A stretch of 64,000 bases of DNA from an alpha proteobacterium HIMB59 (GTDB lineage Bacteria > Pseudomonadota > Alphaproteobacteria > HIMB59): the NCBI GenBank assembly GCA_000299115.1, contig CP003801.1, positions 992,001 through 1,056,000 on the forward strand, given 5' to 3'. Shown here one piece after another: positions 1 through 64,000 of this stretch. A program made the position numbers and the translations under genes. Under the pieces are notes generated by a model. It worked only from the letters and a program-made list of their open reading frames with translations, made no database searches and was not told where the DNA came from. Numbering within the stretch: position 1 is the first letter of the stretch; each line of letters opens with the position of its first letter.

Positions 1-1
1 A

Positions 2-133
2 AAAGGTAAAATTCCAACTTTAATGGGTGACATGGCCAAAGGTATTAAATCGTTTAAAAAGAATATGTCAGACGAAGATAATGCTTCTACTTCCGACTCC
101 GATAATAAAGACTCTTCAAATAAGGATCAGTAA
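2..133 (+). CDS. tatA: TatA, 3' end only (Sec-independent translocase subunit)
   Basis: This open frame enters from the left edge and stops at TAA 131-133; about 43 codons are visible and the start lies outside the window. The visible part begins in the amphipathic helix ([15 protein letters not shown]), followed by an acidic Ser/Asp/Asn-rich tail, which is the usual TatA C-terminal layout. The transmembrane segment is not visible. The stop overlaps the tatB start (TAATG), so tatA, tatB and tatC read as one operon. TatA polymerises to form the pore for folded proteins with twin-arginine signal peptides. The identity rests on the helix pattern plus position directly before tatB and tatC. Confidence 0.85.
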
Positions 134-426
134 TGTTTTCTTTAGGTTGGATGGAGATATCCATCATCCTAATTATTACTATTGTTGTCGTAGGTCCTAA
201 AGAAATACCTACAGTTATTCGTTTTATTAAAGGCATGACTTCCGGCATTAGAAAAATGTCTAAAGAGTTCACTTCAACAGTGGATGAGTTAACTAATTTA
301 GATGAAGTAAAAGATATCAAAAAAGAAATTCTAGATACTAAGGAGTCTATTATCAAAGATGGTAAAGAGTTAGATGAATTTATTGATAAAAGTAATAAAG
401 AAATTATGGATGATAAAAATAAATGA
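133..426 (+). CDS. tatB: Sec-independent protein translocase subunit TatB
   Basis: This 97-residue protein has one N-terminal membrane segment (about residues 7-21) with an acidic residue at its start (Glu8). The GPKEIP hinge follows at residues 21-26, then a long basic amphipathic helix and a charged Lys/Asp/Glu tail; this is the TatB/TatA fold. TatB forms the receptor for twin-arginine signal peptides with TatC in the inner membrane. The GPKE hinge and the position between tatA and tatC favour TatB over a second TatA. It overlaps both neighbours by 1-4 bases, implying translational coupling. At 97 residues it is on the short side for TatB, in keeping with the compact genome. Confidence 0.93.
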   Translation: MFSLGWMEISIILIITIVVVGPKEIPTVIRFIKGMTSGIRKMSKEFTSTVDELTNLDEVKDIKKEILDTKESIIKDGKELDEFIDKSNKEIMDDKNK

Positions 427-1196
427 GTGAAATCGAACAATCATCGATGAATTTTTTTGATCATATTAAAGAACTTCGTCAAAAATTAATGTATTCCATT
501 ATTTTTTTCCTTATTTCTTTTGTGGTTTCGTTTTATTTTTCCCAGTCTATTTTTGAATTTCTTGCCAAACCTTTAACTTCTATTCTTCCAGATGGAAATG
601 GTCTCATTTATACAGCTCTACAAGAGGCTTTTTTAACTAACGTAAAAGTAGCTTTCTTTACTGCAGCGTTCATTTCATTTCCTTTCCTTTCTATCCAAAT
701 TTGGTCATTTGTTGCACCAGGCTTGCTCAAGAAAGAAAAACAAATCTCATTGCCAACTTTAATAGCTATTCCATTTCTTTTTTTATTAGGAGCAGCAGTT
801 GTTTACTATGTTATTTCTCCAATAGCGTGGAAGTTTTTTTTGAGTTTTCAAACAGCTCAAACTGAAGGCATAAACATAACTCTCCAAGCAAAAATGAATG
901 AATATTTATCATTAATGATGACATTTATATTTGCTTTTGGACTTGCTTTTCAATTGCCTGTCATTTTGCTTTTATTAGTTCGTTTTGGTGTTTTGTCTAT
1001 AGAGCAACTAGTATCTTTCAGAAAATACGCAATTGTTTTGTCATTTGTTTTTGCAGCTATCATTACTCCACCAGATCCTTTTTCACAAATTTCTCTGGCT
1101 TTGCCTGTTATTATTTTATATGAAGTATCTATTCTTATTTCTAGATTTTTAGCTAAAAAAAAGAAAAATGAGAAATCCGAAGATATTACAGACTAA
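423..1196 (+). CDS. tatC: Sec-independent protein translocase subunit TatC
   Basis: This is a 257-residue multispanning membrane protein with about six membrane segments. The cytoplasmic N-terminus carries the family motif [11 protein letters not shown], corresponding to HLxELRxRL, which contributes to twin-arginine signal recognition. The late motif [15 protein letters not shown] is also typical of TatC. Length matches the family (about 250). The start codon overlaps the tatB stop by four bases (ATGA), and its stop overlaps the serS start (TAATG). Together with tatA and tatB it makes a complete Tat export system for folded, often cofactor-containing proteins. Confidence 0.97.
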
Positions 1197-2458
1197 TGCA
1201 TGATATTAATTTTATAAGAGAGAATCCTTCACAATTTGACGAGGGTCTAAAAAAAAGATTTTTAGAACCTCAATCTCATATCATTTTAGATTTAGATCTT
1301 AAAAAGAGGGAATTATTAACTAAATCTCAAGATCTTCGATCTGAAAGAAAAAATCTTTCTTCTGAATTCTCAAAGCTAAATGATGAAGAAAAATCATCTT
1401 TACAAAAAAAAGTTCAAAATATTAAAAATGAAATTGAACAATTCGAAAATGAAATTTCAGATATTGACTCAAAATTAAAAGATTTATTAGCATCTTTACC
1501 AAACTTGCCTCATCCAGATGTTCCGGTAGGGGAAGATGAACAGAGTAATATTATTATAAAAAAAGTTGGTGAAATCCCTAAGTATGACTTTAAACCCAAA
1601 CCTCATTTTGAACTTGGAGAGGATTTGGAAATGCTTGACTTTGATCAAGCGGGTAAAGTTTCTGGTACTCGTTTTGTTTATGTAAAAAACCATCTAGCGC
1701 GTTTAGAAAGAGCAATTGCTAATTTTATGTTGGACAAGCATACCGGTGAATTTGGATACACCGAAATCATCCCTCCAAATTTGGTTAGAGATGCAGCAGC
1801 TTATGGAACTGGTCAACTACCAAAATTTTCTGAAGATTTATTTAAAACAAACACTGAACATTGGCTAATTCCTACCGCGGAAGTCCCTCTGACTAATTTA
1901 GTATTAGATACTATTGTTTCAGAAAAAACTTTACCTCAAAGACTTACCGCATGGACACCTTGCTATCGATCAGAAGCGGGCGCAGCTGGAAGAGATACAA
2001 GAGGTATGATCAGACAACATCAATTCTCAAAAGTAGAATTAGTAAGTATCACCTCTGAAGAAAATTCTGAGGAAGAATTAGAAAGAATGTTAAATTGTGC
2101 TACTTCCATTTTGGATGACTTAAATATTCCTTATCAAGTAATGTTGCTATCATCTGGAGACATGGGCTTTTCGGCAGAAAAGACATATGATATTGAAGTT
2201 TGGTTACCAGGAGAGGGTAAGTATAGAGAAATTTCATCTTGTAGTAATTGTAGGTCATTCCAAGCCAGAAGAATGAATGCAAGATATAAATCAGATGATC
2301 AAAATAAGTTTGTTCATACATTGAATGGCTCAGGTCTTGCAGTTGGAAGAACTTTAATTGCTGTTTTAGAAAATTATCAAAATGATGATGGCTCAATCAC
2401 TGTGCCGGAAGTTTTATTGCCTTATATGGGAAATATCAAAGTAATTAAGAAATCTTAA
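1196..2458 (+). CDS. serS: Serine--tRNA ligase
   Basis: This 420-residue class II aminoacyl-tRNA synthetase charges tRNA-Ser with serine and also supplies Ser-tRNA for selenocysteine where that exists. Residues about 30-100 are a charged coiled-coil arm that grips the long variable arm of tRNA-Ser. Class II motif 2 is seen as [20 protein letters not shown], and motif 3 as [19 protein letters not shown] beginning near residue 377. Length is normal for bacterial SerRS. It is last in the tat operon, overlapping the tatC stop by one base. Its 3' end overlaps the convergent DUF815 gene by 14 bases. A substrate tRNA-Ser gene lies in this same window at 59.8 kb. Confidence 0.98.
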
Positions 2459-3206
2459 TTCTTTTTTTAGCACAATAATCTTTAAAAAATTGATAGGCAG
2501 ACCGTCCTGTGCGATTGCCTCTAGCAAATATCCATTTTAAGGCTAAGTCTTCTATATTATTGTTAAAATCTAATTGATAGTGATCAAAGTAATTTTTTAC
2601 TATCATTAAAAAATCATCTTTGCTTAAATTATGAAAACTTACCCATAAACCAAATCGATCAGATAATGAAACTTTTTCCTCTATACCTTCATCTTGAGAT
2701 ATTGCTGAAGATCTCTCATTATCAATCATATCTCTTTTCATCAAATGACGTCTATTACTTGTTACATAAACTAAAAAATTATATTTTGAGTTTGAGAATG
2801 ATCCTTCCAAGAAGGATTTGAATTGAATATATCTTCTATCATTTTGCTCAAAAGAAAGATCATCTATAAACAAAATAATATTTTTCTTAAATTCAAAATT
2901 GATAAAGATATTTGATAAATCTGAAATATCATCAGAATTAACTTCAAGTGTTACAAAGTTATCGTATTCATGAGCAAATTTTTGGACAATCCCTCTAATT
3001 AAACTACTTTTTCCACTTCCTCGAACCCCCCATAGGAGACCATGATTATATGACAATCCATCTAAGAAATTTTTGGTATTTTCGTGAATTATACTTTTCT
3101 GCTGATTTAGGCCATAAAGGAGATTTAAGTCCAATACTTTATTAAAAATTACTTCTTCAATGTTATTTTTAAAACTATTCCAGTAAAGTAATGACTTATT
3201 TTCCAA
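2445..3206 (-). CDS. DUF815-family P-loop ATPase
   Basis: This 253-residue protein looks like the DUF815 (AAA-like) ATPase family often found near yajC in Alphaproteobacteria. Walker A is GVRGSGKS at residues 60-67 and Walker B is IILFIDD at 110-116. A sensor-like TSNRRHLM and a C-terminal helical part with [12 protein letters not shown] follow, as in the family. No transmembrane segment or signal peptide is visible, so it should be cytosolic. The molecular role of DUF815 proteins is not established. The start appears to be TTG, because no in-frame ATG lies nearby and no clear Shine-Dalgarno is present. It is convergent with serS and overlaps it by 14 bases. Confidence 0.85.
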
Positions 3207-3275
3207 TTTTTTATTGACTTAGTTAATGATTGTGAGATTTTAGTCCTAATTTTACATATTTAAAGGATTTATATT

Positions 3276-3539
3276 ATGGAACAACTTGCTGGAATTTTAC
3301 CCTTACTTCTTATATTTGTAGTTTTTTATTTTTTACTTATCAGACCTCAACAAAAAAAATTAAAAGATCACAAGAATATGATTGCTAATCTTAAAAAGGG
3401 CGATCGTATTGTAACCCAAGGTGGAATAATTGGAAATATCCACTATGTCAATGATGATGGAACCTTATCTGTAGAAATAGCAGACAATGTTAATGTTAAA
3501 GTAGCAAAGGGTATGGTTGCTGATATAGCTGCTAAATAA
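3276..3539 (+). CDS. yajC: Sec translocon accessory protein YajC
   Basis: This 87-residue protein has one N-terminal membrane helix (about residues 8-24) followed by the family signature IRPQQKKLKDHKNM and a short basic cytosolic domain (KKGDRIVTQGGIIGNI). YajC associates with SecDF in the inner membrane and with the AcrB exporter. The adjacent secD and secF confirm the call. The leader contains AAAGGA about 10 bases before ATG. A TTGACT box sits at 3214-3219, but no good -10 box follows at normal spacing, so the promoter is not resolved. The gene starts the yajC-secD-secF operon. Confidence 0.96.
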   Translation: MEQLAGILPLLLIFVVFYFLLIRPQQKKLKDHKNMIANLKKGDRIVTQGGIIGNIHYVNDDGTLSVEIADNVNVKVAKGMVADIAAK

Positions 3540-3565
3540 ATATTTATTAACTAATATTTAATTAA

Positions 3566-5023
3566 ATGTCTTCTTTAAAGCAATGGAGGTTTTGGATTTC
3601 TTTGTTGCTATTAGGTTTTTGTTTCTATTTTATCCAACCAAATTTTAATTCTAAAAATTCAGATTTTAAAATCAACTTTGGTTTAGATATTCAGGGAGGC
3701 TATTCTTATTTATTAGAGCTTAATGAAAATGAGTTTAAACAAAATTTATTAGTTAAAACCACTCAGGTTTTAGAAAATTCCTACAATCTTCAATCTGATA
3801 TTATAAAAGATCAAATTTTTATTCCCGCAGGTCAAAATATTGATGATTTGAATAATTTAACTATCCAATCACTTGGTTTAGAACTCATTGATAGATCGAA
3901 TGAAGGTATGTCTCTTGGAATAATTGAGCAAAATTTTAATCAATCCTTGTCTGAAATGACTCTTAATGCTGTTGAGATTGTTAGGTCAAGAGTAGATTTT
4001 CTTGGAAACAAAGAATTATCAATTCAGAAGGTCGGTCTTAACAAAATATTATTAGAAATTCCTGGCGATTTAGACAATAACGTCAAAGATGTAATTTCTA
4101 AAACAGCAAAACTTACTTTACATATTGAAAAAAGAACGCTGGTTAACTCAAAAGTATTTCTAAATGAAGAAACAGGAGAAGAAGTTAGAGTTCAAGAAAT
4201 TCCAAATTTGACTGGCGATTATATCCAAGACGCATCTCTTCAATATAATCAGAATGAACCTGTAGTTGCTTTTTCTTTTAACAAAGAGGGTTCTGATCTA
4301 TTTGCTAAAATGACATCAGAAAACGTTGGTTCTAGATTTGCCATAGTTTTAGATGGAGCTCTTATTACGGCACCTGTAATTAGGGAGCCTATAACAGGAG
4401 GTAGTGGACAGATTTCAGGAAGCTTCACTAATGAGTCTGCTAACAATCTTGCTATTATTTTAAAGTCCGGTTCTCTTCCGACAGAAATAAAAATTATTCA
4501 AGAAAAACAAGTTGGCCCTACATTGGGTAGGGAAGGTGTACAAAAAGGAATTTATGCATCTCTCATTGCGTTAATTGCCATTACTTTGTTTATGATTGCC
4601 TATTATAAAGTGTCAGGATTTTTTACAGCTCTCACTATTATTAGCTGTCTTGGATTACTTTTTGCTTTCATGACTCTATTAAATACTACTCTGACACTCC
4701 CTGGAGTAATAGGAATAGTATTAACAATTGGAATGTGCGTAGATGCAAATGTTTTAGTTTTTGAGCGAATAAGAGAAAATTTTAAAGAAAAAATTGAAAA
4801 CCCTAAAAATGATGGCTTTAACTCAGCCTACGTGACAATACTTGACTCCAATTTAACTACTTTATTTGCCGCAATTTTTCTTTTTGCGTTTGGTTTTGGG
4901 CCTATTCGAGGTTTTTCAATTTCATTAATTATAGGCATTATTTCATCTCTTATAGTCACATATATAGTTTTAAAATTTTTTATAAATATCACTTCTGAAA
5001 AATATTTAGGATTGAATAAATGA
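3566..5023 (+). CDS. secD: Protein translocase subunit SecD
   Basis: This 485-residue inner-membrane protein has an N-terminal membrane anchor, the motif FGLDIQGGYSYLLEL near residue 40, a large periplasmic domain (P1) and a five-helix RND-type C-terminal membrane domain. The proton-channel region reads GMCVDANVLVFERIREN, the standard SecD D-x-N motif. With SecF it uses the proton gradient to pull preproteins out of SecYEG on the periplasmic side. It is somewhat shorter than E. coli SecD (615), in line with alphaproteobacterial SecD proteins that have a shorter periplasmic part. It overlaps secF by four bases. Confidence 0.97.
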   Translation: MSSLKQWRFWISLLLLGFCFYFIQPNFNSKNSDFKINFGLDIQGGYSYLLELNENEFKQNLLVKTTQVLENSYNLQSDIIKDQIFIPAGQNIDDLNNLTIQSLGLELIDRSNEGMSLGIIEQNFNQSLSEMTLNAVEIVRSRVDFLGNKELSIQKVGLNKILLEIPGDLDNNVKDVISKTAKLTLHIEKRTLVNSKVFLNEETGEEVRVQEIPNLTGDYIQDASLQYNQNEPVVAFSFNKEGSDLFAKMTSENVGSRFAIVLDGALITAPVIREPITGGSGQISGSFTNESANNLAIILKSGSLPTEIKIIQEKQVGPTLGREGVQKGIYASLIALIAITLFMIAYYKVSGFFTALTIISCLGLLFAFMTLLNTTLTLPGVIGIVLTIGMCVDANVLVFERIRENFKEKIENPKNDGFNSAYVTILDSNLTTLFAAIFLFAFGFGPIRGFSISLIIGIISSLIVTYIVLKFFINITSEKYLGLNK

Positions 5024-5892
5024 TTAACTTTTACTCATATAAAAACAAATCTTATCTAGCCTCATCAGCATTAATTATTATGACTGTGATTATAATTTTT
5101 TTAAAAGGACTAAATTTAGGTATTGATTTTAAAGGCGGATTAAATTTTGAAGTTAGAACTAATCTCTCTAATGAGCAAATTTTAAATGTTTTTCAGGAAA
5201 TTAATAGTGATCGTGAAATTATTGTTAAAAAAGAAATTGGTAATGATGTTCATACTATTAGAATTGAAACTGGAGATGATAATGCATCTTTTATAGAAGA
5301 GATTAATCAATTGATTTTAGATCATCCAGAGATGGAAGTTTTGATCTCAGAGTATATCGAACCTACTTTTAGTGATGAGTTGATAAAAAATTCATTATAT
5401 GCCATGGCTTCATCTTTATTAGTTATTGCTTTTTATATTTGGATTAGATTTGATTGGCAATTTGCTGCATCAGGTATTTTTGCATTACTGCATGACGTAT
5501 TTATAGCAATCGGTTTTATGTCTTTGTTCAACATTGAGTTCAATTTAACTATGATTGCCGCATTACTTCTAATAGCTGGTTATAGTATCAATGACACCAT
5601 AGTTCTTTTTGATCGATTAAGAACCATTACCTCTGATGAAAATAACAAAGATTCATTTTCAGATAATGTCAATAATTCTATTAAATTAAATCTTAGAAGA
5701 ACTATCCTAACTAGTTTTACAACAATATTAGCTCTTATTTGTTTAGTGGTATTAGCTCCAGTGAATTTAACTGAAATGCCAATTGTTTTTATTTTTGGCG
5801 TTTTAATTGGAACATATTCATCTTTGTTTTTAGCTTTAGGTATAGTGGGTGATTTAAATTATGAAGCTGTGCTTAAAGCAAGAGACTCCTGA
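5020..5892 (+). CDS. secF: Protein translocase subunit SecF
   Basis: This 290-residue inner-membrane protein is the SecD partner. The N-terminal helix is followed by LGIDFKGGLNFEV, the SecF counterpart of the SecD LGLDxxGG motif. The C-terminal RND-type helices carry LLIAGYSINDTIVLFDRLR, the conserved SecF motif with the channel Asp. Length is normal (E. coli about 320). The start overlaps the secD stop (ATGA), implying coupled translation in a 1:1 complex. The 3' end runs 34 bases into the convergent uvrA gene, so the two transcripts must overlap. Confidence 0.97.
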   Translation: MINFYSYKNKSYLASSALIIMTVIIIFLKGLNLGIDFKGGLNFEVRTNLSNEQILNVFQEINSDREIIVKKEIGNDVHTIRIETGDDNASFIEEINQLILDHPEMEVLISEYIEPTFSDELIKNSLYAMASSLLVIAFYIWIRFDWQFAASGIFALLHDVFIAIGFMSLFNIEFNLTMIAALLLIAGYSINDTIVLFDRLRTITSDENNKDSFSDNVNNSIKLNLRRTILTSFTTILALICLVVLAPVNLTEMPIVFIFGVLIGTYSSLFLALGIVGDLNYEAVLKARDS

Positions 5893-8660
5893 TACTTTTT
5901 TAGAAATATACCAGTTTGGTTGTTATTTAGTTTAATTAAATCTTTAGTCATACCTTCAAAAAGAATACTACCACCTTGATCTCCACCTTCAGGTCCAAGA
6001 TCAATTACCCAGTCACTTGTATTGATTACATCTAAATTATGTTCGATTACTATGACCGTATTTCCGTATGAGACAAGTTTGTGTAAAATTTCTAAAAGTT
6101 TTTTAATATCATCAAAATGTAAACCTGTAGTAGGCTCATCTAAAATATATAAAGTTTTTCCAGTTTGTCTTTTTGATAATTCTTTTGACAGTTTAATTCT
6201 TTGAGCCTCACCTCCTGAAAGGGTAGTAGCGGCTTGACCAATTGAAATATAACCAAGACCGACATTCTGAAGTGTTTTTAATTTAGAGTAGACCTGAGGA
6301 TTTGTCTCAAAAAATTCACACGCATCATCTACAGTCATAGATAAAATATCGCTTATATTTTTAGATTTGAATTGTACCCCTAAAGTCTCTTTATTATATC
6401 TTTTGCCATTACAAACTTCACATTTAACATAAACAGGTGCTAAGAAATGCATTTCTATTTTTTTAAGGCCATCTCCTTCACAGCTTTCACAACGTCCCCC
6501 TTTAACATTAAAAGAAAATCTACCAGGTTTAAAACCTTTCACCTTTGCCTCAGGTAAATTTGCAAACCATTCTCTAATTGGGGTAAATAAGCCAACGTAA
6601 GTAGCTGGATTAGAACGAGGCGTTCTTCCGATTGGTGATTGATCGATATTTATAACTTTATCAATATTTTCAATTCCACTGATATCCTCATAAGGAAGGG
6701 TTTTAATTATTTTTTCATAAATTCTATTGTTTGCAGCACCGTATAAGGTTTCATTAATTAGAGTGGATTTTCCGCTGCCTGAAACTCCTGTAACACTTAT
6801 GAATTTTCCAAGTGGAAATTTAACACTTACATTTTTTAGATTATTGCCACTTGCATTAGAAATTTGAATAAATCCTTTTTTTTCATTTTTATTTTTAGTT
6901 TGAGGAAATCGATTGATAACTCCATTAATATAACCACTCGTAAGACTATCTTTGTTATGAAGTATTTTTTGAAAAGATCCTTCAGAGACTATTGACCCTC
7001 CTTTGATGCCAGCATTTTTTCCTATATCGACAACATAATCAGCTTCTCTAATTATATCCTCATCATGTTCTACGACTATAATTGTGTTGCCAAGATCTCT
7101 TAAGTTTTTAAGAGTATTGATAAGTTTTTGATTATCCCTTTGATGCAGACCTATAGAGGGCTCATCTAAGACATAGGTAACACCAGTCAAGCCTGAACCT
7201 ATTTGACTCGCTAATCTTATGCGTTGTGACTCACCACCAGATAATGTTGAACTTTTTCTCGATAAGCTGAGGTAGTTTAAACCCACCTCATTTAAAAAGT
7301 TTAGTCTTGAAAAAATTTCTTTTTTAAGAGGAGCTGCTATTAACTTTTTTTGATCAGATAACGATTTTTCAAAATTATTAATCCAAGCAAGAGAATTACT
7401 TATACTTAAATGAGTAAGCTCACTAATATTAATATTGTCAATCTTAATACATAAAGCCTTTTCATTTAATCTATTACCTTGGCAAGTTTGGCATGTTTTA
7501 GAATTTCTAAATTTTTCAAGTTCCCACTGTCTCCACCAACTCGAAGTTCCATCATAGATATCATCCATAATATTGATAAGACCATCAAAACTTTTCCCTC
7601 CATATAAAACTTCATTTTGAAGAGTTTTTGGAAGTTTTGACCAAATGACATCTTTATTATTATTTTTATCAAAAAGTTTTTTTAATTTTGGATGTATTTT
7701 ACCTTGAGCTTTTTCTGACCAATAATTAATAGCACCTTCATTAATACTTAAATTTTTGTCAGGAATTAGAAGGTCTTCATCAAAAGCATCTACCTCTCCT
7801 AAGCCATCACAATCACTGCAAGCTCCATAAGGATTATTAAAACTAAAAAGCCTAGGTTCTATTTCATCTATGCTAAATCCACTAACTGGACACATAAACT
7901 TATTTGATAAACTTATTAATTTTTCATTTTCAAGATCATAAACTTCAACATTCCCATTACTTTCATTAAGGCAAATTTCAATGCTATTTGCTAATCGATC
8001 ACGATTTTCTTCGCTGGGTATAACTCTATCAATGATAACACTTATTGAATGTTTAAAATTTTTACTTAATTCAGGTATCTCATTTTTTTGATAAATTTTT
8101 TCATTTACATAAAAACGCTCATACCCTTTTTTAAAATACTCATCAAATAATTTTTTATATTCACCTTTTCTACCTTTAATAAGCGGAGTCATGATCATAA
8201 TTTTTTTCTTATTAAATTTAGAAATTACTTCATCAATTATTTCTGAACTAGTTAATCCCACTATTGGTTTTCCAGTTGTAGGAGAGTAGGGCGTACCCAC
8301 TCTGGCAAATAACACCCTTAAATAATCATAAATCTCAGTAACTGTTCCCACAGTAGATCGTGGGTTTTTACTTGTAGTTTTTTGATCAATGGAAATTGCA
8401 GGAGACAATCCTTCTATTTTATCAACTTTGGGTTTGTCCATCATATCTAAAAACTGTCTTGCATAAGCACTGAGTGATTCGATGTATTTTCTCTGACCCT
8501 CTGCATAAATTGTATCAAAAGCTAATGTTGATTTTCCTGATCCACTTACTCCAGTGATAACAACAAGTTTGTTTTTTGGTAAACTGAGGTTTAAATTTTT
8601 TAAATTATGTTCATGTGCATTGTGAACAATGATGTGAGTTAAAGGAGATGGATTTTCCAT
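5859..8660 (-). CDS. uvrA: Excinuclease ABC subunit A
   Basis: This 933-residue protein is the DNA damage sensor of nucleotide excision repair; it loads UvrB at lesions. It is built as two ABC ATPase halves. Walker A sites read GVSGSGKST at residues 37-45 and again in the second half. ABC signatures are LSGGESQRIRLASQI and LSGGEAQRIKLSKEL. Zinc-binding CxxC modules are visible as CSDCDGLG, CQTCQGNR, CESCEGDG and CEVCNGKR. It is divergent from ssb, a conserved alphaproteobacterial arrangement, with only 63 bases between. I found no obvious LexA-type box (GTTC-N7-GTTC or GAAC-N7-GAAC) in that gap, so SOS control is not evident. Confidence 0.98.
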   Translation of the reverse strand: MENPSPLTHIIVHNAHEHNLKNLNLSLPKNKLVVITGVSGSGKSTLAFDTIYAEGQRKYIESLSAYARQFLDMMDKPKVDKIEGLSPAISIDQKTTSKNPRSTVGTVTEIYDYLRVLFARVGTPYSPTTGKPIVGLTSSEIIDEVISKFNKKKIMIMTPLIKGRKGEYKKLFDEYFKKGYERFYVNEKIYQKNEIPELSKNFKHSISVIIDRVIPSEENRDRLANSIEICLNESNGNVEVYDLENEKLISLSNKFMCPVSGFSIDEIEPRLFSFNNPYGACSDCDGLGEVDAFDEDLLIPDKNLSINEGAINYWSEKAQGKIHPKLKKLFDKNNNKDVIWSKLPKTLQNEVLYGGKSFDGLINIMDDIYDGTSSWWRQWELEKFRNSKTCQTCQGNRLNEKALCIKIDNINISELTHLSISNSLAWINNFEKSLSDQKKLIAAPLKKEIFSRLNFLNEVGLNYLSLSRKSSTLSGGESQRIRLASQIGSGLTGVTYVLDEPSIGLHQRDNQKLINTLKNLRDLGNTIIVVEHDEDIIREADYVVDIGKNAGIKGGSIVSEGSFQKILHNKDSLTSGYINGVINRFPQTKNKNEKKGFIQISNASGNNLKNVSVKFPLGKFISVTGVSGSGKSTLINETLYGAANNRIYEKIIKTLPYEDISGIENIDKVINIDQSPIGRTPRSNPATYVGLFTPIREWFANLPEAKVKGFKPGRFSFNVKGGRCESCEGDGLKKIEMHFLAPVYVKCEVCNGKRYNKETLGVQFKSKNISDILSMTVDDACEFFETNPQVYSKLKTLQNVGLGYISIGQAATTLSGGEAQRIKLSKELSKRQTGKTLYILDEPTTGLHFDDIKKLLEILHKLVSYGNTVIVIEHNLDVINTSDWVIDLGPEGGDQGGSILFEGMTKDLIKLNNNQTGIFLKKYQESLALSTAS

Positions 8661-8723
8661 AAATTAGGTATCAATAAAAGCTGAATTAATATATATTACT
8701 ATTATCTTTTAATTAAAATAATC

Positions 8724-9191
8724 ATGGCTGGATCAGTAAATAAAGTAATTCTTCTCGGTAACTTAGGCAAAGACCCTGATATTCGGGCTACCTCAGCTGG
8801 TTCTCGTTTAGCTAGCTTTTCAATAGCGACTTCAACTAAATATAGAAACAAAGAAACTCAGCAACTTGAGGATAAAACTGAATGGCATCGTGTAGTTGTC
8901 TTTAATGATAAATTAGCCGATGTATGTGAAAAATATCTTCGAAAAGGCTCAAAAGTATATGTTGAAGGACAATTACAAACACGCAAGTGGACTGATAATA
9001 ATGGTGTCGATAAATATACAACTGAAGTAGTTATTCCAAACTACTCTGGTGTTCTTACCATGTTAGACTCTAGATCGCAGTCTACAATATCTGATGATAA
9101 TTCTAGTCAAATTGACTCTGCTGCAGATGAAGCTCTTGGTGGGCCTGATAACTCAACCGCTGAACAGCTTGATGATGATATTCCTTTTTAA
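8724..9191 (+). CDS. ssb: Single-stranded DNA-binding protein
   Basis: This 155-residue protein has an N-terminal OB fold of about 110 residues (MAGSVNKVILLGNLGKDPDIR, WHRVVVFNDKLADV, YVEGQLQTRKW). A flexible acidic linker follows, ending in DDDIPF, the tip that recruits replication and repair proteins such as RecG, RecO and primase. It forms tetramers on single-stranded DNA. The length is typical. It stands divergent from uvrA, and 12 bases before gyrA, so ssb, gyrA and coaD may be cotranscribed. No strong Shine-Dalgarno precedes ATG 8724. Confidence 0.98.
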   Translation: MAGSVNKVILLGNLGKDPDIRATSAGSRLASFSIATSTKYRNKETQQLEDKTEWHRVVVFNDKLADVCEKYLRKGSKVYVEGQLQTRKWTDNNGVDKYTTEVVIPNYSGVLTMLDSRSQSTISDDNSSQIDSAADEALGGPDNSTAEQLDDDIPF

Positions 9192-9203
9192 ATAATATAA
9201 ACA

Positions 9204-11870
9204 TTGGCCAAAAAGAAAAAAACTAAATCAAAACAATTAGACGTATTAGACGATAAAGTTTATCCAAATATAGACATCACTGATGAATTAGAAAAAAGTT
9301 ATCTAGACTATGCTATGAGCGTCATTGTATCGAGAGCGCTCCCTGATATTAGAGATGGTTTAAAACCAGTTCATCGAAGAATTTTGTATTCGATGTATGA
9401 GTCTTCATATCATCATAACAAACCTTATAAAAAATCTGCAAGAATAGTAGGAGACGTTATGGGTAAATATCACCCTCATGGTGACTCAGCTATCTATGAG
9501 TCGATGGTTCGTATGGCTCAGGATTTCACTATGAGATTACCTTTGATTGATGGTCAAGGTAACTATGGTTCAATGGATGGAGATCCTGCTGCTGCTATGC
9601 GTTATACAGAAGCCCGTCTTGATAAAGTATCTTCTTTTATGCTTGAAGAGTTAGAATATGACACCGTTCAACTAAGACCGAACTATGATGAAACATTAAC
9701 AGAGCCTAAAGTTTTACCTTCTCGATTTCCTAATATTTTTGTCAATGGCGCAAGTGGTATTGCTGTCGGTATGGCTACAAATATCCCACCTCATAATTTA
9801 GGTGAAATAATTGATGCAACATTGCTCCTCGTCGATGAACCTGATAGCACCTCAAAGCAGCTACATAAAATTGTTAAAGGTCCTGATTTTCCGACTGGTG
9901 GAATTATTTCAGGAACCGCTGGACTCAATTCAATGTATGAAACTGGCAGGGGAAGCGTAACAGTTCTTTCTAAACTGCATGAAGAAAAGATTAAAACTAG
10001 AAATGCGATTGTTATTACTGAAATTCCATACCTTCAAAATAAATCTAAGCTTTTAGAAAGAATTGCAGATGTGGTTAACAATAAAACCATTGAAGGAATA
10101 AATGATATTAGAGATGAATCCAACAAAGAGGGTGTTCGTATTGTCATTGAGCTGAAGTCTTCAGCTGTCCCTGAAATTATTAAAAATCAATTATTTCAAT
10201 ATACGCCATTAAAAACTTCTTTTAGCAGTAATATGCTTGCCTTAAAGGAGACAAAACCATTAACCCTCAATTTAAGAGATGGTCTTTCACATTTTATTGA
10301 TTTTAGAAAAGACGTAATCACTAAAAGAACTGTCTATAAATTAAACAAAGCAAGAGAAAAAGCGAATATCCTTATAGGTCTTTCTATAGCTGTAAATAAT
10401 ATTGATGCGGTAATTGATTTAATTAAAAAATCAAAAACTCCTGCAGAGGCAAAACAAAAATTATTATCTACAAAGTGGGCTGCGAAATCAAATATTACTC
10501 AATACATAAAATTAATTAACCCTTCATTTAAATCTTCATCTTCTAAAATTTCATTAGATGAAGAACAAGCAAAGGCTATTCTTGAATTAAGATTACAAAA
10601 GTTAACTGCTCTTGAGAGAGATGATTTATTTAATAATTTAAAATCTTTAGTTGACGATATTAATAGCTATTTAAAAATTCTAAATTCAGATAAGCAATTA
10701 TTAAAAGTTTTAAAAGATGAATTAAATGAAATTAAAGACAATTTTGCAACACCTCGTAAAACTGAAATTCAAAAACACGACATTGAAGAAGTAGATACCG
10801 AAGATTTGATAGTAGAAGAAGATGTTGTGATTACAGTTTCTCATCAAGGATATATTAAACGAGTGCTTAAATCCTCCTATAAAGTTCAAAAAAGAGGAGG
10901 TAAGGGGAAAAATGCGATGACTACCCGTGATGAGGACTTCCTAGAACAAGTTTTTGCTGCTACTACCAGAGATACAATTTTATTTTTTACTTCTGTAGGT
11001 AAAGTTTATTCAATGAAAGCTTATGAACTACCTGCGGGAACCCCAACTTCTAGAGGTAAAGCAATTGTCAATTTAATTCCAATATCAAAAAATGAGAAAA
11101 TTTCTTCTATTCTAACTTTACCAAAAGATATTGGTGATTTTGAAAATTACAATTTAGTTTTCGCTACAAGTTTAGGTAATATTAGAAAAAATAAATTAAA
11201 AGATGTTGCGATGAGCGGTACCCGCAAATTAGCCCGTACTGGTAAAACAGCAATTAAACTCAAAACAGGAGATCGTTTAATTGGTGTAATTTCTGTTATT
11301 GAAAATGATGATGTTCAATTAGCAACTACAAATGGTAAATCCATAAGATTTGCTACAAAAGATTTAAGAGAATTTTCTGGTTTGGGTTCGGCAGGCGTTA
11401 GAGGAATTAAATTAGCAAAGGATGATAAAGTTGTTTCTATTTGTAGTCTTGTTCATAATAAAATTTCTATCGATGTAAGAGAGTCTTATTTAAAAGCAAA
11501 AAATGAGGCCAAAAAAGATGCATCAAAAATGAATAAAAAATTCCAAGAATTAGCTGAAAGTGAAGAATATCTCTTGTCTATTACAGAAAATGGATATGGT
11601 AAATTAAGTTCCGCTTATGAGTATAGGATAACCAATAGAGGTGGATCAGGTGTGACTAACATTACTATTACTCCAAAAAATGGAAGAGTTGTTCAATCTT
11701 TAAAAGTGAATTTAGATGATAATATAGCTTTAATATCAGACTCAGGAAAATTATTACGATGTAATGTTGGTGAAAACATTCGTGTAGTTGGTAGAGTCTC
11801 ACAAGGAGTTTCTGTTTTTAAAGTAGATAGTAAAGAAAAAATAGTTTCTGTAGCTAGATTAGAGGATTAA
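9204..11870 (+). CDS. gyrA: DNA gyrase subunit A (TTG start)
   Basis: This 888-residue type IIA topoisomerase subunit breaks and rejoins the DNA segment during negative supercoiling. The catalytic tyrosine is Tyr134 in [10 protein letters not shown]. The quinolone-contact region reads [11 protein letters not shown], with Ser95 at the position of E. coli Ser83 and Glu99 at that of Asp87. The GyrA box appears as QKRGGKG in the C-terminal beta-pinwheel, which separates it from ParC. The start must be TTG (9204): an in-frame TAA lies just upstream, and the next Met (residue 38) is inside the conserved domain. No Shine-Dalgarno is visible, so initiation may depend on ssb translation ending 12 bases earlier. 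Confidence 0.97.
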
Positions 11871-12359
11871 ATGAGTAAAATTGGAATTTACCCAGGTTCT
11901 TTTGACCCGATTACTTTTGGTCACTTAGATATTATTCAAAGAAGTTTACATGTAGTAGATAAACTAACGATTGCTGTATCTAATAATAAATCTAAAAATC
12001 ATTTCATCTCTATTGATGAACGTTTAAAACTGATTGAACAAACAATTCAAGATTTACCAATAGAAGATCAAAAAAGAATCGAAATTGAAAAATTTGATAA
12101 TTTGCTTGTCCATTATGTTAAATCTAAAAATGCTTCAGTCATTATTAGAGGTTTGAGGGCTGTTTCAGATTTTGAGTATGAGTTTTTAATGACAGGCATG
12201 AATAGATCTATTGATAATGAAATCGAGACTATTTTCTTAATGTCTTCAGAGAAATATCATTTTATTTCCTCCAGATTCATAAAAGAAATACATAGTTTGG
12301 GTGGTGACATTTCCAAAAGTGTCCCAAAACCAGTCCTTGATTTCTTTGCAAAAATTTGA
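11871..12359 (+). CDS. coaD: Phosphopantetheine adenylyltransferase
   Basis: This 162-residue enzyme transfers AMP from ATP to 4'-phosphopantetheine, the penultimate step of coenzyme A synthesis. The nucleotidyltransferase signature is GSFDPITFGHLDII, containing the H-x-G-H-like TFGH element. The second motif SSRFIKEI corresponds to the family's SSTxVRE. RGLRAVSDFEYE is the conserved central motif. Length matches the family (about 160). The ATG follows the gyrA TAA with no gap, which suggests translational coupling. The gyrA-coaD order is common in Alphaproteobacteria. Confidence 0.97.
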   Translation: MSKIGIYPGSFDPITFGHLDIIQRSLHVVDKLTIAVSNNKSKNHFISIDERLKLIEQTIQDLPIEDQKRIEIEKFDNLLVHYVKSKNASVIIRGLRAVSDFEYEFLMTGMNRSIDNEIETIFLMSSEKYHFISSRFIKEIHSLGGDISKSVPKPVLDFFAKI

Positions 12360-12379
12360 AATGTTCACCTTTTCTACAC

Positions 12380-12455
12380 GGGCCCATAGCTCAGCCGGTA
12401 GAGCACCTGACTTTTAATCAGGGTGTCGCAGGTTCGAATCCTGCTGGGCTCACCA
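12380..12455 (+). tRNA. tRNA-Lys (anticodon TTT)
   Basis: A full cloverleaf can be drawn by eye. The acceptor stem GGGCCCA pairs with TGGGCTC (one G-T pair). The D-arm is GCTC/GAGC, the anticodon stem CCTGA/TCAGG with loop CTTTTAA (anticodon TTT), and the T-arm GCAGG TTCGAAT CCTGC. The discriminator is A, and the CCA tail is encoded at 12453-12455. The length is 76 bases. It lies 20 bases after coaD and 10 bases before ytoQ. Confidence 0.97.
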
Positions 12456-12465
12456 CTTTTTTGAA

Positions 12466-12912
12466 ATGATGAAAGTTTATTTAGCTGGTGAAATTCACAC
12501 TAATTGGCGTGAAGAGTTAATCGATTTATGTAAATCAGCAAACCTTGATATTCATTTTTCTTCGCCTGTTACCAATCATGAAAATTCTGATAATTGCGGA
12601 GTAGAAATATTAGGCAAAGAAGAAAAAAATTTTTGGAAAGATCAAAAAGGCGCCAATATCAATTCTATTCGAACCCAGAAATCAATCAAAGATAGTGACA
12701 TCGTGATTGTTAAATTTGGTGAGAAATACAAACAATGGAATGCTGCCTTTGATGCTGGTTATGCAGCAGCACTTAAAAAATCAATTATAGTCATTCATAG
12801 CGATGATCATCAACACGCACTTAAAGAAGTAGATGCAGCCGCTTCAGCAGTAGCATCTAATAATGAGCAAGTTGTTCGAATTCTAAAATACGTATTAAAT
12901 GGAGAATTATAA
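12466..12912 (+). CDS. ytoQ: YtoQ-family protein
   Basis: This 148-residue cytosolic protein matches the YtoQ family pattern: an N-terminal MKVYLAGEIHTNWREEL, then FSSPVTNHENSD, a central IKDSDIVIVKFGEKYKQWNA, and DAGYAAALKKSIIVIH. The fold resembles nucleoside 2-deoxyribosyltransferase-like proteins, but the biochemical function of YtoQ is not settled. Two adjacent ATG codons open the frame; the second (12469) is equally possible. The next gene starts two bases after its stop, so they probably share a transcript. Confidence 0.85.
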   Translation: MMKVYLAGEIHTNWREELIDLCKSANLDIHFSSPVTNHENSDNCGVEILGKEEKNFWKDQKGANINSIRTQKSIKDSDIVIVKFGEKYKQWNAAFDAGYAAALKKSIIVIHSDDHQHALKEVDAAASAVASNNEQVVRILKYVLNGEL

Positions 12913-12914
12913 TT

Positions 12915-13895
12915 TTGAAATTTAGACAATTTTCTAATATTGGTTGGAGAGTTTCAGAAATAGGTCTTGGTTGTTGGGCAATAGGATCAGAATGGGGAGA
13001 CGTATCTCATGAAGATGCTACTGAAGTTTTAAAAACATCATTAGATAAGGGAATTAATTTTTTTGATACAGCCGATGTATACGGTGATGGCAGAAGTGAA
13101 CAGTTTGTAGGTGAGCTTCTAAAATCGACTTCTGAAAAAATTTATGTCGCTACAAAATCTGGTAGGAGGTTAAATCCTCATAATTCGGAGGGATACAATC
13201 CTCAAAATATAGAAAGTTTCATTGATCGATCTTTAAAAAATCTTGGAGTTGAGTGTATAGATCTTTTACAACTTCATTGTCCTCCGTCAGATGTATGTTC
13301 TAAAAAAGAAACATTCGAAATGATGGATGATATCGTTAAAAAAGGAAAAATTTTACATTATGGAGTCAGCGTTGAAAAAGTATCAGAAGCTATGGATGCT
13401 ATTCAATTTCCAAATGTAAAAAGCATCCAAATCATCTTTAATATGTTTCGTCAAAAACCTTCTGAAGAATTTTTTAAAGAGGCAGCAAAAAGAGATGTTG
13501 CTATCATAGCTAGAGTACCTCTCGCTAGTGGTTTATTAACAGGAAAAATGAATAAACACTCTTCTTTTCCTTCGAACGATCACCGAAATTACAATATCAA
13601 AGGAGAAGCTTTTGATGTAGGTGAAACTTTTTCTGGAGTAAGTTTTGAAAAAGGATTAGAAGCTGTAGAAGAATTAAAGAAACTATTACCAGAAAATTTT
13701 ACTTTGGCTGATTTTGCTTTGAAGTGGATATTAATGCACGACGAAGTGACTGTGGCTATTCCTGGAGCAAAAAATAAACAACAAGCCTCTTTGAATGTAA
13801 ATTCAATTGATCTAGATGAAATCTCTGAATTGATGCCCTCAATCAAAAATATTTATGATAAATATTTTAGGGAAGATATTCATCATCGCTGGTAG
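12915..13895 (+). CDS. Aldo/keto reductase (TTG start)
   Basis: This 326-residue NADPH-dependent oxidoreductase has the TIM-barrel aldo/keto reductase fold. The catalytic tetrad is visible: Asp51 and Tyr56 (FFDTADVYGDGRSE), Lys81 (ATKSGRR) and His121 (LLQLHCPP). The C-terminal NADP-binding region includes VTVAIPGAKNKQQA. The substrate cannot be read from sequence; the family reduces many aldehydes and ketones. The start is TTG 12915, with GGAG at 12901-12904 inside the end of ytoQ at suitable spacing; no in-frame ATG exists before the first conserved strand. Confidence 0.92.
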   Translation: MKFRQFSNIGWRVSEIGLGCWAIGSEWGDVSHEDATEVLKTSLDKGINFFDTADVYGDGRSEQFVGELLKSTSEKIYVATKSGRRLNPHNSEGYNPQNIESFIDRSLKNLGVECIDLLQLHCPPSDVCSKKETFEMMDDIVKKGKILHYGVSVEKVSEAMDAIQFPNVKSIQIIFNMFRQKPSEEFFKEAAKRDVAIIARVPLASGLLTGKMNKHSSFPSNDHRNYNIKGEAFDVGETFSGVSFEKGLEAVEELKKLLPENFTLADFALKWILMHDEVTVAIPGAKNKQQASLNVNSIDLDEISELMPSIKNIYDKYFREDIHHRW

Positions 13896-13913
13896 CTCCA
13901 TAATAATAGCTAC
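13892..13913 (+). terminator. Weak hairpin after the aldo/keto reductase gene
   Basis: A six-base inverted repeat (GTAGCT 13892-13897, AGCTAC 13908-13913) begins in the stop codon region and is followed by the T-rich stretch TTCTTTTTAC. The stem is short and AT-flanked, so it is at best a weak rho-independent terminator or a chance repeat. Confidence 0.35.
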
Positions 13914-13928
13914 GTAATTCTTTTTACT

Positions 13929-14591
13929 ATGTTTCCTTTTTTAAATTTTCTAAAGATCAACCATATTCCAAAAAAATCTTGGAGCTCAGAAAGTCCTCTA
14001 AATTTTAAACCAAAATATAAAACTCTATTATTTTTATCTCTAGGTCTTTTTTGTTTTGGGTTAGGGGAGGCTTTGCTATTAATTTCATCAACAGGGAACT
14101 CTCCCTGGTTAGTTTTATCTGAGGGATTATCTTTAAAGACAGGTCTGACAGTTGGTAGTTCTACCTTTATAATTAGTTTTATTGTTTTGTTTTTTTGGAT
14201 ATTTCTAAAACAAAAACCTGGGATAGGAACAATTTTAAATACTTTTATTATAGCTGCTGTAATTGACCTAACTTCTTATTTCTTTGATCCTCCTTCATCA
14301 GTTTTTAATCGATATTTTCTTACTATAATATCGGTTCTCTTAGTAGGTTTTGGAAGTGGTATTTATTTAGTTGCGAACTTAGGGCCGGGACCTAGAGATG
14401 GCTTAATGACGGGTCTCACTCGAGTAACTGGTTATCCCATTTCATACGTCCGTGCATCTCTTGAAATAACTGTTGTTTTGTTAGGTTGGTATCTCGGAGG
14501 TACTTTGGGTCTAGGGACTTTAATTTTTGCTTTTGGAATAGGTCCCGCAGTAGCTTTAGGACTATCCATAGTAAATAAGTTATCTAATTAA
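13929..14591 (+). CDS. YczE-type integral membrane protein
   Basis: This 220-residue protein has about five hydrophobic segments. The pattern SLGLFCFGLGEALLLIS, then SPWLVLSEGLS, and later NLGPGPRDGLMTGL resembles the YczE/YyaS/YitT membrane family. In that family the NLGxGPxDGL motif is the hallmark. B. subtilis YczE has been linked to surfactin production, but the biochemical activity of the family is unknown, so no function is assigned here. The first 30 residues are polar and basic, so the true start could be later. The gene ends four bases before the end of the convergent peptidase gene. Confidence 0.75.
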   Translation: MFPFLNFLKINHIPKKSWSSESPLNFKPKYKTLLFLSLGLFCFGLGEALLLISSTGNSPWLVLSEGLSLKTGLTVGSSTFIISFIVLFFWIFLKQKPGIGTILNTFIIAAVIDLTSYFFDPPSSVFNRYFLTIISVLLVGFGSGIYLVANLGPGPRDGLMTGLTRVTGYPISYVRASLEITVVLLGWYLGGTLGLGTLIFAFGIGPAVALGLSIVNKLSN

Positions 14592-14595
14592 ATTT

Positions 14596-15696
14596 TTATT
14601 CGTTATTAATAATTCTTAAATCTTTAGAAAAACTAGTTAAAACATTTGGTTCATCACTAGTTATGAGAACATCATCTTCTATTCTTATTCCAAATTTTTG
14701 AGGTATGTAAAGACCTGGTTCTACTGTTATAACCATTCCCTGTTCTAATTCCGTATTATTCCCTCTAACTACATAAGGATCTTCATGGACATCTAATCCT
14801 AGCCCATGACCTGTCTTATGAATAATGAATTCTTTAAAATCACTATTTTCTAAAATCAATGTAGTTTCATTATCAATATCATGCATCGAATTGGGTATTT
14901 TCGATTTCTGTATTCCTATTTCATTGGCTTTCCTTACAGTTTCATATGCTTTTCTTTGATATTCATCTGTTTCAATCATAAAAAAAGTTCGTGTAATATC
15001 AGCTTTGTAACCTTTAATCGTAGCTCCAAAATCAAATAAAAGAGTATCACCTTTTTTAATCATATTTTGATTAGAAGAGTGCCCATGAGGAATGGCAGAG
15101 TTTGATCCTGAAAGAACAATAGGATCGAAAGATAAACCTTCGGCACCATTTTTATATAGCTCTTGCATTAAAAATTGTTTTATTTGTAATTCACTCATTC
15201 CTAATTTTATGTAATTTAAAGTACTCTCTAATGATTTTTCTGAAATTTTAATTGCTTCTATTAAGATATCAATTTCATCTTGTTCTTTATTTAATCGCAT
15301 AGATGATATTTCTTTGTGAGAATTTATTATTTCAATTTCTTTAAAATTCTCTTTAAAGGCTTGTGTTTCAAAAAATCTTATTCTTTGTCCCTCAACTCCA
15401 ATATTTTTGATATTACCAAGAATTTTACTTGCTTCCTTGAAAGCTTGATTAAATCCATCTTTGTCATGCCAACTAATAATTTTTGAGTTTATATCCAAAT
15501 GATTAAAACTATCTACTTCAAGGCTAGGAAGAATAGCTACATTTTGATTTTTAGTAATGATAAACAAGGTGGGTCTTTCCATTAACGGAAAACTACCACC
15601 AGTTAAATATTTAAAGTTTGAGCCTGGAATTAATGCTATGGCATCAAGATTATTTTTCTCCAGGATTTGATAAATCTTATTAAATCGAGCGTTCAT
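14596..15696 (-). CDS. Xaa-Pro peptidase family protein (M24)
   Basis: This 366-residue metallopeptidase of the pita-bread fold has an N-terminal creatinase-like domain (about 1-130) and a C-terminal catalytic domain. All five dinuclear metal ligands are present: Asp222 and Asp233 (FDFGATIKGYKADITRTF), His297 (KTGHGLGLDVHE), Glu326 (VEPGLYIP) and Glu340 (RIEDDV). It probably removes N-terminal residues next to proline in short peptides, though creatinase-like hydrolases share the fold. AAGGA lies about 8 bases before ATG. It is divergent from the peptide transporter that follows, a suggestive pairing for peptide use. Confidence 0.9.
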   Translation of the reverse strand: MNARFNKIYQILEKNNLDAIALIPGSNFKYLTGGSFPLMERPTLFIITKNQNVAILPSLEVDSFNHLDINSKIISWHDKDGFNQAFKEASKILGNIKNIGVEGQRIRFFETQAFKENFKEIEIINSHKEISSMRLNKEQDEIDILIEAIKISEKSLESTLNYIKLGMSELQIKQFLMQELYKNGAEGLSFDPIVLSGSNSAIPHGHSSNQNMIKKGDTLLFDFGATIKGYKADITRTFFMIETDEYQRKAYETVRKANEIGIQKSKIPNSMHDIDNETTLILENSDFKEFIIHKTGHGLGLDVHEDPYVVRGNNTELEQGMVITVEPGLYIPQKFGIRIEDDVLITSDEPNVLTSFSKDLRIINNE

Positions 15697-15768
15697 ATGG
15701 TCCTTTTATCTTAAACAATCTAAATAAATTAATTTTAAAGAACAAAGCTTTTCTTAATTCTAGATTGA

Positions 15769-15797
15769 TTGAAAATATCTTTCATAAGATGTATTCT
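15769..15797 (+). promoter_or_regulatory. Sigma-70-type promoter for the peptide ABC operon
   Basis: A TTGAAA box (15769-15774) and a TATTCT box (15792-15797) are separated by exactly 17 bases, in the intergenic region before the binding-protein gene. Transcription would begin near 15804, leaving a leader of about 22 bases. The location also argues against starting the protein at the upstream TTG 15769. Confidence 0.6.
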
Positions 15798-15825
15798 GAC
15801 GTCTTTATTCTGGGAGGAAAAAAAC

Positions 15826-17400
15826 ATGAAAAACAAACTTTCTATTGTTTTGTCATTGTTTCTAGTAGGTTTTGCTTCACCATTATTGGCTAACACAATT
15901 AAGTGGTCTATGCCTGGTGACTCATTGACATTAGATCCACATGCACAAAACGAAGGTCCAACTCATATGGTTTCAAGACAAGTATATGAGGGACTTGTAA
16001 CGCACGATATTAATATGAATATCGTCCCACAATTAGCTACTTCATGGGAAGCTGTCGATCCTGAGACTTGGGTATTTAATCTTCGTGATGGCGTTAAGTT
16101 TCATGATGGTTCAGATTTAACAGCTGCGGATGTTGCCTTTAGTATTAATAGAGCACGTACGGCTCCTTCAGATATGGTTGATCTAATCAAAAGTATCACT
16201 TCTGCAACTGCTCTTGATGATTTGACTGTTGAAATTAAAACCGAAGGTCCTAATCCAATCTTACTTAACCAATTAGTTCAAATTTTTGTAATGTCTGAGT
16301 CATGGTCTAAGGAAATGGGCTGTGAGCTATCATATAACTGGGATGCTGGTGAAACTTCAAAGTGTGCCTCAGCTGCCAATGGAACTGGCCCATTTGAAAT
16401 TACATTCAGAGAACAAGATGTAAGAACTGTTTTTGAAAGAAATCAAAATTGGTGGGGAGATCAAAGTCAATTTAATATTGATAAGATCGAATTATTGCCA
16501 ATTAAAAATGATGCTACAAGAATTGCCGCTCTTTTATCAGGTGAAATTGATTACACTAATGTTGTTCCAGTTCAAGACTTAGATCGAATTGGCGCTTCTG
16601 CTGATCACAAGATTAGTCAAGTAGCTCAAAACAGAACAATCTTCTTTGGTATGGATCAAGGATCTGCAGAGCTTAGTTCATCAAATATAAAAGGAAAAAA
16701 TCCTTTTGCTGATAAAAGAGTACGTCAAGCGATGTATCAAGCCCTCGATATGGATGCAATTAAAGATAAAGTGATGAGAGGTCAGAGCTTTCCAGCTGGT
16801 ATCATTACTGCTCCAGGTGTGAATGGTTATACAAAAGCCCATGATGCTCGTCTTCCTTACGATCCAGATGCCGCTAAACAATTATTAGCTGATGCAGGCT
16901 ATCCTGATGGTTTTGAGGTAACTCTAGATTGTCCAAATGACCGTTATGTCAATGATGAAGCTATTTGTGTCGCTGCGATTGGTATGTTTGCGAAAATTGG
17001 AGTTAAAGTAAACTTAGATGCCAAAACTAAGAGTATTCACTTCCAAGAGGTAAAAGAAGGTGATGCTGACGGTAATCCAAGTGATATGTATATGTTAGGT
17101 TGGGGTGTTCCTACCTACGATAGTCACTATGTATTCTCTTTCTTATTAGAGAGCTCAGGAAGCTGGAATAAGATCAACTTCAAAAATGATCGATTAGATG
17201 AAATTACAGCTGCTATTGGTGTAGAGACTAATATTGATACAAGAAATCAATTAATTGCTGAAGGTTGGGACATTATCCAAGATAACATTCCTTATCTTCC
17301 TTTACACCATCAAGTAGTGAACCAAGCTTCAAAGAGTAATGTTGATATTCATGCAAGAATTAACAACGAACCACTCTTTTATTTTGCTAACGTAAACTAA
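15826..17400 (+). CDS. dppA: Peptide ABC transporter solute-binding protein (Dpp/Opp family 5)
   Basis: This 524-residue periplasmic protein captures peptides for the DppBC permease. A signal peptide is clear (MKNKLSIVLSLFLVGF..SPLLA, cleavage after residue 23 or so). The family 5 signature region is seen as DPETWVFNLRDGVKFHDG, with YDPDAAKQLLADAGYPDGF and WGVPTYDSHYVF further on. ATG 15826 is chosen because GGGAGG (15812-15817) is nine bases upstream; an in-frame TTG at 15769 overlaps the promoter. Codons look richer in C-ending and GG-type choices than in the permease genes, consistent with high expression. Peptide specificity is inferred from family only; nickel or sugar-oligomer binders share the fold. 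Confidence 0.93.
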   Translation: MKNKLSIVLSLFLVGFASPLLANTIKWSMPGDSLTLDPHAQNEGPTHMVSRQVYEGLVTHDINMNIVPQLATSWEAVDPETWVFNLRDGVKFHDGSDLTAADVAFSINRARTAPSDMVDLIKSITSATALDDLTVEIKTEGPNPILLNQLVQIFVMSESWSKEMGCELSYNWDAGETSKCASAANGTGPFEITFREQDVRTVFERNQNWWGDQSQFNIDKIELLPIKNDATRIAALLSGEIDYTNVVPVQDLDRIGASADHKISQVAQNRTIFFGMDQGSAELSSSNIKGKNPFADKRVRQAMYQALDMDAIKDKVMRGQSFPAGIITAPGVNGYTKAHDARLPYDPDAAKQLLADAGYPDGFEVTLDCPNDRYVNDEAICVAAIGMFAKIGVKVNLDAKTKSIHFQEVKEGDADGNPSDMYMLGWGVPTYDSHYVFSFLLESSGSWNKINFKNDRLDEITAAIGVETNIDTRNQLIAEGWDIIQDNIPYLPLHHQVVNQASKSNVDIHARINNEPLFYFANVN

Positions 17401-17415
17401 TATCTTAACTTAACT

Positions 17416-17437
17416 CTGGCCAGTATTCACTGGCCAG
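17416..17437 (+). repeat. Hairpin between binding-protein gene and dppB
   Basis: A perfect nine-base inverted repeat, CTGGCCAGT (17416-17424) and ACTGGCCAG (17429-17437), has a four-base loop ATTC. It is strikingly GC-rich for this genome. No T-run follows, so it looks like an mRNA 3'-end stabiliser rather than a full terminator. It lies 15 bases after the binding-protein stop and 9 bases before dppB. Confidence 0.8.
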
Positions 17438-17446
17438 GGATAAACC

Positions 17447-18424
17447 ATGCTCAATTACTTCCTTAAAAGATTATTTCAGGCCTCTTTGGTGATGATAATT
17501 GTGGCATTTGTTTCCTTTTCTCTATTTAACTTTGTGGGCGATCCAGTCAACAATATGGTTGGACAAGAAGCTTCTGATGAAAGACGAGAAGAAATACGAG
17601 ATAAATTAGGAATTAATGATCCTATATATGTGCAATTTTATAATTTTGTAGAAAATATAGTTCAAGGTAACTTTGGAATTTCTTATCAACTTAAAAGACC
17701 TGTATCAGAATTAATATCTGAGCGAATGCCAGCTACATTAGAATTGGTTTTTGTTTCCGCTCTCTTAGCTATTTCAGTTGGAGTTTTATTAGGTGTCTAC
17801 ACAGGCATTCATCGTGATAGTTTTTTATCAAAAGTTATTTTGGTTCTCTCATTGGCGGGCGTTTCTCTTCCAACATTTATTATTGGTATTATGTTGATTT
17901 ATTTATTTTCAGTCATATTGGGAGTATTGCCATCCTTTGGTCGAGGTCAAGTTGTTGATCTTGGTTTTTGGACCACAGGTTTTCTTACAATTTCTGGATT
18001 AAAAGCTCTCATACTTCCTTCGGTGACGCTGAGTCTTTTTCAAATGACCTATGTCATCAGGCTTGTTCGAGCTGAAATGATGGAAATTCTTCAGACAGAT
18101 TATATTAAATTTGCAAAAGCTAGAGGAATTGCAGAAAAAATTATCAATTACCGTTATGCTCTTAAAAATGGCTTAATTCCTGTCATAACAATCACAGGGA
18201 TCAATATCGGAACACTGATAGCATTTTCTATTATTACTGAGACTGTGTTCCAATGGCCCGGAATGGGATCTTTATTTATTAATGCTGTTTATTTCGTCGA
18301 TATACCAATTATGTCCGCATACATGATTATGGTGGCGTTTATTTTTGTAATGATCAATTTCATAGTAGATATCACTTATTATTTCATCGATCCTCGCATA
18401 CGTCTTAAAGAGGAAAAAGAATAG
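17447..18424 (+). CDS. dppB: Peptide ABC transporter permease, DppB type
   Basis: This 325-residue inner-membrane permease has six expected segments, beginning MLNYFLKRLFQASLVMIIVAF. The DppB family start GDPVNNMVGQEASDERREEIRDKLG is recognisable around residues 31-55 (read as the conserved R..LGLNDP region). The cytoplasmic EAA-type loop, contacting the ATPase, is KARGIAEKIINYRYALKNGLIPVIT. Length is normal. It follows the hairpin and precedes the DppC gene by two bases. Its own Shine-Dalgarno is weak (AGGGATAAACC), in contrast with the preceding gene. Confidence 0.94.
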   Translation: MLNYFLKRLFQASLVMIIVAFVSFSLFNFVGDPVNNMVGQEASDERREEIRDKLGINDPIYVQFYNFVENIVQGNFGISYQLKRPVSELISERMPATLELVFVSALLAISVGVLLGVYTGIHRDSFLSKVILVLSLAGVSLPTFIIGIMLIYLFSVILGVLPSFGRGQVVDLGFWTTGFLTISGLKALILPSVTLSLFQMTYVIRLVRAEMMEILQTDYIKFAKARGIAEKIINYRYALKNGLIPVITITGINIGTLIAFSIITETVFQWPGMGSLFINAVYFVDIPIMSAYMIMVAFIFVMINFIVDITYYFIDPRIRLKEEKE

Positions 18425-18426
18425 TC

Positions 18427-19344
18427 ATGAAAATTTATCAAAAACTCTATGATACTGATGTTGGCTATAGCTTTTTTAACTCTAAAGTAGCTATTTTTTC
18501 ATTCCTCTTGTTTTTGATAATTGCATTTTGTTCATTATTTGCGGAATTTGTCTCTCCTTACAATCCATTTGATCCACTAAATATTTCACTAATGGATGCT
18601 TTCATTCCTCCTATTTGGTCTGAAGGAGGAGATGTCAGATTTATTTTAGGAACAGATCAACAAGGAAGAGACATGCTCTCAACTATTATCTATGGTTCAA
18701 GAATTTCTTTAATTGTTGGTTTTGCATCAATCATTTTTGCAATGGTGCTTGGAGTTTTCTTAGGTGTAACAGCAGGTTATCTCGGAGGAAAATATGAAAT
18801 CATTGTAATGAGATTAACCGATGTCCAATTAACAATTCCAAGTATATTAATGGCTTTACTAGTCGATGGAATAGCAAGAGCAATCATTTCTAAATCAATG
18901 CATGATGAAATGGCTATTTATGTTTTAATCTTTGCTATAGGAATATCTGAGTGGCCACAGTTTGCTCGAGTAACGAGAGCATCAACATTAGTTGAAAAAA
19001 ATAAAGAGTATGTAGCTGCTTCAAAAATTATCGGCCTATCAAGTATTTATATCATGTTTAAACATATTTTACCTAATATCCTACGTCCAGTATTGGTGAT
19101 AGCTACAATAGGTTTAGCTTTGGCTATTATTGCTGAGTCTACTTTGAGTTTTTTAGGAGTAGGGGTTCCTCCCACCACACCTTCGCTTGGAACGCTTATT
19201 AGATTTGGTAACAACTTTTTATTTTCAGGTGAATGGTGGATTACATTTTTCCCAGCAATTTTTCTAATTGTTTTAGCCTTATCCATTAACTTATTAGGAG
19301 ATTGGATGCGCGATGCATTAAATCCAAAATTAAAAAAGCGATGA
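18427..19344 (+). CDS. dppC: Peptide ABC transporter permease, DppC type
   Basis: This 305-residue permease is the DppB partner. It carries LGTDQQGRDMLSTIIYGSRISL, the highly conserved DppC/OppC motif, and an EAA loop AASKIIGLSSIYIMFKHILPNILRPV. ESTLSFLGVGVPPTTPSLG is a further family hallmark. About six membrane segments can be counted. It starts two bases after the dppB stop. Its stop overlaps the ATPase start (ATGA), so the whole dpp set is one transcription unit. Confidence 0.95.
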   Translation: MKIYQKLYDTDVGYSFFNSKVAIFSFLLFLIIAFCSLFAEFVSPYNPFDPLNISLMDAFIPPIWSEGGDVRFILGTDQQGRDMLSTIIYGSRISLIVGFASIIFAMVLGVFLGVTAGYLGGKYEIIVMRLTDVQLTIPSILMALLVDGIARAIISKSMHDEMAIYVLIFAIGISEWPQFARVTRASTLVEKNKEYVAASKIIGLSSIYIMFKHILPNILRPVLVIATIGLALAIIAESTLSFLGVGVPPTTPSLGTLIRFGNNFLFSGEWWITFFPAIFLIVLALSINLLGDWMRDALNPKLKKR

Positions 19345-21038
19345 GTATTCTTAAAATACAAAATTTAGATATTTCATATAAAACAAGAAAAGAGACTATT
19401 GTTGCTAGTCAAAATGTTAGTTTTACCCTAGAAAAAGGGGAAATTTTAGGAGTTGTAGGAGAGTCGGGTTCTGGCAAGTCCACAATAGCTAATGCCATTA
19501 TTAATCAAATCGACCCTCCGGGTGAAATCACACAAGGTTCAATTCAATTAGATAACTTGGAGCTTTGTAATAATGAAAAATTAATACAAACCTTTAGAGG
19601 AAAAAAAATTGGTTTTATATTCCAAGATCCTCAAACTTCTCTAAATCCTTTATTTACAATTAAAGAACAATTAGTTGAGACTATTCAAACTCATTTAAAA
19701 TTGAGCGATCAAGATGCAATTCAAAGAGCAATTCAACTATTAAAAGAAGTAGGTATCCATGATGCGGAAAAGCGTATCAATGATTACCCCCATCAATTCA
19801 GTGGAGGAATGCGGCAAAGAGTGGTGATTGCTTTGTCAATTTGTTGTGAACCTGATTTATTGATAGCCGACGAACCTACAACGGCATTAGATGTCAGTAT
19901 CCAAGCGCAAATTTTAAATCTTATTAAAGAATTAACCATTAAAAGAAATCTTGCAGTCATTATTATTACCCATGATATGGGTGTTATTGCCGAGATAACT
20001 AATAAAGTTGCAATCATGCGTTACGGAGTCATTGTTGAACAAGGTCCAACTAAGGATATTTTAACAAATCCCCAGTCATCAGAGGGAAAAAGTTTAATTA
20101 TTTCTGTTCCGCCCACTAATAAAAAAATTAATCGATTTACTCTAATTAGCCCTGAAGGAAAAGAAATCACATTGAATTCTGCTAATCTTACAAAAAATAT
20201 TATTAAAACATGGGGTGTGAGAGAAACGAGTAATAGAAAAATTTTAAACTTTGAAAATATTTCTAAAGTCTTTGATGATGGTTCTTTATTAAAGAAACAA
20301 GATAACAAAGATATGGTAAAGGCTTTAAACAAAGTAACATTTGATGTATTTGAAGGCGAGACCCTTGGATTAGTAGGGGAGTCAGGTTCAGGTAAATCTA
20401 CTATTGCAAAAATTATTACTGGTCTAATAAAACCATCATCTGGAAAAATATCTTACTACAATGATCAATTGTATAATGATCGAAACATTTACCAGCCTCA
20501 ATATAGTAGGGGTCAGATTCAAATGATTTTCCAAGATCCTTACTCCTCGCTAAATCCAAGGTTTAAAGTTAGAGATATCATAGCGGAACCGTTAAAATTT
20601 TATCAAAAAGACCTTTCCCAGCAGGAATTACAGTCAAATATTCATGATTTGATTGATATCGCCGGTATGTCTCGACAGTCTTTAGATCGATACCCCCATG
20701 AGTTTTCTGGTGGTCAAAGACAAAGAATATCAATCGCCCGAGCTCTTGCTACAAGACCTAGGCTATTAATTTGTGATGAACCTACTTCGGCATTGGATGT
20801 CAGTATTCAAGCTCAAATTCTTAACCTATTAAAAGATATTCAAGATGAGTTGCACTTAACCATGCTTTTTATTTCACATGATTTACCAGTAATACGACAA
20901 ATGTGTAATCGTATTGTTGTTTTAAAAGATGGCAATGTTTGTGAAATTAATGACTCTGAGAGTTTGTTTAATCATCCTCAACATTCTTACACAAAACAAT
21001 TAATTAATTTAATGCCAAAAATAGAGTCCCTCGTCTAA
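19341..21038 (+). CDS. Peptide ABC transporter double ATP-binding protein (DppD-DppF fused)
   Basis: This 565-residue protein contains two complete ABC ATPase domains in tandem. The first has Walker A GESGSGKST, signature FSGGMRQRVVIALS and Walker B LLIADEP. The second, from about residue 290, has Walker A GESGSGKST, signature FSGGQRQRISIARA and LLICDEP. Separate DppD and DppF are fused here, as in YejF and many alphaproteobacterial systems. Start 19341 gives MSILKIQNLDIS, and overlaps the dppC stop in ATGA; an upstream in-frame ATG at 19302 would lie inside dppC and add 13 non-family residues. Confidence 0.94.
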   Translation: MSILKIQNLDISYKTRKETIVASQNVSFTLEKGEILGVVGESGSGKSTIANAIINQIDPPGEITQGSIQLDNLELCNNEKLIQTFRGKKIGFIFQDPQTSLNPLFTIKEQLVETIQTHLKLSDQDAIQRAIQLLKEVGIHDAEKRINDYPHQFSGGMRQRVVIALSICCEPDLLIADEPTTALDVSIQAQILNLIKELTIKRNLAVIIITHDMGVIAEITNKVAIMRYGVIVEQGPTKDILTNPQSSEGKSLIISVPPTNKKINRFTLISPEGKEITLNSANLTKNIIKTWGVRETSNRKILNFENISKVFDDGSLLKKQDNKDMVKALNKVTFDVFEGETLGLVGESGSGKSTIAKIITGLIKPSSGKISYYNDQLYNDRNIYQPQYSRGQIQMIFQDPYSSLNPRFKVRDIIAEPLKFYQKDLSQQELQSNIHDLIDIAGMSRQSLDRYPHEFSGGQRQRISIARALATRPRLLICDEPTSALDVSIQAQILNLLKDIQDELHLTMLFISHDLPVIRQMCNRIVVLKDGNVCEINDSESLFNHPQHSYTKQLINLMPKIESLV

Positions 21039-21041
21039 TTC

Positions 21042-21698
21042 ATGAAAACAGCATTAGTATTTGGATCATCGGGTCTAGTGGGGCAACAATTAGTACAACA
21101 ACTCATACAAAATAATTCTTATCAAAAAATTAAATTATTTGTTCGAAAAAAACTTAACATACAAAATCATAAGGTTGAATTTATAGAAACAAAATTTGAT
21201 AATTTAGAGATATTGTCTCCAGACATAAAAGGAGATGATTGTTTTTTTTGTATTGGTACTACAAAAAAAAATTCACCTGAAAAGTCAGAATACCAAAGAG
21301 TAGAATTAGAACTTCCCAAAAAAATTGCTAATTTAGCTAAACAAAATGATCTTCATTCGTTTATTTTTGTTTCTTCGGGTTATGCCAATTCTAAAAGTTC
21401 AGGTGACTACCTAAGATTCAAAGGATTAGTTGAAGAAGAATTAATATCTCTAAAATTTACCAATTTAGGAATTTTAAGACCATCATTTCTTTTAGGTGAT
21501 CGAAAAGAAAAAAGAATTGGAGAGAAAATAGGAATTATTATCTTTAAAATACTTTCCCCTTTTATGATAGGTCCTTTAAAAAGAATGAAACCTATCCATG
21601 TGAAAACAGTTGCTGGTGCGATGATTAAAATCGCTCAATTGGAAATTAAACAGAGCATTTTTGAATCAGATGAGATTGTAAAATTAAATGAAAATTAA
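21042..21698 (+). CDS. NAD(P)-binding Rossmann protein, HTATIP2/YwnB-like
   Basis: This 218-residue protein begins MKTALVFGSSGLVGQQLVQQL, with the GxxGxxG nucleotide loop of extended short-chain dehydrogenases. A CIGTTKKNSPEK stretch, then FIFVSSGYANSKSSGDYLRFKG with a YxxxK-like pair, and ILRPSFLLGDR match the HTATIP2/atypical epimerase group. The substrate is unknown; some family members are redox sensors rather than enzymes. It starts three bases after the dpp ATPase gene and overlaps the next gene by 11 bases. It may therefore be carried as a passenger on the dpp transcript. Confidence 0.8.
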   Translation: MKTALVFGSSGLVGQQLVQQLIQNNSYQKIKLFVRKKLNIQNHKVEFIETKFDNLEILSPDIKGDDCFFCIGTTKKNSPEKSEYQRVELELPKKIANLAKQNDLHSFIFVSSGYANSKSSGDYLRFKGLVEEELISLKFTNLGILRPSFLLGDRKEKRIGEKIGIIIFKILSPFMIGPLKRMKPIHVKTVAGAMIKIAQLEIKQSIFESDEIVKLNEN

Positions 21699-22566
21699 AG
21701 GTATTTATACCCCGGTTGTTACTCCTTTTAGGAAAAACTTTGAAATAGACTTTGAGTCTTTAGAGAAAATTCTCAAATTTCTTTTAAAGAAAAAAATCCA
21801 CGGAATAGTCGTTGGAGGCACTACGGGAGAGTATTTTTCTTTGAATTTTCAAGAAAGAATACAATTATTTGAATTTGTAAAAAAGATTGTTGGAAATAAA
21901 TGTCAGCTAATTGCAGGTACTACGGCCATCAATGCTAACGAAGCCATTGAGCTCTCATTAATAGCGAAATATCTAGGCTATAAATGTATTTTGTTAGGAA
22001 GTCCTCCATATTCGCAACCTACACAAGATGAGAGTGCCCAATTTTTTCTCAACATAGCTAAAAAAGTTCAGATACCTATCATGATGTATAACTTTCCAGA
22101 GAAAATGGCTTTTGAAATAAAAGAACCCTTTTTAAAAAAAGTTATGTCGAATAAATTTTTTACTTCAATCAAACATAACTCTTCTAATCCAGCAATGATA
22201 AGACACTTTGCTTCAAATTATCCTTCTTTGCAAATCGCATGCGGCAATGATTTGCAATTTTTAGAATTTTGTAGCTGGGGAAGTGAGTCTTGGGTAGGTG
22301 GAATGTCTAATTGTTTTCCACAATTGCATATAGAAATTTATAAAAATGCAATCATTAATAAAAATTTTGATAAAGCTAGAGATAGGTTATTAAAATTAAA
22401 ACAAATTATTGATTACGTTATTTCAATAGGTAAATACACACAAAGTGTAAAATTTATTATGAAAGAATTAGGACTTTGTAATGAATTATGTCGTCCGCCT
22501 TATTTAACTTTAAATATTGATGAAAAGAAAAAAGTAAAAAAATATTTAAATTTGATCCTGAAATAA
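21688..22566 (+). CDS. DapA-family aldolase/lyase (dihydrodipicolinate synthase-like)
   Basis: This 292-residue class I aldolase of the DapA/NanA barrel shows the GGTTGEYFSL phosphate/carboxylate loop, the catalytic Tyr in MMYNFP and the Schiff-base Lys in TSIKHNSSN. A pyruvate-derived substrate is therefore expected. The residues after the Lys differ from the IKEAS/IKDSS of true DapA. The neighbourhood (GntR, TRAP, Gfo/Idh) also points to a catabolic member, for example a 2-keto-3-deoxy sugar acid or hydroxyketoacid lyase, rather than lysine synthesis. It overlaps the previous gene by 11 bases and the convergent gntR by 21 bases. Confidence 0.85.
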   Translation: MKIKGIYTPVVTPFRKNFEIDFESLEKILKFLLKKKIHGIVVGGTTGEYFSLNFQERIQLFEFVKKIVGNKCQLIAGTTAINANEAIELSLIAKYLGYKCILLGSPPYSQPTQDESAQFFLNIAKKVQIPIMMYNFPEKMAFEIKEPFLKKVMSNKFFTSIKHNSSNPAMIRHFASNYPSLQIACGNDLQFLEFCSWGSESWVGGMSNCFPQLHIEIYKNAIINKNFDKARDRLLKLKQIIDYVISIGKYTQSVKFIMKELGLCNELCRPPYLTLNIDEKKKVKKYLNLILK

Positions 22567-23208
22567 ATCAAGAGCATGCTCTAGTCCTTTTTCAATATGG
22601 ATCTTTAAATATTTAATTGCGTTATCTGCATCTCTTTCTATAGAGAAATTATATATTTGATTGTGTTCATCTATTGCTTCCTCGCCTCTGAATTGAAGTA
22701 AGATTATTTGATACCTCAAATATCGATCAAATAAATTTGAATGAAGTGCCATTAAATTTTTAGATCCACAGGCAGCAATACATGCTAAATGGAATTCCCA
22801 GTCATATTTTTTCCAGCTCTCAACTATATCTTTGTTTTTATTGTCCATTTTATTTTCAATTAAACTCAATTTATGATGAGCGGCTACCAAGTTTCCCTCC
22901 CAATCAGTATCTCCATTTTTTAAGGAAAGATTAAGAGCGTAGCTTTCAAGCAGTATTCTTAGTTTTGCAATTTCAATTAAATCTTCTCTTGAAAAAGGGC
23001 TGACAAAAAAACCTCTTTGTTCTTCTGCCACCACGAAACCTTCACTTGAAAGTCTATTTAGCGTTTCTCTGATGGTTGATAAGCTAACTGGATATTTTTT
23101 TTTGATCTCATCTAATTTTAGTTTGCTGGAAGGTTTTAATTCCCCGAAAATAATATCTCTTTTAATTTTTTTATATGTCGATGATCCTATCGTATCCATA
23201 TTCCCCAT
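22546..23208 (-). CDS. GntR-family transcriptional regulator (FCD type)
   Basis: This 220-residue regulator has an N-terminal winged helix (about 10-75: IIFGELKPSSKLKLDEIKKKY, then VSLSTIRETLNRLSSEGFV). A C-terminal all-helical FCD domain follows, with the metal/effector residues in WEFHLACIAACGS and EHNQIYNFSIERDADNAI. FCD members bind small carboxylates or sugar acids. It is divergent from the Gfo/Idh gene, with a large inverted repeat between them that is the natural operator candidate. It is convergent with the DapA-like gene. The likely targets are the Gfo/Idh gene and dctPQM. Confidence 0.93.
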   Translation of the reverse strand: MGNMDTIGSSTYKKIKRDIIFGELKPSSKLKLDEIKKKYPVSLSTIRETLNRLSSEGFVVAEEQRGFFVSPFSREDLIEIAKLRILLESYALNLSLKNGDTDWEGNLVAAHHKLSLIENKMDNKNKDIVESWKKYDWEFHLACIAACGSKNLMALHSNLFDRYLRYQIILLQFRGEEAIDEHNQIYNFSIERDADNAIKYLKIHIEKGLEHALDLFQDQI

Positions 23209-23259
23209 AAATTTATTATTTATTAAAAATATATATTAATCAATATTTCAAAAATAATT

Positions 23260-23297
23260 AGTAATAACAGATATCTTGTAAAATATCAGTTATTACT
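23260..23297. promoter_or_regulatory. Large inverted repeat, candidate GntR operator
   Basis: A 15-base left arm (23260-23274, AGTAATAACAGATAT) faces a right arm (23283-23297, ATATCAGTTATTACT) across an eight-base spacer, with 14 of 15 positions complementary. It lies in the 106-base gap between divergent gntR and the Gfo/Idh gene. It overlaps a possible promoter for the latter (TTGTAA 23276-23281, TATATA 23300-23305), so binding would block transcription. The 9-mer TACTGTTAT at its right edge (23294-23302) recurs before dctP. Confidence 0.65.
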
Positions 23298-23314
23298 GTT
23301 ATATATAAAATTTT

Positions 23315-24361
23315 ATGAGTGAAGTAAATTTAGCAATTCTTGGATGTGGCTTGGTTGGCAAAAGGCATGTTGAGGCTATAAAAGAAACTGATGGTATTAA
23401 TTTGACTGATATCATAGAACATGACCCAACATCTTTAGTGGGCTTCAATAAATCTCAAGATATAAAAATTCATAATAACCTTGAAGAATATTTAATTCAA
23501 AATCAACCTGACGGTATGATTATTTCAACTCCTACTGTTATGCATTTAGAACAATCTCTAATTTGTTTAGAAAAAAAAATTCCTTTATTAATTGAAAAAC
23601 CTATAGCTATAAATTCTTTGGAGGCTTTTCAAATTGTTAAAAAATCTGAAGAAACTAATACTCCTGTTTTGATTGGTCAGCACCGAAGACATAACAATAT
23701 AGCGAAAATAGGGAAAAAAATAATATCTGATGGAGCGATTGGTGAGGTAAGATCTATTCAAGCTACGTGCTGGTTTTATAAACCTGATCATTATTTTAAT
23801 TCAGCTCCATGGAGAAAGCAAAAAGGAGCAGGTCCAATTTATGTCAATTTAATTCATGACATAGATTTACTAAGATATTTTTGTGGTGACGTTAAATCAG
23901 TATTTGCCTATGGGGTGCCCTCAAAGAGAGGTTATGAGAATGAAGATGTAGCATCAATTTTATTAAAATTTGAAAATGATATTACAGCTACACTTTCAGT
24001 ATCTGATAGTATTGTCTCTCCCTGGAGTTGGGAAATGACCTCTAAAGAACATCCTATTTATCATCCGGTCGACAATTCTTGTTATTTAATAGGGGGCTCT
24101 AAGGGATCGCTGTCACTTCCAGATTTATCAATTTGGAAACATGAAAATCAACCAGATTGGTGGACGCCTATCAATAGAAATTCTTTAAGTCATGATTATA
24201 TTGATCCATTAGTGGCTCAGCTTCAAAATTTCAAAGATGTTATTACTAATAATTCTGAACCTTTGGTAACAGCTTCAGAGGGTGCTAAATCATTAAAAGT
24301 CATTGAGGCTATTCATGAGTCCATTTCAAAAAACTTGATGATTTCAATCCAAAATATCTGA
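23315..24361 (+). CDS. Gfo/Idh/MocA-family oxidoreductase
   Basis: This 348-residue NAD(P)-dependent dehydrogenase has an N-terminal Rossmann fold (LAILGCGLVGKRHVEAI). The catalytic-loop Lys is in LIEKPIA, followed by GQHRRHN. The C-terminal domain has the HDIDLLRYF motif. The family oxidises or reduces sugars, inositols and sugar acids. The neighbouring TRAP transporter and DapA-like lyase suggest a carbohydrate-acid substrate, but that is inference. No Shine-Dalgarno precedes ATG; the predicted transcription start would fall within a few bases of it, so the mRNA may be leaderless. Confidence 0.9.
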   Translation: MSEVNLAILGCGLVGKRHVEAIKETDGINLTDIIEHDPTSLVGFNKSQDIKIHNNLEEYLIQNQPDGMIISTPTVMHLEQSLICLEKKIPLLIEKPIAINSLEAFQIVKKSEETNTPVLIGQHRRHNNIAKIGKKIISDGAIGEVRSIQATCWFYKPDHYFNSAPWRKQKGAGPIYVNLIHDIDLLRYFCGDVKSVFAYGVPSKRGYENEDVASILLKFENDITATLSVSDSIVSPWSWEMTSKEHPIYHPVDNSCYLIGGSKGSLSLPDLSIWKHENQPDWWTPINRNSLSHDYIDPLVAQLQNFKDVITNNSEPLVTASEGAKSLKVIEAIHESISKNLMISIQNI

Positions 24362-24377
24362 TATTTTTTAAAATATA

Positions 24378-24416
24378 TTGCATATCAAATTAAATCAGTA
24401 ATAATCGTACTGTTAT
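24378..24416 (+). promoter_or_regulatory. dctP promoter region with operator-like repeat
   Basis: TTGCAT (24378-24383) and AATAAT (24400-24405) are 16 bases apart and could be -35 and -10 boxes. A short inverted repeat CAGTA (24396-24400) and TACTG (24408-24412) overlaps the -10. TACTGTTAT (24408-24416) repeats the 9-mer found at the gntR-gfo/idh inverted repeat, at a similar distance (about 20-25 bases) before the start codon. Confidence 0.45.
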
Positions 24417-24431
24417 TTTAAGGAGGAAGTT

Positions 24432-25430
24432 ATGACTTCAAAATTTAGAAAAATTTTTCTTAGTTTATTTATTTCACTAAGTTTAATTCCAGCTACTTTC
24501 CTTTCTGCTAATGCATTAACATTTACAATGGCTACTTCTGGCTCTGAAACAGATATGAGATCTGTGGCAATCGTAGATGTATTTCAACCAGCTGTTTCTG
24601 GTTTTGCTGATATGCAGATTGGTTATAACGCAACAATGTTTGATCAAGGAACTGAATTAGACGCTATAAGTAGAGGTAACCTGACTATGTCAATTGCGTC
24701 TGCTCAAGAACTAGCACAGTTCTTTCCTGAGTTTTCAATCTTTGCAACAGGATACGTTCACCAAGATGCTGCTCATCAAGTAAGAGTTTTTAATGATCCT
24801 TTAATGGATCCTTTTAAAAAGAAAGCTGAAGATGAATTAGGTGTAAAACTTTTATCTGTTATGTATTTAGGAAAAAGACACGTTAACCTTAGACAAACAA
24901 AAGATGAATTAACTGTTAATACTCCAGCAGATTTAGCGGGTGTAAATTTACGTATGCCAGGAACAGATGCATGGCAGTTCTTAGGAAATGCTCTTGGCGC
25001 TTCAGCTACTCCTCTAGCATTTAATGAGGTTTATCAAGCGTTAGCAACTGGTGCTGTTGATGGACAAGATAATCCACTTCCTACTGTTGTAGATAAAAAA
25101 TTTTATGAAGTAACAAAGCAAATTGCTCTTACTTCGCATCTAGTTGATTTAAACTATATTGCTTTTTCAAAGGCAACTTGGGATTCATTATCTCCAGATC
25201 AGCAAATGACTGTTCAAAGAGCTGCTGATGCTGCGGCTGCTTATGGAAGATTAAAACAGTTAGATAAAGAAAATAATCTTGCTGATTTTATAAGATCTCA
25301 GGGAGTTGAAATTTACACACCAGACCTAGAAGCATTTAGAACTCATGTACAAAAACAGTACGAGGGTAGTGAAGTTGCTGCTACATGGCCTGAGGGAGTG
25401 TTAGATAAAATCAATTCTTTAGGTAATTAG
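24432..25430 (+). CDS. dctP: TRAP transporter solute-binding protein, DctP family
   Basis: This 332-residue periplasmic protein binds a small organic acid for the DctQM membrane pair. The signal peptide is about residues 1-28, ending SANA before LTFTMATSG. The DctP hallmark region LAGVNLRMPGTDAWQFLGNALGA contains the Arg that grips a substrate carboxylate. GAVDGQDNPLPTVVDKKFYEV is the second hallmark. Start 24432 has AGGAGG (24421-24426) five bases upstream, a near-ideal ribosome site. The ligand cannot be read; sugar acids are common in this subgroup. A hairpin follows directly. Confidence 0.95.
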   Translation: MTSKFRKIFLSLFISLSLIPATFLSANALTFTMATSGSETDMRSVAIVDVFQPAVSGFADMQIGYNATMFDQGTELDAISRGNLTMSIASAQELAQFFPEFSIFATGYVHQDAAHQVRVFNDPLMDPFKKKAEDELGVKLLSVMYLGKRHVNLRQTKDELTVNTPADLAGVNLRMPGTDAWQFLGNALGASATPLAFNEVYQALATGAVDGQDNPLPTVVDKKFYEVTKQIALTSHLVDLNYIAFSKATWDSLSPDQQMTVQRAADAAAAYGRLKQLDKENNLADFIRSQGVEIYTPDLEAFRTHVQKQYEGSEVAATWPEGVLDKINSLGN

Positions 25431-25433
25431 TAT

Positions 25434-25450
25434 TAAACCCTAGGGGTTTA
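25434..25450 (+). repeat. Hairpin between dctP and dctQ
   Basis: A seven-base inverted repeat, TAAACCC (25434-25440) and GGGTTTA (25444-25450), with a three-base loop TAG begins three bases after the dctP stop. No T-run follows. It occupies the same place as the hairpins in the other four transporters here and is 36 bases before dctQ. Confidence 0.65.
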
Positions 25451-25486
25451 TAATAATTCCTCTATCTATATACTTGGAGCCGTTTA

Positions 25487-26014
25487 ATGAACAATATATT
25501 TAAATGGCTCCAAAAAACTTCTAATTTCATTATCGCTAGTATGCTAGCGGTTCTTTTTTTTACTTTCTTATTTCAAATATTTTCTAGGTATATCTTGCGA
25601 TCTCCGTTTGGCTGGACTCTAGAGTTATGTTTAATTTTATGGGTTTGGATTGTTTTTTTTGGATGTGCTTTTGTAGTAAAAGAAAAAGATCATGTCACTT
25701 TTGATATTTTATATTATGCAACCTCTTTAAAAACTCGATACATTTTTTCAATTATTTCTGCATTAGCTATCATTTTTATTATGGGCTGGTCTTTTTTACC
25801 AACTCTTGATTACATCGATTGGATGAAAATGAGAAAAACTACTACTGTTAAAATTCCTTTTTTTGGTAATAAAATTCCCCTTAAGTACATTTTTTCTATT
25901 TATGGTATTTTTTTATTGTCGATTATCATTCAATATGCCTGGAAAATTAAAAAATTATTAAATAATCAAATAAATCTCGATAATCGTTTTTCCTCTTTAG
26001 ATGAAACAAAATAA
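25487..26014 (+). CDS. dctQ: TRAP transporter small permease, DctQ family
   Basis: This 175-residue membrane protein has four hydrophobic segments. The family signature SRYILRSPFGWTLELCLILWVWIVFFGCAFV is read around residues 33-63 (key features RY, PFGWT, E and W). It pairs with DctM as the small subunit of the sodium-driven tripartite carrier. TTGGAGCC lies shortly before ATG, so its ribosome site is moderate. It ends four bases before dctM, implying coexpression at fixed ratio. Confidence 0.93.
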   Translation: MNNIFKWLQKTSNFIIASMLAVLFFTFLFQIFSRYILRSPFGWTLELCLILWVWIVFFGCAFVVKEKDHVTFDILYYATSLKTRYIFSIISALAIIFIMGWSFLPTLDYIDWMKMRKTTTVKIPFFGNKIPLKYIFSIYGIFLLSIIIQYAWKIKKLLNNQINLDNRFSSLDETK

Positions 26015-26018
26015 CTAA

Positions 26019-27314
26019 ATGACTCTCGAGCTTACTCTATGTTTACTTACTCTTTTTGGACTGGCCGGCATAGGCACTCCGGTTGGCTATTCTATCATGA
26101 TGTCTTCTATAATTTATTTTGCAGTAGGGGGATTTGATGTTGCTTTAACTGGAGAAAAAATTCTACAAGGCTTGTACAAATCTTTTGTTTTATTGGCCGT
26201 ACCTTTATTCATAGCTGCTGCAAATATTATGAATGGTGGAACAATAACTGATCGCTTACTAAAATTTTGCATAGCAGTTGTTGGTCGTTTTAAAGGTGGT
26301 TTAGGGCATGTTAATGTCGTGGCTTCACTTATTTTTTCTGGAATGTCAGGTTCGGCGGTCGCTGATGCTGCAGGAATAGGAAAAATCATTATAGGCATGA
26401 TGACTAAAAGTGGGAGATACACTAAAGGGTATGCGGCCGCAATTACTGCTGCTTCAGCCACTATCGGTCCAATTATACCTCCTTCAATACCAATGGTTCT
26501 TTATTCAGTTGTATCAGACAGCTCAATAGGTTTTTTATTTCTTGCAGGAATAGTTCCAGGTTTGATTATGGGATTATTTTTAATGATATTGAATGGATAT
26601 ATATCCCATAAAAGAAATTTTGCTACTGAAGAACCAGTACCTTTAAGTCAATTACCAAAAACAACTTTTAACGCTTTTCCAGCTTTATTAATGCCAGCAA
26701 TTTTGCTTTACGGTATTTATGGAGGTGTTACTACACCAACTGAAGCTGCAGCTATAGCTGCTTTATACGCTTTAATTTTAGCTGCTGGTCTTTATAGAGC
26801 TTTAACTTTTAATTCTCTTTATGAAATTCTAGTTGAAAGTGCTCGTTCTTCAGCTGCTGTTGGAGTAGTAATTGGTGGTGCGTTTATTCTGAACTATATC
26901 GTAATAGCAGAGAATATTCCGAGTTTTATGTCCACAATATTAACAGGAATAGATATGCACCCTTTATTATTTTTATTACTTATTAACATCTTTGTGCTTG
27001 TTCTAGGTTGTTTTTTAGATGCTACGACAATAATTTTAGTAATTGTTCCTTTATTTATTCCTGCTTGCAAAGCATTAGGAATAGATTTAGTTCATTTTGG
27101 AGTTTTGGTTGTCGTTAACTCAATGATTGGTTTAATAACACCTCCTTACGGCATCCTTCTTTTTGTTATTAATGCTGTTACAGGAATACCAATCAAAGAA
27201 ATAATCTCTGAAATATGGATATTTTTTATCACTTTAATAGCCGCTCTTATAACTCTTATAATTTTTCCTGATATGGTCCTTTGGCTTCCAAGATTGATGG
27301 GCTATTCAGGATAA
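26019..27314 (+). CDS. dctM: TRAP transporter large permease, DctM family
   Basis: This 431-residue membrane protein has about 12 segments and is the transport channel of the TRAP system. Typical motifs are FSGMSGSAVADAAGIGKI near residue 108, IGPIIPPSIPMVLY and GLITPPYGILLFVI, the re-entrant loops that bind sodium and substrate. Length is standard. It has little Shine-Dalgarno and follows dctQ by four bases. The 3' end overlaps the convergent aroE-like gene by nine bases. Confidence 0.96.
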   Translation: MTLELTLCLLTLFGLAGIGTPVGYSIMMSSIIYFAVGGFDVALTGEKILQGLYKSFVLLAVPLFIAAANIMNGGTITDRLLKFCIAVVGRFKGGLGHVNVVASLIFSGMSGSAVADAAGIGKIIIGMMTKSGRYTKGYAAAITAASATIGPIIPPSIPMVLYSVVSDSSIGFLFLAGIVPGLIMGLFLMILNGYISHKRNFATEEPVPLSQLPKTTFNAFPALLMPAILLYGIYGGVTTPTEAAAIAALYALILAAGLYRALTFNSLYEILVESARSSAAVGVVIGGAFILNYIVIAENIPSFMSTILTGIDMHPLLFLLLINIFVLVLGCFLDATTIILVIVPLFIPACKALGIDLVHFGVLVVVNSMIGLITPPYGILLFVINAVTGIPIKEIISEIWIFFITLIAALITLIIFPDMVLWLPRLMGYSG

Positions 27315-28151
27315 ATTTTGATATTTTGAAATAAATTGCTTACTTGAGCTCATTAATTTTTCTCTTAATTCGTTTCTTTTAGTAAAAATTAAAAAACTTT
27401 CTATCCCCTGATAAATAAATAATTCTAAACCTCCTATTGTTTTAAAACCGTATTTTTTAGCTTGAGATAAAAATTCAGTATTTGATGGAGTATAAACGGC
27501 ATCAAAAAAAATAGCATTTTCTTTACAATCTTTTATTTCACCTAATGGATTTCCTGGATTTTGATAATGGCCTAAAGACGAACAGTTACAAATAAGATCA
27601 ATTTTATTTAATAGTGAAATATAATTATTTTCATTTAATACCTCAGACTTAATTTTATTTTCTTTTAAAACATGATGTAATTTTTCTGATTTTAATAGAT
27701 TAATATCATAAAGGTATATATTTGCATTTAGCTCCTGACCACAAGCATTAGCCACTGATCTACCAACTCCTCCTGATCCAATAATAAGAACATTAATATT
27801 ATTTTGAATTTTATTTGTTTTTAAAATATGTCTAAAACCGAGATAGTCTGTATTATAGGCTGATATTGAATTATCTATCATTACTGTATTTATTGATTGA
27901 ACTAGTTTTACCTCTTCGCTTTTAGAATTTATAAATTGAAAAATCTCTTCTTTATAAGGGTATGTTATATTCAGACCCTTGTAGCCTTTATCCGATAATT
28001 CTTTTAATTTTTCCTCAATGGAAATATTTTGATTGAACAGATCAAATAAATCGTAACTTAATTCAATATTGTAAACTTCTGATAATTCCTGAAAAAATGT
28101 TCGTGTTAGTGATTTTTTAATATGTTGTCCCACTAATCCTAACTTAAGCAT
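27306..28151 (-). CDS. aroE: Shikimate/quinate dehydrogenase-like protein (AroE family)
   Basis: This is a 281-residue NAD(P)-dependent dehydrogenase. The substrate domain reads LGLVGQHIKKSLTRTFF (canonical GxPIxHSxSP is altered). The catalytic Lys is in NITYPYKEEI (canonical NVTxPxK), and the conserved NTD is in SAYNTDYLGF. The cofactor loop is IIGSGGVGRSVANA. It could be the biosynthetic AroE or a quinate/shikimate dehydrogenase paralogue; the degenerate first motif and location among transport genes make a catabolic paralogue possible. ATG 28151 overlaps the upstream stop (TGATG), so an alternative TTG at 28154 is unnecessary. It is convergent with dctM. Confidence 0.8.
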   Translation of the reverse strand: MLKLGLVGQHIKKSLTRTFFQELSEVYNIELSYDLFDLFNQNISIEEKLKELSDKGYKGLNITYPYKEEIFQFINSKSEEVKLVQSINTVMIDNSISAYNTDYLGFRHILKTNKIQNNINVLIIGSGGVGRSVANACGQELNANIYLYDINLLKSEKLHHVLKENKIKSEVLNENNYISLLNKIDLICNCSSLGHYQNPGNPLGEIKDCKENAIFFDAVYTPSNTEFLSQAKKYGFKTIGGLELFIYQGIESFLIFTKRNELREKLMSSSKQFISKYQNLS

Positions 28152-28867
28152 CAAATAAGATTATTTATATTTGTGAATTTATACATATCATTAAAGACGC
28201 ATATTTCTGGTTGAGATAGATATATTAATGGAATTTCATTTTTAAATTTTTGATTCATTTTTTTTTCTAAATCTACCAATCTAGTTACTTCTTCTAATGT
28301 TAATGGCTCTAATAAATAGGCCAATGTAATATGAAAAGTATATCTTAAGTGATTTTCAAATTTTATACCTAATAAGCTACTTAAATCATCACGACAACTT
28401 CTCATAGTTTCCTCATCTTTTGCAGAGTAGGGAGTTAATAAAGTACTAAAACCTCCAAAGAATTTATTAAGCTTTACTGTTAAAGGATTGGGAAATTGAT
28501 AGTTTTTTAAACGATCAGATAAAATATTTGCAACTTCTAAATAATTTTCAGTCTCTTGTATATTTTTTGGCCAAAAAGAAGTTTTAAATGTACTAACATT
28601 ACAACAATCAAATAAAGTCATATGAAAACTTGATTGAGGTAAAAAAGTATATTTTTTCTTAGGAGCTATCTCTTTAAAATTTTCCTGTACTTCGGATAAT
28701 AAACTTGAAACTAAAGAGCTTTGTTGAATTGGGCAAATGATGGTGCATCCAGGCCAATGTAATGGATTACCATCATTATCAAATTTTCCTTCACCTTTTG
28801 TTACAGGATAATCATGAAGTTTATTTAATAAATAGCTCTCTTCATGATGGATGATATTGCTATCCAA
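28151..28867 (-). CDS. DUF1868-type 2H phosphoesterase (LigT-like)
   Basis: This 238-residue protein carries two HxT motifs of the 2H phosphoesterase fold, HMT in SSFHMTLFDCC and HIT in YTFHITLAYLL. The N-terminal GKFDNDGNPLHWPGCTIIC region resembles the DUF1868 group. Such proteins may cleave cyclic phosphodiesters in RNA or nucleotides, but no substrate is known for this group. The start seems to be TTG at 28867, as no early ATG exists. It sits nine bases after the small upstream gene and overlaps the aroE-like start, so the three minus-strand genes form one operon. Confidence 0.8.
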   Translation of the reverse strand: MDSNIIHHEESYLLNKLHDYPVTKGEGKFDNDGNPLHWPGCTIICPIQQSSLVSSLLSEVQENFKEIAPKKKYTFLPQSSFHMTLFDCCNVSTFKTSFWPKNIQETENYLEVANILSDRLKNYQFPNPLTVKLNKFFGGFSTLLTPYSAKDEETMRSCRDDLSSLLGIKFENHLRYTFHITLAYLLEPLTLEEVTRLVDLEKKMNQKFKNEIPLIYLSQPEICVFNDMYKFTNINNLI

Positions 28868-28876
28868 TATAAGTAA

Positions 28877-29089
28877 TTATTTTATTTTGCCGTCATCTTT
28901 ATAAAATCGAGGATCGAATTCATCTAATTGAATGTTTCGAAAAGTTTTATAAAAAGATTTGAACTGATAATCACCAAGTTTTTCAAGTGGGGTAGAGGTG
29001 AATTTTGCTTTTGCTTCTTCCTCTGACTCAGCTTCAATAGTAACCTTAAAATCATATGACATAGTCATATCAATAATAAATTTTCTCAT
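28877..29089 (-). CDS. Small acidic protein, unknown
   Basis: This 70-residue protein is not recognised. It is charged and soluble, with no signal peptide or membrane segment; the pattern MTMSYDFKVTIEAESEEEAKAKF suggests a beta strand followed by a helix, as in small ferredoxin-like folds. The start ATG 29089 has GGAG nine bases upstream, good support for a real gene. It leads a minus-strand operon with the 2H phosphoesterase and aroE-like genes, and faces away from the aldehyde dehydrogenase gene. Confidence 0.7.
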   Translation of the reverse strand: MRKFIIDMTMSYDFKVTIEAESEEEAKAKFTSTPLEKLGDYQFKSFYKTFRNIQLDEFDPRFYKDDGKIK

Positions 29090-29157
29090 ATCTATAATCT
29101 CCTAATTATATTATTTTACTTAAAATATGAAAAAAGAGATCTTATTAAAATAACCCT

Positions 29158-30594
29158 ATGAACAATCAAAATAATCAAAAATTCTATATTAATGGTCAAT
29201 GGGTAAACCCTCAATCTACTCAGTTATTGGATGTTATTAACCCCGCCAATGAGGAAATTATAACCCAAATAGCTATTGGTAATGAAGAAGACTTAAATGA
29301 TGCTGTAAAAGCTGCCAAAAACTCTTTTGAAACATGGTCACTTTCTAGTGTTGAGGAGAGATTAACATTGTTAAACAAACTGAAGGAAATTTATCAAAGA
29401 AGATTTGATGAAATGACTTTTGCAATAACAACGGAGATGGGTTGTCCAAAAGATTTTTCTTCAGATGTACAAACGCAATCTGGTCTTGATCATTTAAATG
29501 ATTTTATAGAACAATTAAAAAATTTTGATTTTGAAAATAAGTTTAATGAAAAATCTAATAATTATATTGCTCATGAACCAATTGGTGTTTGTGGTCTGAT
29601 TACTCCATGGAATTGGCCTATCAATCAAATAGCACTCAAAGTCATTCCTGCTTTAGCAACAGGTTGTACAATGGTTTTAAAGCCATCAGAGATAGCACCT
29701 TTATCTGGAATTTTATTTACTGAGATGATGGATGAGGCTGGTTTTCCAGCAGGTGTTTTCAATCTTGTCAATGGAGACGGAGCAGGCGTTGGAACTTTTA
29801 TGTCTGGACATCCTGATATCGATTTAGTTTCATTTACCGGTTCTACTCGAGCTGGAAGATTAATTTTACAAAATGCTTCTCACACTATTAAACGAGTTTG
29901 TCTTGAATTAGGGGGTAAAGGTGGAAATATCGTATTTGCTGATGCTCCTTCAAATGCAGTTCGAGATGGAATACGCAACGTCATGAGTAATTCTGGACAA
30001 TCTTGTGATGCTCCAACACGTATGCTTGTGGAAAGATCGATTTATGATCGTTCTGTTGAAGAAGCAGTAGATGAAGTTTCTAAAATGAAAGTGGACTCTC
30101 CTGAAAAAAATGGCGATCATATTGGTCCTGTCGTCTCCAAAGTTCAGTATGATAAAATCATCAATTTAATTGAATTAGGAAAAAAAGAAGGTGCTAATCT
30201 TGCTTGTGGTGGGTCCGAACGACCACAAACTTTAAGCAAAGGTTATTACATTCAACCTACCATCTTTACAAATGTTACCAATGATATGGAAATTGCCAAA
30301 TCAGAAATTTTTGGACCAGTCCTATCTATTATTCCTTTTGATAGTGAAGAAGAGGCAATCAAAATTGTCAATGATACTGAATATGGTCTTGGTAATTACA
30401 TCCAAACATCTGATATGGAAAAAGCTCGAAGAGTAGCCAAAAGACTTCGTTCTGGTGTTGTCTATATTAATGGTCACTCTATGGACTCTGGGACACCATT
30501 TGGAGGTTACAGACAATCGGGTAATGGTAGAGAAGGTGGCAAATGGGGCCTAGATGAATACTTGGAAGTAAAAACGATTACCGGTTGGGTTTAA
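29158..30594 (+). CDS. Aldehyde dehydrogenase family protein
   Basis: This 478-residue NAD(P)-dependent dehydrogenase oxidises an aldehyde to a carboxylate. The cofactor and catalytic motifs are present: ITPWNWPINQ, the Lys in MVLKPSE, FTGSTRAG, the general-base Glu in LELGGKGGN, and the catalytic Cys in NSGQSCDAPTR. Its C-terminal GGYRQSGNGREGG is typical. The substrate cannot be named; the betaine-aldehyde-like subgroup is broad. It is followed 27 bases later by the aroQ-like gene, and could belong with it to the proposed catabolic module. Confidence 0.92.
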   Translation: MNNQNNQKFYINGQWVNPQSTQLLDVINPANEEIITQIAIGNEEDLNDAVKAAKNSFETWSLSSVEERLTLLNKLKEIYQRRFDEMTFAITTEMGCPKDFSSDVQTQSGLDHLNDFIEQLKNFDFENKFNEKSNNYIAHEPIGVCGLITPWNWPINQIALKVIPALATGCTMVLKPSEIAPLSGILFTEMMDEAGFPAGVFNLVNGDGAGVGTFMSGHPDIDLVSFTGSTRAGRLILQNASHTIKRVCLELGGKGGNIVFADAPSNAVRDGIRNVMSNSGQSCDAPTRMLVERSIYDRSVEEAVDEVSKMKVDSPEKNGDHIGPVVSKVQYDKIINLIELGKKEGANLACGGSERPQTLSKGYYIQPTIFTNVTNDMEIAKSEIFGPVLSIIPFDSEEEAIKIVNDTEYGLGNYIQTSDMEKARRVAKRLRSGVVYINGHSMDSGTPFGGYRQSGNGREGGKWGLDEYLEVKTITGWV

Positions 30595-30621
30595 AAATTA
30601 ATCTGATATAAGAATAACGCA

Positions 30622-31053
30622 ATGAGCAAAAAGATTTTAGTTATCAATGGTCCTAATTTAGAAATGTTAGGCAAAAGAGACAAGTCTACATACGGTGATT
30701 TTTCCTTAGAGAGTCTAGAGAAGTTAATCACGGAAGAGGCTAATGTTCTTGGATGCCAAGTTGAATTTTTTCAAAATAACATTGAGGGAGAAATTATTAA
30801 CAAACTAAACGGACTAGATGATAGTTTTGATGGAATTATTATTAACCCTGGTGGTTTAACTCATAGTTCTGTATCTCTTCATGACTCTTTAGAGATTAAA
30901 AAAATTCACAAGATTGAGGTGCATATTTCAAATATCTATGCTCGAGAAGAATTTCGACAGAAGTCAATTATTGCTCATGCTTGCCATGGTTCGGTTTTAG
31001 GAATGGGTGTAAATGGCTATCTTTATGCCTTAAGGCAAATTGTTAACTCATAG
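30622..31053 (+). CDS. aroQ: Type II 3-dehydroquinate dehydratase (AroQ-like)
   Basis: This 143-residue enzyme interconverts 3-dehydroquinate and 3-dehydroshikimate. The family motif NGPNLEMLGKRDKSTYG carries the catalytic Arg and Tyr. IINPGGLTHSSVSLHDSL, EVHISNIYAREEFRQKS and AHACHGSVLGMGVNGY complete the active site, with the catalytic His in AHACHG. It differs from the usual REPxxYG wording of biosynthetic AroQ. It may be biosynthetic, or serve quinate/shikimate breakdown together with the aroE-like gene 2.5 kb away. It overlaps the convergent aminotransferase gene by six bases. Confidence 0.87.
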   Translation: MSKKILVINGPNLEMLGKRDKSTYGDFSLESLEKLITEEANVLGCQVEFFQNNIEGEIINKLNGLDDSFDGIIINPGGLTHSSVSLHDSLEIKKIHKIEVHISNIYAREEFRQKSIIAHACHGSVLGMGVNGYLYALRQIVNS

Positions 31054-32283
31054 AGTTTTAATATAAGAACAAAGACTCTCTACGCCTTTATATATTTTTG
31101 GACAATATTCTTGGATAAATTGATCATTTAAATTTTCATCATTTAAATTTTGTAATGCTTTAGCGCCATCAAAATCAACAAAGGCGATGCGTGATAACAT
31201 TTCATTACTTTCAAATCCAAAATCTTCTCCAGGCAACATGGCAAAACCCGTTTCTTCTAAAACTTTTTTACAGATCAATGATCCTGAATTAAATTTTGCT
31301 AATTTTGTTCCTGTGAAATCACATAACATATAAAATCCTCCTTGGGCTGGCTGACACTTAATACCATTTTGAAGAAATCTTTCTCTTATAAATTGACTAA
31401 TGTATTTGAGAATACTCCTGCTCTTATCTAAGTACTCTGAGTGGTCGTTGGTAAATGCTTTTATGGCTGCATATTGTATAGGCGCACTCACTGAAGTGTA
31501 AGTTTCACTTCCGATAATCGTCATAGCATTGGTAATTTCTTTTAATGCATCAGGAATAACCATATATCCTAGTCTCCAACCACCAGCTCCACACCACTTA
31601 CTTAATCCAGAATTAATGATAGTTCTCTCAGGATAGAGGTGAGTAATTGATTTATATTTCCCCTCATAATCAAGCTCACAATATATTTCATCAGATATGA
31701 TAATAAGATTATGTTTCTTTGCCACTTCTGCAATTTCATTTAAATTGCTAAAAGTTGTGCCTGAGGGGTTATTGGGTGAATTGATGATTAATAATTTTGC
31801 TTTTTTGTTTTTTTGACATAATTCATCAAGTTCTTTTGTATTTAAATCCCAATTAATCGACGCATTTGATTTTACAAAGTGAAAATTTTTATTCATTAAA
31901 ATAGCTTGAGGTAAATAAGAAACCCAACTTGGAGTAGGTAAGATTAATTCATAATCTAAAACAAATTGAATTTGAAATAATAATTCTTTTGATCCAGGGC
32001 CAACAATGATATCGGAACTTGAGTAATTATGTTTATTTTTATCAGAATGATACTTTGCTATTTCTTTTCTTAAATCTTCAAGACCAGCTACAGCTAAATA
32101 ATCTTTTTCATGAGCTTTTTTTTGAAGTTCTTCTGCTACACTCTCAGGAACGGGAAAAGGCGATTGTCCGAGTCCAAATTTATAAACCTCTCTTCCTTGA
32201 CTTAAGAGCTCATTAGATTTTTCATTGATAGCTAAAGTTGTTGACTTTTCTAAATTGTGGAAATTTTTATTAATTTCGACCAT
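31048..32283 (-). CDS. Pyridoxal-phosphate aminotransferase, class I/II
   Basis: This 411-residue aminotransferase uses pyridoxal phosphate. Visible motifs are NSPNNPSGTTFS, ISDEIYCELDY with the Asp that pairs with the cofactor ring nitrogen, and the Schiff-base Lys in SGLSKWCGAGGWRLGY. The substrate could be aspartate, alanine or an aromatic amino acid. ATG 32283 is chosen. The longer frame (to 32343) would add 20 residues that include the complement of the next gene's ribosome site, and has no family resemblance. It is divergent from the TAXI gene, and its 3' end overlaps aroQ. Confidence 0.9.
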   Translation of the reverse strand: MVEINKNFHNLEKSTTLAINEKSNELLSQGREVYKFGLGQSPFPVPESVAEELQKKAHEKDYLAVAGLEDLRKEIAKYHSDKNKHNYSSSDIIVGPGSKELLFQIQFVLDYELILPTPSWVSYLPQAILMNKNFHFVKSNASINWDLNTKELDELCQKNKKAKLLIINSPNNPSGTTFSNLNEIAEVAKKHNLIIISDEIYCELDYEGKYKSITHLYPERTIINSGLSKWCGAGGWRLGYMVIPDALKEITNAMTIIGSETYTSVSAPIQYAAIKAFTNDHSEYLDKSRSILKYISQFIRERFLQNGIKCQPAQGGFYMLCDFTGTKLAKFNSGSLICKKVLEETGFAMLPGEDFGFESNEMLSRIAFVDFDGAKALQNLNDENLNDQFIQEYCPKIYKGVESLCSYIKTL

Positions 32284-32299
32284 AAAAATATTGTATGCA

Positions 32300-32305
32300 T
32301 ATAAT
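32300..32305 (+). promoter_or_regulatory. Possible -10 box for the TAXI gene
   Basis: A perfect TATAAT stands at 32300-32305, about 41 bases before the start codon of the TAXI binding protein. No convincing -35 box is found at 16-18 bases upstream, so this is a weak call in an AT-rich gap between divergent genes. Confidence 0.3.
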
Positions 32306-32345
32306 GCATGATTTATAGTCAATTTTTCAGAAGGAGGGAACAATC

Positions 32346-33341
32346 ATGATTAAAAAATCATTATCGATTGTCTTTGCAGCTTTATTATCTTTAGGTCTTA
32401 GTGCGTCTATTTCCTCTGTCAAAGCTGCAGAATTTATTTCTATTGGTACTGGTGGACCAACAGGTGTTTACTTCGTTGTTGGTAACTCAGTATGTCGTAT
32501 GGTTCACAAAGAAGCTGCAGAAGGTAGATCTTCAGGCCGTCAACATGGCTTAAGATGTGCAGCACCTTCTACCGGTGGTTCAAACTATAATATCGGTCAG
32601 ATTAAAGAAGGTGAGTTGCAGTTCGGCGTTGCTCAGTCTGACTGGCAGTATCATGCTTATAACGGTAGCTCAAAGTGGGAACTAAATGGTGTAAGTAACC
32701 TTAGAGCCGTTTTCTCTGTTCACCCAGAGCCATTTCAGTTAATTGCAGCTAAAGACTCAGGTATTAACTCATGGGCTGATTTAAAAGGAAAAGTTGTAAA
32801 TGTTGGAAATCCTGGCTCAGGTCAGAGAGGTACAATGGAAGTATTAATGAAAGCTCATGGCACTTCAATGGATGACTTCAAACAAGCAACTGAACTTACT
32901 TCATCTGAACAGGTAAATGCATTATGTGACGGTAAAGTTGATGCTATTGCTTATACTGTAGGTGTTCCAAATGGTGCAATAGGTCAAGCTATTGACGGTT
33001 GTGGAGCTCATTTTGTAAACCTTGACTCTGATGTCGAAGCTGCATTAGTAAATGAAAATCCATATTACGCTTTTGCAAGCATTCCTGCTGGTCAATTTTA
33101 CAAATCTCAAAAAGAAGATGCTACAACATTTGGTGTGATGGCGACTTTTGTTAGTCATCAAAATGTCAGTGAAGATGTAGTATATGAGGTAGTAAGAGCA
33201 GTTTTTGAAAATCTAGAAGATTTCAAAAAATTACACCCTGCATTTGCAAATTTAAATCCTGCAGACATGATCACTAATGGTCTTTCTGCTCCACTTCATG
33301 CTGGTGCTGTAAAGTACTACAAAGAAATGGGTTGGATGTAA
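32346..33341 (+). CDS. TAXI-family TRAP solute-binding protein
   Basis: This 331-residue periplasmic protein of the TAXI class has a signal peptide (about residues 1-27, ending VKA before AEFISIGTGG). The characteristic opening SIGTGGPTGVYFVVGNSVCRMV is seen near residue 32, with key GTGG and YF residues. LKGKVVNVGNPGSGQRGTME and FKQATELTSSEQVNALCDGKVDA follow. TAXI proteins feed fused TRAP permeases with acids such as glutamate or 2-oxoglutarate; the ligand here is unknown. AAGGAGGG (32331-32338) is a strong ribosome site. A terminator-like hairpin follows, then the permease. Confidence 0.94.
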   Translation: MIKKSLSIVFAALLSLGLSASISSVKAAEFISIGTGGPTGVYFVVGNSVCRMVHKEAAEGRSSGRQHGLRCAAPSTGGSNYNIGQIKEGELQFGVAQSDWQYHAYNGSSKWELNGVSNLRAVFSVHPEPFQLIAAKDSGINSWADLKGKVVNVGNPGSGQRGTMEVLMKAHGTSMDDFKQATELTSSEQVNALCDGKVDAIAYTVGVPNGAIGQAIDGCGAHFVNLDSDVEAALVNENPYYAFASIPAGQFYKSQKEDATTFGVMATFVSHQNVSEDVVYEVVRAVFENLEDFKKLHPAFANLNPADMITNGLSAPLHAGAVKYYKEMGWM

Positions 33342-33359
33342 TAATTTAAATTATTTTGA

Positions 33360-33390
33360 CCCATGCCAGTAAAATGGCATGGGTTTTTTT
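33360..33390 (+). terminator. Rho-independent terminator between TAXI gene and its permease
   Basis: A perfect nine-base stem CCCATGCCA (33360-33368) and TGGCATGGG (33375-33383) with a six-base loop GTAAAA is followed by seven consecutive T (33384-33390), then ATTTTT. This is a textbook terminator 18 bases after the binding-protein stop and 16 bases before the permease start. Since the permease has no evident promoter of its own, partial read-through is likely. Confidence 0.88.
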
Positions 33391-33405
33391 TATTTTTACT
33401 TCTAA

Positions 33406-35775
33406 ATGTCTGAAAATAATAACAATATTGCTAAGAAATATGACGAAGTAGAAAGTAAAACCAGATCCCTTTCTGGTTTGCATCTTAAAACAATTGCTTT
33501 TATTGCCTTTTGTTGGTCGTTGTTTCAACTTTGGTACGCTTCACCATTTCCCTTTATGGTTGGTTTTGGAGTCTTTATAGATGTACCCGCTAGAGCTATT
33601 CATCTTAGCTTTGCTTTTTTAATCGCTTTTCTCTCATACCCTTTATTAAAAAAAGATAAAAATAAAAATTTTGGAATTCTAGATATTGTTATTGCACTCG
33701 TGGCATTTGCTTGTGCCATGTACATAGTCATTTTTTATGAAAAGATTGTCTACAGTAATGGAATTCTATGGAAATTACCCATAACCTTATTTGGTAATAG
33801 TTATGATTTTCCAATAGAAATGATCATTGGAATCATTGCGGTTACTTTATTACTAGAAGCAACAAGAAGAACCATAGGATTACCACTTGTTATTGTTGCA
33901 ATAGTTTTTTTAGCTTATTCAGTTTTTGGGCAAAGTATGCCAGACTTAATTTCTCATCAGGGCTTATCTCTAAAAAGATTAGTTGGTTATCATTGGTTTG
34001 GTGGTGAAGCTATATTTGGAATACCTATTTCTGTTTCTGTGAGTTTTGTTTTTTTATTCGTTTTGTTTGGTTCTATGTTGGATTATGCAGGAGGGGGGAA
34101 ATATTTTTTAAATCTCGCTATTGCTTTAGTCGGAAAATTTCGTGGCGGCCCAGCAAAAGCATCTATTCTTGCTTCTGGTCTTACTGGAATGATTTCTGGT
34201 TCTTCCATCGCAAACGTTGTTACGACTGGAACATTTACTATTCCTGTAATGAAAAAAACAGGCTTTCCTGCAGTAAAAGCTGGATCGATAGAAGTTGCTG
34301 CTTCAGTGAATGGTCAAATCATGCCTCCAATTATGGGTGCTGCTGCATTTATTATGGCAGAGATGTTGGGTATTACTTACTTTCAAGTAATCACTCATGC
34401 ATTTATTCCTGCCATAATTATTTATTTATCTTTATTTTGGATTTCAGACTTAGAAGCGAGCAAATTAGGACTTAAAGGAATGGAGCCAGTTGATATACCT
34501 CCATTACGTCAAACATTTTTATCAGGAATACATTATTTACTTCCAATAGGACTTCTCATTTATCTTCTTATTATAAAAAGGTGGTCAGCGGGCTCATCCG
34601 TTTTTTATAGCATTATCGCCATGATGGCTTTGATGATTTTTCAAAAAATAGATTTTAAATCTAACAAACACTTTTCTGATTATTTATCACAAATAAAGCT
34701 CGGCATTGAAGATGTAGTTAAAGGAATGATCAGAGGAGCTGTAAACATGACGAATATAGCAATCGCAATTGCTACTGCTGGAATTATTGTGGGAGCGGTT
34801 GCTTCTACTGGATTAAGCAATGCTATGATTGAAGTTGTTGAGGTTATTTCTGGAGGTAATTTTATCATTCTCATTCTTCTTGTGATGGTTTTGTGTTTAA
34901 TATTGGGTTTGGGTTTACCGACAACTGCTAATTATCTTGTTGTTGCATCACTGATGGCTAATGTGATTGTGGAAATAGGTGGTGCCTCAGGAATAGTTTT
35001 ACCAATAATCGCAGTACACCTATTTGTATTTTATTTTGGATTAATGGCAGACGTTACACCTCCTGTAGGTTTAGCAGCTTATGCTGCCTCAGCTATTTCA
35101 AGAGCAGATCCTATCAAGACAGGTATTCAAGCTTTTTATTATGAAATTAGAACGGCAATCTTACCATTAGTTTTTATTTTTAATCCTGAGTTATTATTAA
35201 TTGGCGTATCCAGCCTTTCTCATGGAGTTTTGATATTTGTAGTCTCGTTAATCGCTATTTTGACTTTCACTAGTGCAACTCAAGGGTGGTTTATTACCAA
35301 ACTAAAATGGTACGAAACTATTTTATTGTTACTAATTACTCTTTCAATGTTTAGACCAGATGCAATTATGAATCGTATTTACCCTCAATTTTCTGAATAC
35401 GAGGGTAGTTTGAACGAAGATATAAATTTTGAACAAGGCAGAGACATACGACTTCAAGTTACTAGATATACAAATTATGGAGAACGTTATAAATTATTTG
35501 CATTCGAAGTAGAGGAAGACATTAATACGTCTATAGAAAAATTTGTCGGTATTGAAACAGAGCTAAATGATCGTGGAAATTTAGATGTTGTTAATCTTGA
35601 ATTTATGGGTGTCGCTGAGCAAAGAGGTCTCTTTTTCTATGATGAGATAACATCTGTTCAAATCGGTAACTTAGATAGACCCAATAAAGAGTGGGTTTAT
35701 TTATTTGGACTCATACTTTTGTGTTTTGTAATTATAAACCAAAGAAGAAGAAAAAACTCAATTTCAAATAATTAA
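33406..35775 (+). CDS. TRAP transporter fused 4TM/12TM permease with C-terminal DUF3394-like domain
   Basis: This 789-residue protein fuses the small (4TM) and large (12TM) TRAP membrane subunits. Membrane segments fill residues up to about 650. The DctM-like loops GLTGMISGSSIANVVTTGTF, QIMPPIMGAAAF, LGLGLPTTANYLV and ADVTPPVGLAAYAASAIS are clear. After the last main segment comes a soluble stretch of about 110 residues (YPQFSEYEGSLNEDIN to LDRPNKEW) closed by one more helix and a basic end. This matches the DUF3394 extension of some fused permeases. It works with the upstream TAXI protein. No Shine-Dalgarno is visible. Confidence 0.92.
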   Translation: MSENNNNIAKKYDEVESKTRSLSGLHLKTIAFIAFCWSLFQLWYASPFPFMVGFGVFIDVPARAIHLSFAFLIAFLSYPLLKKDKNKNFGILDIVIALVAFACAMYIVIFYEKIVYSNGILWKLPITLFGNSYDFPIEMIIGIIAVTLLLEATRRTIGLPLVIVAIVFLAYSVFGQSMPDLISHQGLSLKRLVGYHWFGGEAIFGIPISVSVSFVFLFVLFGSMLDYAGGGKYFLNLAIALVGKFRGGPAKASILASGLTGMISGSSIANVVTTGTFTIPVMKKTGFPAVKAGSIEVAASVNGQIMPPIMGAAAFIMAEMLGITYFQVITHAFIPAIIIYLSLFWISDLEASKLGLKGMEPVDIPPLRQTFLSGIHYLLPIGLLIYLLIIKRWSAGSSVFYSIIAMMALMIFQKIDFKSNKHFSDYLSQIKLGIEDVVKGMIRGAVNMTNIAIAIATAGIIVGAVASTGLSNAMIEVVEVISGGNFIILILLVMVLCLILGLGLPTTANYLVVASLMANVIVEIGGASGIVLPIIAVHLFVFYFGLMADVTPPVGLAAYAASAISRADPIKTGIQAFYYEIRTAILPLVFIFNPELLLIGVSSLSHGVLIFVVSLIAILTFTSATQGWFITKLKWYETILLLLITLSMFRPDAIMNRIYPQFSEYEGSLNEDINFEQGRDIRLQVTRYTNYGERYKLFAFEVEEDINTSIEKFVGIETELNDRGNLDVVNLEFMGVAEQRGLFFYDEITSVQIGNLDRPNKEWVYLFGLILLCFVIINQRRRKNSISNN

Positions 35776-35887
35776 TTAAATATCAACATAAATTTCCTAT
35801 TTTTTTAAGAATATCATTAATTTTTAACTTCAAAAAAAAATAATTATTATTAAGTTAATATTAGGATTAATCTTTAAGGAGGAAATT

Positions 35888-37195
35888 ATGAAAAAGATTA
35901 TAAGTATTTTTGTAATTCTATTTTCCTTTGCCTTTACATCAAACAGTTATAGTAAAACCGAAATTCATTGGTGGTATGGTAACAGCGGATTTTTAGGTGA
36001 TGTGATTATTGAAATTGCAAACAGATTTAATGACTCTCAAGATGAGTATATGGTCATTCCAACAGGTAAGGGTAGTTATGAAGATAATATGGCTGCTACT
36101 ATCGCTGCTTTTAGAGCAGGTGACCAACCTCATTACTCTCAGGTTTATGATGCCGGTGCTGCGATCATGGTAGCACAAGTTAAAAACGGTGTTGTAATCG
36201 GTTTTGAAGAGATGGCAGAGAAGTATGGTATCGAAGTAGATGCTGATAACTACATTCCAGGTATCAAAAACTTCTACGCTGACTCTGATGGTAAGATGGT
36301 CGGTGTTCCGTTTAACAGTTCTACTTGTTTGATGTATGCAAATATGGATATCTTAGCGGAAGTAGGTATTGAGGAAGTGCCAAAAACTTACGAAGAGTTT
36401 GAAGCTATCGCTCAACAAATTGCTGATGCGGGATATATTCCACTTCTACAAAGTCATAGCCCATGGATTTGGACTGAGAACTTCTTCTCAAGACATAACC
36501 TATTAATGACTGATGGTAACAACGGTTATGATGCAGTTCCAACTAAAACACTTTTTGCTGATACTCCTGAGTTCGTAATGCACTGGGAAAAAGTTAAAGA
36601 GTGGTATGAAAAAGGTTGGTACGGCTACAAGGGTAGAGCATGGGGAGATAACCAAGCTCCTTTCACAAACGGCGAAGCTGCGTTCTGGTTTGGTTCAGCT
36701 GCATCTTTTGGCGGTATGAAAGGTATCCTTCCAAACTTTACTGTTAACCCGATTCCTTACTGGGATTCTGTAACTGGTGGTAAAGAATACCCAACATTTA
36801 TTGGTGGTGCTGCTAACTGGATCTTAAACGGTCATACAGAAGAGGAGTACAGAGGACTTGCTAAGTTTATTGAATTTATGGGTTCACCAGAGATGGATTT
36901 ATACTATCACAACATGACTGGTTATGCTGCTGTTACTAAAGGTGGTATCGAGTTAGCTGAGACTATTAACTTCTACAGAACATCTCCTTACCATAAAGCT
37001 GTTGGTGATCAATTAGGCTTAGAAGGGTCAACTATTCCAGGTGGATACAGAGCAGGAAACTGGCCTCAAATTCGTGAAGTAATTTACGAAAATGTAGAGC
37101 CAATGCTTAATGGTGACATTAGTGTTGAAAAAGCACTTGGTAATATGGATAAGGGAGCTGAGAAGCTATTAGCGCAGTTCGCTAAAACCTTATAA
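35888..37195 (+). CDS. ugpB: Glycerol-3-phosphate ABC transporter binding protein UgpB
   Basis: This 435-residue periplasmic protein has a signal peptide of about 22 residues. It shares with E. coli UgpB, as I recall it, the stretches KGSYEDNMAATIAAFRAG, VPFNSSTCLMYANMD, TFIGGAANW and GNWPQIREVI near the C-terminus. These make UgpB more likely than a general sugar binder. It captures sn-glycerol-3-phosphate or glycerophosphodiesters, giving phosphorus and carbon. AAGGAGG (35876-35882) gives a strong ribosome site. Codons favour C-ending AAC, TTC and TAC more than in neighbours, consistent with high expression. No Pho box was recognised in the 112-base leader. Confidence 0.92.
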   Translation: MKKIISIFVILFSFAFTSNSYSKTEIHWWYGNSGFLGDVIIEIANRFNDSQDEYMVIPTGKGSYEDNMAATIAAFRAGDQPHYSQVYDAGAAIMVAQVKNGVVIGFEEMAEKYGIEVDADNYIPGIKNFYADSDGKMVGVPFNSSTCLMYANMDILAEVGIEEVPKTYEEFEAIAQQIADAGYIPLLQSHSPWIWTENFFSRHNLLMTDGNNGYDAVPTKTLFADTPEFVMHWEKVKEWYEKGWYGYKGRAWGDNQAPFTNGEAAFWFGSAASFGGMKGILPNFTVNPIPYWDSVTGGKEYPTFIGGAANWILNGHTEEEYRGLAKFIEFMGSPEMDLYYHNMTGYAAVTKGGIELAETINFYRTSPYHKAVGDQLGLEGSTIPGGYRAGNWPQIREVIYENVEPMLNGDISVEKALGNMDKGAEKLLAQFAKTL

Positions 37196-37210
37196 ATTAA
37201 ATTAAACATA

Positions 37211-37233
37211 GGAGGGTATTTAATATACCCTCC
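37211..37233 (+). repeat. Hairpin between ugpB and ugpA
   Basis: A perfect nine-base inverted repeat GGAGGGTAT (37211-37219) and ATACCCTCC (37225-37233) has a five-base loop. Only TTGTT follows, so termination would be weak. It lies 15 bases after the ugpB stop and 10 bases before ugpA, as in the other transporters. Its GGAGGG/CCCTCC core resembles the ydcS hairpin. Confidence 0.8.
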
Positions 37234-37243
37234 TTGTTAAAAT

Positions 37244-38122
37244 ATGAAAAAAGTCCAGTTTAAGTCTAGTTATTCTCAATATGTTTTTTTAGCTCCTCAG
37301 CTATTAATTCTTTTAATTTTTCTTTATTGGCCCATTATTCAAACTTTTCGCGATGCATTTACAATTCAAGATGCATTTGGATTTGGTTCTTATTTTGCAG
37401 GTTTTGAAAATTTTAAATTTATCTTCTCTGACCCTTCATATTTTACGGCCTTTAAATTTACTTTAATTTACAGTTTTGTTATTACACTTATAACTGGCTC
37501 AATTGGATTATTGTTAGCTGTTCAAGCGAATAGCGTTCTTCATGGAAAGAATGCTTATAAAACTCTCTTAATATGGCCTTATGCTATAGCTCCAGCTGTC
37601 GTGGGTGTGATGGCTAATTATTTTTTTAGTGAAAGATTTGGTCTTTTATATCACTTATTTCATGAGCTATGGGGTTTCAATTGGTATGAAAATATTTTTG
37701 ATGCCTACATTTATGTGATTATTGCCGGTTCGTGGAAGCAGATTAGTGCTAACTTTATTTTCTTCTTAGCTGGTCTTCAAGCTATTCAAAAAACAGTTAT
37801 CGAAGCTTCAATTATTGACTGTAAAAGTAATATAAGAAGATTTTGGACGATTACCTTTCCCTTATTAATGCCAACTACGTTCTTCCTAATCATTATCAAT
37901 ATCACTTATGCTTTTTTTGATACTTTTGGAATTATTGATACTACCACAATTGGTGCTCCAGGAAGTGAAACCAAAACGCTCGTCTACAAAGCTTATATTG
38001 ATGGCTTTAAAGGTTTAGATTTAGGTAGTGCTGGTGCTCAATCAATTATGATGATGCTAATCGTCTTAGTTATTACTATTTTCCAATTTAGATATATTGA
38101 AGGAAAAATTCATTATAACTAA
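37244..38122 (+). CDS. ugpA: Glycerol-3-phosphate ABC transporter permease UgpA
   Basis: This 292-residue permease has six membrane segments. The start SSYSQYVFLAPQLLILLIFLYWP and the later ITYAFFDTFGIIDTTT and GFKGLDLGSAGAQS correspond closely to UgpA. The EAA loop that docks the ATPase is EASIIDCKSNIRRFWTITFP, with the usual Ala-Gly replaced by Cys-Lys-Ser. QFRYIEGKIHYN at the end also matches the family. It forms the channel with a UgpE subunit. There is essentially no Shine-Dalgarno, directly after the hairpin. The next gene's ATG comes one base after its stop. Confidence 0.93.
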   Translation: MKKVQFKSSYSQYVFLAPQLLILLIFLYWPIIQTFRDAFTIQDAFGFGSYFAGFENFKFIFSDPSYFTAFKFTLIYSFVITLITGSIGLLLAVQANSVLHGKNAYKTLLIWPYAIAPAVVGVMANYFFSERFGLLYHLFHELWGFNWYENIFDAYIYVIIAGSWKQISANFIFFLAGLQAIQKTVIEASIIDCKSNIRRFWTITFPLLMPTTFFLIIINITYAFFDTFGIIDTTTIGAPGSETKTLVYKAYIDGFKGLDLGSAGAQSIMMMLIVLVITIFQFRYIEGKIHYN

Positions 38123-38123
38123 A

Positions 38124-38942
38124 ATGAATAGACTTACTTCAAAATTAAATCATTTAATTCTTTTAACAGGTCTATTACTAATGATTATTCCTGTATGGGT
38201 TATTTTTGCTAGCTCAACTCATACCAGTCTTTTTATCAATACTAACGGATTGCAATTTATACTTGGTGATAGTTTTATTGAAAATTACTCAAAAGTTTTA
38301 TTTAAGAAATCAGGTTTTTTTCAAGAAATTACTGCTATTAAAATGTTTTTAAATAGTTTCATTATGGCTACTGGTATAGCCACTTTGTCTGTAGCTACCT
38401 CATTAATGGCAGCTTACGGATTAGTGTATTTTCGAATTAAATATGCTTCGTTATTTTTTTGGCTAATTTTTATTACCTTACTTGTGCCGTTAGAGTTAAG
38501 AATTATGCCAACATATGAAGTTATGTCTAAATTAAACCTAATCAATTCTTATATGGGTCTTATTCTTCCAATCTCTGCATCAGCAATAGCTACTTTTTTC
38601 TTTCGACAATTTTATAAATCTGTTCCTGATGAATTGTTGGAGGCGGCTAAACTAGATGGTGCTAATAGTTGGAAATTCTTTATCGATTTCTTAGTTCCTT
38701 TATCTAAGACAATGATTGCGGCAGTATTTATTTTCATGTTTGTCTTTGGATATAATCAATATTTATGGCCCCTTATCATGACTACTACTGAACAGTATTG
38801 GACTGTCGTTATGGGTTTAAAAACTATGTATGGTTCTATTTCTCAAAGATTTGCGTTTGTAATTATGTCAATGATACCCCCGGTCTTAATCATCATCTTT
38901 TTACAAAGATGGTTTATTCAAGGAATTTTTCAAAATAAATGA
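38124..38942 (+). CDS. ugpE: UgpE-type permease, first of two tandem copies
   Basis: This 272-residue permease is of the MalG/UgpE type with six membrane segments. It has FFWLIFITLLVPLELRIMPTYE, the EAA loop DELLEAAKLDGANSWKFF and NQYLWPLIMTTTEQYW. The next gene is clearly a paralogue aligned over its whole length. This copy lacks the short TYEGVTAPRVGE-like insertion that copy two has near its C-terminus. ATG 38124 is preferred to an upstream TTG (38097) inside ugpA, because it aligns with the paralogue's start. It overlaps copy two by four bases (ATGA). Confidence 0.9.
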   Translation: MNRLTSKLNHLILLTGLLLMIIPVWVIFASSTHTSLFINTNGLQFILGDSFIENYSKVLFKKSGFFQEITAIKMFLNSFIMATGIATLSVATSLMAAYGLVYFRIKYASLFFWLIFITLLVPLELRIMPTYEVMSKLNLINSYMGLILPISASAIATFFFRQFYKSVPDELLEAAKLDGANSWKFFIDFLVPLSKTMIAAVFIFMFVFGYNQYLWPLIMTTTEQYWTVVMGLKTMYGSISQRFAFVIMSMIPPVLIIIFLQRWFIQGIFQNK

Positions 38943-39790
38943 AATTTAAACCAGTACAAATTTTATCTCACATTATTCTAATATTAGGTGTTCTATTGAT
39001 GGTATTGCCAATTTGGTTTTCTTTTGCAACCTCAACTCATGACAATATTTCAATTTTAAAAGAAGGAATGAAGTTTTTCTTAGGTGAAAATTTTGAAATT
39101 AATTATAACGAAGTTCTTAACGAAAAGGGTGGTTGGTCTGAAGAAGTCACAGCAACCAATATGTTTATCAATAGTTTTATTATGGCCTTAGGCATAGCTA
39201 CTTTAAAAGTAGTCATATCTGCTATGTCAGCATACGCTTTGGTTTATTTTAGATTTAAATTAGCAGTTCCAATTTTTTGGTTAATTTTTATTACGTTACT
39301 TGTGCCTTTAGAGGTGAGGATTTTTCCGAGCTATAAAATTGTTTCAGATTTGGGTCTTACTAACACATATACAGGTTTGATTTTACCTCTGGTCGCTTCT
39401 GCAACAGCAACTTTCTTTTTTAGACAATTTTATAAAACCATACCAGATGAGTTATTAGAGTCAGCTAAATTAGACGGTGCTAATAGTTGGAGATTTTTTG
39501 TTGATTTCCTATTACCACTCTCAAAAACTATGTTAGCTGCGATGTTTATCTTTATGTTTGTGTATGGTTATAGTCAGTATTTATGGCCTTTAATCATGAC
39601 AACAGATGAGAAATATTGGACTGTAGTCATGGGTATGAAAATTATATTTACTGAAACTTATGAGGGTGTAACTGCACCTAGGGTGGGTGAGCGATTTGCT
39701 TATATTATATTATCCATGTTGCCACCTGTATTAGTCGTTGTTGTATTGCAACGATGGTTTATTAAAGGATTAATCCAAACGGAGAAATAG
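38939..39790 (+). CDS. ugpE: UgpE permease, second tandem copy
   Basis: This 283-residue permease resembles E. coli UgpE most closely of the two copies: FWLIFITLLVPLEVRIFPSYK, LPLVASATATFFFRQFYKT, DELLESAKLDGANSWRFF and YSQYLWPLIMTTDEKYW. The C-terminal ends LQRWFIKGLIQTEK, as in UgpE. Compared with copy one it has a longer loop (ETYEGVTAPRVGERF) before the last helix. Both copies keep intact EAA loops, so both should dock the UgpC ATPase. It overlaps the first copy by four bases and ends three bases before ugpC. Confidence 0.92.
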   Translation: MKFKPVQILSHIILILGVLLMVLPIWFSFATSTHDNISILKEGMKFFLGENFEINYNEVLNEKGGWSEEVTATNMFINSFIMALGIATLKVVISAMSAYALVYFRFKLAVPIFWLIFITLLVPLEVRIFPSYKIVSDLGLTNTYTGLILPLVASATATFFFRQFYKTIPDELLESAKLDGANSWRFFVDFLLPLSKTMLAAMFIFMFVYGYSQYLWPLIMTTDEKYWTVVMGMKIIFTETYEGVTAPRVGERFAYIILSMLPPVLVVVVLQRWFIKGLIQTEK

Positions 39791-39793
39791 GAA

Positions 39794-40843
39794 ATGAGCT
39801 TTTTAGAATTACAAAATATTACTAAAATATATCCAAATGGAACCAAGGCAGTAAACGAAACATCTTTAAATATTGAAAAAGGTGAGTTTGTTGTGTTCGT
39901 AGGCCCTAGTGGATGTGGAAAATCTACCTTATTGAGGATGATAGCAGGTCTTGAAGATATCACTGCTGGTGAAATTGTTCTTGATGAAAATACAATCAAT
40001 AATATCGATCCTTCTGAAAGAGACGTGGCGATGGTTTTCCAAAACTATGCTCTTTACCCTCATATGACGGTTTACAATAATATGGCTTATGGTCTTAAAA
40101 ATAGAGGTATTTCAAAACAAGAAATTGAAGATAAGGTTAATGAAGCGGCAAAACTTCTTGAAATAGATCAATATCTTTCACGAAAACCAAGTATGTTATC
40201 TGGTGGTCAAAGGCAGCGTGTTGCAATGGGCCGAGCGATAGTAAGAAACCCTAAAATCTTTCTTTTTGACGAACCTTTATCAAATCTTGATGCAAAATTA
40301 AGAAATCAAATGCGTCTTGAGATCAAAAAACTACAACGTCAGATGGGCGTTACAAGTATTTTTGTTACTCACGATCAAACAGAAGCGATGACTCTAGGGG
40401 ACAGAATTGTGGTTATTAATAATGGTATTGTGGAGCAAGTAGGTACGCCTAAAGATATTTATTCAAAACCAAATACAAAATTCGTAGCAGAATTTATTGG
40501 TTCACCCCAAATGAATATATTTAATTGTAAAATTGATAATGGTATTGCTAAAATTGATAATAACTCCATCAATTTAGATAAATCTATAAATATTGATGAT
40601 GCAAGTATAGGAATACGACCTGATGACATACAAATTTCAGATACTGGTTCTATTGCTTGTAAAGCCAACTTAGTTGAATATTTAGGCTCTGATATGATTA
40701 TTTATTCTAGTATAGGTGATCAAGAATTTAGTTGTAAATTATCTTCTAAGATTGATTTAAAAGCAGGTGATGAATTTAAATTTGATATTCAATCCTCTTT
40801 AGTTCATTTATTCGATAATTCTTCAGGAAAAAGAATAGATTAA
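39794..40843 (+). CDS. ugpC: Glycerol-3-phosphate ABC transporter ATP-binding protein UgpC
   Basis: This 349-residue ATPase of the MalK/UgpC type powers the transporter. Walker A is GPSGCGKST (near residue 36), the signature LSGGQRQRVAMGRA, Walker B IFLFDEP, with DQTEAMTLGDRI after it. The C-terminal OB/TOBE-like part (from about residue 240, IGSPQMNIF, then IGIRPDDIQ) is a regulatory domain shared by the family. Position after the ugp permeases supports the name. It ends seven bases before the convergent nadE, without overlap. Confidence 0.92.
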   Translation: MSFLELQNITKIYPNGTKAVNETSLNIEKGEFVVFVGPSGCGKSTLLRMIAGLEDITAGEIVLDENTINNIDPSERDVAMVFQNYALYPHMTVYNNMAYGLKNRGISKQEIEDKVNEAAKLLEIDQYLSRKPSMLSGGQRQRVAMGRAIVRNPKIFLFDEPLSNLDAKLRNQMRLEIKKLQRQMGVTSIFVTHDQTEAMTLGDRIVVINNGIVEQVGTPKDIYSKPNTKFVAEFIGSPQMNIFNCKIDNGIAKIDNNSINLDKSINIDDASIGIRPDDIQISDTGSIACKANLVEYLGSDMIIYSSIGDQEFSCKLSSKIDLKAGDEFKFDIQSSLVHLFDNSSGKRID

Positions 40844-40850
40844 TTTTAAT

Positions 40851-41582
40851 TTACTTGGGTAAGATACAGACTGGAATAGGTTCCATCTTATGAACATTCT
40901 TTGATCTTATTTCCATGTATCTATTTCTATTAGATGACTGTTCATTAAGCATCGCTTCTTCGATTTCTTCATAGCTTAAGCCTACTTGTTGCTCGTCAGT
41001 TCTTCCATCAGTCCATAATCCATCAGTAGGATCTGCTTCGATAATTTCTTGATTAATCCCTAATTCTTTTCCCATATCCCACACTTCAGTTTTAAGACAA
41101 TCAGCGATGGGAGAGATATCGACACCTCCATCACCGTATTTTGTATAAAAACCAATACCAAAATCTTCTACTTTATTACCCGTACCTACTACAATACCAT
41201 TATTGCTCGCAGCAATTTGGTAAAGCGTTGTCATTCTTAGTCTTGCTTGAGAGTTTGCATAGCCATGTTCAGAGTTGTTAGTTCCTAATTCAGCTTGAAA
41301 TTCACCAAAGACTTTTGATAAATCAATATGATGATGGGTAATGTTTTTAAAATTTTTCTTAAGCCAATCTACATGATTATTTCCTCTATTATTCAATGTT
41401 TGATGGTCAAGGATTGGCATAGTCACCACATGTGTTTGTAAATTTGTTCTCGCAGATAAGGTGCTAGTAACAGCAGAGTCTATTCCTCCAGATATTCCGA
41501 TAACCAACGAGGAAAAGTTGTTTTTATCAGAGTAATCTAAGATCCAATTAGAAATAAGATTAATTTTTTCAGAAGTATTCAT
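40851..41582 (-). CDS. nadE: Ammonia-dependent NAD+ synthetase
   Basis: This 243-residue enzyme makes NAD+ from nicotinic acid adenine dinucleotide, ATP and ammonia. The ATP pyrophosphatase loop SGGIDSA is in VIGISGGIDSAVTSTL. GTGNKVEDFGIGFYTKYGDGGVDISPI is the substrate-binding region (key residues GTGNK, D, K, GDGG). No N-terminal glutaminase domain is present, so free ammonia is used. The C-terminal RSKNVHKMEPIPV is typical. It lies between two transporter operons on the opposite strand and is divergent from ydcS. Confidence 0.95.
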   Translation of the reverse strand: MNTSEKINLISNWILDYSDKNNFSSLVIGISGGIDSAVTSTLSARTNLQTHVVTMPILDHQTLNNRGNNHVDWLKKNFKNITHHHIDLSKVFGEFQAELGTNNSEHGYANSQARLRMTTLYQIAASNNGIVVGTGNKVEDFGIGFYTKYGDGGVDISPIADCLKTEVWDMGKELGINQEIIEADPTDGLWTDGRTDEQQVGLSYEEIEEAMLNEQSSNRNRYMEIRSKNVHKMEPIPVCILPK

Positions 41583-41695
41583 TATATTGATGTACGATTA
41601 AATCATATTTAGGTTTACTTGAAATTGAAAAATTTAATTAAAAATAATCATTAATATATGATAATTTAACATATTAAATTCTTATAGGAGGAATG

Positions 41696-42868
41696 ATGAA
41701 AATATTATCAATATTATTATCTTTCGCTTTATCTTATATCCCATTGGCAGCTAATGCAGCTCCACTTCAATCCATAGGTGAACCAGAGGGTGAGCTTAAT
41801 GTTGTTGCTTGGGCAGGATATCTTGAAAGAGGAGCAACTGTAGAGGCTTTTGACTGGGTAACCGGTTACGAAGACAATACTGGTTGTAAAGTAAATATTA
41901 AAACTGCGGGTACTTCTGATGAAATGGTAGCACTTATGAATGAAGGTGGTTTTGATATTGTAACAGCTTCTGGTGATGCAAGTTTAAGACTAATAGCTGG
42001 TGGAACAGTGCAAGAGATTAATACTGATTTAATTCCAAGCTGGAATACCATTGACCCAAGATTGCAAGATGCTGAATGGCATACTGTTGACGGTAAGCAC
42101 TATGGTACACCTTATATGTGGGGTTCTAATGTTTTAATGTACAATACCAATGCATTTAGTGAGGCTCCAACAAGTTGGAATGTAGTATTTGAAGAGCAAA
42201 CACTTGGAGATGGAGCTAGTAACAAAGGTAGGGTTCAAGCTTTTGATGGTCCTATTCATATAGCTGATGCTGCTATGTACTTAATGTATCATCAACCTGA
42301 ATTAGGTATTAAAGACCCATATGAACTAACAGATGCTCAATACCAGGCTTCTCTTGATCTTTTAAGACAACAAAGAGAATTGGTAGGAAGATATTGGCAT
42401 GATGCATTTATGCAAATTGATGACTTTACCAACGAAGGTTTTGTTGCTTCAGGCTCATGGCCTTTCCAAGTTAACTTGCTAGTGGGTGCTGAGCAACCAA
42501 TTGCTAGTGTTATTCCTCAAGAGGGAGCTACAGGTTGGGCTGATACAACCATGGTTCATGCTGATGCAGCTAATGTAAACTGTGCATATTTATGGATGGA
42601 ACATCAATTAAGTTCCAATCTACAAAGTGATTTAGGTGTTTGGTTTGGAGCTGTTCCTTCAGTACCATCAAAATGTGGTACAGGATTAATGGATCCTGCA
42701 GCGGGGATTTATCCTGAGGGTGCAGATGCTTGTAAAATAAATGGTATCGATAACTTCGATAAAATTTATTTCTGGAAAACACCTGTATCCAAATGTGAAA
42801 CTCAAGATAGTTGTGTACCTTATTATAAGTGGGTAACAGACTACATTGCTGTTCTAGGTGGTAGATAA
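41696..42868 (+). CDS. ydcS: Polyamine ABC transporter binding protein, YdcS family
   Basis: This 390-residue periplasmic protein has a signal peptide ending AANA before APLQSIG. It matches what I recall of E. coli YdcS: LNVVAWAGYLERG, KTAGTSDEMVALMNEGG, IVTASGDASLRLI, KGRVQAFDGPIHIADAA, RYWHDAFMQIDDF and GWADTTMVHAD. PotD itself is more distant. The ligand is expected to be putrescine or a related polyamine, supported by the downstream patD. The start is ATG 41696, five bases from AGGAGG (41686-41691); the earlier ATG 41693 would be too close. A hairpin follows. Confidence 0.92.
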   Translation: MKILSILLSFALSYIPLAANAAPLQSIGEPEGELNVVAWAGYLERGATVEAFDWVTGYEDNTGCKVNIKTAGTSDEMVALMNEGGFDIVTASGDASLRLIAGGTVQEINTDLIPSWNTIDPRLQDAEWHTVDGKHYGTPYMWGSNVLMYNTNAFSEAPTSWNVVFEEQTLGDGASNKGRVQAFDGPIHIADAAMYLMYHQPELGIKDPYELTDAQYQASLDLLRQQRELVGRYWHDAFMQIDDFTNEGFVASGSWPFQVNLLVGAEQPIASVIPQEGATGWADTTMVHADAANVNCAYLWMEHQLSSNLQSDLGVWFGAVPSVPSKCGTGLMDPAAGIYPEGADACKINGIDNFDKIYFWKTPVSKCETQDSCVPYYKWVTDYIAVLGGR

Positions 42869-42890
42869 ATTAAAACTTTAAAATAGTTTA

Positions 42891-42912
42891 AAGGAGGGGA
42901 TTTCCCCTCCTT
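42891..42912 (+). terminator. Hairpin with T-run between ydcS and ydcT
   Basis: A perfect nine-base stem AAGGAGGGG (42891-42899) and CCCCTCCTT (42904-42912), loop ATTT, continues into TTT for a run of five T. It is 22 bases after the ydcS stop and 17 bases before ydcT. It resembles a moderate terminator, and as ydcT has no other visible promoter, partial read-through is expected. Confidence 0.78.
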
Positions 42913-42929
42913 TTTCATTTCTAATTTCA

Positions 42930-43934
42930 ATGAAAACAGCTTTAAAATTATCAAATATTCAAAAACGTTATGGAGATGTAGCGGCGCTAGATCAAATTGA
43001 TATAGAGATTTTTGATGGAGAATTCTTTTCCTTATTGGGTCCTTCTGGCTCAGGTAAAACTACATGTTTAAAAGTTATTGCGGGTTTTGAAGTGCCGGAT
43101 AGTGGGAGTATTCATCTTTTCGATGAAGATGTGAGTTCTATTCCCCCTTTTAAGCGAGATGTTAATACTGTTTTTCAAGACTATGCTTTATTTCCCCACA
43201 TGAATGTTAGAGATAATGTGGGCTACAGTTTAAAAATTAAAAAAGTTCCTAAAAATGATCAAGAAAGATTAATTGAAGAAATACTTCAAAAAGTAAAATT
43301 ACAAGGCTATGACTCTCGTAAACCTAGTGAGTTATCCGGAGGCCAAAGACAACGTGTAGCGCTAGCCAGATCCTTAATTAACAAACCTAAAGTATTATTG
43401 TTAGATGAGCCATTAGGAGCTCTTGATTTAAAACTTAGAGAACAAATGCAATTCGAATTAAAAAGTCTTCAACGTCAATTTGAAATTACTTTTGTTTATG
43501 TCACCCACGATCAGCAAGAAGCTATGAGCATGAGTGATCGTATAGCAATCTTTAATGAGGGAAAAATAGAACAAATTGATACCCCTATAAATATTTATAA
43601 TAAGCCTAAAAGCGCATTTGTAGCTGACTTTATTGGAACCACATCAATTATTTCTAAAAAAGATGCTCTATCTTATTTTAATTACTCTTCGTCTTTTTCC
43701 ATAAGGCCGGAATTTGTGATGGTAAATCAATCAGAAAATTTAGATTTTAATATTACTGCAAAGATCTCAGATATCCAATTTCAAGGATCGTTATACAAAC
43801 TTCTATTGGAAAAAGACTCAATTTTAATCAATGCTTACTATTATCCAAATTCATCACATTCTATTAACTTAGCTATAGGGGAGACTATCAATCTTTCTTG
43901 GAATAAAAGTAATATTACTGATTTAAATGAATAG
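42930..43934 (+). CDS. ydcT: Polyamine ABC transporter ATP-binding protein, YdcT/PotA family
   Basis: This 334-residue ATPase has Walker A GPSGSGKTT near residue 38, the signature LSGGQRQRVALARS, Walker B VLLLDEP and a C-terminal TOBE-like part (SIRPEFVMV onward). It belongs to the PotA/YdcT group that energises polyamine permeases. The TOBE part is short for the family. No Shine-Dalgarno is visible before ATG, although the hairpin lies close upstream. It overlaps ydcU by eight bases. Confidence 0.93.
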   Translation: MKTALKLSNIQKRYGDVAALDQIDIEIFDGEFFSLLGPSGSGKTTCLKVIAGFEVPDSGSIHLFDEDVSSIPPFKRDVNTVFQDYALFPHMNVRDNVGYSLKIKKVPKNDQERLIEEILQKVKLQGYDSRKPSELSGGQRQRVALARSLINKPKVLLLDEPLGALDLKLREQMQFELKSLQRQFEITFVYVTHDQQEAMSMSDRIAIFNEGKIEQIDTPINIYNKPKSAFVADFIGTTSIISKKDALSYFNYSSSFSIRPEFVMVNQSENLDFNITAKISDIQFQGSLYKLLLEKDSILINAYYYPNSSHSINLAIGETINLSWNKSNITDLNE

Positions 43935-44844
43935 TTTTTTAGATAATTGCTCAAGTTATCTCTTTAGAAATAAACATGTTCTTTTTTTAATTTTTCTTTT
44001 GCCGCCTTTGTTGTGGTTAGGAATTATTTATTTAGGTTCACTTTTGGTGTTTTTGTTTCATTCTCTATTCTACTTAGATGGGTTTACAGGAAAAATTGTC
44101 TATGAAATTTCTTTAAGCACAATTACAGAACTTTTTACCTCTGCGGCTAATATCGATATTTTAATCAGAACAGTAGTTTTAGCTGCATGTGTCTCGATTG
44201 GTGCTGCATTAATTGGCTTTCCGATTGCTTACTACATGGCCAAATTTACTACTCCTAAAATGAAAATTTTTTTCTATCTTGCTATTATGCTCCCTCTTTG
44301 GTCAAGTTATTTGGTTAGGGTTTACTCTTGGAAATTGATTTTAGCTAAAGAAGGAATAATTAATTGGTTTTTTACAAAACTACATTTGAATTGGCTACTG
44401 GATCTTGTTTTATCTATTCCTGTAATTGGAGGACCATCATTATCTATTTCCTATATTGGAATGTTTTTAGTTTTTACTTATATCTGGCTTCCATTTATGA
44501 TTTTACCAATCCAGGCTTCTTTAGAGAGGGTTCCTAATTCATTAATAAATGCTAGCTACGATTTAGGAGCCAGTAAAAGACAAACTTTTTATAAAGTCAT
44601 TTTACCTTTAGCATTACCGGGTATAGCTGCCGGAAGTATTTTTACTTTTTCTCTTACTTTAGGCGATTATATTATTCCTTATATTATTGGTACATCTAAG
44701 TTCTTTATAGGACAAGCGGTCTATACTCATCAAGGTACTGCAGGGAATATCCCTTTAGCTGCAGCATTTTCTTTGGTGCCTATAGCAGTGATGACTGCGT
44801 ATATTTATTTTGCAAAGAAATTAGGAGCGTTTAATGCGCTCTAA
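43927..44844 (+). CDS. ydcU: Polyamine ABC transporter permease, YdcU/PotB type
   Basis: This 305-residue permease has six main membrane segments. Family features are PPLLWLGIIYLGSL near the start, FPIAYYMAK, MLPLWSSYLVRVYSW, and the EAA loop NASYDLGASKRQTFYKVILPLALPG. GDYIIPYIIG is the late PotB-type motif. It forms the heterodimeric channel with YdcV. It overlaps its neighbours on both sides (8 and 11 bases), indicating coupled translation. Confidence 0.93.
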   Translation: MNSFLDNCSSYLFRNKHVLFLIFLLPPLLWLGIIYLGSLLVFLFHSLFYLDGFTGKIVYEISLSTITELFTSAANIDILIRTVVLAACVSIGAALIGFPIAYYMAKFTTPKMKIFFYLAIMLPLWSSYLVRVYSWKLILAKEGIINWFFTKLHLNWLLDLVLSIPVIGGPSLSISYIGMFLVFTYIWLPFMILPIQASLERVPNSLINASYDLGASKRQTFYKVILPLALPGIAAGSIFTFSLTLGDYIIPYIIGTSKFFIGQAVYTHQGTAGNIPLAAAFSLVPIAVMTAYIYFAKKLGAFNAL

Positions 44845-45652
44845 TTTTAATTTAAATAAGGCTTCATTTGGACTTAAATTTGGAGCTATTGTGGGTATTC
44901 TTTTTTTACACATACCTCTTTTTTTAATCATCTTATATGCATTTACAACGGAAGATAAATCTTATCAATTTCCTCCACCGGGCTATACATTAAAATGGTT
45001 TTCAATCGTCTTATCTAGAGAAGATATTTGGAGTGCTGTTTATCTCTCTCTTCATGTAGCTTTAGTGTCAACATTTGCTGCTATTATTCTAGGAACTCTT
45101 GCAGCAGCAGCGCTTTATAAAGCTGACTTCTTTGGAAAACAATCAATTACTCTATTGATTATTTTACCAATTGCTTTGCCAGGAATTATTACTGGAATAT
45201 CCCTAAGAAGTGCTTATGGAGTAGTAGGGGTGCCATTTAGTACATGGACTATTATAATCAGTCATGCAACTTTTTGTATGGTTGTGGTTTATAATAATGT
45301 GGTAGCAAGACTGAGAAGGTCATCTCCAAATATTATTCAAGCTTCTATGGATCTAGGTGCTAATAGTTTTCAAACTTTTTTTTATGTCATCTTGCCAAAT
45401 TTAGGAACTGCTATCTTAGCAGGTGGAATGCTAGCCTTCGCCTTGTCTTTTGATGAAGTGATCGTTACTACATTTACCGCGGGTCAACAAACAACTCTTC
45501 CTATTTGGATGCTCTCAGAACTAATAAGGCCAAGACAAAGGCCAATTACAAATGTTGTTGCTGTTTTTATTATATGTATTACTTTTATTCCTATATTATA
45601 TGCAAGTTATATTACTAGAAATACAACGGAGGTAGAGGGTTCTAGTAAATAA
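44834..45652 (+). CDS. ydcV: Polyamine ABC transporter permease, YdcV/PotC type
   Basis: This 272-residue permease is the second channel half. It shows FPPPGYTLKWFSIVL, the PotC-type segment, the EAA loop ASMDLGANSFQTFFYVILPNLG and SFDEVIVTTFTAG, a signature of PotC/YdcV proteins. LPIWMLSELIRPRQRP closes the family pattern. It overlaps ydcU by 11 bases. The aldehyde dehydrogenase gene follows after 14 bases with its own purine-rich ribosome site (AAGGGGGG). Confidence 0.93.
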   Translation: MRSNFNLNKASFGLKFGAIVGILFLHIPLFLIILYAFTTEDKSYQFPPPGYTLKWFSIVLSREDIWSAVYLSLHVALVSTFAAIILGTLAAAALYKADFFGKQSITLLIILPIALPGIITGISLRSAYGVVGVPFSTWTIIISHATFCMVVVYNNVVARLRRSSPNIIQASMDLGANSFQTFFYVILPNLGTAILAGGMLAFALSFDEVIVTTFTAGQQTTLPIWMLSELIRPRQRPITNVVAVFIICITFIPILYASYITRNTTEVEGSSK

Positions 45653-45666
45653 TACAAGGGGGGAAA

Positions 45667-47094
45667 ATGAATACTAATTTACTTATTAATAATAAATCTG
45701 TAACAGGAGAAGCTGATCCATATCAGGTAATTAATCCCTTTAACTCTGAAATTATCGCCGAAGTTAACCAATCTTCCATAGATCAAGTTAATCTTGCGGT
45801 TCAAGCTGCGAAAGATGCCTTTCCAAAATGGTCTAGAACCTCTCCAGGAGAGAGATCTTCGATGTTATTAAAATTAGCAGATGCAATCGATAGTAAAGCA
45901 GAAGAGATTGCTAAAATTGAGTCTTTAAATACAGGGAAACCTTTTCATTTAGCTTTAAATGATGAACTTCCAGCGATATCTGATGTCTTTAGATATTATG
46001 CTGGAGCTTGCAGAAATATGCCAGGTATGGCTGCTGGTGAATACATGTCTGGTTTTACTAGTATGATTAGAAGAGATCCCATAGGTGTTGTGGCATCTAT
46101 TGCGCCTTGGAATTATCCTTTAATGATGGGTGCTTGGAAGATTGCACCTGCAATCGCAGCAGGAAATACCATGGTTTTAAAACCTTCAGAGCAAACTCCA
46201 TTATCTACACTTTTTATTTCTGATTTAATTTCAAATATCTTGCCCGAAGGTGTAGTTAATATTATTCACGGAGTAGGAGAGACTGTTGGTTCTACTCTTA
46301 TTAATCATCCAGATGTAAATATGATCTCTTTGACTGGAGATATTGCTACAGGATCTAGAGTTTTAGAAGCTGCAAGTAAAAGTATAAAAAAAACACATCT
46401 TGAATTAGGTGGCAAAGCCCCAGTTATAGTTTTTGATGATGCAGATATTGATGATGTAGTGGAAAATGTAAAAACATTTGGTTATTACAATGCTGGTCAA
46501 GATTGTACGGCAGCATGTAGAGTTTTTGCAGACAAAAAAGTATACGATAAAATAGTTTCTGATTTAACTTCAGCTGTATCATCTATAGTCTTAGCTGATA
46601 GCAATGATGAAAAAAATGAAATACCTCCTTTAATCACTAAAGAACATTTCGATCGTGTTTCTAATTTTGTAGAGTCTGCCAAATCTTTAAAACATGTTGA
46701 AATTACAACTGGAGGTGAAGGTATGGGTGAAAAAGGAAACTTTTTCAAACCTACCGTTATAGCGGGAGCAAATCATAATGATGAAATTGTTCAAAAAGAA
46801 GTTTTTGGTCCTGTAGTTTCAGTAACTCCTTTTTCAAATGTTGATGATGCTGTAAATTGGGCCAATGATACGAAATATGGACTTGCCTCCTCAGTTTGGA
46901 CTAATGATATCACGAAGGGAATGAGTACTGCTTCAAGACTTCAATATGGCTGTACTTGGGTGAATACTCATTTTATGCTTACCACAGAAATGCCTCATGG
47001 AGGCGTTAAAGCATCTGGCTATGGAAAAGACTTATCACCATATGCTTTAGAGGATTACACAAACATTAGGCACGTAATGGTGAAAATCGATTAA
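45667..47094 (+). CDS. patD: Gamma-aminobutyraldehyde dehydrogenase-like enzyme
   Basis: This 475-residue NAD-dependent dehydrogenase has IAPWNYPLMMG, the Lys in MVLKPSE, SLTGDIATG, the Glu in LELGGKAPV and the catalytic Cys in NAGQDCTAACRVF. The last stretch is characteristic of PatD (YdcW), which oxidises 4-aminobutanal from putrescine to GABA. It is directly downstream of ydcSTUV, the same order as in E. coli, and this strengthens the call. No putrescine aminotransferase is visible nearby, although an unassigned aminotransferase lies at 31-32 kb. AAGGGGGG precedes ATG by a few bases. Confidence 0.88.
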   Translation: MNTNLLINNKSVTGEADPYQVINPFNSEIIAEVNQSSIDQVNLAVQAAKDAFPKWSRTSPGERSSMLLKLADAIDSKAEEIAKIESLNTGKPFHLALNDELPAISDVFRYYAGACRNMPGMAAGEYMSGFTSMIRRDPIGVVASIAPWNYPLMMGAWKIAPAIAAGNTMVLKPSEQTPLSTLFISDLISNILPEGVVNIIHGVGETVGSTLINHPDVNMISLTGDIATGSRVLEAASKSIKKTHLELGGKAPVIVFDDADIDDVVENVKTFGYYNAGQDCTAACRVFADKKVYDKIVSDLTSAVSSIVLADSNDEKNEIPPLITKEHFDRVSNFVESAKSLKHVEITTGGEGMGEKGNFFKPTVIAGANHNDEIVQKEVFGPVVSVTPFSNVDDAVNWANDTKYGLASSVWTNDITKGMSTASRLQYGCTWVNTHFMLTTEMPHGGVKASGYGKDLSPYALEDYTNIRHVMVKID

Positions 47095-47107
47095 AACTTG
47101 TTAAATA

Positions 47108-48295
47108 ATGACTTTTGCCTTTTTAAAGTTTTTGTTAACAAAGTTCATTACCTCAAAGAGTATTTTAATTCAATTTGAAGGTAGAGATCATTTAATTGAT
47201 AATAGTACTGAACCATTAATATTAAAAATTAATCATAAAAAGTTCCTCATCAAATTATTTTACGCACCCTCTTTGGTTCTTACTGAGGGTTATATGGACA
47301 AAGATTATGAATTACCAAATTCTTCTTTTTATGAATTTTCAGAGTTATTAATCGATAATTACAATTTATATCTAGAAAAATTTTCAAGAACTTTTTTTTC
47401 AAGGATATTCCTTATAATCAACCCCTTATTTCAATTGAATTTCTCTAAAATATCAAAAAGCAATGTAGCTTCTCACTATGACCTTTCAGATAAACTGTAT
47501 GATTTATTCTTAGATAAGACTAGACAATACTCCTGTGCATATTTTGAGACTGAAAAAGACTCTTTATACCAAGCTCAAATCAATAAAATGGATAGATTAG
47601 CTGACAAACTTCATCTTAAAAAAGGTGATAAGGTTTTAGATATTGGATGTGGATGGGGTTCATTAAGTAGACATTTCAGCTCTGAATATAAATGTAGCGT
47701 TAAGGGTATTTCCTTATCTGAAGAACAAATTAGCTACTGTTTAAAAAAGCAAAAATCGTCAAAAAATAGTAAGGATCTACAATATTCACTTCAAGACTAT
47801 CGAAATGAGAATAACTTTTATGATAAAATAGTTTCGGTAGGGATGTTTGAGCATGTAGGAAAGCCATTCTATAATACCTATTTTCAAAAAATAAATGATC
47901 TTCTCTCGGAAGATGGAATAGCTGTCATGCATACAATAGGTAACATTCGTACTCCTAAATTAACTCCTGCCTTTATTCGTAAATATATTTTCCCAGGAGG
48001 CTATATTCCTACTTTGTCTGAAATTATGCCTGCAGTTGAGAAATCAGGTTTAATTATCAGTGATGTGGAGGTATTAAGGCTTCATTATGCTGATACTTTA
48101 AAAAACTGGTATAAAAATTTTAAAAAAGCTGAAAAACAAGTCTTAGATTTGTATGATGAGAGGTTTATTAGAATGTGGGAGTCATATTTAAACTTAAGTG
48201 AGCTATCTTTTAGAAAAGGTGACAATGTCGTTTTCCAATTGGTTCTTACAAAAAAAAGAGATACATTCCCTATTGTAAGAAAGAGAATTAATTAA
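47108..48295 (+). CDS. cfa: Cyclopropane-fatty-acyl-phospholipid synthase family methyltransferase
   Basis: This 395-residue protein adds a methylene bridge to unsaturated fatty acids in membrane lipids, using S-adenosylmethionine. The N-terminal lipid-binding part covers about 1-110. ASHYDLSDKLYDLFLDKTRQYSCAYF precedes the cofactor loop VLDIGCGWGSLSRHF. SVGMFEHVGKPFY and YIFPGGYIPTLSE are conserved in Cfa. Length is close to E. coli Cfa (382). Other Cfa-like enzymes methylate at the same bonds without ring formation, so the product is not certain. It starts 13 bases after patD without overlap. Confidence 0.93.
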   Translation: MTFAFLKFLLTKFITSKSILIQFEGRDHLIDNSTEPLILKINHKKFLIKLFYAPSLVLTEGYMDKDYELPNSSFYEFSELLIDNYNLYLEKFSRTFFSRIFLIINPLFQLNFSKISKSNVASHYDLSDKLYDLFLDKTRQYSCAYFETEKDSLYQAQINKMDRLADKLHLKKGDKVLDIGCGWGSLSRHFSSEYKCSVKGISLSEEQISYCLKKQKSSKNSKDLQYSLQDYRNENNFYDKIVSVGMFEHVGKPFYNTYFQKINDLLSEDGIAVMHTIGNIRTPKLTPAFIRKYIFPGGYIPTLSEIMPAVEKSGLIISDVEVLRLHYADTLKNWYKNFKKAEKQVLDLYDERFIRMWESYLNLSELSFRKGDNVVFQLVLTKKRDTFPIVRKRIN

Positions 48296-48319
48296 GAATT
48301 ATTTAATTATTTTAAATAA

Positions 48320-48535
48320 ATGTCTGAAAACACTTTAGAAAACAGATTACACAGTTTAAATCAAGCTCTAAGTCAAATGATGAGGAACACAAGCGAAAGA
48401 GAAATTATCGATCAACTAACTACTTATAAAATCGCTATACAAAATACTCTGAAAATACTTACAAAAAAACAAAAACAATCCATCTCTATGAGTGCTAGAG
48501 AATATGAAGATGAGTTAGAAAAAGGTAATTTTTAA
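48320..48535 (+). CDS. Small helical protein, unknown
   Basis: This 71-residue soluble protein is not recognised. It is predicted to be mostly helical (LENRLHSLNQALSQMM, IIDQLTTYKIAIQNTLKIL) and ends in a charged tail. It has no signal peptide or cysteine. It sits 24 bases after cfa and 17 bases before thiL in the same direction. There is no clear Shine-Dalgarno. The balanced amino-acid use and lack of any competing frame make it a probable gene. Confidence 0.6.
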   Translation: MSENTLENRLHSLNQALSQMMRNTSEREIIDQLTTYKIAIQNTLKILTKKQKQSISMSAREYEDELEKGNF

Positions 48536-48552
48536 ACCCTTTCCACTATATT

Positions 48553-49491
48553 TTGGACCTAGAACAAAGAATACTTAAGCTAGTATCTTCAAATAACTCA
48601 TTCATTCATGATGATTGCGCTTACTTAAGCAAATCTCATCAACTTATATCTACAGATACTTTGGTTGAAAATGTTCATTTTAACCTGAAACATTTTGAAG
48701 CCTCTAAAATAGCTCATAGACTTTTTTTGTGTAATTATAGTGATATACAAAGTTCAGGTGGATATCCAGAATATGCGCTTTTAAATATCAGTTTTCCCGG
48801 TAAGAATTTCGAATTAGCTCAACGAATAATTAAATCTTTTAAGAAACTTTTAACAAAACATAATATTAAATTAATTGGAGGTGACACAACTTCTTCTTCT
48901 AGAATTTATCTTTCAAGTACTTTCATCAGCAAACCAATTAAAAAGTCTGAAATTATTAACAGAAAAAATGCCAAAGTAGGTGATAGTATTTATACTTTTA
49001 AGAATATTGGATTTTCTAAATTAGGTTATTTATCAATATTTAAAAAACAAAATCTAAACAAAAATTTACTTCTAAAATCAAAAGATCAATTTTTAAAACC
49101 CAAAATCATTACTTATTCAAATTTATTTAATAGATGTAATATTAGTTCATGTATGGATATTTCTGACTCTCTTTACACTTCCTTAAAAGAATTATCCAAG
49201 CAATCTAAAAAGAAATTTTTTATAGATAATTTAAAAGATATATCTCCATTATTATTGAAAAATTTAAACTCTAAAAACTATTTTTCATTCGTTCTCTCTT
49301 CCGGGGAAGAGTTTGTTCCTGTTTTTACTGGCAAATTAACCAAACAAGATATTAAGCTTTTTAAGTTAAATCGTATTTATGTAATTAAAATTGGTACTGT
49401 TCAAAAAGGGCAGGGAGTAGTTTTTACAGAATTAAAAAATTTTAAAAATAATACGTTTAATCACTTTAAAAATACTTACTTAAATTTATAG
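48553..49491 (+). CDS. thiL: Thiamine-monophosphate kinase-like protein (divergent ThiL)
   Basis: This 312-residue protein has the ThiL layout: HDDCAYL (canonical DDAAVL), STDTLVENVHF (canonical TTDxLVEGvHF), and LIGGDTTSS (canonical GGDTT). ThiL phosphorylates thiamine monophosphate to the diphosphate. Several motifs have drifted: NYSDIQSSGGYPEYAL for NxSDlaAMGAxP, MDISDSLYTSL for xDxSDGLxxDL, and GEEFVPVF for GEDYELLF. It is markedly Lys/Ser/Phe rich. The start is TTG 48553; no earlier ATG exists. It overlaps the convergent mnmH by 26 bases. Confidence 0.8.
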   Translation: MDLEQRILKLVSSNNSFIHDDCAYLSKSHQLISTDTLVENVHFNLKHFEASKIAHRLFLCNYSDIQSSGGYPEYALLNISFPGKNFELAQRIIKSFKKLLTKHNIKLIGGDTTSSSRIYLSSTFISKPIKKSEIINRKNAKVGDSIYTFKNIGFSKLGYLSIFKKQNLNKNLLLKSKDQFLKPKIITYSNLFNRCNISSCMDISDSLYTSLKELSKQSKKKFFIDNLKDISPLLLKNLNSKNYFSFVLSSGEEFVPVFTGKLTKQDIKLFKLNRIYVIKIGTVQKGQGVVFTELKNFKNNTFNHFKNTYLNL

Positions 49492-50497
49492 CTTTTTGAA
49501 TTTCCTTTTTTGTAATTTTATCTAAATCAATAGTTGAAATAATATTTGTTGAACTTTCGGCACGGGTTTTTTTATAGGCTTTATCATAATGATAAATAAT
49601 TAAGTTACTAACTAGATCATAGTAATTTTGATTTTTTAAACTTTCCTCAATATTCTTAAAATCATCTTTTGGTATAATTCTCTTTAGAACATCTAGGGCT
49701 TTTTTCATTAATTCTGGGTTTTTTGTGAAGTAATTATAATCCTTTAAAATATATTTAGTTCTCTCCTCAATAGTGGCATTTAATTTTATATTTTTACCCA
49801 ATGGCATTGTTTTCCAAACCTTACTTGGGATACTTAATTTACCCACTTTGATACTTTCTGCTTCAACCCAGATATCCTTTTTATTATTAAATTCATTTAA
49901 TTTTTGATAAATGCAAGTTTCATAGAATTTTTGTGACGGTTGGGTTTTATTTGGGATGTCCCCAAGTATTGAACCCTTATGATTTGCAAGTCCTTCAAAA
50001 TCAATAACTTGTTTTGTTTTTGATAGTTCTTTTAGGAACAATGTTTTGCCTACACCGGTAATTCCCATAATTTGATTAAATTTAAATTTAGGTGCTTCTT
50101 TGTCTAAATATTCTACAACTCTTTTTCGAAAACTTTTATAACCTCCGTCCAATAAGTAAACATCATAACCAATTTGTTTTAGCACAAGATAAAGACTAAG
50201 GGATCTTAAGCCGCCCCTCCAACAATAAATCAAAACTTTATCTTTTTTATCAAATTCAATTTTCTTAATAATTTTTGATATATTAAAGCTAATTAATTCT
50301 GCTCCATTTTTTTTTGCCAAAAAAGAATTTTCTTTATAACTGATACCTATTTCATGTCTTTGCTTATTAGACAAAACTGGATAATTAATAGAATTGGGAA
50401 TGTGATCTTCTATAAATTCAGATGGTGTTCTTACATCTATTATTACGCTATAATCTTCAATTAACTGATCTCTGTAAGAAACTTTATTGATGCGCAT
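49466..50497 (-). CDS. mnmH: tRNA 2-selenouridine synthase (rhodanese plus P-loop)
   Basis: This enzyme of about 343 residues replaces sulfur by selenium (or geranylates) at the wobble 2-thiouridine of tRNA-Lys, -Glu and -Gln. The N-terminal rhodanese domain reads VIIDVRTPSEFIEDHIPNS, with the catalytic Cys in IYCWRGGLRS. LLDGGYKSFRKRV follows. The C-terminal P-loop domain has ITGVGKTLFLKEL and FEGLANHKGS. ATG 50497 gives MRINKVSYRD; other possible starts are ATG 50506 and TTG 50545. The chosen start overlaps the divergent DUF3108 start within ATGCGCAT. It is convergent with thiL. Confidence 0.93.
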   Translation of the reverse strand: MRINKVSYRDQLIEDYSVIIDVRTPSEFIEDHIPNSINYPVLSNKQRHEIGISYKENSFLAKKNGAELISFNISKIIKKIEFDKKDKVLIYCWRGGLRSLSLYLVLKQIGYDVYLLDGGYKSFRKRVVEYLDKEAPKFKFNQIMGITGVGKTLFLKELSKTKQVIDFEGLANHKGSILGDIPNKTQPSQKFYETCIYQKLNEFNNKKDIWVEAESIKVGKLSIPSKVWKTMPLGKNIKLNATIEERTKYILKDYNYFTKNPELMKKALDVLKRIIPKDDFKNIEESLKNQNYYDLVSNLIIYHYDKAYKKTRAESSTNIISTIDLDKITKKEIQKAINLSKYF

Positions 50498-51239
50498 ATT
50501 TTTCATTTTTTTAACATTAATATATTCAAAATCTTTGTTCTCCAAAGAGATTAATCTTAAATTTGAAATAGATTGGAAATCAGTTCATTTAGCAGATATT
50601 GAATGGGATATTTTATTAAACAAAGATAATTACTCGATAGATTTTGTGATTCAAAGTTATGGCATGACGGATAAAATCTTCAAATATAAATCTGTTACTA
50701 ATATCGAAGGCTTAATTGAAAACAATCAACTACATCCCTTAACATACAAAAGCAAAACAAAAAGTACTAAACAAGATGTTTATGCCAATTTAAACTTCAG
50801 TCCAGAAGGTAAAATATTGGAGTTTGATATTTCTAAAGAATTAAATGATGAACAATTAACTATGCAAAATCAATTTATCAATCAATATCAATATTTTACA
50901 GATCCTATATCCCAATTAGTACAATATTTCTTATTTCAAACTGACTCAAACCGAATGATTGTTGATGGTTTGAATATTTATTCTTTAAAATATCAAAATT
51001 TAAGTGATGAGGTTTTTGATGATAACAACCCTACAGTCCATACTGGAATAACTCAAACTATGAATATCGTTTTTCCTTTTTTTCAAGGTCTTCATAAATT
51101 AGATAAGAAAAACAATCTTCAAGAAATTAAAATGAGTTTTATTGAATTAGATGATATTAAATTTCCTGTTCAATATGATATAAAGTCAAAGAAATTTTCA
51201 GCAAAGCTTTATCTAAAAAGTTATAAAATTAAAGATTAA
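50490..51239 (+). CDS. DUF3108-type exported protein
   Basis: This protein of about 249 residues has a hydrophobic N-terminal segment (MRIFFIFLTLIYSKSLFSKE) that looks like a signal peptide. The body is beta-rich: LKFEIDWKSVHLADIEWDI, IQSYGMTDKIFKYKSVTNIEGLI and HPLTYKSKTKS. This resembles DUF3108, a periplasmic family of unknown function. ATG 50490 is preferred over TTG 50487. Its start codon lies inside the coding region of the divergent mnmH. Its stop overlaps the next gene (TAATG), so it leads a small envelope-gene operon. Confidence 0.75.
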   Translation: MRIFFIFLTLIYSKSLFSKEINLKFEIDWKSVHLADIEWDILLNKDNYSIDFVIQSYGMTDKIFKYKSVTNIEGLIENNQLHPLTYKSKTKSTKQDVYANLNFSPEGKILEFDISKELNDEQLTMQNQFINQYQYFTDPISQLVQYFLFQTDSNRMIVDGLNIYSLKYQNLSDEVFDDNNPTVHTGITQTMNIVFPFFQGLHKLDKKNNLQEIKMSFIELDDIKFPVQYDIKSKKFSAKLYLKSYKIKD

Positions 51240-51670
51240 TGATTGTTACAAAAAAAAGATCCTTTATTAAAGCTATAAGTTGGAGGGTAATAGGATCTAT
51301 TGATACTTTTATTTTAAGTCTAATTATAATTAATTTTTCATCTGAAAATTATACTTACGATCTAGCTTTTTATATTGCCACATTAGAAGTTATAACAAAA
51401 ACAATCATTTATTATTTGCATGAAAGATTATGGAATAGATTTAATATTGGGCGAATTAAAGAAAAGGTAAATAGAATAAGGTCATTAGTAAAGGCATTTA
51501 CATGGAGAATAGCTGCTTCTTTAGATACTTTTTTGATTAGCTATCTTATTACTGGTCGATTTGACTGGGCCACCTCTATTGCTTTCTTTGAAATAATCAC
51601 TAAAGCTATCTTATATTATTTACATGAAAGAGGATGGAACAAAATAAATTGGGGACGAATTTATCAATGA
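51239..51670 (+). CDS. Tandem DUF2061 membrane protein
   Basis: This 143-residue protein is an internal duplication. Residues 7-66 (SFIKAISWRVIGSIDTFILS to TIIYYLHERLWNRF) and 80-139 (SLVKAFTWRIAASLDTFLIS to AILYYLHERGWNKI) repeat the same DUF2061 pattern: a W-R, a membrane helix, E-x-x-TK and YYLHER-W. Each repeat holds two hydrophobic helices. Other family members have one repeat. The function is unknown. The start overlaps the DUF3108 stop, and its stop overlaps the next start (ATGA). Confidence 0.85.
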   Translation: MIVTKKRSFIKAISWRVIGSIDTFILSLIIINFSSENYTYDLAFYIATLEVITKTIIYYLHERLWNRFNIGRIKEKVNRIRSLVKAFTWRIAASLDTFLISYLITGRFDWATSIAFFEIITKAILYYLHERGWNKINWGRIYQ

Positions 51671-52014
51671 GTCAATTGTCTAAATTAGAAATTAATCTTA
51701 TTAATTTGTTTCAAGGAAACCTTCCATTATATAAAAGTTATTGGATTTATTATGTTTTAGGTAATTTTGCAATTTCGGCACCATTACTTTTGATTACCAA
51801 AATTCAAATTCAAAATTACATTTATACTTTTTCTTTGTATTTGGTTTTAAACTTAATTTACTATTTTACTTCTTGTATTGGTGTCTGGAGAAGTTCTCAA
51901 CATTATAAAGGTAACAAAATATTAGCTTTTTTGGCCAGATTTGTAGTTGTAATTGGTATTTCTACAACAGCTTTAGAACTGAAAAATATTCTCACTATTA
52001 TATATTCGTTCTAA
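51667..52014 (+). CDS. Small membrane protein, unknown
   Basis: This 115-residue protein has three hydrophobic segments (YVLGNFAISAPLLLI, YTFSLYLVLNLIYYF, FLARFVVVIGISTTALEL) and a short cytosolic N-terminus (MSQLSKLEINLINLFQGN). CIGVWRSSQHYKGNK between helices two and three is reminiscent of a WRSA-type loop seen in several small uncharacterised proteobacterial membrane proteins. It is not further recognised. ATG 51667 overlaps the DUF2061 stop (ATGA); the longer frame from 51634 lies inside that gene and is less likely. Confidence 0.65.
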   Translation: MSQLSKLEINLINLFQGNLPLYKSYWIYYVLGNFAISAPLLLITKIQIQNYIYTFSLYLVLNLIYYFTSCIGVWRSSQHYKGNKILAFLARFVVVIGISTTALELKNILTIIYSF

Positions 52015-52059
52015 TTGCTTTTATCTTCATTTATTAAGAAAAATAATTAAGATGAGCTT

Positions 52060-52239
52060 ATGGATGAAAAAACTCAATTAGAAGTTCGTAAACTGTTAAA
52101 ACGACTTGGCATTAATTCCCAAGAACAGTTACATAAATATATCTCAGAAAACCCAGAGTCCAAAAATATACCAATTAAGGTATCCTTTCAAATTGACGGT
52201 AAGGAATATTATATTTTTGAAGATAAATTAGACATTTAG
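52060..52239 (+). CDS. Very small protein, DUF6494-like
   Basis: This 59-residue frame reads MDEKTQLEVRKLLKRLGINS at the start and ends KEYYIFEDKLDI. The pattern of a helix RKLLKRLGI-SQEQL, a linker, then a strand pair (IPIKVSFQIDG, EYYIFE) resembles DUF6494, a small protein family of unknown function common in Proteobacteria. It fills the gap between the small membrane protein and the DUF502 gene exactly, ending seven bases before the latter. No Shine-Dalgarno is evident. The family match is from memory and should be treated as probable. Confidence 0.6.
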   Translation: MDEKTQLEVRKLLKRLGINSQEQLHKYISENPESKNIPIKVSFQIDGKEYYIFEDKLDI

Positions 52240-52246
52240 TTTCATC

Positions 52247-52891
52247 ATGAAAAAGATTCAAAGTTATTTTATAAGTGGAATTTTAATTGTTGCTCCTTTG
52301 GCTCTTTCTCTTTACGTTGCTTGGGTCGTTGTTGGTCTAGCAGACAAAATCTTTAGACCTTTTATTCCTTTAGATAAATTCGGCATTCCTTCAGAAATTC
52401 CTGGGGTAGGTCTTATAGTAGCTTTTCTATTTTTCACTATTTTAGGTGCGATAGCAGGAAGTTTTTTTGGACGTTTATATCATCGTATTGTCGATGCGAC
52501 ACTATCCAAAATTCCTGGCCTTAACTCTATTTATAATACAGTTAAGCAAATCATAGAAACCTTCGCTACAACTCAATCCAATGCCTTTAAAGAAGTGGTA
52601 TTGATCGAATATCCCCAAAAAGACATGTATGCCTTAGCATTTCTGACTAGTGAAACTAAAGGAGAAATAGCAGTTAGAAAAAATAAAAAGATGATTAATG
52701 TATTTATGCCGTCTACACCAAACCCCACAACAGGTTTTCTGATGTTTGTCCCTTTATCTAAATGCACAAAACTATCAATGTCAGTAGATCAAGCTATTAA
52801 ATATATTATTTCTGCTGGCTTGGTTACACCTTCCGCACCAACAATCAAAAAAGCATTACCAAAGACTAAAAAAAAATTAACTAAAAAGTAA
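52247..52891 (+). CDS. DUF502 membrane protein
   Basis: This 214-residue protein has two N-terminal membrane segments (FISGILIVAPLALSLYVAWVVV, about 7-28; GVGLIVAFLFFTILGAIAGSFF, about 54-75) and a cytosolic or periplasmic domain of about 130 residues. Family motifs are IPGLNSIYNTVKQI, VLIEYPQKDMYALAFLT and FMPSTPNPTTGFLMFVP. DUF502 is often next to recG in Alphaproteobacteria, as here; its role is not known. The C-terminus is highly Lys-rich. It is convergent with recG, with a 15-base overlap. Confidence 0.9.
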   Translation: MKKIQSYFISGILIVAPLALSLYVAWVVVGLADKIFRPFIPLDKFGIPSEIPGVGLIVAFLFFTILGAIAGSFFGRLYHRIVDATLSKIPGLNSIYNTVKQIIETFATTQSNAFKEVVLIEYPQKDMYALAFLTSETKGEIAVRKNKKMINVFMPSTPNPTTGFLMFVPLSKCTKLSMSVDQAIKYIISAGLVTPSAPTIKKALPKTKKKLTKK

Positions 52892-54946
52892 TTTTATCGC
52901 TTCTTGTTGTTTAAAAAATAAAAGTAATTGATAAATTTTTTGTTGATATTCTTTATCTTCAAATTTCTTATTAGATATAACTTCTTTTACATAATCAAAA
53001 CATTCTCTAATCAATTCTTGATCATTCATAGTATCCACAAACTTAAATAAAGAGTCACCACTTTGACGATAACCAAGCACGTCTCCAGTTCCTCTTATCT
53101 CTAAATCTTTTTCTGCTAATTGAAAGCCATCTAAATTATTTTTAAATACTTTAAGACGCTCTTTAGATGTATCGGTAATATTTTCGCCATAAATAGCAAA
53201 ACAATAACCTTGCTCGTTTCCTCTTCCGACTCTTCCTCTTAATTGATGAAGTTGTGATAATCCAAATTTTTCTGAGTTCTCTATGACAACTGTATTTGCA
53301 TTTTTATTATCTATTCCAACTTCTATGACTGTTGTGGCAACCAAAATACTTATTTTTCCAGATTTAAATTCATTGATAATGTTTTCTTTATCAATAGCTT
53401 TCATTTTTCCATGAAGCAAACCAACTTTCGAACCAAATACTTTTTGCAAAGACTGAAATCTAGACTCTACATCTTTATAACTTTGATTTTCGGACTCTTC
53501 TACAAGAGGGCATATCCAATATATTTGATTTTTATCTGTTATGGATTTTCTTAAGTAAATAATAAGATCTTTAATTTTTTCGGTATTTGAAACTTTTGTA
53601 ATAATAGGTTTTTGAAAAGCTGGTCTTTCATTTAAAACTACTTGTTCGATTTCTCCATATTGAGCTAGCGCTAATGTTCTTGGAATAGGAGTAGCCGACA
53701 TTAACAGAATATTAGTGTTAATGCCTTTTTCTCCTAAAATTAATCTTTGTTTTACACCAAAACGATGTTGTTCATCAATGATGACATATTTTAATTGATT
53801 AAACGTTAAGTTTTCTTGAAAGATAGCATGAGTTCCAACAATAAAATTATATTTTTTATCTTTAATATTTTGATAAATAACATCTTTGTTTTTGGTACTG
53901 CCTGTTAATAGAACGGCATTAATTTCATTTAGTTGAATAAGATTTTTAAGATTTTCATATATTTGATTTGCCAATATTTCAGTTGGAGCCATGTAGGCAA
54001 CTTGATATCCTTTAATTATAAAGGGAACAGCTGTTAATAAGGATACAATTGTTTTTCCAGATCCAACATCTCCTTGTAATAAGATTGTTTCACGATAATG
54101 ACTATTATTTAATGAATTTATTTCTTTGATAATTGTTTTTTGTTTTTCCGTCAGTTTAAAGGGTAGTTTGACGAGTAACTGTTTTTGAGATGAAAAATCT
54201 AAATCTAAACTATCATCCTTTTTTTTAGTTTTTTCTTTTAAATAGCGAATGGCGAAATAGTTGGAAATCAACTCATCAGCAGCAAGTCTTTTTCTAAATA
54301 GTTCTTTTTTTTCTACATCTTTGTTATTTTCAGGAAAATGTAATTTTAAAATTGACTCATAGAAACTATGAAAATTGAACTTATTAAGAATTGACTCTGA
54401 TATCCATTCTTCATATTTCCCAATGTAAGTTTTTCCAAAGTCAAAAATTTTTTTTAAGTCTTTTAGATGTATTCCCCTTGTTAGTGGATATATGTTTTCA
54501 AAACTTCTGAGTTTTTCCTCATTTTCTATTTCCTCTATATAATCTGGATGGGCAATACCAATATTGCCTTTATAAAATGAAACTTTCCCACTAACTATGA
54601 ATTCTTTGTTTTCAGGAAACTTATTTCTTAAAAAGTTCCCTTTAATAGAGAAATATATCAAATTTATGACTAATTTTCCTTTACTACACTCAATAACATA
54701 AGGCAATTTGGGATTAAAAGGGTAGTGATGTTTTTTTACTTTTAAAGAAGTTGTGATTATTTGACCTTTTTCTAATTTTCTAAAATCTATGTCTTGTGTT
54801 CGATCGATTACTCTTGAGGGCAAGATATAAAAAGCATCTATAACGGAATTAATTCCTAAATTTCTGAGATAACTGGCTTTTTTAGGCCCTATGCCTTTAA
54901 GTTTATCTACATTTTGATATAAGAACTTAAAATTATTTTCATTCAT
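52877..54946 (-). CDS. recG: ATP-dependent DNA helicase RecG
   Basis: This 689-residue superfamily 2 helicase reverses stalled replication forks and branches Holliday junctions. The N-terminal wedge contains LKGIGPKKASYLRNLGI and an OB-like part. Helicase motif I is LLQGDVGSGKT, motif II IIDEQHRFG, motif III LLMSATPIPRT, and motif VI QLRGRVGRG. RGTGDVLGYRQSG follows in the C-terminal TRG region. Length equals E. coli RecG (693). Its ATG (54946 on the minus strand) overlaps the ATG of sdhE by two bases in CATG. SSB, encoded at 8.7 kb, is its known partner. Confidence 0.97.
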   Translation of the reverse strand: MNENNFKFLYQNVDKLKGIGPKKASYLRNLGINSVIDAFYILPSRVIDRTQDIDFRKLEKGQIITTSLKVKKHHYPFNPKLPYVIECSKGKLVINLIYFSIKGNFLRNKFPENKEFIVSGKVSFYKGNIGIAHPDYIEEIENEEKLRSFENIYPLTRGIHLKDLKKIFDFGKTYIGKYEEWISESILNKFNFHSFYESILKLHFPENNKDVEKKELFRKRLAADELISNYFAIRYLKEKTKKKDDSLDLDFSSQKQLLVKLPFKLTEKQKTIIKEINSLNNSHYRETILLQGDVGSGKTIVSLLTAVPFIIKGYQVAYMAPTEILANQIYENLKNLIQLNEINAVLLTGSTKNKDVIYQNIKDKKYNFIVGTHAIFQENLTFNQLKYVIIDEQHRFGVKQRLILGEKGINTNILLMSATPIPRTLALAQYGEIEQVVLNERPAFQKPIITKVSNTEKIKDLIIYLRKSITDKNQIYWICPLVEESENQSYKDVESRFQSLQKVFGSKVGLLHGKMKAIDKENIINEFKSGKISILVATTVIEVGIDNKNANTVVIENSEKFGLSQLHQLRGRVGRGNEQGYCFAIYGENITDTSKERLKVFKNNLDGFQLAEKDLEIRGTGDVLGYRQSGDSLFKFVDTMNDQELIRECFDYVKEVISNKKFEDKEYQQKIYQLLLFFKQQEAIKLLFS

Positions 54947-55190
54947 GACAGATATTCAAAATAGATTAAAAAAATTAAAATATCGATGCCAAACATTAGG
55001 CATAAAAGAACTTGACGTTACTTTTTCTAAGATATTTCAAAAAATAGAAAACTCACAAAAAATTGAAGATATCTCTCTTTTAGAGGATTTGGTCGAAAAG
55101 GAGACTCAATTAATCCTTGATATTTTTTTTCATCCAGAGATGGAAGATCTAAGGTCAAAATATAAGACTATTATAAATCTCTCAAAATAA
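54945..55190 (+). CDS. sdhE: Flavinylation factor SdhE
   Basis: This 81-residue helical protein helps attach FAD to succinate dehydrogenase (and fumarate reductase). The typical opening RLKKLKYRCQTLGIKELDVTFSKIF corresponds to the RGxxExD region of SdhE; here the RGTKEL is TLGIKEL with the Glu kept. The conserved order recG-sdhE-mfd in Alphaproteobacteria supports the call. The stop overlaps the mfd start (TAATG). It has no Shine-Dalgarno and its start overlaps recG's. Confidence 0.85.
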   Translation: MTDIQNRLKKLKYRCQTLGIKELDVTFSKIFQKIENSQKIEDISLLEDLVEKETQLILDIFFHPEMEDLRSKYKTIINLSK

Positions 55191-58100
55191 TGAATTTTGA
55201 AAAACCTTCTGTCGTTTTATGTGAAGATGATAAATCTGCTTTAGATTTATATAACATTCTTATTTCAATTTATCCCCAAGACGATATCTGCTATTTTCCT
55301 GCACACGACTCTCTTCCGTTTAGTGATGAAAAATCTAGTAAAGAGATCTTATTGGAAAGATCATTTCAATTAATTAAACTCCAAAAGCAAAATATAATAA
55401 TTATCAGTTGCAATAATTTACTTAAAAAATTTTTAATTCAGCATGACAGTAAACATTATTTTAAACTAAATGTTAATCAAGAGATCAAATTAAGTGAAAT
55501 TCTTGAAACTTTAGTTAGTTTTGAACATGTTAATAATGCGAATGTTTATAATCGATGTGAATTTTCTCATAGAGGGGATATTCTTGATATATATAACTAT
55601 CATCATAATCCTTATCGAATTTCTTTTTTTGATAATACAATTGAGTCAATTAAAGAATTTTCTCCCCAAACGCAATTAACTAATAAAAAATCCTTGGACT
55701 CCATTACAATTGTTAATCCAAATTTTGAAAATAACATCAGCTCAAGTCAAGGGATTTCACTTTTATCTTATTTAGAAAATCGGGATATCTATAGTTTTAA
55801 TCGTTCAGATATAGTTCTATTTGATCGTATTAATTTTTTTAAATCAATATATGAAAAAACAGAATTAGCTAATCCTTATAATTCGTATTACTTGGATAAT
55901 GAGGATATAAAAGATATTAATTTTATTAATATACAATCATCATCACCTATTTTTTCATTTACAAAAAACATTATTACTCTGGAACAACTTAAAAATGAAA
56001 AAAAGAAAATTTTTATTCACCAAGGAAATAATTCCTCAAGTTTACAAAAAGAATACGATGAAAAAATTAAGGTTAACCCTTCTTTTGAGGGTAATTTAAC
56101 TTTTCAATCCACAGTAATATCTAAAAATTATGAATTAGATAATTCTATTCACTTAAACTTATACTCAAAAAATATAAATAAAGACAAAACTAGTCAGGTT
56201 ATTAATTTTAATGACCTTAATCTTGGTGATGCTGTTGTTCATCATAAGCATGGAATAGGTAGATTTATTTCCATCGATCGAATTGATGTTGAAAGAAGGA
56301 CCAGGGAATTTATAAGATTAATTTATAGAAATAATGACAAATTACTTCTTCCTATAGAAAATTTGAATTTAATTAGTCGATATGGCTTTGACGACAATAA
56401 TCTCATTTTAGATAAACTTGGTTCTAATGATTGGTTACTCCGAAAAAGCTCTGTAAAAAAGAGAATTAAATTTTTAGCTAATAAATTAATTAAAAATGCC
56501 GCCAAGCGTGACTCTATAAATATAAATCCCTTAAATTACTCTCAATTAGAATTAGATAAATTTAATGAAAAATTTGAATTTGTTGAGACAGAAGATCAAT
56601 TAACGGCTATTGAAAAATCACTTCATGATTTAACTCAAGAAAAACCAGCTAATCGTTTGATATGTGGAGATGTAGGTTTTGGTAAAACGGAAGTTGCATT
56701 ACGTATTGCTTGTGCAACGTATCTTTCAGGATATCAATTTGTAATCGTAGTTCCGACTACATTATTAGCTTTACAACATAGTAGGACATTTGTATCTAGA
56801 TTTTCAATTTTCAATACTCCAGTAGCTACTCTTTCACGCTTTACATCATCAAAAGAAAAAAAACAAATCTTAGAAGGTTTAAAAAATGGAGATACCCAAA
56901 TTCTTATTGCTACCCATAGTCTTTTTAAAAAGGATATTGAATTTAATAATCTTGGGACCTTGATAATTGATGAAGAACAAAAATTTGGAGTAGATCAAAA
57001 AGAGTTTTTAATTAATAAGTATCCTCACATCCATTTATTTTCTCTATCAGCCACTCCTATACCGAGAACACTCCAAATGTCATTGCTTGGTTTAAAAGAT
57101 TTGAGTGTAATTGGTACTCCTCCTTCCAACAGAATTAGTATTCGAACTTATGTTCAAAAATATGAACAAGTTTCTTTTTTAACTGCAATCACAAATGAAA
57201 TATCGAGGGGAGGGCAAGTATTTATTGTTGTTCCACGAATTAGCCATATCCCATTTGTTGAAAATGAACTTAAAAAACTTCAATTAGACGTGTCCTATGG
57301 GGTTGGACACAGTAAGATGAAAGAAAAAGAGATAGAGGATGTGTTCCTTTCTTTCACCAATGGCGAAATACAGTGTTTGATTTCTACAAATATTATTGAG
57401 TCAGGCATTGATATAAAAAATGCAAATACACTAATAATTTTCAATTCCAATTTGTTTGGACTTTCACAATTATATCAATTACGAGGAAGAGTCGGGCGCT
57501 CTAATCGAAGGGCTTATGCTTATCTATTCCATGATAGCGAAAAATTAATAAATAAAACTGCATTAAAAAAACTACAAGTATTAGCCAATTATGAAAATTT
57601 AGGCTCTAACTTTCAATTAGCCAATGAAGACTTAGAAATTAGAGGAGCCGGAAATCTATTGGGAGATGAACAAAGTGGCCATGTAAAAGAAATAGGTATC
57701 GAATTATATCAAAGCATGTTGAAAGAAGAGGTAGAAAGACTTAAGAGCCATAGTACTGAAGAAGAAGAAATTTTTGAAGAATTTGAATTTAATGCATTTT
57801 TTGAATACTACATTCCAAAAGATTACATATCCGATGATGTATCTAGATTAATAATTTATAGAAAATTAACTAACGCTGTATCAAATAACGAATTAAAAAG
57901 TGTTCTTTATGAAATGGAAGATAGATATGGGAGTTACCCCTTAGAAGTCAATAATCTCATAAATCTATTGAATATAAAAATTCTATCTATTTCTTTAGGT
58001 ATAATTAAGATAAATCTTCAGAAAAAATATATAGATTTAGTATTCCATAAAGTTAATCAAAACGTTTCAACTATTCTTCTGGATATGGTTCAACAAAATT

Positions 58101-58201
58101 TTATAAAAATGAAATCTTCAAAAGCTATTCAAATTAATAATGTAGAAAAAGAGGATCTTTTTTATAGTATTAAGTTATTCTATAAAAAGTTAGGCTCTTA
58201 A
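55190..58201 (+). CDS. mfd: Transcription-repair coupling factor Mfd
   Basis: This 1003-residue protein removes RNA polymerase stalled at DNA lesions and recruits UvrA. The RNA polymerase-interaction domain starts near residue 345 (LGDAVVHHKHGIGRF). The translocase has CGDVGFGKTEVA (motif I), LIIDEEQKFGV (II), SLSATPIPRTL (III) and QLRGRVGRSNRRAYAYLF (VI). The final TRCF domain begins EIFEEFEFNAFFEYYIP. The part before the polymerase domain is about 125 residues shorter than E. coli's, so the UvrB-like module is reduced. uvrA is in this window at 5.9-8.7 kb. It overlaps sdhE by one base. Confidence 0.96.
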   Translation: MNFEKPSVVLCEDDKSALDLYNILISIYPQDDICYFPAHDSLPFSDEKSSKEILLERSFQLIKLQKQNIIIISCNNLLKKFLIQHDSKHYFKLNVNQEIKLSEILETLVSFEHVNNANVYNRCEFSHRGDILDIYNYHHNPYRISFFDNTIESIKEFSPQTQLTNKKSLDSITIVNPNFENNISSSQGISLLSYLENRDIYSFNRSDIVLFDRINFFKSIYEKTELANPYNSYYLDNEDIKDINFINIQSSSPIFSFTKNIITLEQLKNEKKKIFIHQGNNSSSLQKEYDEKIKVNPSFEGNLTFQSTVISKNYELDNSIHLNLYSKNINKDKTSQVINFNDLNLGDAVVHHKHGIGRFISIDRIDVERRTREFIRLIYRNNDKLLLPIENLNLISRYGFDDNNLILDKLGSNDWLLRKSSVKKRIKFLANKLIKNAAKRDSININPLNYSQLELDKFNEKFEFVETEDQLTAIEKSLHDLTQEKPANRLICGDVGFGKTEVALRIACATYLSGYQFVIVVPTTLLALQHSRTFVSRFSIFNTPVATLSRFTSSKEKKQILEGLKNGDTQILIATHSLFKKDIEFNNLGTLIIDEEQKFGVDQKEFLINKYPHIHLFSLSATPIPRTLQMSLLGLKDLSVIGTPPSNRISIRTYVQKYEQVSFLTAITNEISRGGQVFIVVPRISHIPFVENELKKLQLDVSYGVGHSKMKEKEIEDVFLSFTNGEIQCLISTNIIESGIDIKNANTLIIFNSNLFGLSQLYQLRGRVGRSNRRAYAYLFHDSEKLINKTALKKLQVLANYENLGSNFQLANEDLEIRGAGNLLGDEQSGHVKEIGIELYQSMLKEEVERLKSHSTEEEEIFEEFEFNAFFEYYIPKDYISDDVSRLIIYRKLTNAVSNNELKSVLYEMEDRYGSYPLEVNNLINLLNIKILSISLGIIKINLQKKYIDLVFHKVNQNVSTILLDMVQQNFIKMKSSKAIQINNVEKEDLFYSIKLFYKKLGS

Positions 58202-58202
58202 T

Positions 58203-58400
58203 ATGGAAGACATGAATCAACAGCTGCCAAAAACTAATGCAGAGTGGTTAGTATACTATCAATCAATTTTAGCTGAATTGACTGAAAATCAAAAAAAAAT
58301 AGGTGAACCGATTACCCCAGATGAATTTTTTGAACTCCCAATAAAAAGAAAACAAAAATATATTAAAAAATTATATTTTAAGATAGGCGATGCAGAATAG
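58203..58400 (+). CDS. Small protein after mfd, unknown
   Basis: This 65-residue frame starts one base after the mfd stop and overlaps the next gene by 11 bases. It is not recognised. It is charged, has no signal or membrane segment, and its sequence (TNAEWLVYYQSILAEL, then PDEFFELPIKRKQKYIKKLYF) suggests two helices. A start at the fourth codon (ATG 58212) is also possible. The tight packing between two real genes supports it, but no family evidence was seen. Confidence 0.6.
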   Translation: MEDMNQQLPKTNAEWLVYYQSILAELTENQKKIGEPITPDEFFELPIKRKQKYIKKLYFKIGDAE

Positions 58401-59367
58401 TTATATTCCCAATATAGATATCTCTTCTTTAATATCTTCTGATTTTAATGATGATAGTTATAAAAATGTTGCAAAGGAAATAAAAAAGGCATCTGAAGAG
58501 ATTGGTTTTTTTACAGTGACTGGCCATGGGATCTCCAATGCTAAGATTGATAAATTACTCTCTACTTGTAGACATTTTTTTCATTCTCCAGATAAAGAAA
58601 AATTAAAGATTGCTCCTAAAAAGTGGAATCCAAATACAAATACAGTTTATCGAGGATATTTTCCTAGTTCTGTTAATGGGAAAGAAGGTTTAGATATTGG
58701 CGATCCTCAATTATCTGATGACATGAAAGATCTCTTAGTAAAAGAAAAATTTGAGGTCAATCATGATATGTCCTACTTAAATCCTGAGTGGCAAATTGTT
58801 ATTGATGATTATTATAATTCTATTTTTGAACTGGGAATGAGATTATTCAAATCGATTATTAGCGTCTACTCCTCAAATTTAGATTTGGCCAATAAAGCTT
58901 TTATAAGACCAAAAACACTATCTACGCTAAGATTTAATTTTTATCCAAAACAAGAAAAACCAGTTGAAATATCAGAACAAGATGGAGTTGCTTTAGGTTG
59001 TGAGACGCATGTTGATAGTGGAATAATGACAATCTTATACCAAGATAAGAAAGGCGGTCTTCAAGTTCAAAATCGCCATACGTTAGAATGGCATGATGTA
59101 CCTCATGATCCAAATGCTTATGTTGTTAATAGCGGTTTAGCTCTTGAATATCTAACTAATGGAAAGATGAAAGCTACCAATCATCGTGTATTATTTAACC
59201 AAGAAGAAAGAATTTCTATCCCCTTTTTCTTTGAGCCTTCTTATGATTTCAAATTAGATCCTAAATATTTAGAAATAGAAGAAGAACAAAAATATGATAT
59301 TGACAATTATGAGGATTTTTTGACAAACTCATTAAAGAAATTTGTTGAATATGACAGACCTAATTAA
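58390..59367 (+). CDS. Isopenicillin N synthase-family Fe(II) oxygenase
   Basis: This 325-residue oxidase/oxygenase has the double-stranded beta-helix fold of the 2-oxoglutarate/Fe(II) group. The iron ligands are His207 and Asp209 (CETHVDSGIMTILYQ) and His265 (ATNHRVLFN). Arg274 in RISIPFF is the usual co-substrate anchor. The N-terminal part ASEEIGFFTVTGHGIS is the typical DIOX_N region. The substrate is unknown; bacterial members hydroxylate or desaturate diverse amino acids and metabolites. It overlaps the upstream small gene, and its 3' end overlaps the lipoprotein gene by 17 bases. Confidence 0.9.
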   Translation: MQNSYIPNIDISSLISSDFNDDSYKNVAKEIKKASEEIGFFTVTGHGISNAKIDKLLSTCRHFFHSPDKEKLKIAPKKWNPNTNTVYRGYFPSSVNGKEGLDIGDPQLSDDMKDLLVKEKFEVNHDMSYLNPEWQIVIDDYYNSIFELGMRLFKSIISVYSSNLDLANKAFIRPKTLSTLRFNFYPKQEKPVEISEQDGVALGCETHVDSGIMTILYQDKKGGLQVQNRHTLEWHDVPHDPNAYVVNSGLALEYLTNGKMKATNHRVLFNQEERISIPFFFEPSYDFKLDPKYLEIEEEQKYDIDNYEDFLTNSLKKFVEYDRPN

Positions 59368-59809
59368 AAAATTAATAGTCTTATCATCTATACTTTTTAT
59401 AAGTTGCAACAACATGATCGATGGTGTTAATAAATCTGATACCCAAAAAATAAATACAGTGAAATACGGTACTCTCGTTGCCGCGGAACCCGTTAAAATC
59501 AAAGGTGAGGATGATGGGCTAGGTGCTATTACTGGGGGATTATTAGGTGCTGTTATTGGTTGCGGTGAAGGTATTTTTGATGACGAATGTCGCGATACAG
59601 TAGCTGTTGTTGGTGCTATTGGTGGAGCCATTATAGGGAATGCGGTAGCATCAAGACTTGGTGATCATAATGGTTTTCAATATGTTGTAGATATTGAAGA
59701 CAGCGATGAAGATATATCTATAGTTCAGTCAGGAGATGAGCAAATCCCAATCGGATCAAAAGTTACTATCTCCATAGGAACAAATACAAGAATAATAATT
59801 TCGGAATAA
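59351..59809 (+). CDS. Putative lipoprotein with glycine zipper
   Basis: This 152-residue protein starts at ATG 59351, inside the end of the oxygenase gene; an earlier TTG (59342) is less likely. The N-terminus MTDLIKKLIVLSSILFISC ends in a weak lipobox with Cys19. Gly-rich segments LGAITGGLLGAVIG and VGAIGGAIIGNAVASRLG form a two-pass glycine zipper similar to outer-membrane SlyB/Rcp-type lipoproteins. The C-terminal part (YVVDIEDSDEDISIVQSG, PIGSKVTISIG) is beta-rich. Its role is likely structural in the envelope. Three cysteines besides the lipobox one are unusual for this protein size. Confidence 0.75.
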   Translation: MTDLIKKLIVLSSILFISCNNMIDGVNKSDTQKINTVKYGTLVAAEPVKIKGEDDGLGAITGGLLGAVIGCGEGIFDDECRDTVAVVGAIGGAIIGNAVASRLGDHNGFQYVVDIEDSDEDISIVQSGDEQIPIGSKVTISIGTNTRIIISE

Positions 59810-59819
59810 TTATTTTAAG

Positions 59820-59909
59820 TGGCGGAAGGACTGGGATTCGAACCCAGGAAAGAGTTGCCCCTTTGCCGGTTTTCAAGACCGGTGCTTTCAACCGCTCAGC
59901 CATCCTTCC
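59820..59909 (-). tRNA. tRNA-Ser (anticodon TGA)
   Basis: Read on the minus strand, the acceptor GGAAGGA pairs with TCCTTCC. The D-arm includes GGCTGAGCGGTTGAAAG, and the anticodon stem CCGGT/ACCGG has loop CTTGAAA (anticodon TGA). A long variable arm typical of serine tRNAs (GGGGCAACTC region) and the T-arm CTGGGTTCGAATCCCAG follow. The discriminator is G and CCA is encoded (complement of 59820-59822). Length is 90 bases. serS at 1.2-2.5 kb would charge it. Confidence 0.97.
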
Positions 59910-59974
59910 GAATAAGCAGTAATAGACGTTATTTAATAACGATTATAATTTAAAAAACAACCTGAAATTAAAAA

Positions 59975-60358
59975 CTAAGCCTTAGTACCGTCAACTTTTC
60001 TTAAGCTAAAAATTGTTCCTAGCATAAAAACGATAACAGAGGAGGGGAATAATAAATATCCAATAGTGTAAGTATCAGGATAGTATTGCATTCCAAAATA
60101 AAGAACTATGGCATTTAATAAACATAACAGCAATAAGATGTAATTTACGCCAAGCTTGCTTAAGGCAGATGCAAGAGGCTTAAGTATTACCATTAAAGCG
60201 CTAACAGCAAAGATTACGGCAGGGATGACATTCATTAAAAGCCCCATTGATTCTGAATAAGTATAATCAGAAAGAGATTCCCATGGCAAAACCATAGATA
60301 AAAACATCATTATTATTGAGGTATAAACAAATCTTTTGCCTACATTTGATAATTCCAT
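59975..60358 (-). CDS. Small four-helix membrane protein, unknown
   Basis: This 127-residue protein has four hydrophobic helices (about 9-25, 42-60, 72-88, 97-118) and short loops, with a basic C-terminus. No family motif was recognised. The helix layout resembles small uncharacterised membrane proteins of marine bacteria, but no function is suggested. It stands alone on the minus strand, between tRNA-Ser and mltB, with about 110 bases to the divergent mltB gene. Confidence 0.7.
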   Translation of the reverse strand: MELSNVGKRFVYTSIIMMFLSMVLPWESLSDYTYSESMGLLMNVIPAVIFAVSALMVILKPLASALSKLGVNYILLLLCLLNAIVLYFGMQYYPDTYTIGYLLFPSSVIVFMLGTIFSLRKVDGTKA

Positions 60359-60469
60359 GTATACAATATACCAGAAAAGAGAGAATTAGCAAAAGTATAC
60401 TTACAAAACAGATCAAAAAGATCATTCTAAAAGATATATAATCAATGTCTAAATAAGGAATCTAAGACT

Positions 60470-61525
60470 ATGCACAAATTAATAATCCTTACATTTTCGA
60501 CTTTATTATTACTTGTAAAATCATCTTACTCCCATGACCCCAAAAATTGTGATGTTTTAGAGAATTATGATTTTTCCCAATTTGATAACTGGAAAGTGGA
60601 GGTTATAGAAAATTCCCCTCAATATGACTTAGATAAGAATTTCGTGAAGACATTAATTCAAGATTACCAGGTCAATAAAAGGGTTATCGAAAATGACAAA
60701 TGTCAGCCTGAGTTCACTTTAACTTTTTCTGAGTATATCGATAAAAGAATTTCGAAGTTAAGAATTCAAAATGGTATAAATAAATACAATGAAAACAATA
60801 ATTTATTACAAAATATTAAACAAATTTATAATGTTCAACCTAGATTTATTATTTCGATATGGGGGTTAGAAACTGCTTATGGAGAAATTACCGGTAATTA
60901 TCCAGTTATAGAGAGTTTACTCACTATGTCATACGATGAAAGACGTCGAAAATACTTCACTAAGGAGCTTTTCAATTCATTTAAAATCATTGAGGAAGGT
61001 CATATAGATCTGGAAAATTTTAAGGGTTCATGGGCTGGAGCAATGGGTCAAAATCAGTTTATGCCATCTAGCTTTCTAAATTACGCTCAAGACTTTAATA
61101 ATGATGGGAAAAAGAATATTTGGACAGATGTTGAAGACTCATTAGCGTCAATTGGCAGATATCTCCAAGGTGTCGGATCTAATAAATGGGATCCAAATTA
61201 CACATGGGGCAGAGAAGTAATTCCACCAACAAACATCAAAGAATTAGAAAAAGAGCTTTTCATTAAAAGAGAAAAAGGATGTTTAGCAATTAAAAAACTA
61301 TCTAAAAAACTACCTTTATCAGCATTTAGAGAGATGAATTTTCAAAAATTAAATGGAGATAGAGTAGATAACTTAAACATAGATAGTTATTTAGTAAGAA
61401 TGGGCAGAGAGGAAAATGATTATAGATATTTCATTGTTTATAATAACTATTTAAATATCCTGTCATATAACTGTTCTAATTATTATGCCCTATCTGTAGG
61501 ACTTTTAAGTGATAAAATTAAATAA
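60470..61525 (+). CDS. mltB: Lytic murein transglycosylase, MltB family
   Basis: This 351-residue exported enzyme cleaves the MurNAc-GlcNAc bond in peptidoglycan, forming anhydro ends. The N-terminus MHKLIILTFSTLLLLVKSSY is a signal peptide and no lipobox Cys is evident. The catalytic Glu134 is in IWGLETAYGEITGNYPVI. The fold motif GSWAGAMGQNQFMPSSFL and DVEDSLASIGRYLQGVG are typical of the family. A TATAAT at 60437-60442 in the leader may serve as -10, with no clear -35. It overlaps the next lipoprotein gene by 17 bases, in the conserved order mltB-rlpA-dac-tmk. Confidence 0.93.
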   Translation: MHKLIILTFSTLLLLVKSSYSHDPKNCDVLENYDFSQFDNWKVEVIENSPQYDLDKNFVKTLIQDYQVNKRVIENDKCQPEFTLTFSEYIDKRISKLRIQNGINKYNENNNLLQNIKQIYNVQPRFIISIWGLETAYGEITGNYPVIESLLTMSYDERRRKYFTKELFNSFKIIEEGHIDLENFKGSWAGAMGQNQFMPSSFLNYAQDFNNDGKKNIWTDVEDSLASIGRYLQGVGSNKWDPNYTWGREVIPPTNIKELEKELFIKREKGCLAIKKLSKKLPLSAFREMNFQKLNGDRVDNLNIDSYLVRMGREENDYRYFIVYNNYLNILSYNCSNYYALSVGLLSDKIK

Positions 61526-62282
61526 TTTTCATAAATTACTGTTTTTGCTATTTCTTTCATCTTGTACTGTTCCTGTAGTAGAAGAAAAAAAAGAAAATAT
61601 AGCTACTGAAAAGGTATCTGATGAGTCTTATTTTACTAAAACTTCTGTCATTTTATCAGATATAGAGGATTATGAAATACAACTATCAACATTAGAGAGT
61701 TTCACAATATCCGACAGTTTAGGTGACTATGAAATTTCCCATAAAAATTTGCCATATCCTGGTGTTGCAAAAATCTCTAATCCTAACGATTTGAGTGAAT
61801 ACATTGTTGTTAGGAATGTTAAAAATACAACTAACAGCAAATTACAAATAAGTAAAAACTTGTCCTCTATATTGCAAGTAAATTCAAGAATTTATATTGA
61901 ATATTTAAAAGATGATTCCCTTAGATTGAGAAAGGTTGAGGACTCAAAAGAACAAAGCAGAGTAAAAATGGATGATACGGAGATTTCTTTTGAGAGTTTA
62001 GAAGATGAGCAAACAGAATTAAGCGCAAGCCTTGATAAAGAAAAAATCAAAGAAATTGAAATTTTATTTAAGAACTATGAAGGTTTAGTGCTTATTGACA
62101 GCTATAATGACATTGGTTCTGCAAAGTTAATTACCAATAAAATTAGAAATTTAGGCCTTATATTCGAAGAAAATGAGAACCAAATCAATGTTTTTGCTGG
62201 TCCTTTTGAAAAAAATGATATTAATCTAAAAATAGATTTTCTAATTAGAAATGGATACACGAATGCTCAAAAATACCCTTAA
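61509..62282 (+). CDS. rlpA: Degenerate RlpA-like lipoprotein with SPOR domain
   Basis: This 257-residue lipoprotein starts at GTG and has a lipobox LSSC with Cys19. The middle shows the back half of the RlpA double-psi barrel: SHKNLPYPGVAKISNPND (canonical AAHKTLPLPxxVRVTN), a strand EYIVVRNVKN, then KLQISKNLSSIL and SRIYIEYL. The usual front part with ASWYG and TANGE is missing, while the His equivalent of TAAHK is kept. The C-terminus (GLVLIDSYNDIGSAKLI to NVFAGPFEKNDI) is SPOR-like, which binds stripped septal glycan. Position between mltB and dac supports RlpA ancestry. It overlaps both neighbours. Confidence 0.75.
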   Translation: MIKLNNFHKLLFLLFLSSCTVPVVEEKKENIATEKVSDESYFTKTSVILSDIEDYEIQLSTLESFTISDSLGDYEISHKNLPYPGVAKISNPNDLSEYIVVRNVKNTTNSKLQISKNLSSILQVNSRIYIEYLKDDSLRLRKVEDSKEQSRVKMDDTEISFESLEDEQTELSASLDKEKIKEIEILFKNYEGLVLIDSYNDIGSAKLITNKIRNLGLIFEENENQINVFAGPFEKNDINLKIDFLIRNGYTNAQKYP

Positions 62283-63393
62283 TTCATTAATTTTATCGAT
62301 TTCTCTAATATTTTTTACTTTTAATTCTAACGCTATTGAGAGTATCGCTAAAACAGCTCTGCTAATAGATCTTTCGACTGGCGAAGTGCTACTTGATAAA
62401 AATTCTGAAGAGAGAACATATCCATCTAGTATGACTAAAATTATGACTGCTTTAATGGCTTTTGAAAAGATTAAGGATGGTACTTTGTCGATGGATCAAG
62501 AGTTTCTAATAAGCAAAAAAGCATGGAAAATGGGTGGATCCAAAATGTTTATTGAAGTGGACAAAAAAGTAAAAGTCTCTGATTTGCTCCTCGGTGTCGT
62601 GGTTCAGAGTGGCAATGATGCTTCAATTGCAATAGCAGAGGGTATCTCAGGTTCTGAGGAAACCTTTGCGATAGAAATGAATAATTTGGCAAAAAAAATT
62701 GGCTTAAATAATTCTAATTTTGTTAATAGTAGTGGTTGGCCAAATGACAACCATTACACAACTGCTAAAGATTTAGCTAAAATTGCGGAATACACTCTCA
62801 ACGAGCATCCAGAGCTTTATAAAATGTATGGAATAACTGAATTTACTTATAGTGGAATTAAGCAAGATAATCGAAATCCACTTTTATACTCTTTTGATGG
62901 TGCAGATGGTTTTAAAACTGGTCATACCCAAGCTGCTGGATACGGTTTGGTTGGTTCTGCAGAAAGGGGAGGTCGAAGATTATTATTAGTTTTAAATGGT
63001 TTAGAGACTTCACGAGCTAGAGCGCAAGAGTCTTTGAGATTAATGGACTGGGGTTTTAATAATTTTCAATTAGTTGACTTTTATAAAGAGGGGGAAGTGG
63101 TGTTAGAAGCTTCAACTTGGCTTGGTAAACAAGAAAAGGTCAAACTATCCGCACAACAAGATATAAGTGTTAGTATTCCTAAAACCCACATCTCTGATAT
63201 GAAAGTTGAAATTCTTATTGAAGAACCTATACCAACTCCAATATCCATTAACGATCAGGTTGGTTTAGTTCAAATTTCTTATGCTGATAAAAAATTACAA
63301 TATCCATTATTAGCCTCTGAGAACATTGAACAAAAAGGTTTCTTTTCAAGAATTACCTCAGCTCTCTATTATTTGGTTTTAGGTTCTAACTAA
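62251..63393 (+). CDS. D-alanyl-D-alanine carboxypeptidase (DacC/PBP5-like)
   Basis: This 380-residue serine peptidase trims the terminal D-Ala from peptidoglycan stem peptides. The N-terminal signal peptide ends near SNA before IESIA. The three active-site motifs are SMTK (Ser60-Lys63), SGN in VVQSGNDAS and KTG in DGFKTGHTQ. The C-terminal domain (from about residue 280) is the beta-rich PBP5 tail (LSAQQDISVSIPK), with a final hydrophobic stretch that may tether it to the membrane. An alternative start at ATG 62263 gives a shorter leader. It is the third gene of the mltB cluster. Confidence 0.94.
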   Translation: MDTRMLKNTLNSLILSISLIFFTFNSNAIESIAKTALLIDLSTGEVLLDKNSEERTYPSSMTKIMTALMAFEKIKDGTLSMDQEFLISKKAWKMGGSKMFIEVDKKVKVSDLLLGVVVQSGNDASIAIAEGISGSEETFAIEMNNLAKKIGLNNSNFVNSSGWPNDNHYTTAKDLAKIAEYTLNEHPELYKMYGITEFTYSGIKQDNRNPLLYSFDGADGFKTGHTQAAGYGLVGSAERGGRRLLLVLNGLETSRARAQESLRLMDWGFNNFQLVDFYKEGEVVLEASTWLGKQEKVKLSAQQDISVSIPKTHISDMKVEILIEEPIPTPISINDQVGLVQISYADKKLQYPLLASENIEQKGFFSRITSALYYLVLGSN

Positions 63394-63401
63394 GCAGAAT
63401 A

Positions 63402-64000
63402 ATGAAAATAATTAGCTTTGAAGGCTTTGAATATTCTGGAAAATCTACACAAATAAAACTTTTACAAAATTATCTTAAGAAAAATAAAATCAAATCTACT
63501 TTTACTCGAGAACCTGGTGGAAACAAACAATTAGAAAAAATAAGAAAAATTATACTTCAGTCTGATTTTGACAATCTAAGTTTAATTTTATTTTTTTTTG
63601 CATCTCGTTTTTCTCTACTTTCATCAATGAAAACAAAAAATTTGGTTGTATTTGATAGATTTTTTGACTCCACTTATGCATATCAAAAAATTACAAGTAA
63701 AGATAAATTATTAATATTGAATTTAATCAATCAAATTGAAAAAAAATATATCCCGACAATTACATTTTACTTCAAAATTAATAAAAAAACTCTGCTAGAA
63801 AGAAAAAAAATGAGAGGCGAAAAGAATTTTTTTGATAAAAAATACTCTTCGCATTTTACACGTATTCAAAAAAATTATGATGAAATTGCAAAAATCAAAG
63901 TTGGTAAAAGAAAGTTTATTACTATAGATGCCGACAAGCCAAAAGATATTGTCCATAAAGAAATAATTGAAAATTTAAAAAGATGCAAATTGATAAGGTA
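63402..64000 (+). CDS. tmk: Thymidylate kinase, 3' end outside the window
   Basis: This frame starts at ATG 63402 and stays open to the right edge (199 codons visible). The P-loop reads FEGFEYSGKSTQIKLLQ; canonical EGxDGAGKS has FEYS in the loop here. TFTREPGGN, FDRFFDST and RKKMRGEKNFF are the dTMP-binding, catalytic and lid motifs. The enzyme phosphorylates dTMP to dTDP. Length is close to complete for the family (about 210). An ATG at 63983 in another frame could begin the following holB gene, as in related genomes, but only six codons are visible. Confidence 0.92.
   Translation, partial: MKIISFEGFEYSGKSTQIKLLQNYLKKNKIKSTFTREPGGNKQLEKIRKIILQSDFDNLSLILFFFASRFSLLSSMKTKNLVVFDRFFDSTYAYQKITSKDKLLILNLINQIEKKYIPTITFYFKINKKTLLERKKMRGEKNFFDKKYSSHFTRIQKNYDEIAKIKVGKRKFITIDADKPKDIVHKEIIENLKRCKLIR

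Follow-up and report, generated by a model that had tools for sequence, protein, structure and literature searches.

The closest described relative of the locus analysed here is the CUT1-type glycerol-3-phosphate (G3P) importer UgpBAEC, which combines one UgpA with one UgpE and is known from E. coli and, for the binding protein UgpB, from Phaeobacter MED193 (PMC12718374, partial text). The locus lies in a window of 64,000 nucleotides (the whole stretch of DNA that was analysed) from the alpha proteobacterium HIMB59, whose genome consists of a single contig (1,410,127 bases). Subunit families, the order B-A-E-C and the phosphate ligands of UgpB are alike in the two systems, whereas the window operon has two UgpE genes, Asp replaces Glu88 and His replaces Trp188 in its UgpB (Phaeobacter numbering), and its UgpB, UgpA and both UgpE proteins fall under the NCBIfam equivalog cutoffs. 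The CUT1 importers of known structure MalFGK2, SugABC and AlgM1M2 have one MalG-type subunit each, against two here; their MalG, SugB and AlgM2 chains are the top matches of the predicted models of the two UgpE copies. Three single-UgpE alphaproteobacterial operons (L139, L140 and L142) have the Asp/His pocket of UgpB and a long P3 loop in common with the window, and L139 and L140 also the DC(K/R) loop of UgpA, but each has one UgpE instead of two.

Layout of the operon

The operon runs ugpB-A-E1-E2-C, with all genes on the + strand, between a TAXI-TRAP pair upstream and an NadE-like gene downstream on the opposite strand.

35888..37195, + strand: ugpB-like substrate-binding protein, 435 aa; NCBIfam NF008211 (UgpB) 260 bits, below the cutoff of 411; PDB 9lff, E 3e-70
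37244..38122, + strand: ugpA, MalF-type permease; NF007852 267 bits, below the cutoff of 335
38124..38942, + strand: ugpE1 (E1), 272 aa, the faster-diverging UgpE copy; ATG at 38124, TGA at 38942
38939..39790, + strand: ugpE2 (E2), 283 aa, the more conservative UgpE copy; ATG at 38939, TAG at 39790
39794..40843, + strand: ugpC, ATPase; NF008653 511 bits, above the cutoff

The preliminary description of the locus had reported two full-length MalG/UgpE-type permeases in tandem, served by one UgpB, one UgpA and one ATPase, and is borne out in both respects, with exact coordinates. The coding regions of E1 and E2 overlap by ATGA, as they do in 132/132 loci with both genes readable, a count that is not deduplicated (all loci together hold 70 distinct protein pairs). 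The two proteins are identical at 168 of 274 positions (61%; BLASTP E 2e-122), and family match, alignment and fold identify each as a MalG/UgpE-type permease with an EAA loop. For both, the best NCBIfam match is UgpE (NF008210; 248 bits for E1, 290 bits for E2), short of its equivalog cutoff of 297 bits; by these scores, the window system is classed as a divergent Ugp-type system, filed outside the UgpE equivalog.

The EAA loop of UgpA reads EASIIDCKSN (window 37793–37860), with Cys-Lys replacing the usual Gly-Ala. Degeneration of this loop was considered as the cause of the second UgpE and rejected, because Cys-Lys or Cys-Arg (DCK/DCR) is also found in the single-UgpE relatives L113, L115, L139 and L140.

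Distribution, age and constraint of the two copies

Of 37 genomes from the window's genus, 28 have the genes, 26 of them with both copies and two (G001 and G028) with E2 alone, on contigs that break off where E1 would lie or shortly before it; in G008, E1 and E2 lie on two contigs. The operon is missing from the other 9 genomes, three of them 93–94% complete, so that as a whole it is accessory in the genus. Among 23 genomes from other families of the window's order, the pair occurs only in G041, and eight genomes have one match at 30–32% identity. In the order of G445, represented by a sample of 297 genomes, 60 match: 14 have a single UgpE at 45–50% identity and 46 are tandem-type carriers, all 46 of which keep both copies (on two contigs in G693). 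One of the 14, G731 (L181), has the order ugpB-A-E-C followed by a gene that, on reading, resembles a glycerophosphodiester phosphodiesterase (GDPD). Carriers thus lack one of the copies only at contig ends, and where a copy is shortened or missing, the locus itself stops at the gene or close to it.

A class sample of 385 genomes gave 77 matches at E<=1e-60, with the tandem in three genomes of the window's genus. The other 74 showed no adjacent second match, in a search that scored six candidates per genome and that a very diverged neighbour could escape; two of them have a second match far off or on another contig. The single-UgpE loci checked by gene order contained no second UgpE of >40% identity. 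The earlier statement that ordinary Ugp systems have one UgpE therefore holds for the relatives examined. Literature searches returned no paper on a tandem ugpE: the partial text of PMC3840354 mentions 'ugpE/ugpA/ugpE' transcripts only, and a text search of PMC10734472 and PMC10308909 did not find 'ugp'.

A tree of 48 UgpE rows, comprising 32 tandem copies and 16 single UgpEs, was computed with IQ-TREE under C20 PMSF. The tandem copies form one clade against the single UgpEs (support 100/100), within which E1 (15 rows, 100/100) and E2 (15 rows, 100/100) are separate clades; the stems measure 0.45 changes per column for E1 and 0.16 for E2, in a tree for which the program warned of long branches converging where the outgroup attaches. 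The two copies of G041 fall one to each side, one with E1 (100/97) and the other with E2 (99/85), and are 81% identical to each other as against 58–65% in the other 15 pairs; G041 has either kept a less diverged E1 or undergone recombination between the copies. The ugpE pair is the product of a single old duplication, not of recent redundancy, across the window's order and the Pelagibacteraceae-labelled genomes.

The tandem operon has also passed between orders. Between the window genome and the Pelagibacteraceae-labelled G440 and G448, RpoB identity is 55%, and with the order-mate G041 it is 61%, whereas UgpB, UgpA and E2 of the window are 90%, 88% and 88% identical to those of G440, and 71%, 79% and 81% to those of G041. 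Three operon proteins are thus much closer to G440 than RpoB is, and therefore the operon, with both copies, crossed between distant lineages; either direction is possible. Across the Pelagibacteraceae-labelled loci, identity to the window is 86–88% for E2 and 74–76% for E1. UgpC is 64% identical between window-type and Pelagibacteraceae-type loci; its replacement from another source was rejected, as the UgpCs of tandem operons are monophyletic (100/98).

Constraint was estimated as dN/dS (NG86) in pairwise comparisons among 72 distinct loci, the pairs not being independent of one another; 1584 pairs were computed, 1020 of them falling in bins of mean dS 0.1–0.4 (184 pairs), 0.4–0.8 (57) and 0.8–1.5 (779). 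Over the three rising bins, dN/dS is 0.065, 0.059 and 0.092 for E1; 0.017, 0.041 and 0.040 for E2; 0.014, 0.032 and 0.026 for UgpA; 0.021, 0.021 and 0.033 for UgpB, in which dS is low; and 0.067, 0.051 and 0.083 for UgpC. Both E1 and E2 are under purifying selection, with E1 about as constrained as the ATPase gene and giving no sign of decay in this comparison. E1 evolves faster than E2 and UgpA, which fits a weaker role of E1 as well. UgpA evolves most slowly of all the subunits, or nearly so, and a UgpA shared by both copies is favoured for this reason, in keeping with that part of the earlier proposal of alternative UgpA–E1 and UgpA–E2 channels.

A phylogeny of both copies had been named in the preliminary description as a check, with relaxed selection on one copy, or its absence from close relatives, as the signs of recent redundancy. 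E1 and E2 prove to be separate clades from one old duplication, and neither sign was found. That both copies have the same family as best match would suit a redundant or dosage duplicate retained by chance, but this reading is improbable in view of the 61% identity, clade-wide fixed differences and an indel, and of the retention of both copies in every readable carrier, in small genomes.

The UgpB pocket and the likely cargo

Pocket sites of UgpB were counted by hand along the PDB-match alignment in Phaeobacter numbering, with residue roles from the partial text of PMC12718374. The phosphate ligands Tyr64, Ser143, Ser266 and Tyr342 are kept in 37/37 distinct tandem-operon UgpBs, as are Gly303, Arg393 and Trp191. 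On the glycerol side, Glu88 and the Trp188 half of the Trp188/Trp191 clamp are replaced by Asp88 and His188 in 37/37. Among eight UgpBs from single-UgpE operons, five have Glu/Trp and three Asp/His, so that the change in the pocket is older than the duplication. In Mycobacterium tuberculosis UgpB, which binds glycerophosphocholine (GPC), the site equivalent to Trp188 is Leu, against His in the window, and we know of no tandem UgpE in that species. Its Asp102, listed among the glycerol-side residues in the accessible part of PMC12718374, occupies the same position as the Asp of the window protein, and the same text has the Trp pair arising in a change from GPC binding to G3P binding.

Gene neighbourhoods were counted, not deduplicated, in 43 Pelagibacteraceae-type loci with a minimum length of 9 kb. 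All 43 have a GDPD gene, which exactly abuts ugpC in 36; a GlpD homologue occurs in 25 and an MIP channel in 24. No GDPD gene adjoins the operon in any of 24 window-type loci; in the window genome, one is encoded away from the operon. From the two altered glycerol-side residues of UgpB and the GDPD gene that follows ugpC in the Pelagibacteraceae-type loci, a glycerophosphodiester appears likelier as cargo than G3P. A choline-related neighbourhood was weak, with OpuAC in 13/43 loci and a butyrobetaine-dioxygenase-like gene in 15/43.

Two further features of these neighbourhoods were recorded. A DUF1868 (2H-phosphodiesterase) gene is present in 42/43 Pelagibacteraceae-type loci (GDPD abutting ugpC, for example, at L061:7902-8828, L089 and L109), and the window contains homologues both of this gene, at 28163–28876, and of a neighbouring aldehyde dehydrogenase, at 29179–30588. 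In G041, a further SBP_bac_8/SBP_bac_1 binding protein (L138:10435-11751) is encoded just downstream of the tandem operon, after a G3P-dehydrogenase-like gene.

Specificity in type I importers usually comes from the binding protein, and a pair of permeases served by a single UgpB could therefore carry the same cargo. The suggestion in the preliminary description that the copies handle different substrates, such as G3P and glycerophosphodiesters, is not upheld: there is one UgpB, with a pocket that is invariant in 37/37 and glycerophosphodiester-like.

Reciprocal changes in E1 and E2

The copies were compared column by column in 16 E1, 16 E2 and 16 outgroup (single-UgpE) rows, with topology borders read from predicted models. 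The sites discussed are the following.

38754..38756, + strand: E1 Asn211 in TM5, the same residue as in single UgpEs
38835..38840, + strand: site of P3-loop shortening in E1, 8–9 residues, in 16/16 E1 rows
39572..39574, + strand: E2 Ser212 in TM5; Asn in 16/16 E1 and 16/16 single-UgpE rows
39653..39682, + strand: P3-loop segment of E2, mostly missing in E1

At ten columns the E1 set and the E2 set are each fixed, but for a different state. The clades share no residue at 12/28 columns of the P3 loop, 2/7 of the C-tail and 0/29 of the EAA/coupling region. V126L and T156I (E2 numbering) are specific to E1, the outgroup having the other state in 16/16 rows, and the E1 C-tail is altered; N212S is specific to E2. 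The P3 stretch measures 11–12 residues in E1, 20 in E2, 19–20 in near outgroups and 17 in far ones; E2 thus stays long, as in single UgpEs, and the loss in E1 includes an E-G...P segment whose residues are kept in the nearest single UgpEs (E 7/8, G 8/8, P 8/8). E1 and E2 have specialised reciprocally, with the EAA/coupling region unsplit. The earlier placing of divergence in the periplasmic and C-terminal loops is right for this clade-level split but not for the window pair alone, in which TM1 (15/27) and TM6 (12/28) also differ greatly.

The AlphaFold model of E1 (pLDDT 80.7) best matches MalG 2r6g_G (Z 22.5, rmsd 3.0 over 261) and has its P3 helix at 228–234 and its last helix from 239; that of E2 (pLDDT 77.0) best matches MalG 3puv_G (Z 21.2, rmsd 3.6 over 265), with the P3 helix at 229–242 and the last helix from 249. 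The P3 loop of MalG enters the cleft of the binding protein, and its C-tail touches the ATPase. As the EAA/coupling region has no clade split, both copies should dock on the ATPase.

The ugpE of a Ugp-type (CUT1) importer underwent one ancient duplication, in the ancestry of the tandem operons now present in the window's order and in Pelagibacteraceae-labelled genomes. We infer that UgpA and the UgpC dimer would pair with either E1 or E2, so that a single UgpB would serve two alternative importers, A-E1-C2 and A-E2-C2. The short P3 loop and altered C-tail of E1 may give it a different contact with UgpB and UgpC, and so different docking or gating; the E1 channel could differ, for example, in affinity or rate, or could prefer another of the ligands bound by a promiscuous UgpB. 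The probable cargo is a phosphate ester of the glycerophosphodiester type, which a GDPD would hydrolyse intracellularly. Two such complexes fit with a coupling region that is conserved, with strong constraint on UgpA, with the presence of only one UgpB and with the reciprocal P3 and TM5 changes, and we give this reading a probability of about 0.5.

The same changes bear on three other readings. E1 might be a modulatory or decoy subunit: the two copies would compete for UgpA and UgpC, and E1 would tune uptake by forming a slow or UgpB-insensitive complex. Loss of the P3 segment and the changed C-tail beside an unchanged EAA/coupling region, together with the accelerated E1 stem, speak for it, but purifying selection as strong as on the ATPase gene and an intact TM core and coupling loop make it rather unlikely. 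An E1–E2 heterodimer, with or without UgpA, in which both copies are needed in one complex, would agree with their constant co-inheritance and translational overlap and with the loss from each of residues kept by single UgpEs. It is nonetheless unlikely, given the slow evolution of UgpA and the two transmembrane subunits found in each complex of known type I importers. That E1 works with a different binding protein encoded elsewhere would accord with its changes in the P3 loop, where MalG-type subunits meet the binding protein, but is very improbable: a screen limited to PF13416 found no orphan binding protein for E1, 10 of the 11 matches in the genome lying near permease genes and the eleventh being an N-terminally extended, regulator-like fusion. 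In this fusion (L177:3307-4992; G000:C1:619306-620991, minus strand), which lacks neighbouring CUT1 permeases, an extension that reads like a DNA-binding domain precedes the solute-binding domain; it is possibly a sensor derived from a binding protein.

Among the permease clusters of the same genome, one other has three genes in succession; it is CUT1-like (G000:C1:222109-224675; L178:3109-5676) and consists of one MalF-like and two tandem MalG-like genes (G000:223005-223871 and 223878-224675), which are 46% identical. This pair occurs in 13/13 genus genomes that hold its first gene at 95–100% identity; in its second copy the EAA loop reads ENA. It is only distantly related to UgpE (25–28% identity to E2), and the extra MalG-type subunit therefore appears, from these comparisons, to have arisen at least twice. 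As a tentative generalization, these streamlined marine bacteria might possess CUT1 importers of modular build, where a single MalF-type subunit, together with one binding protein and one ATPase, works with either of two specialised MalG-type subunits; the Ugp-type pair and G000:223005-224675 would be separate cases of this design.

Two 61%-identical versions of a channel subunit were unexpected in a 1.4 Mb genome. Their joint retention after long divergence suggests that two alternative channels may be supplied by a single binding protein; if true, this would be an exception to one fixed transmembrane-subunit pair per importer, and the operon would offer a natural experiment on the roles of the P3 loop and TM5. 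The operon also bears on the uptake of lipid-derived organic phosphorus by abundant ocean bacteria.
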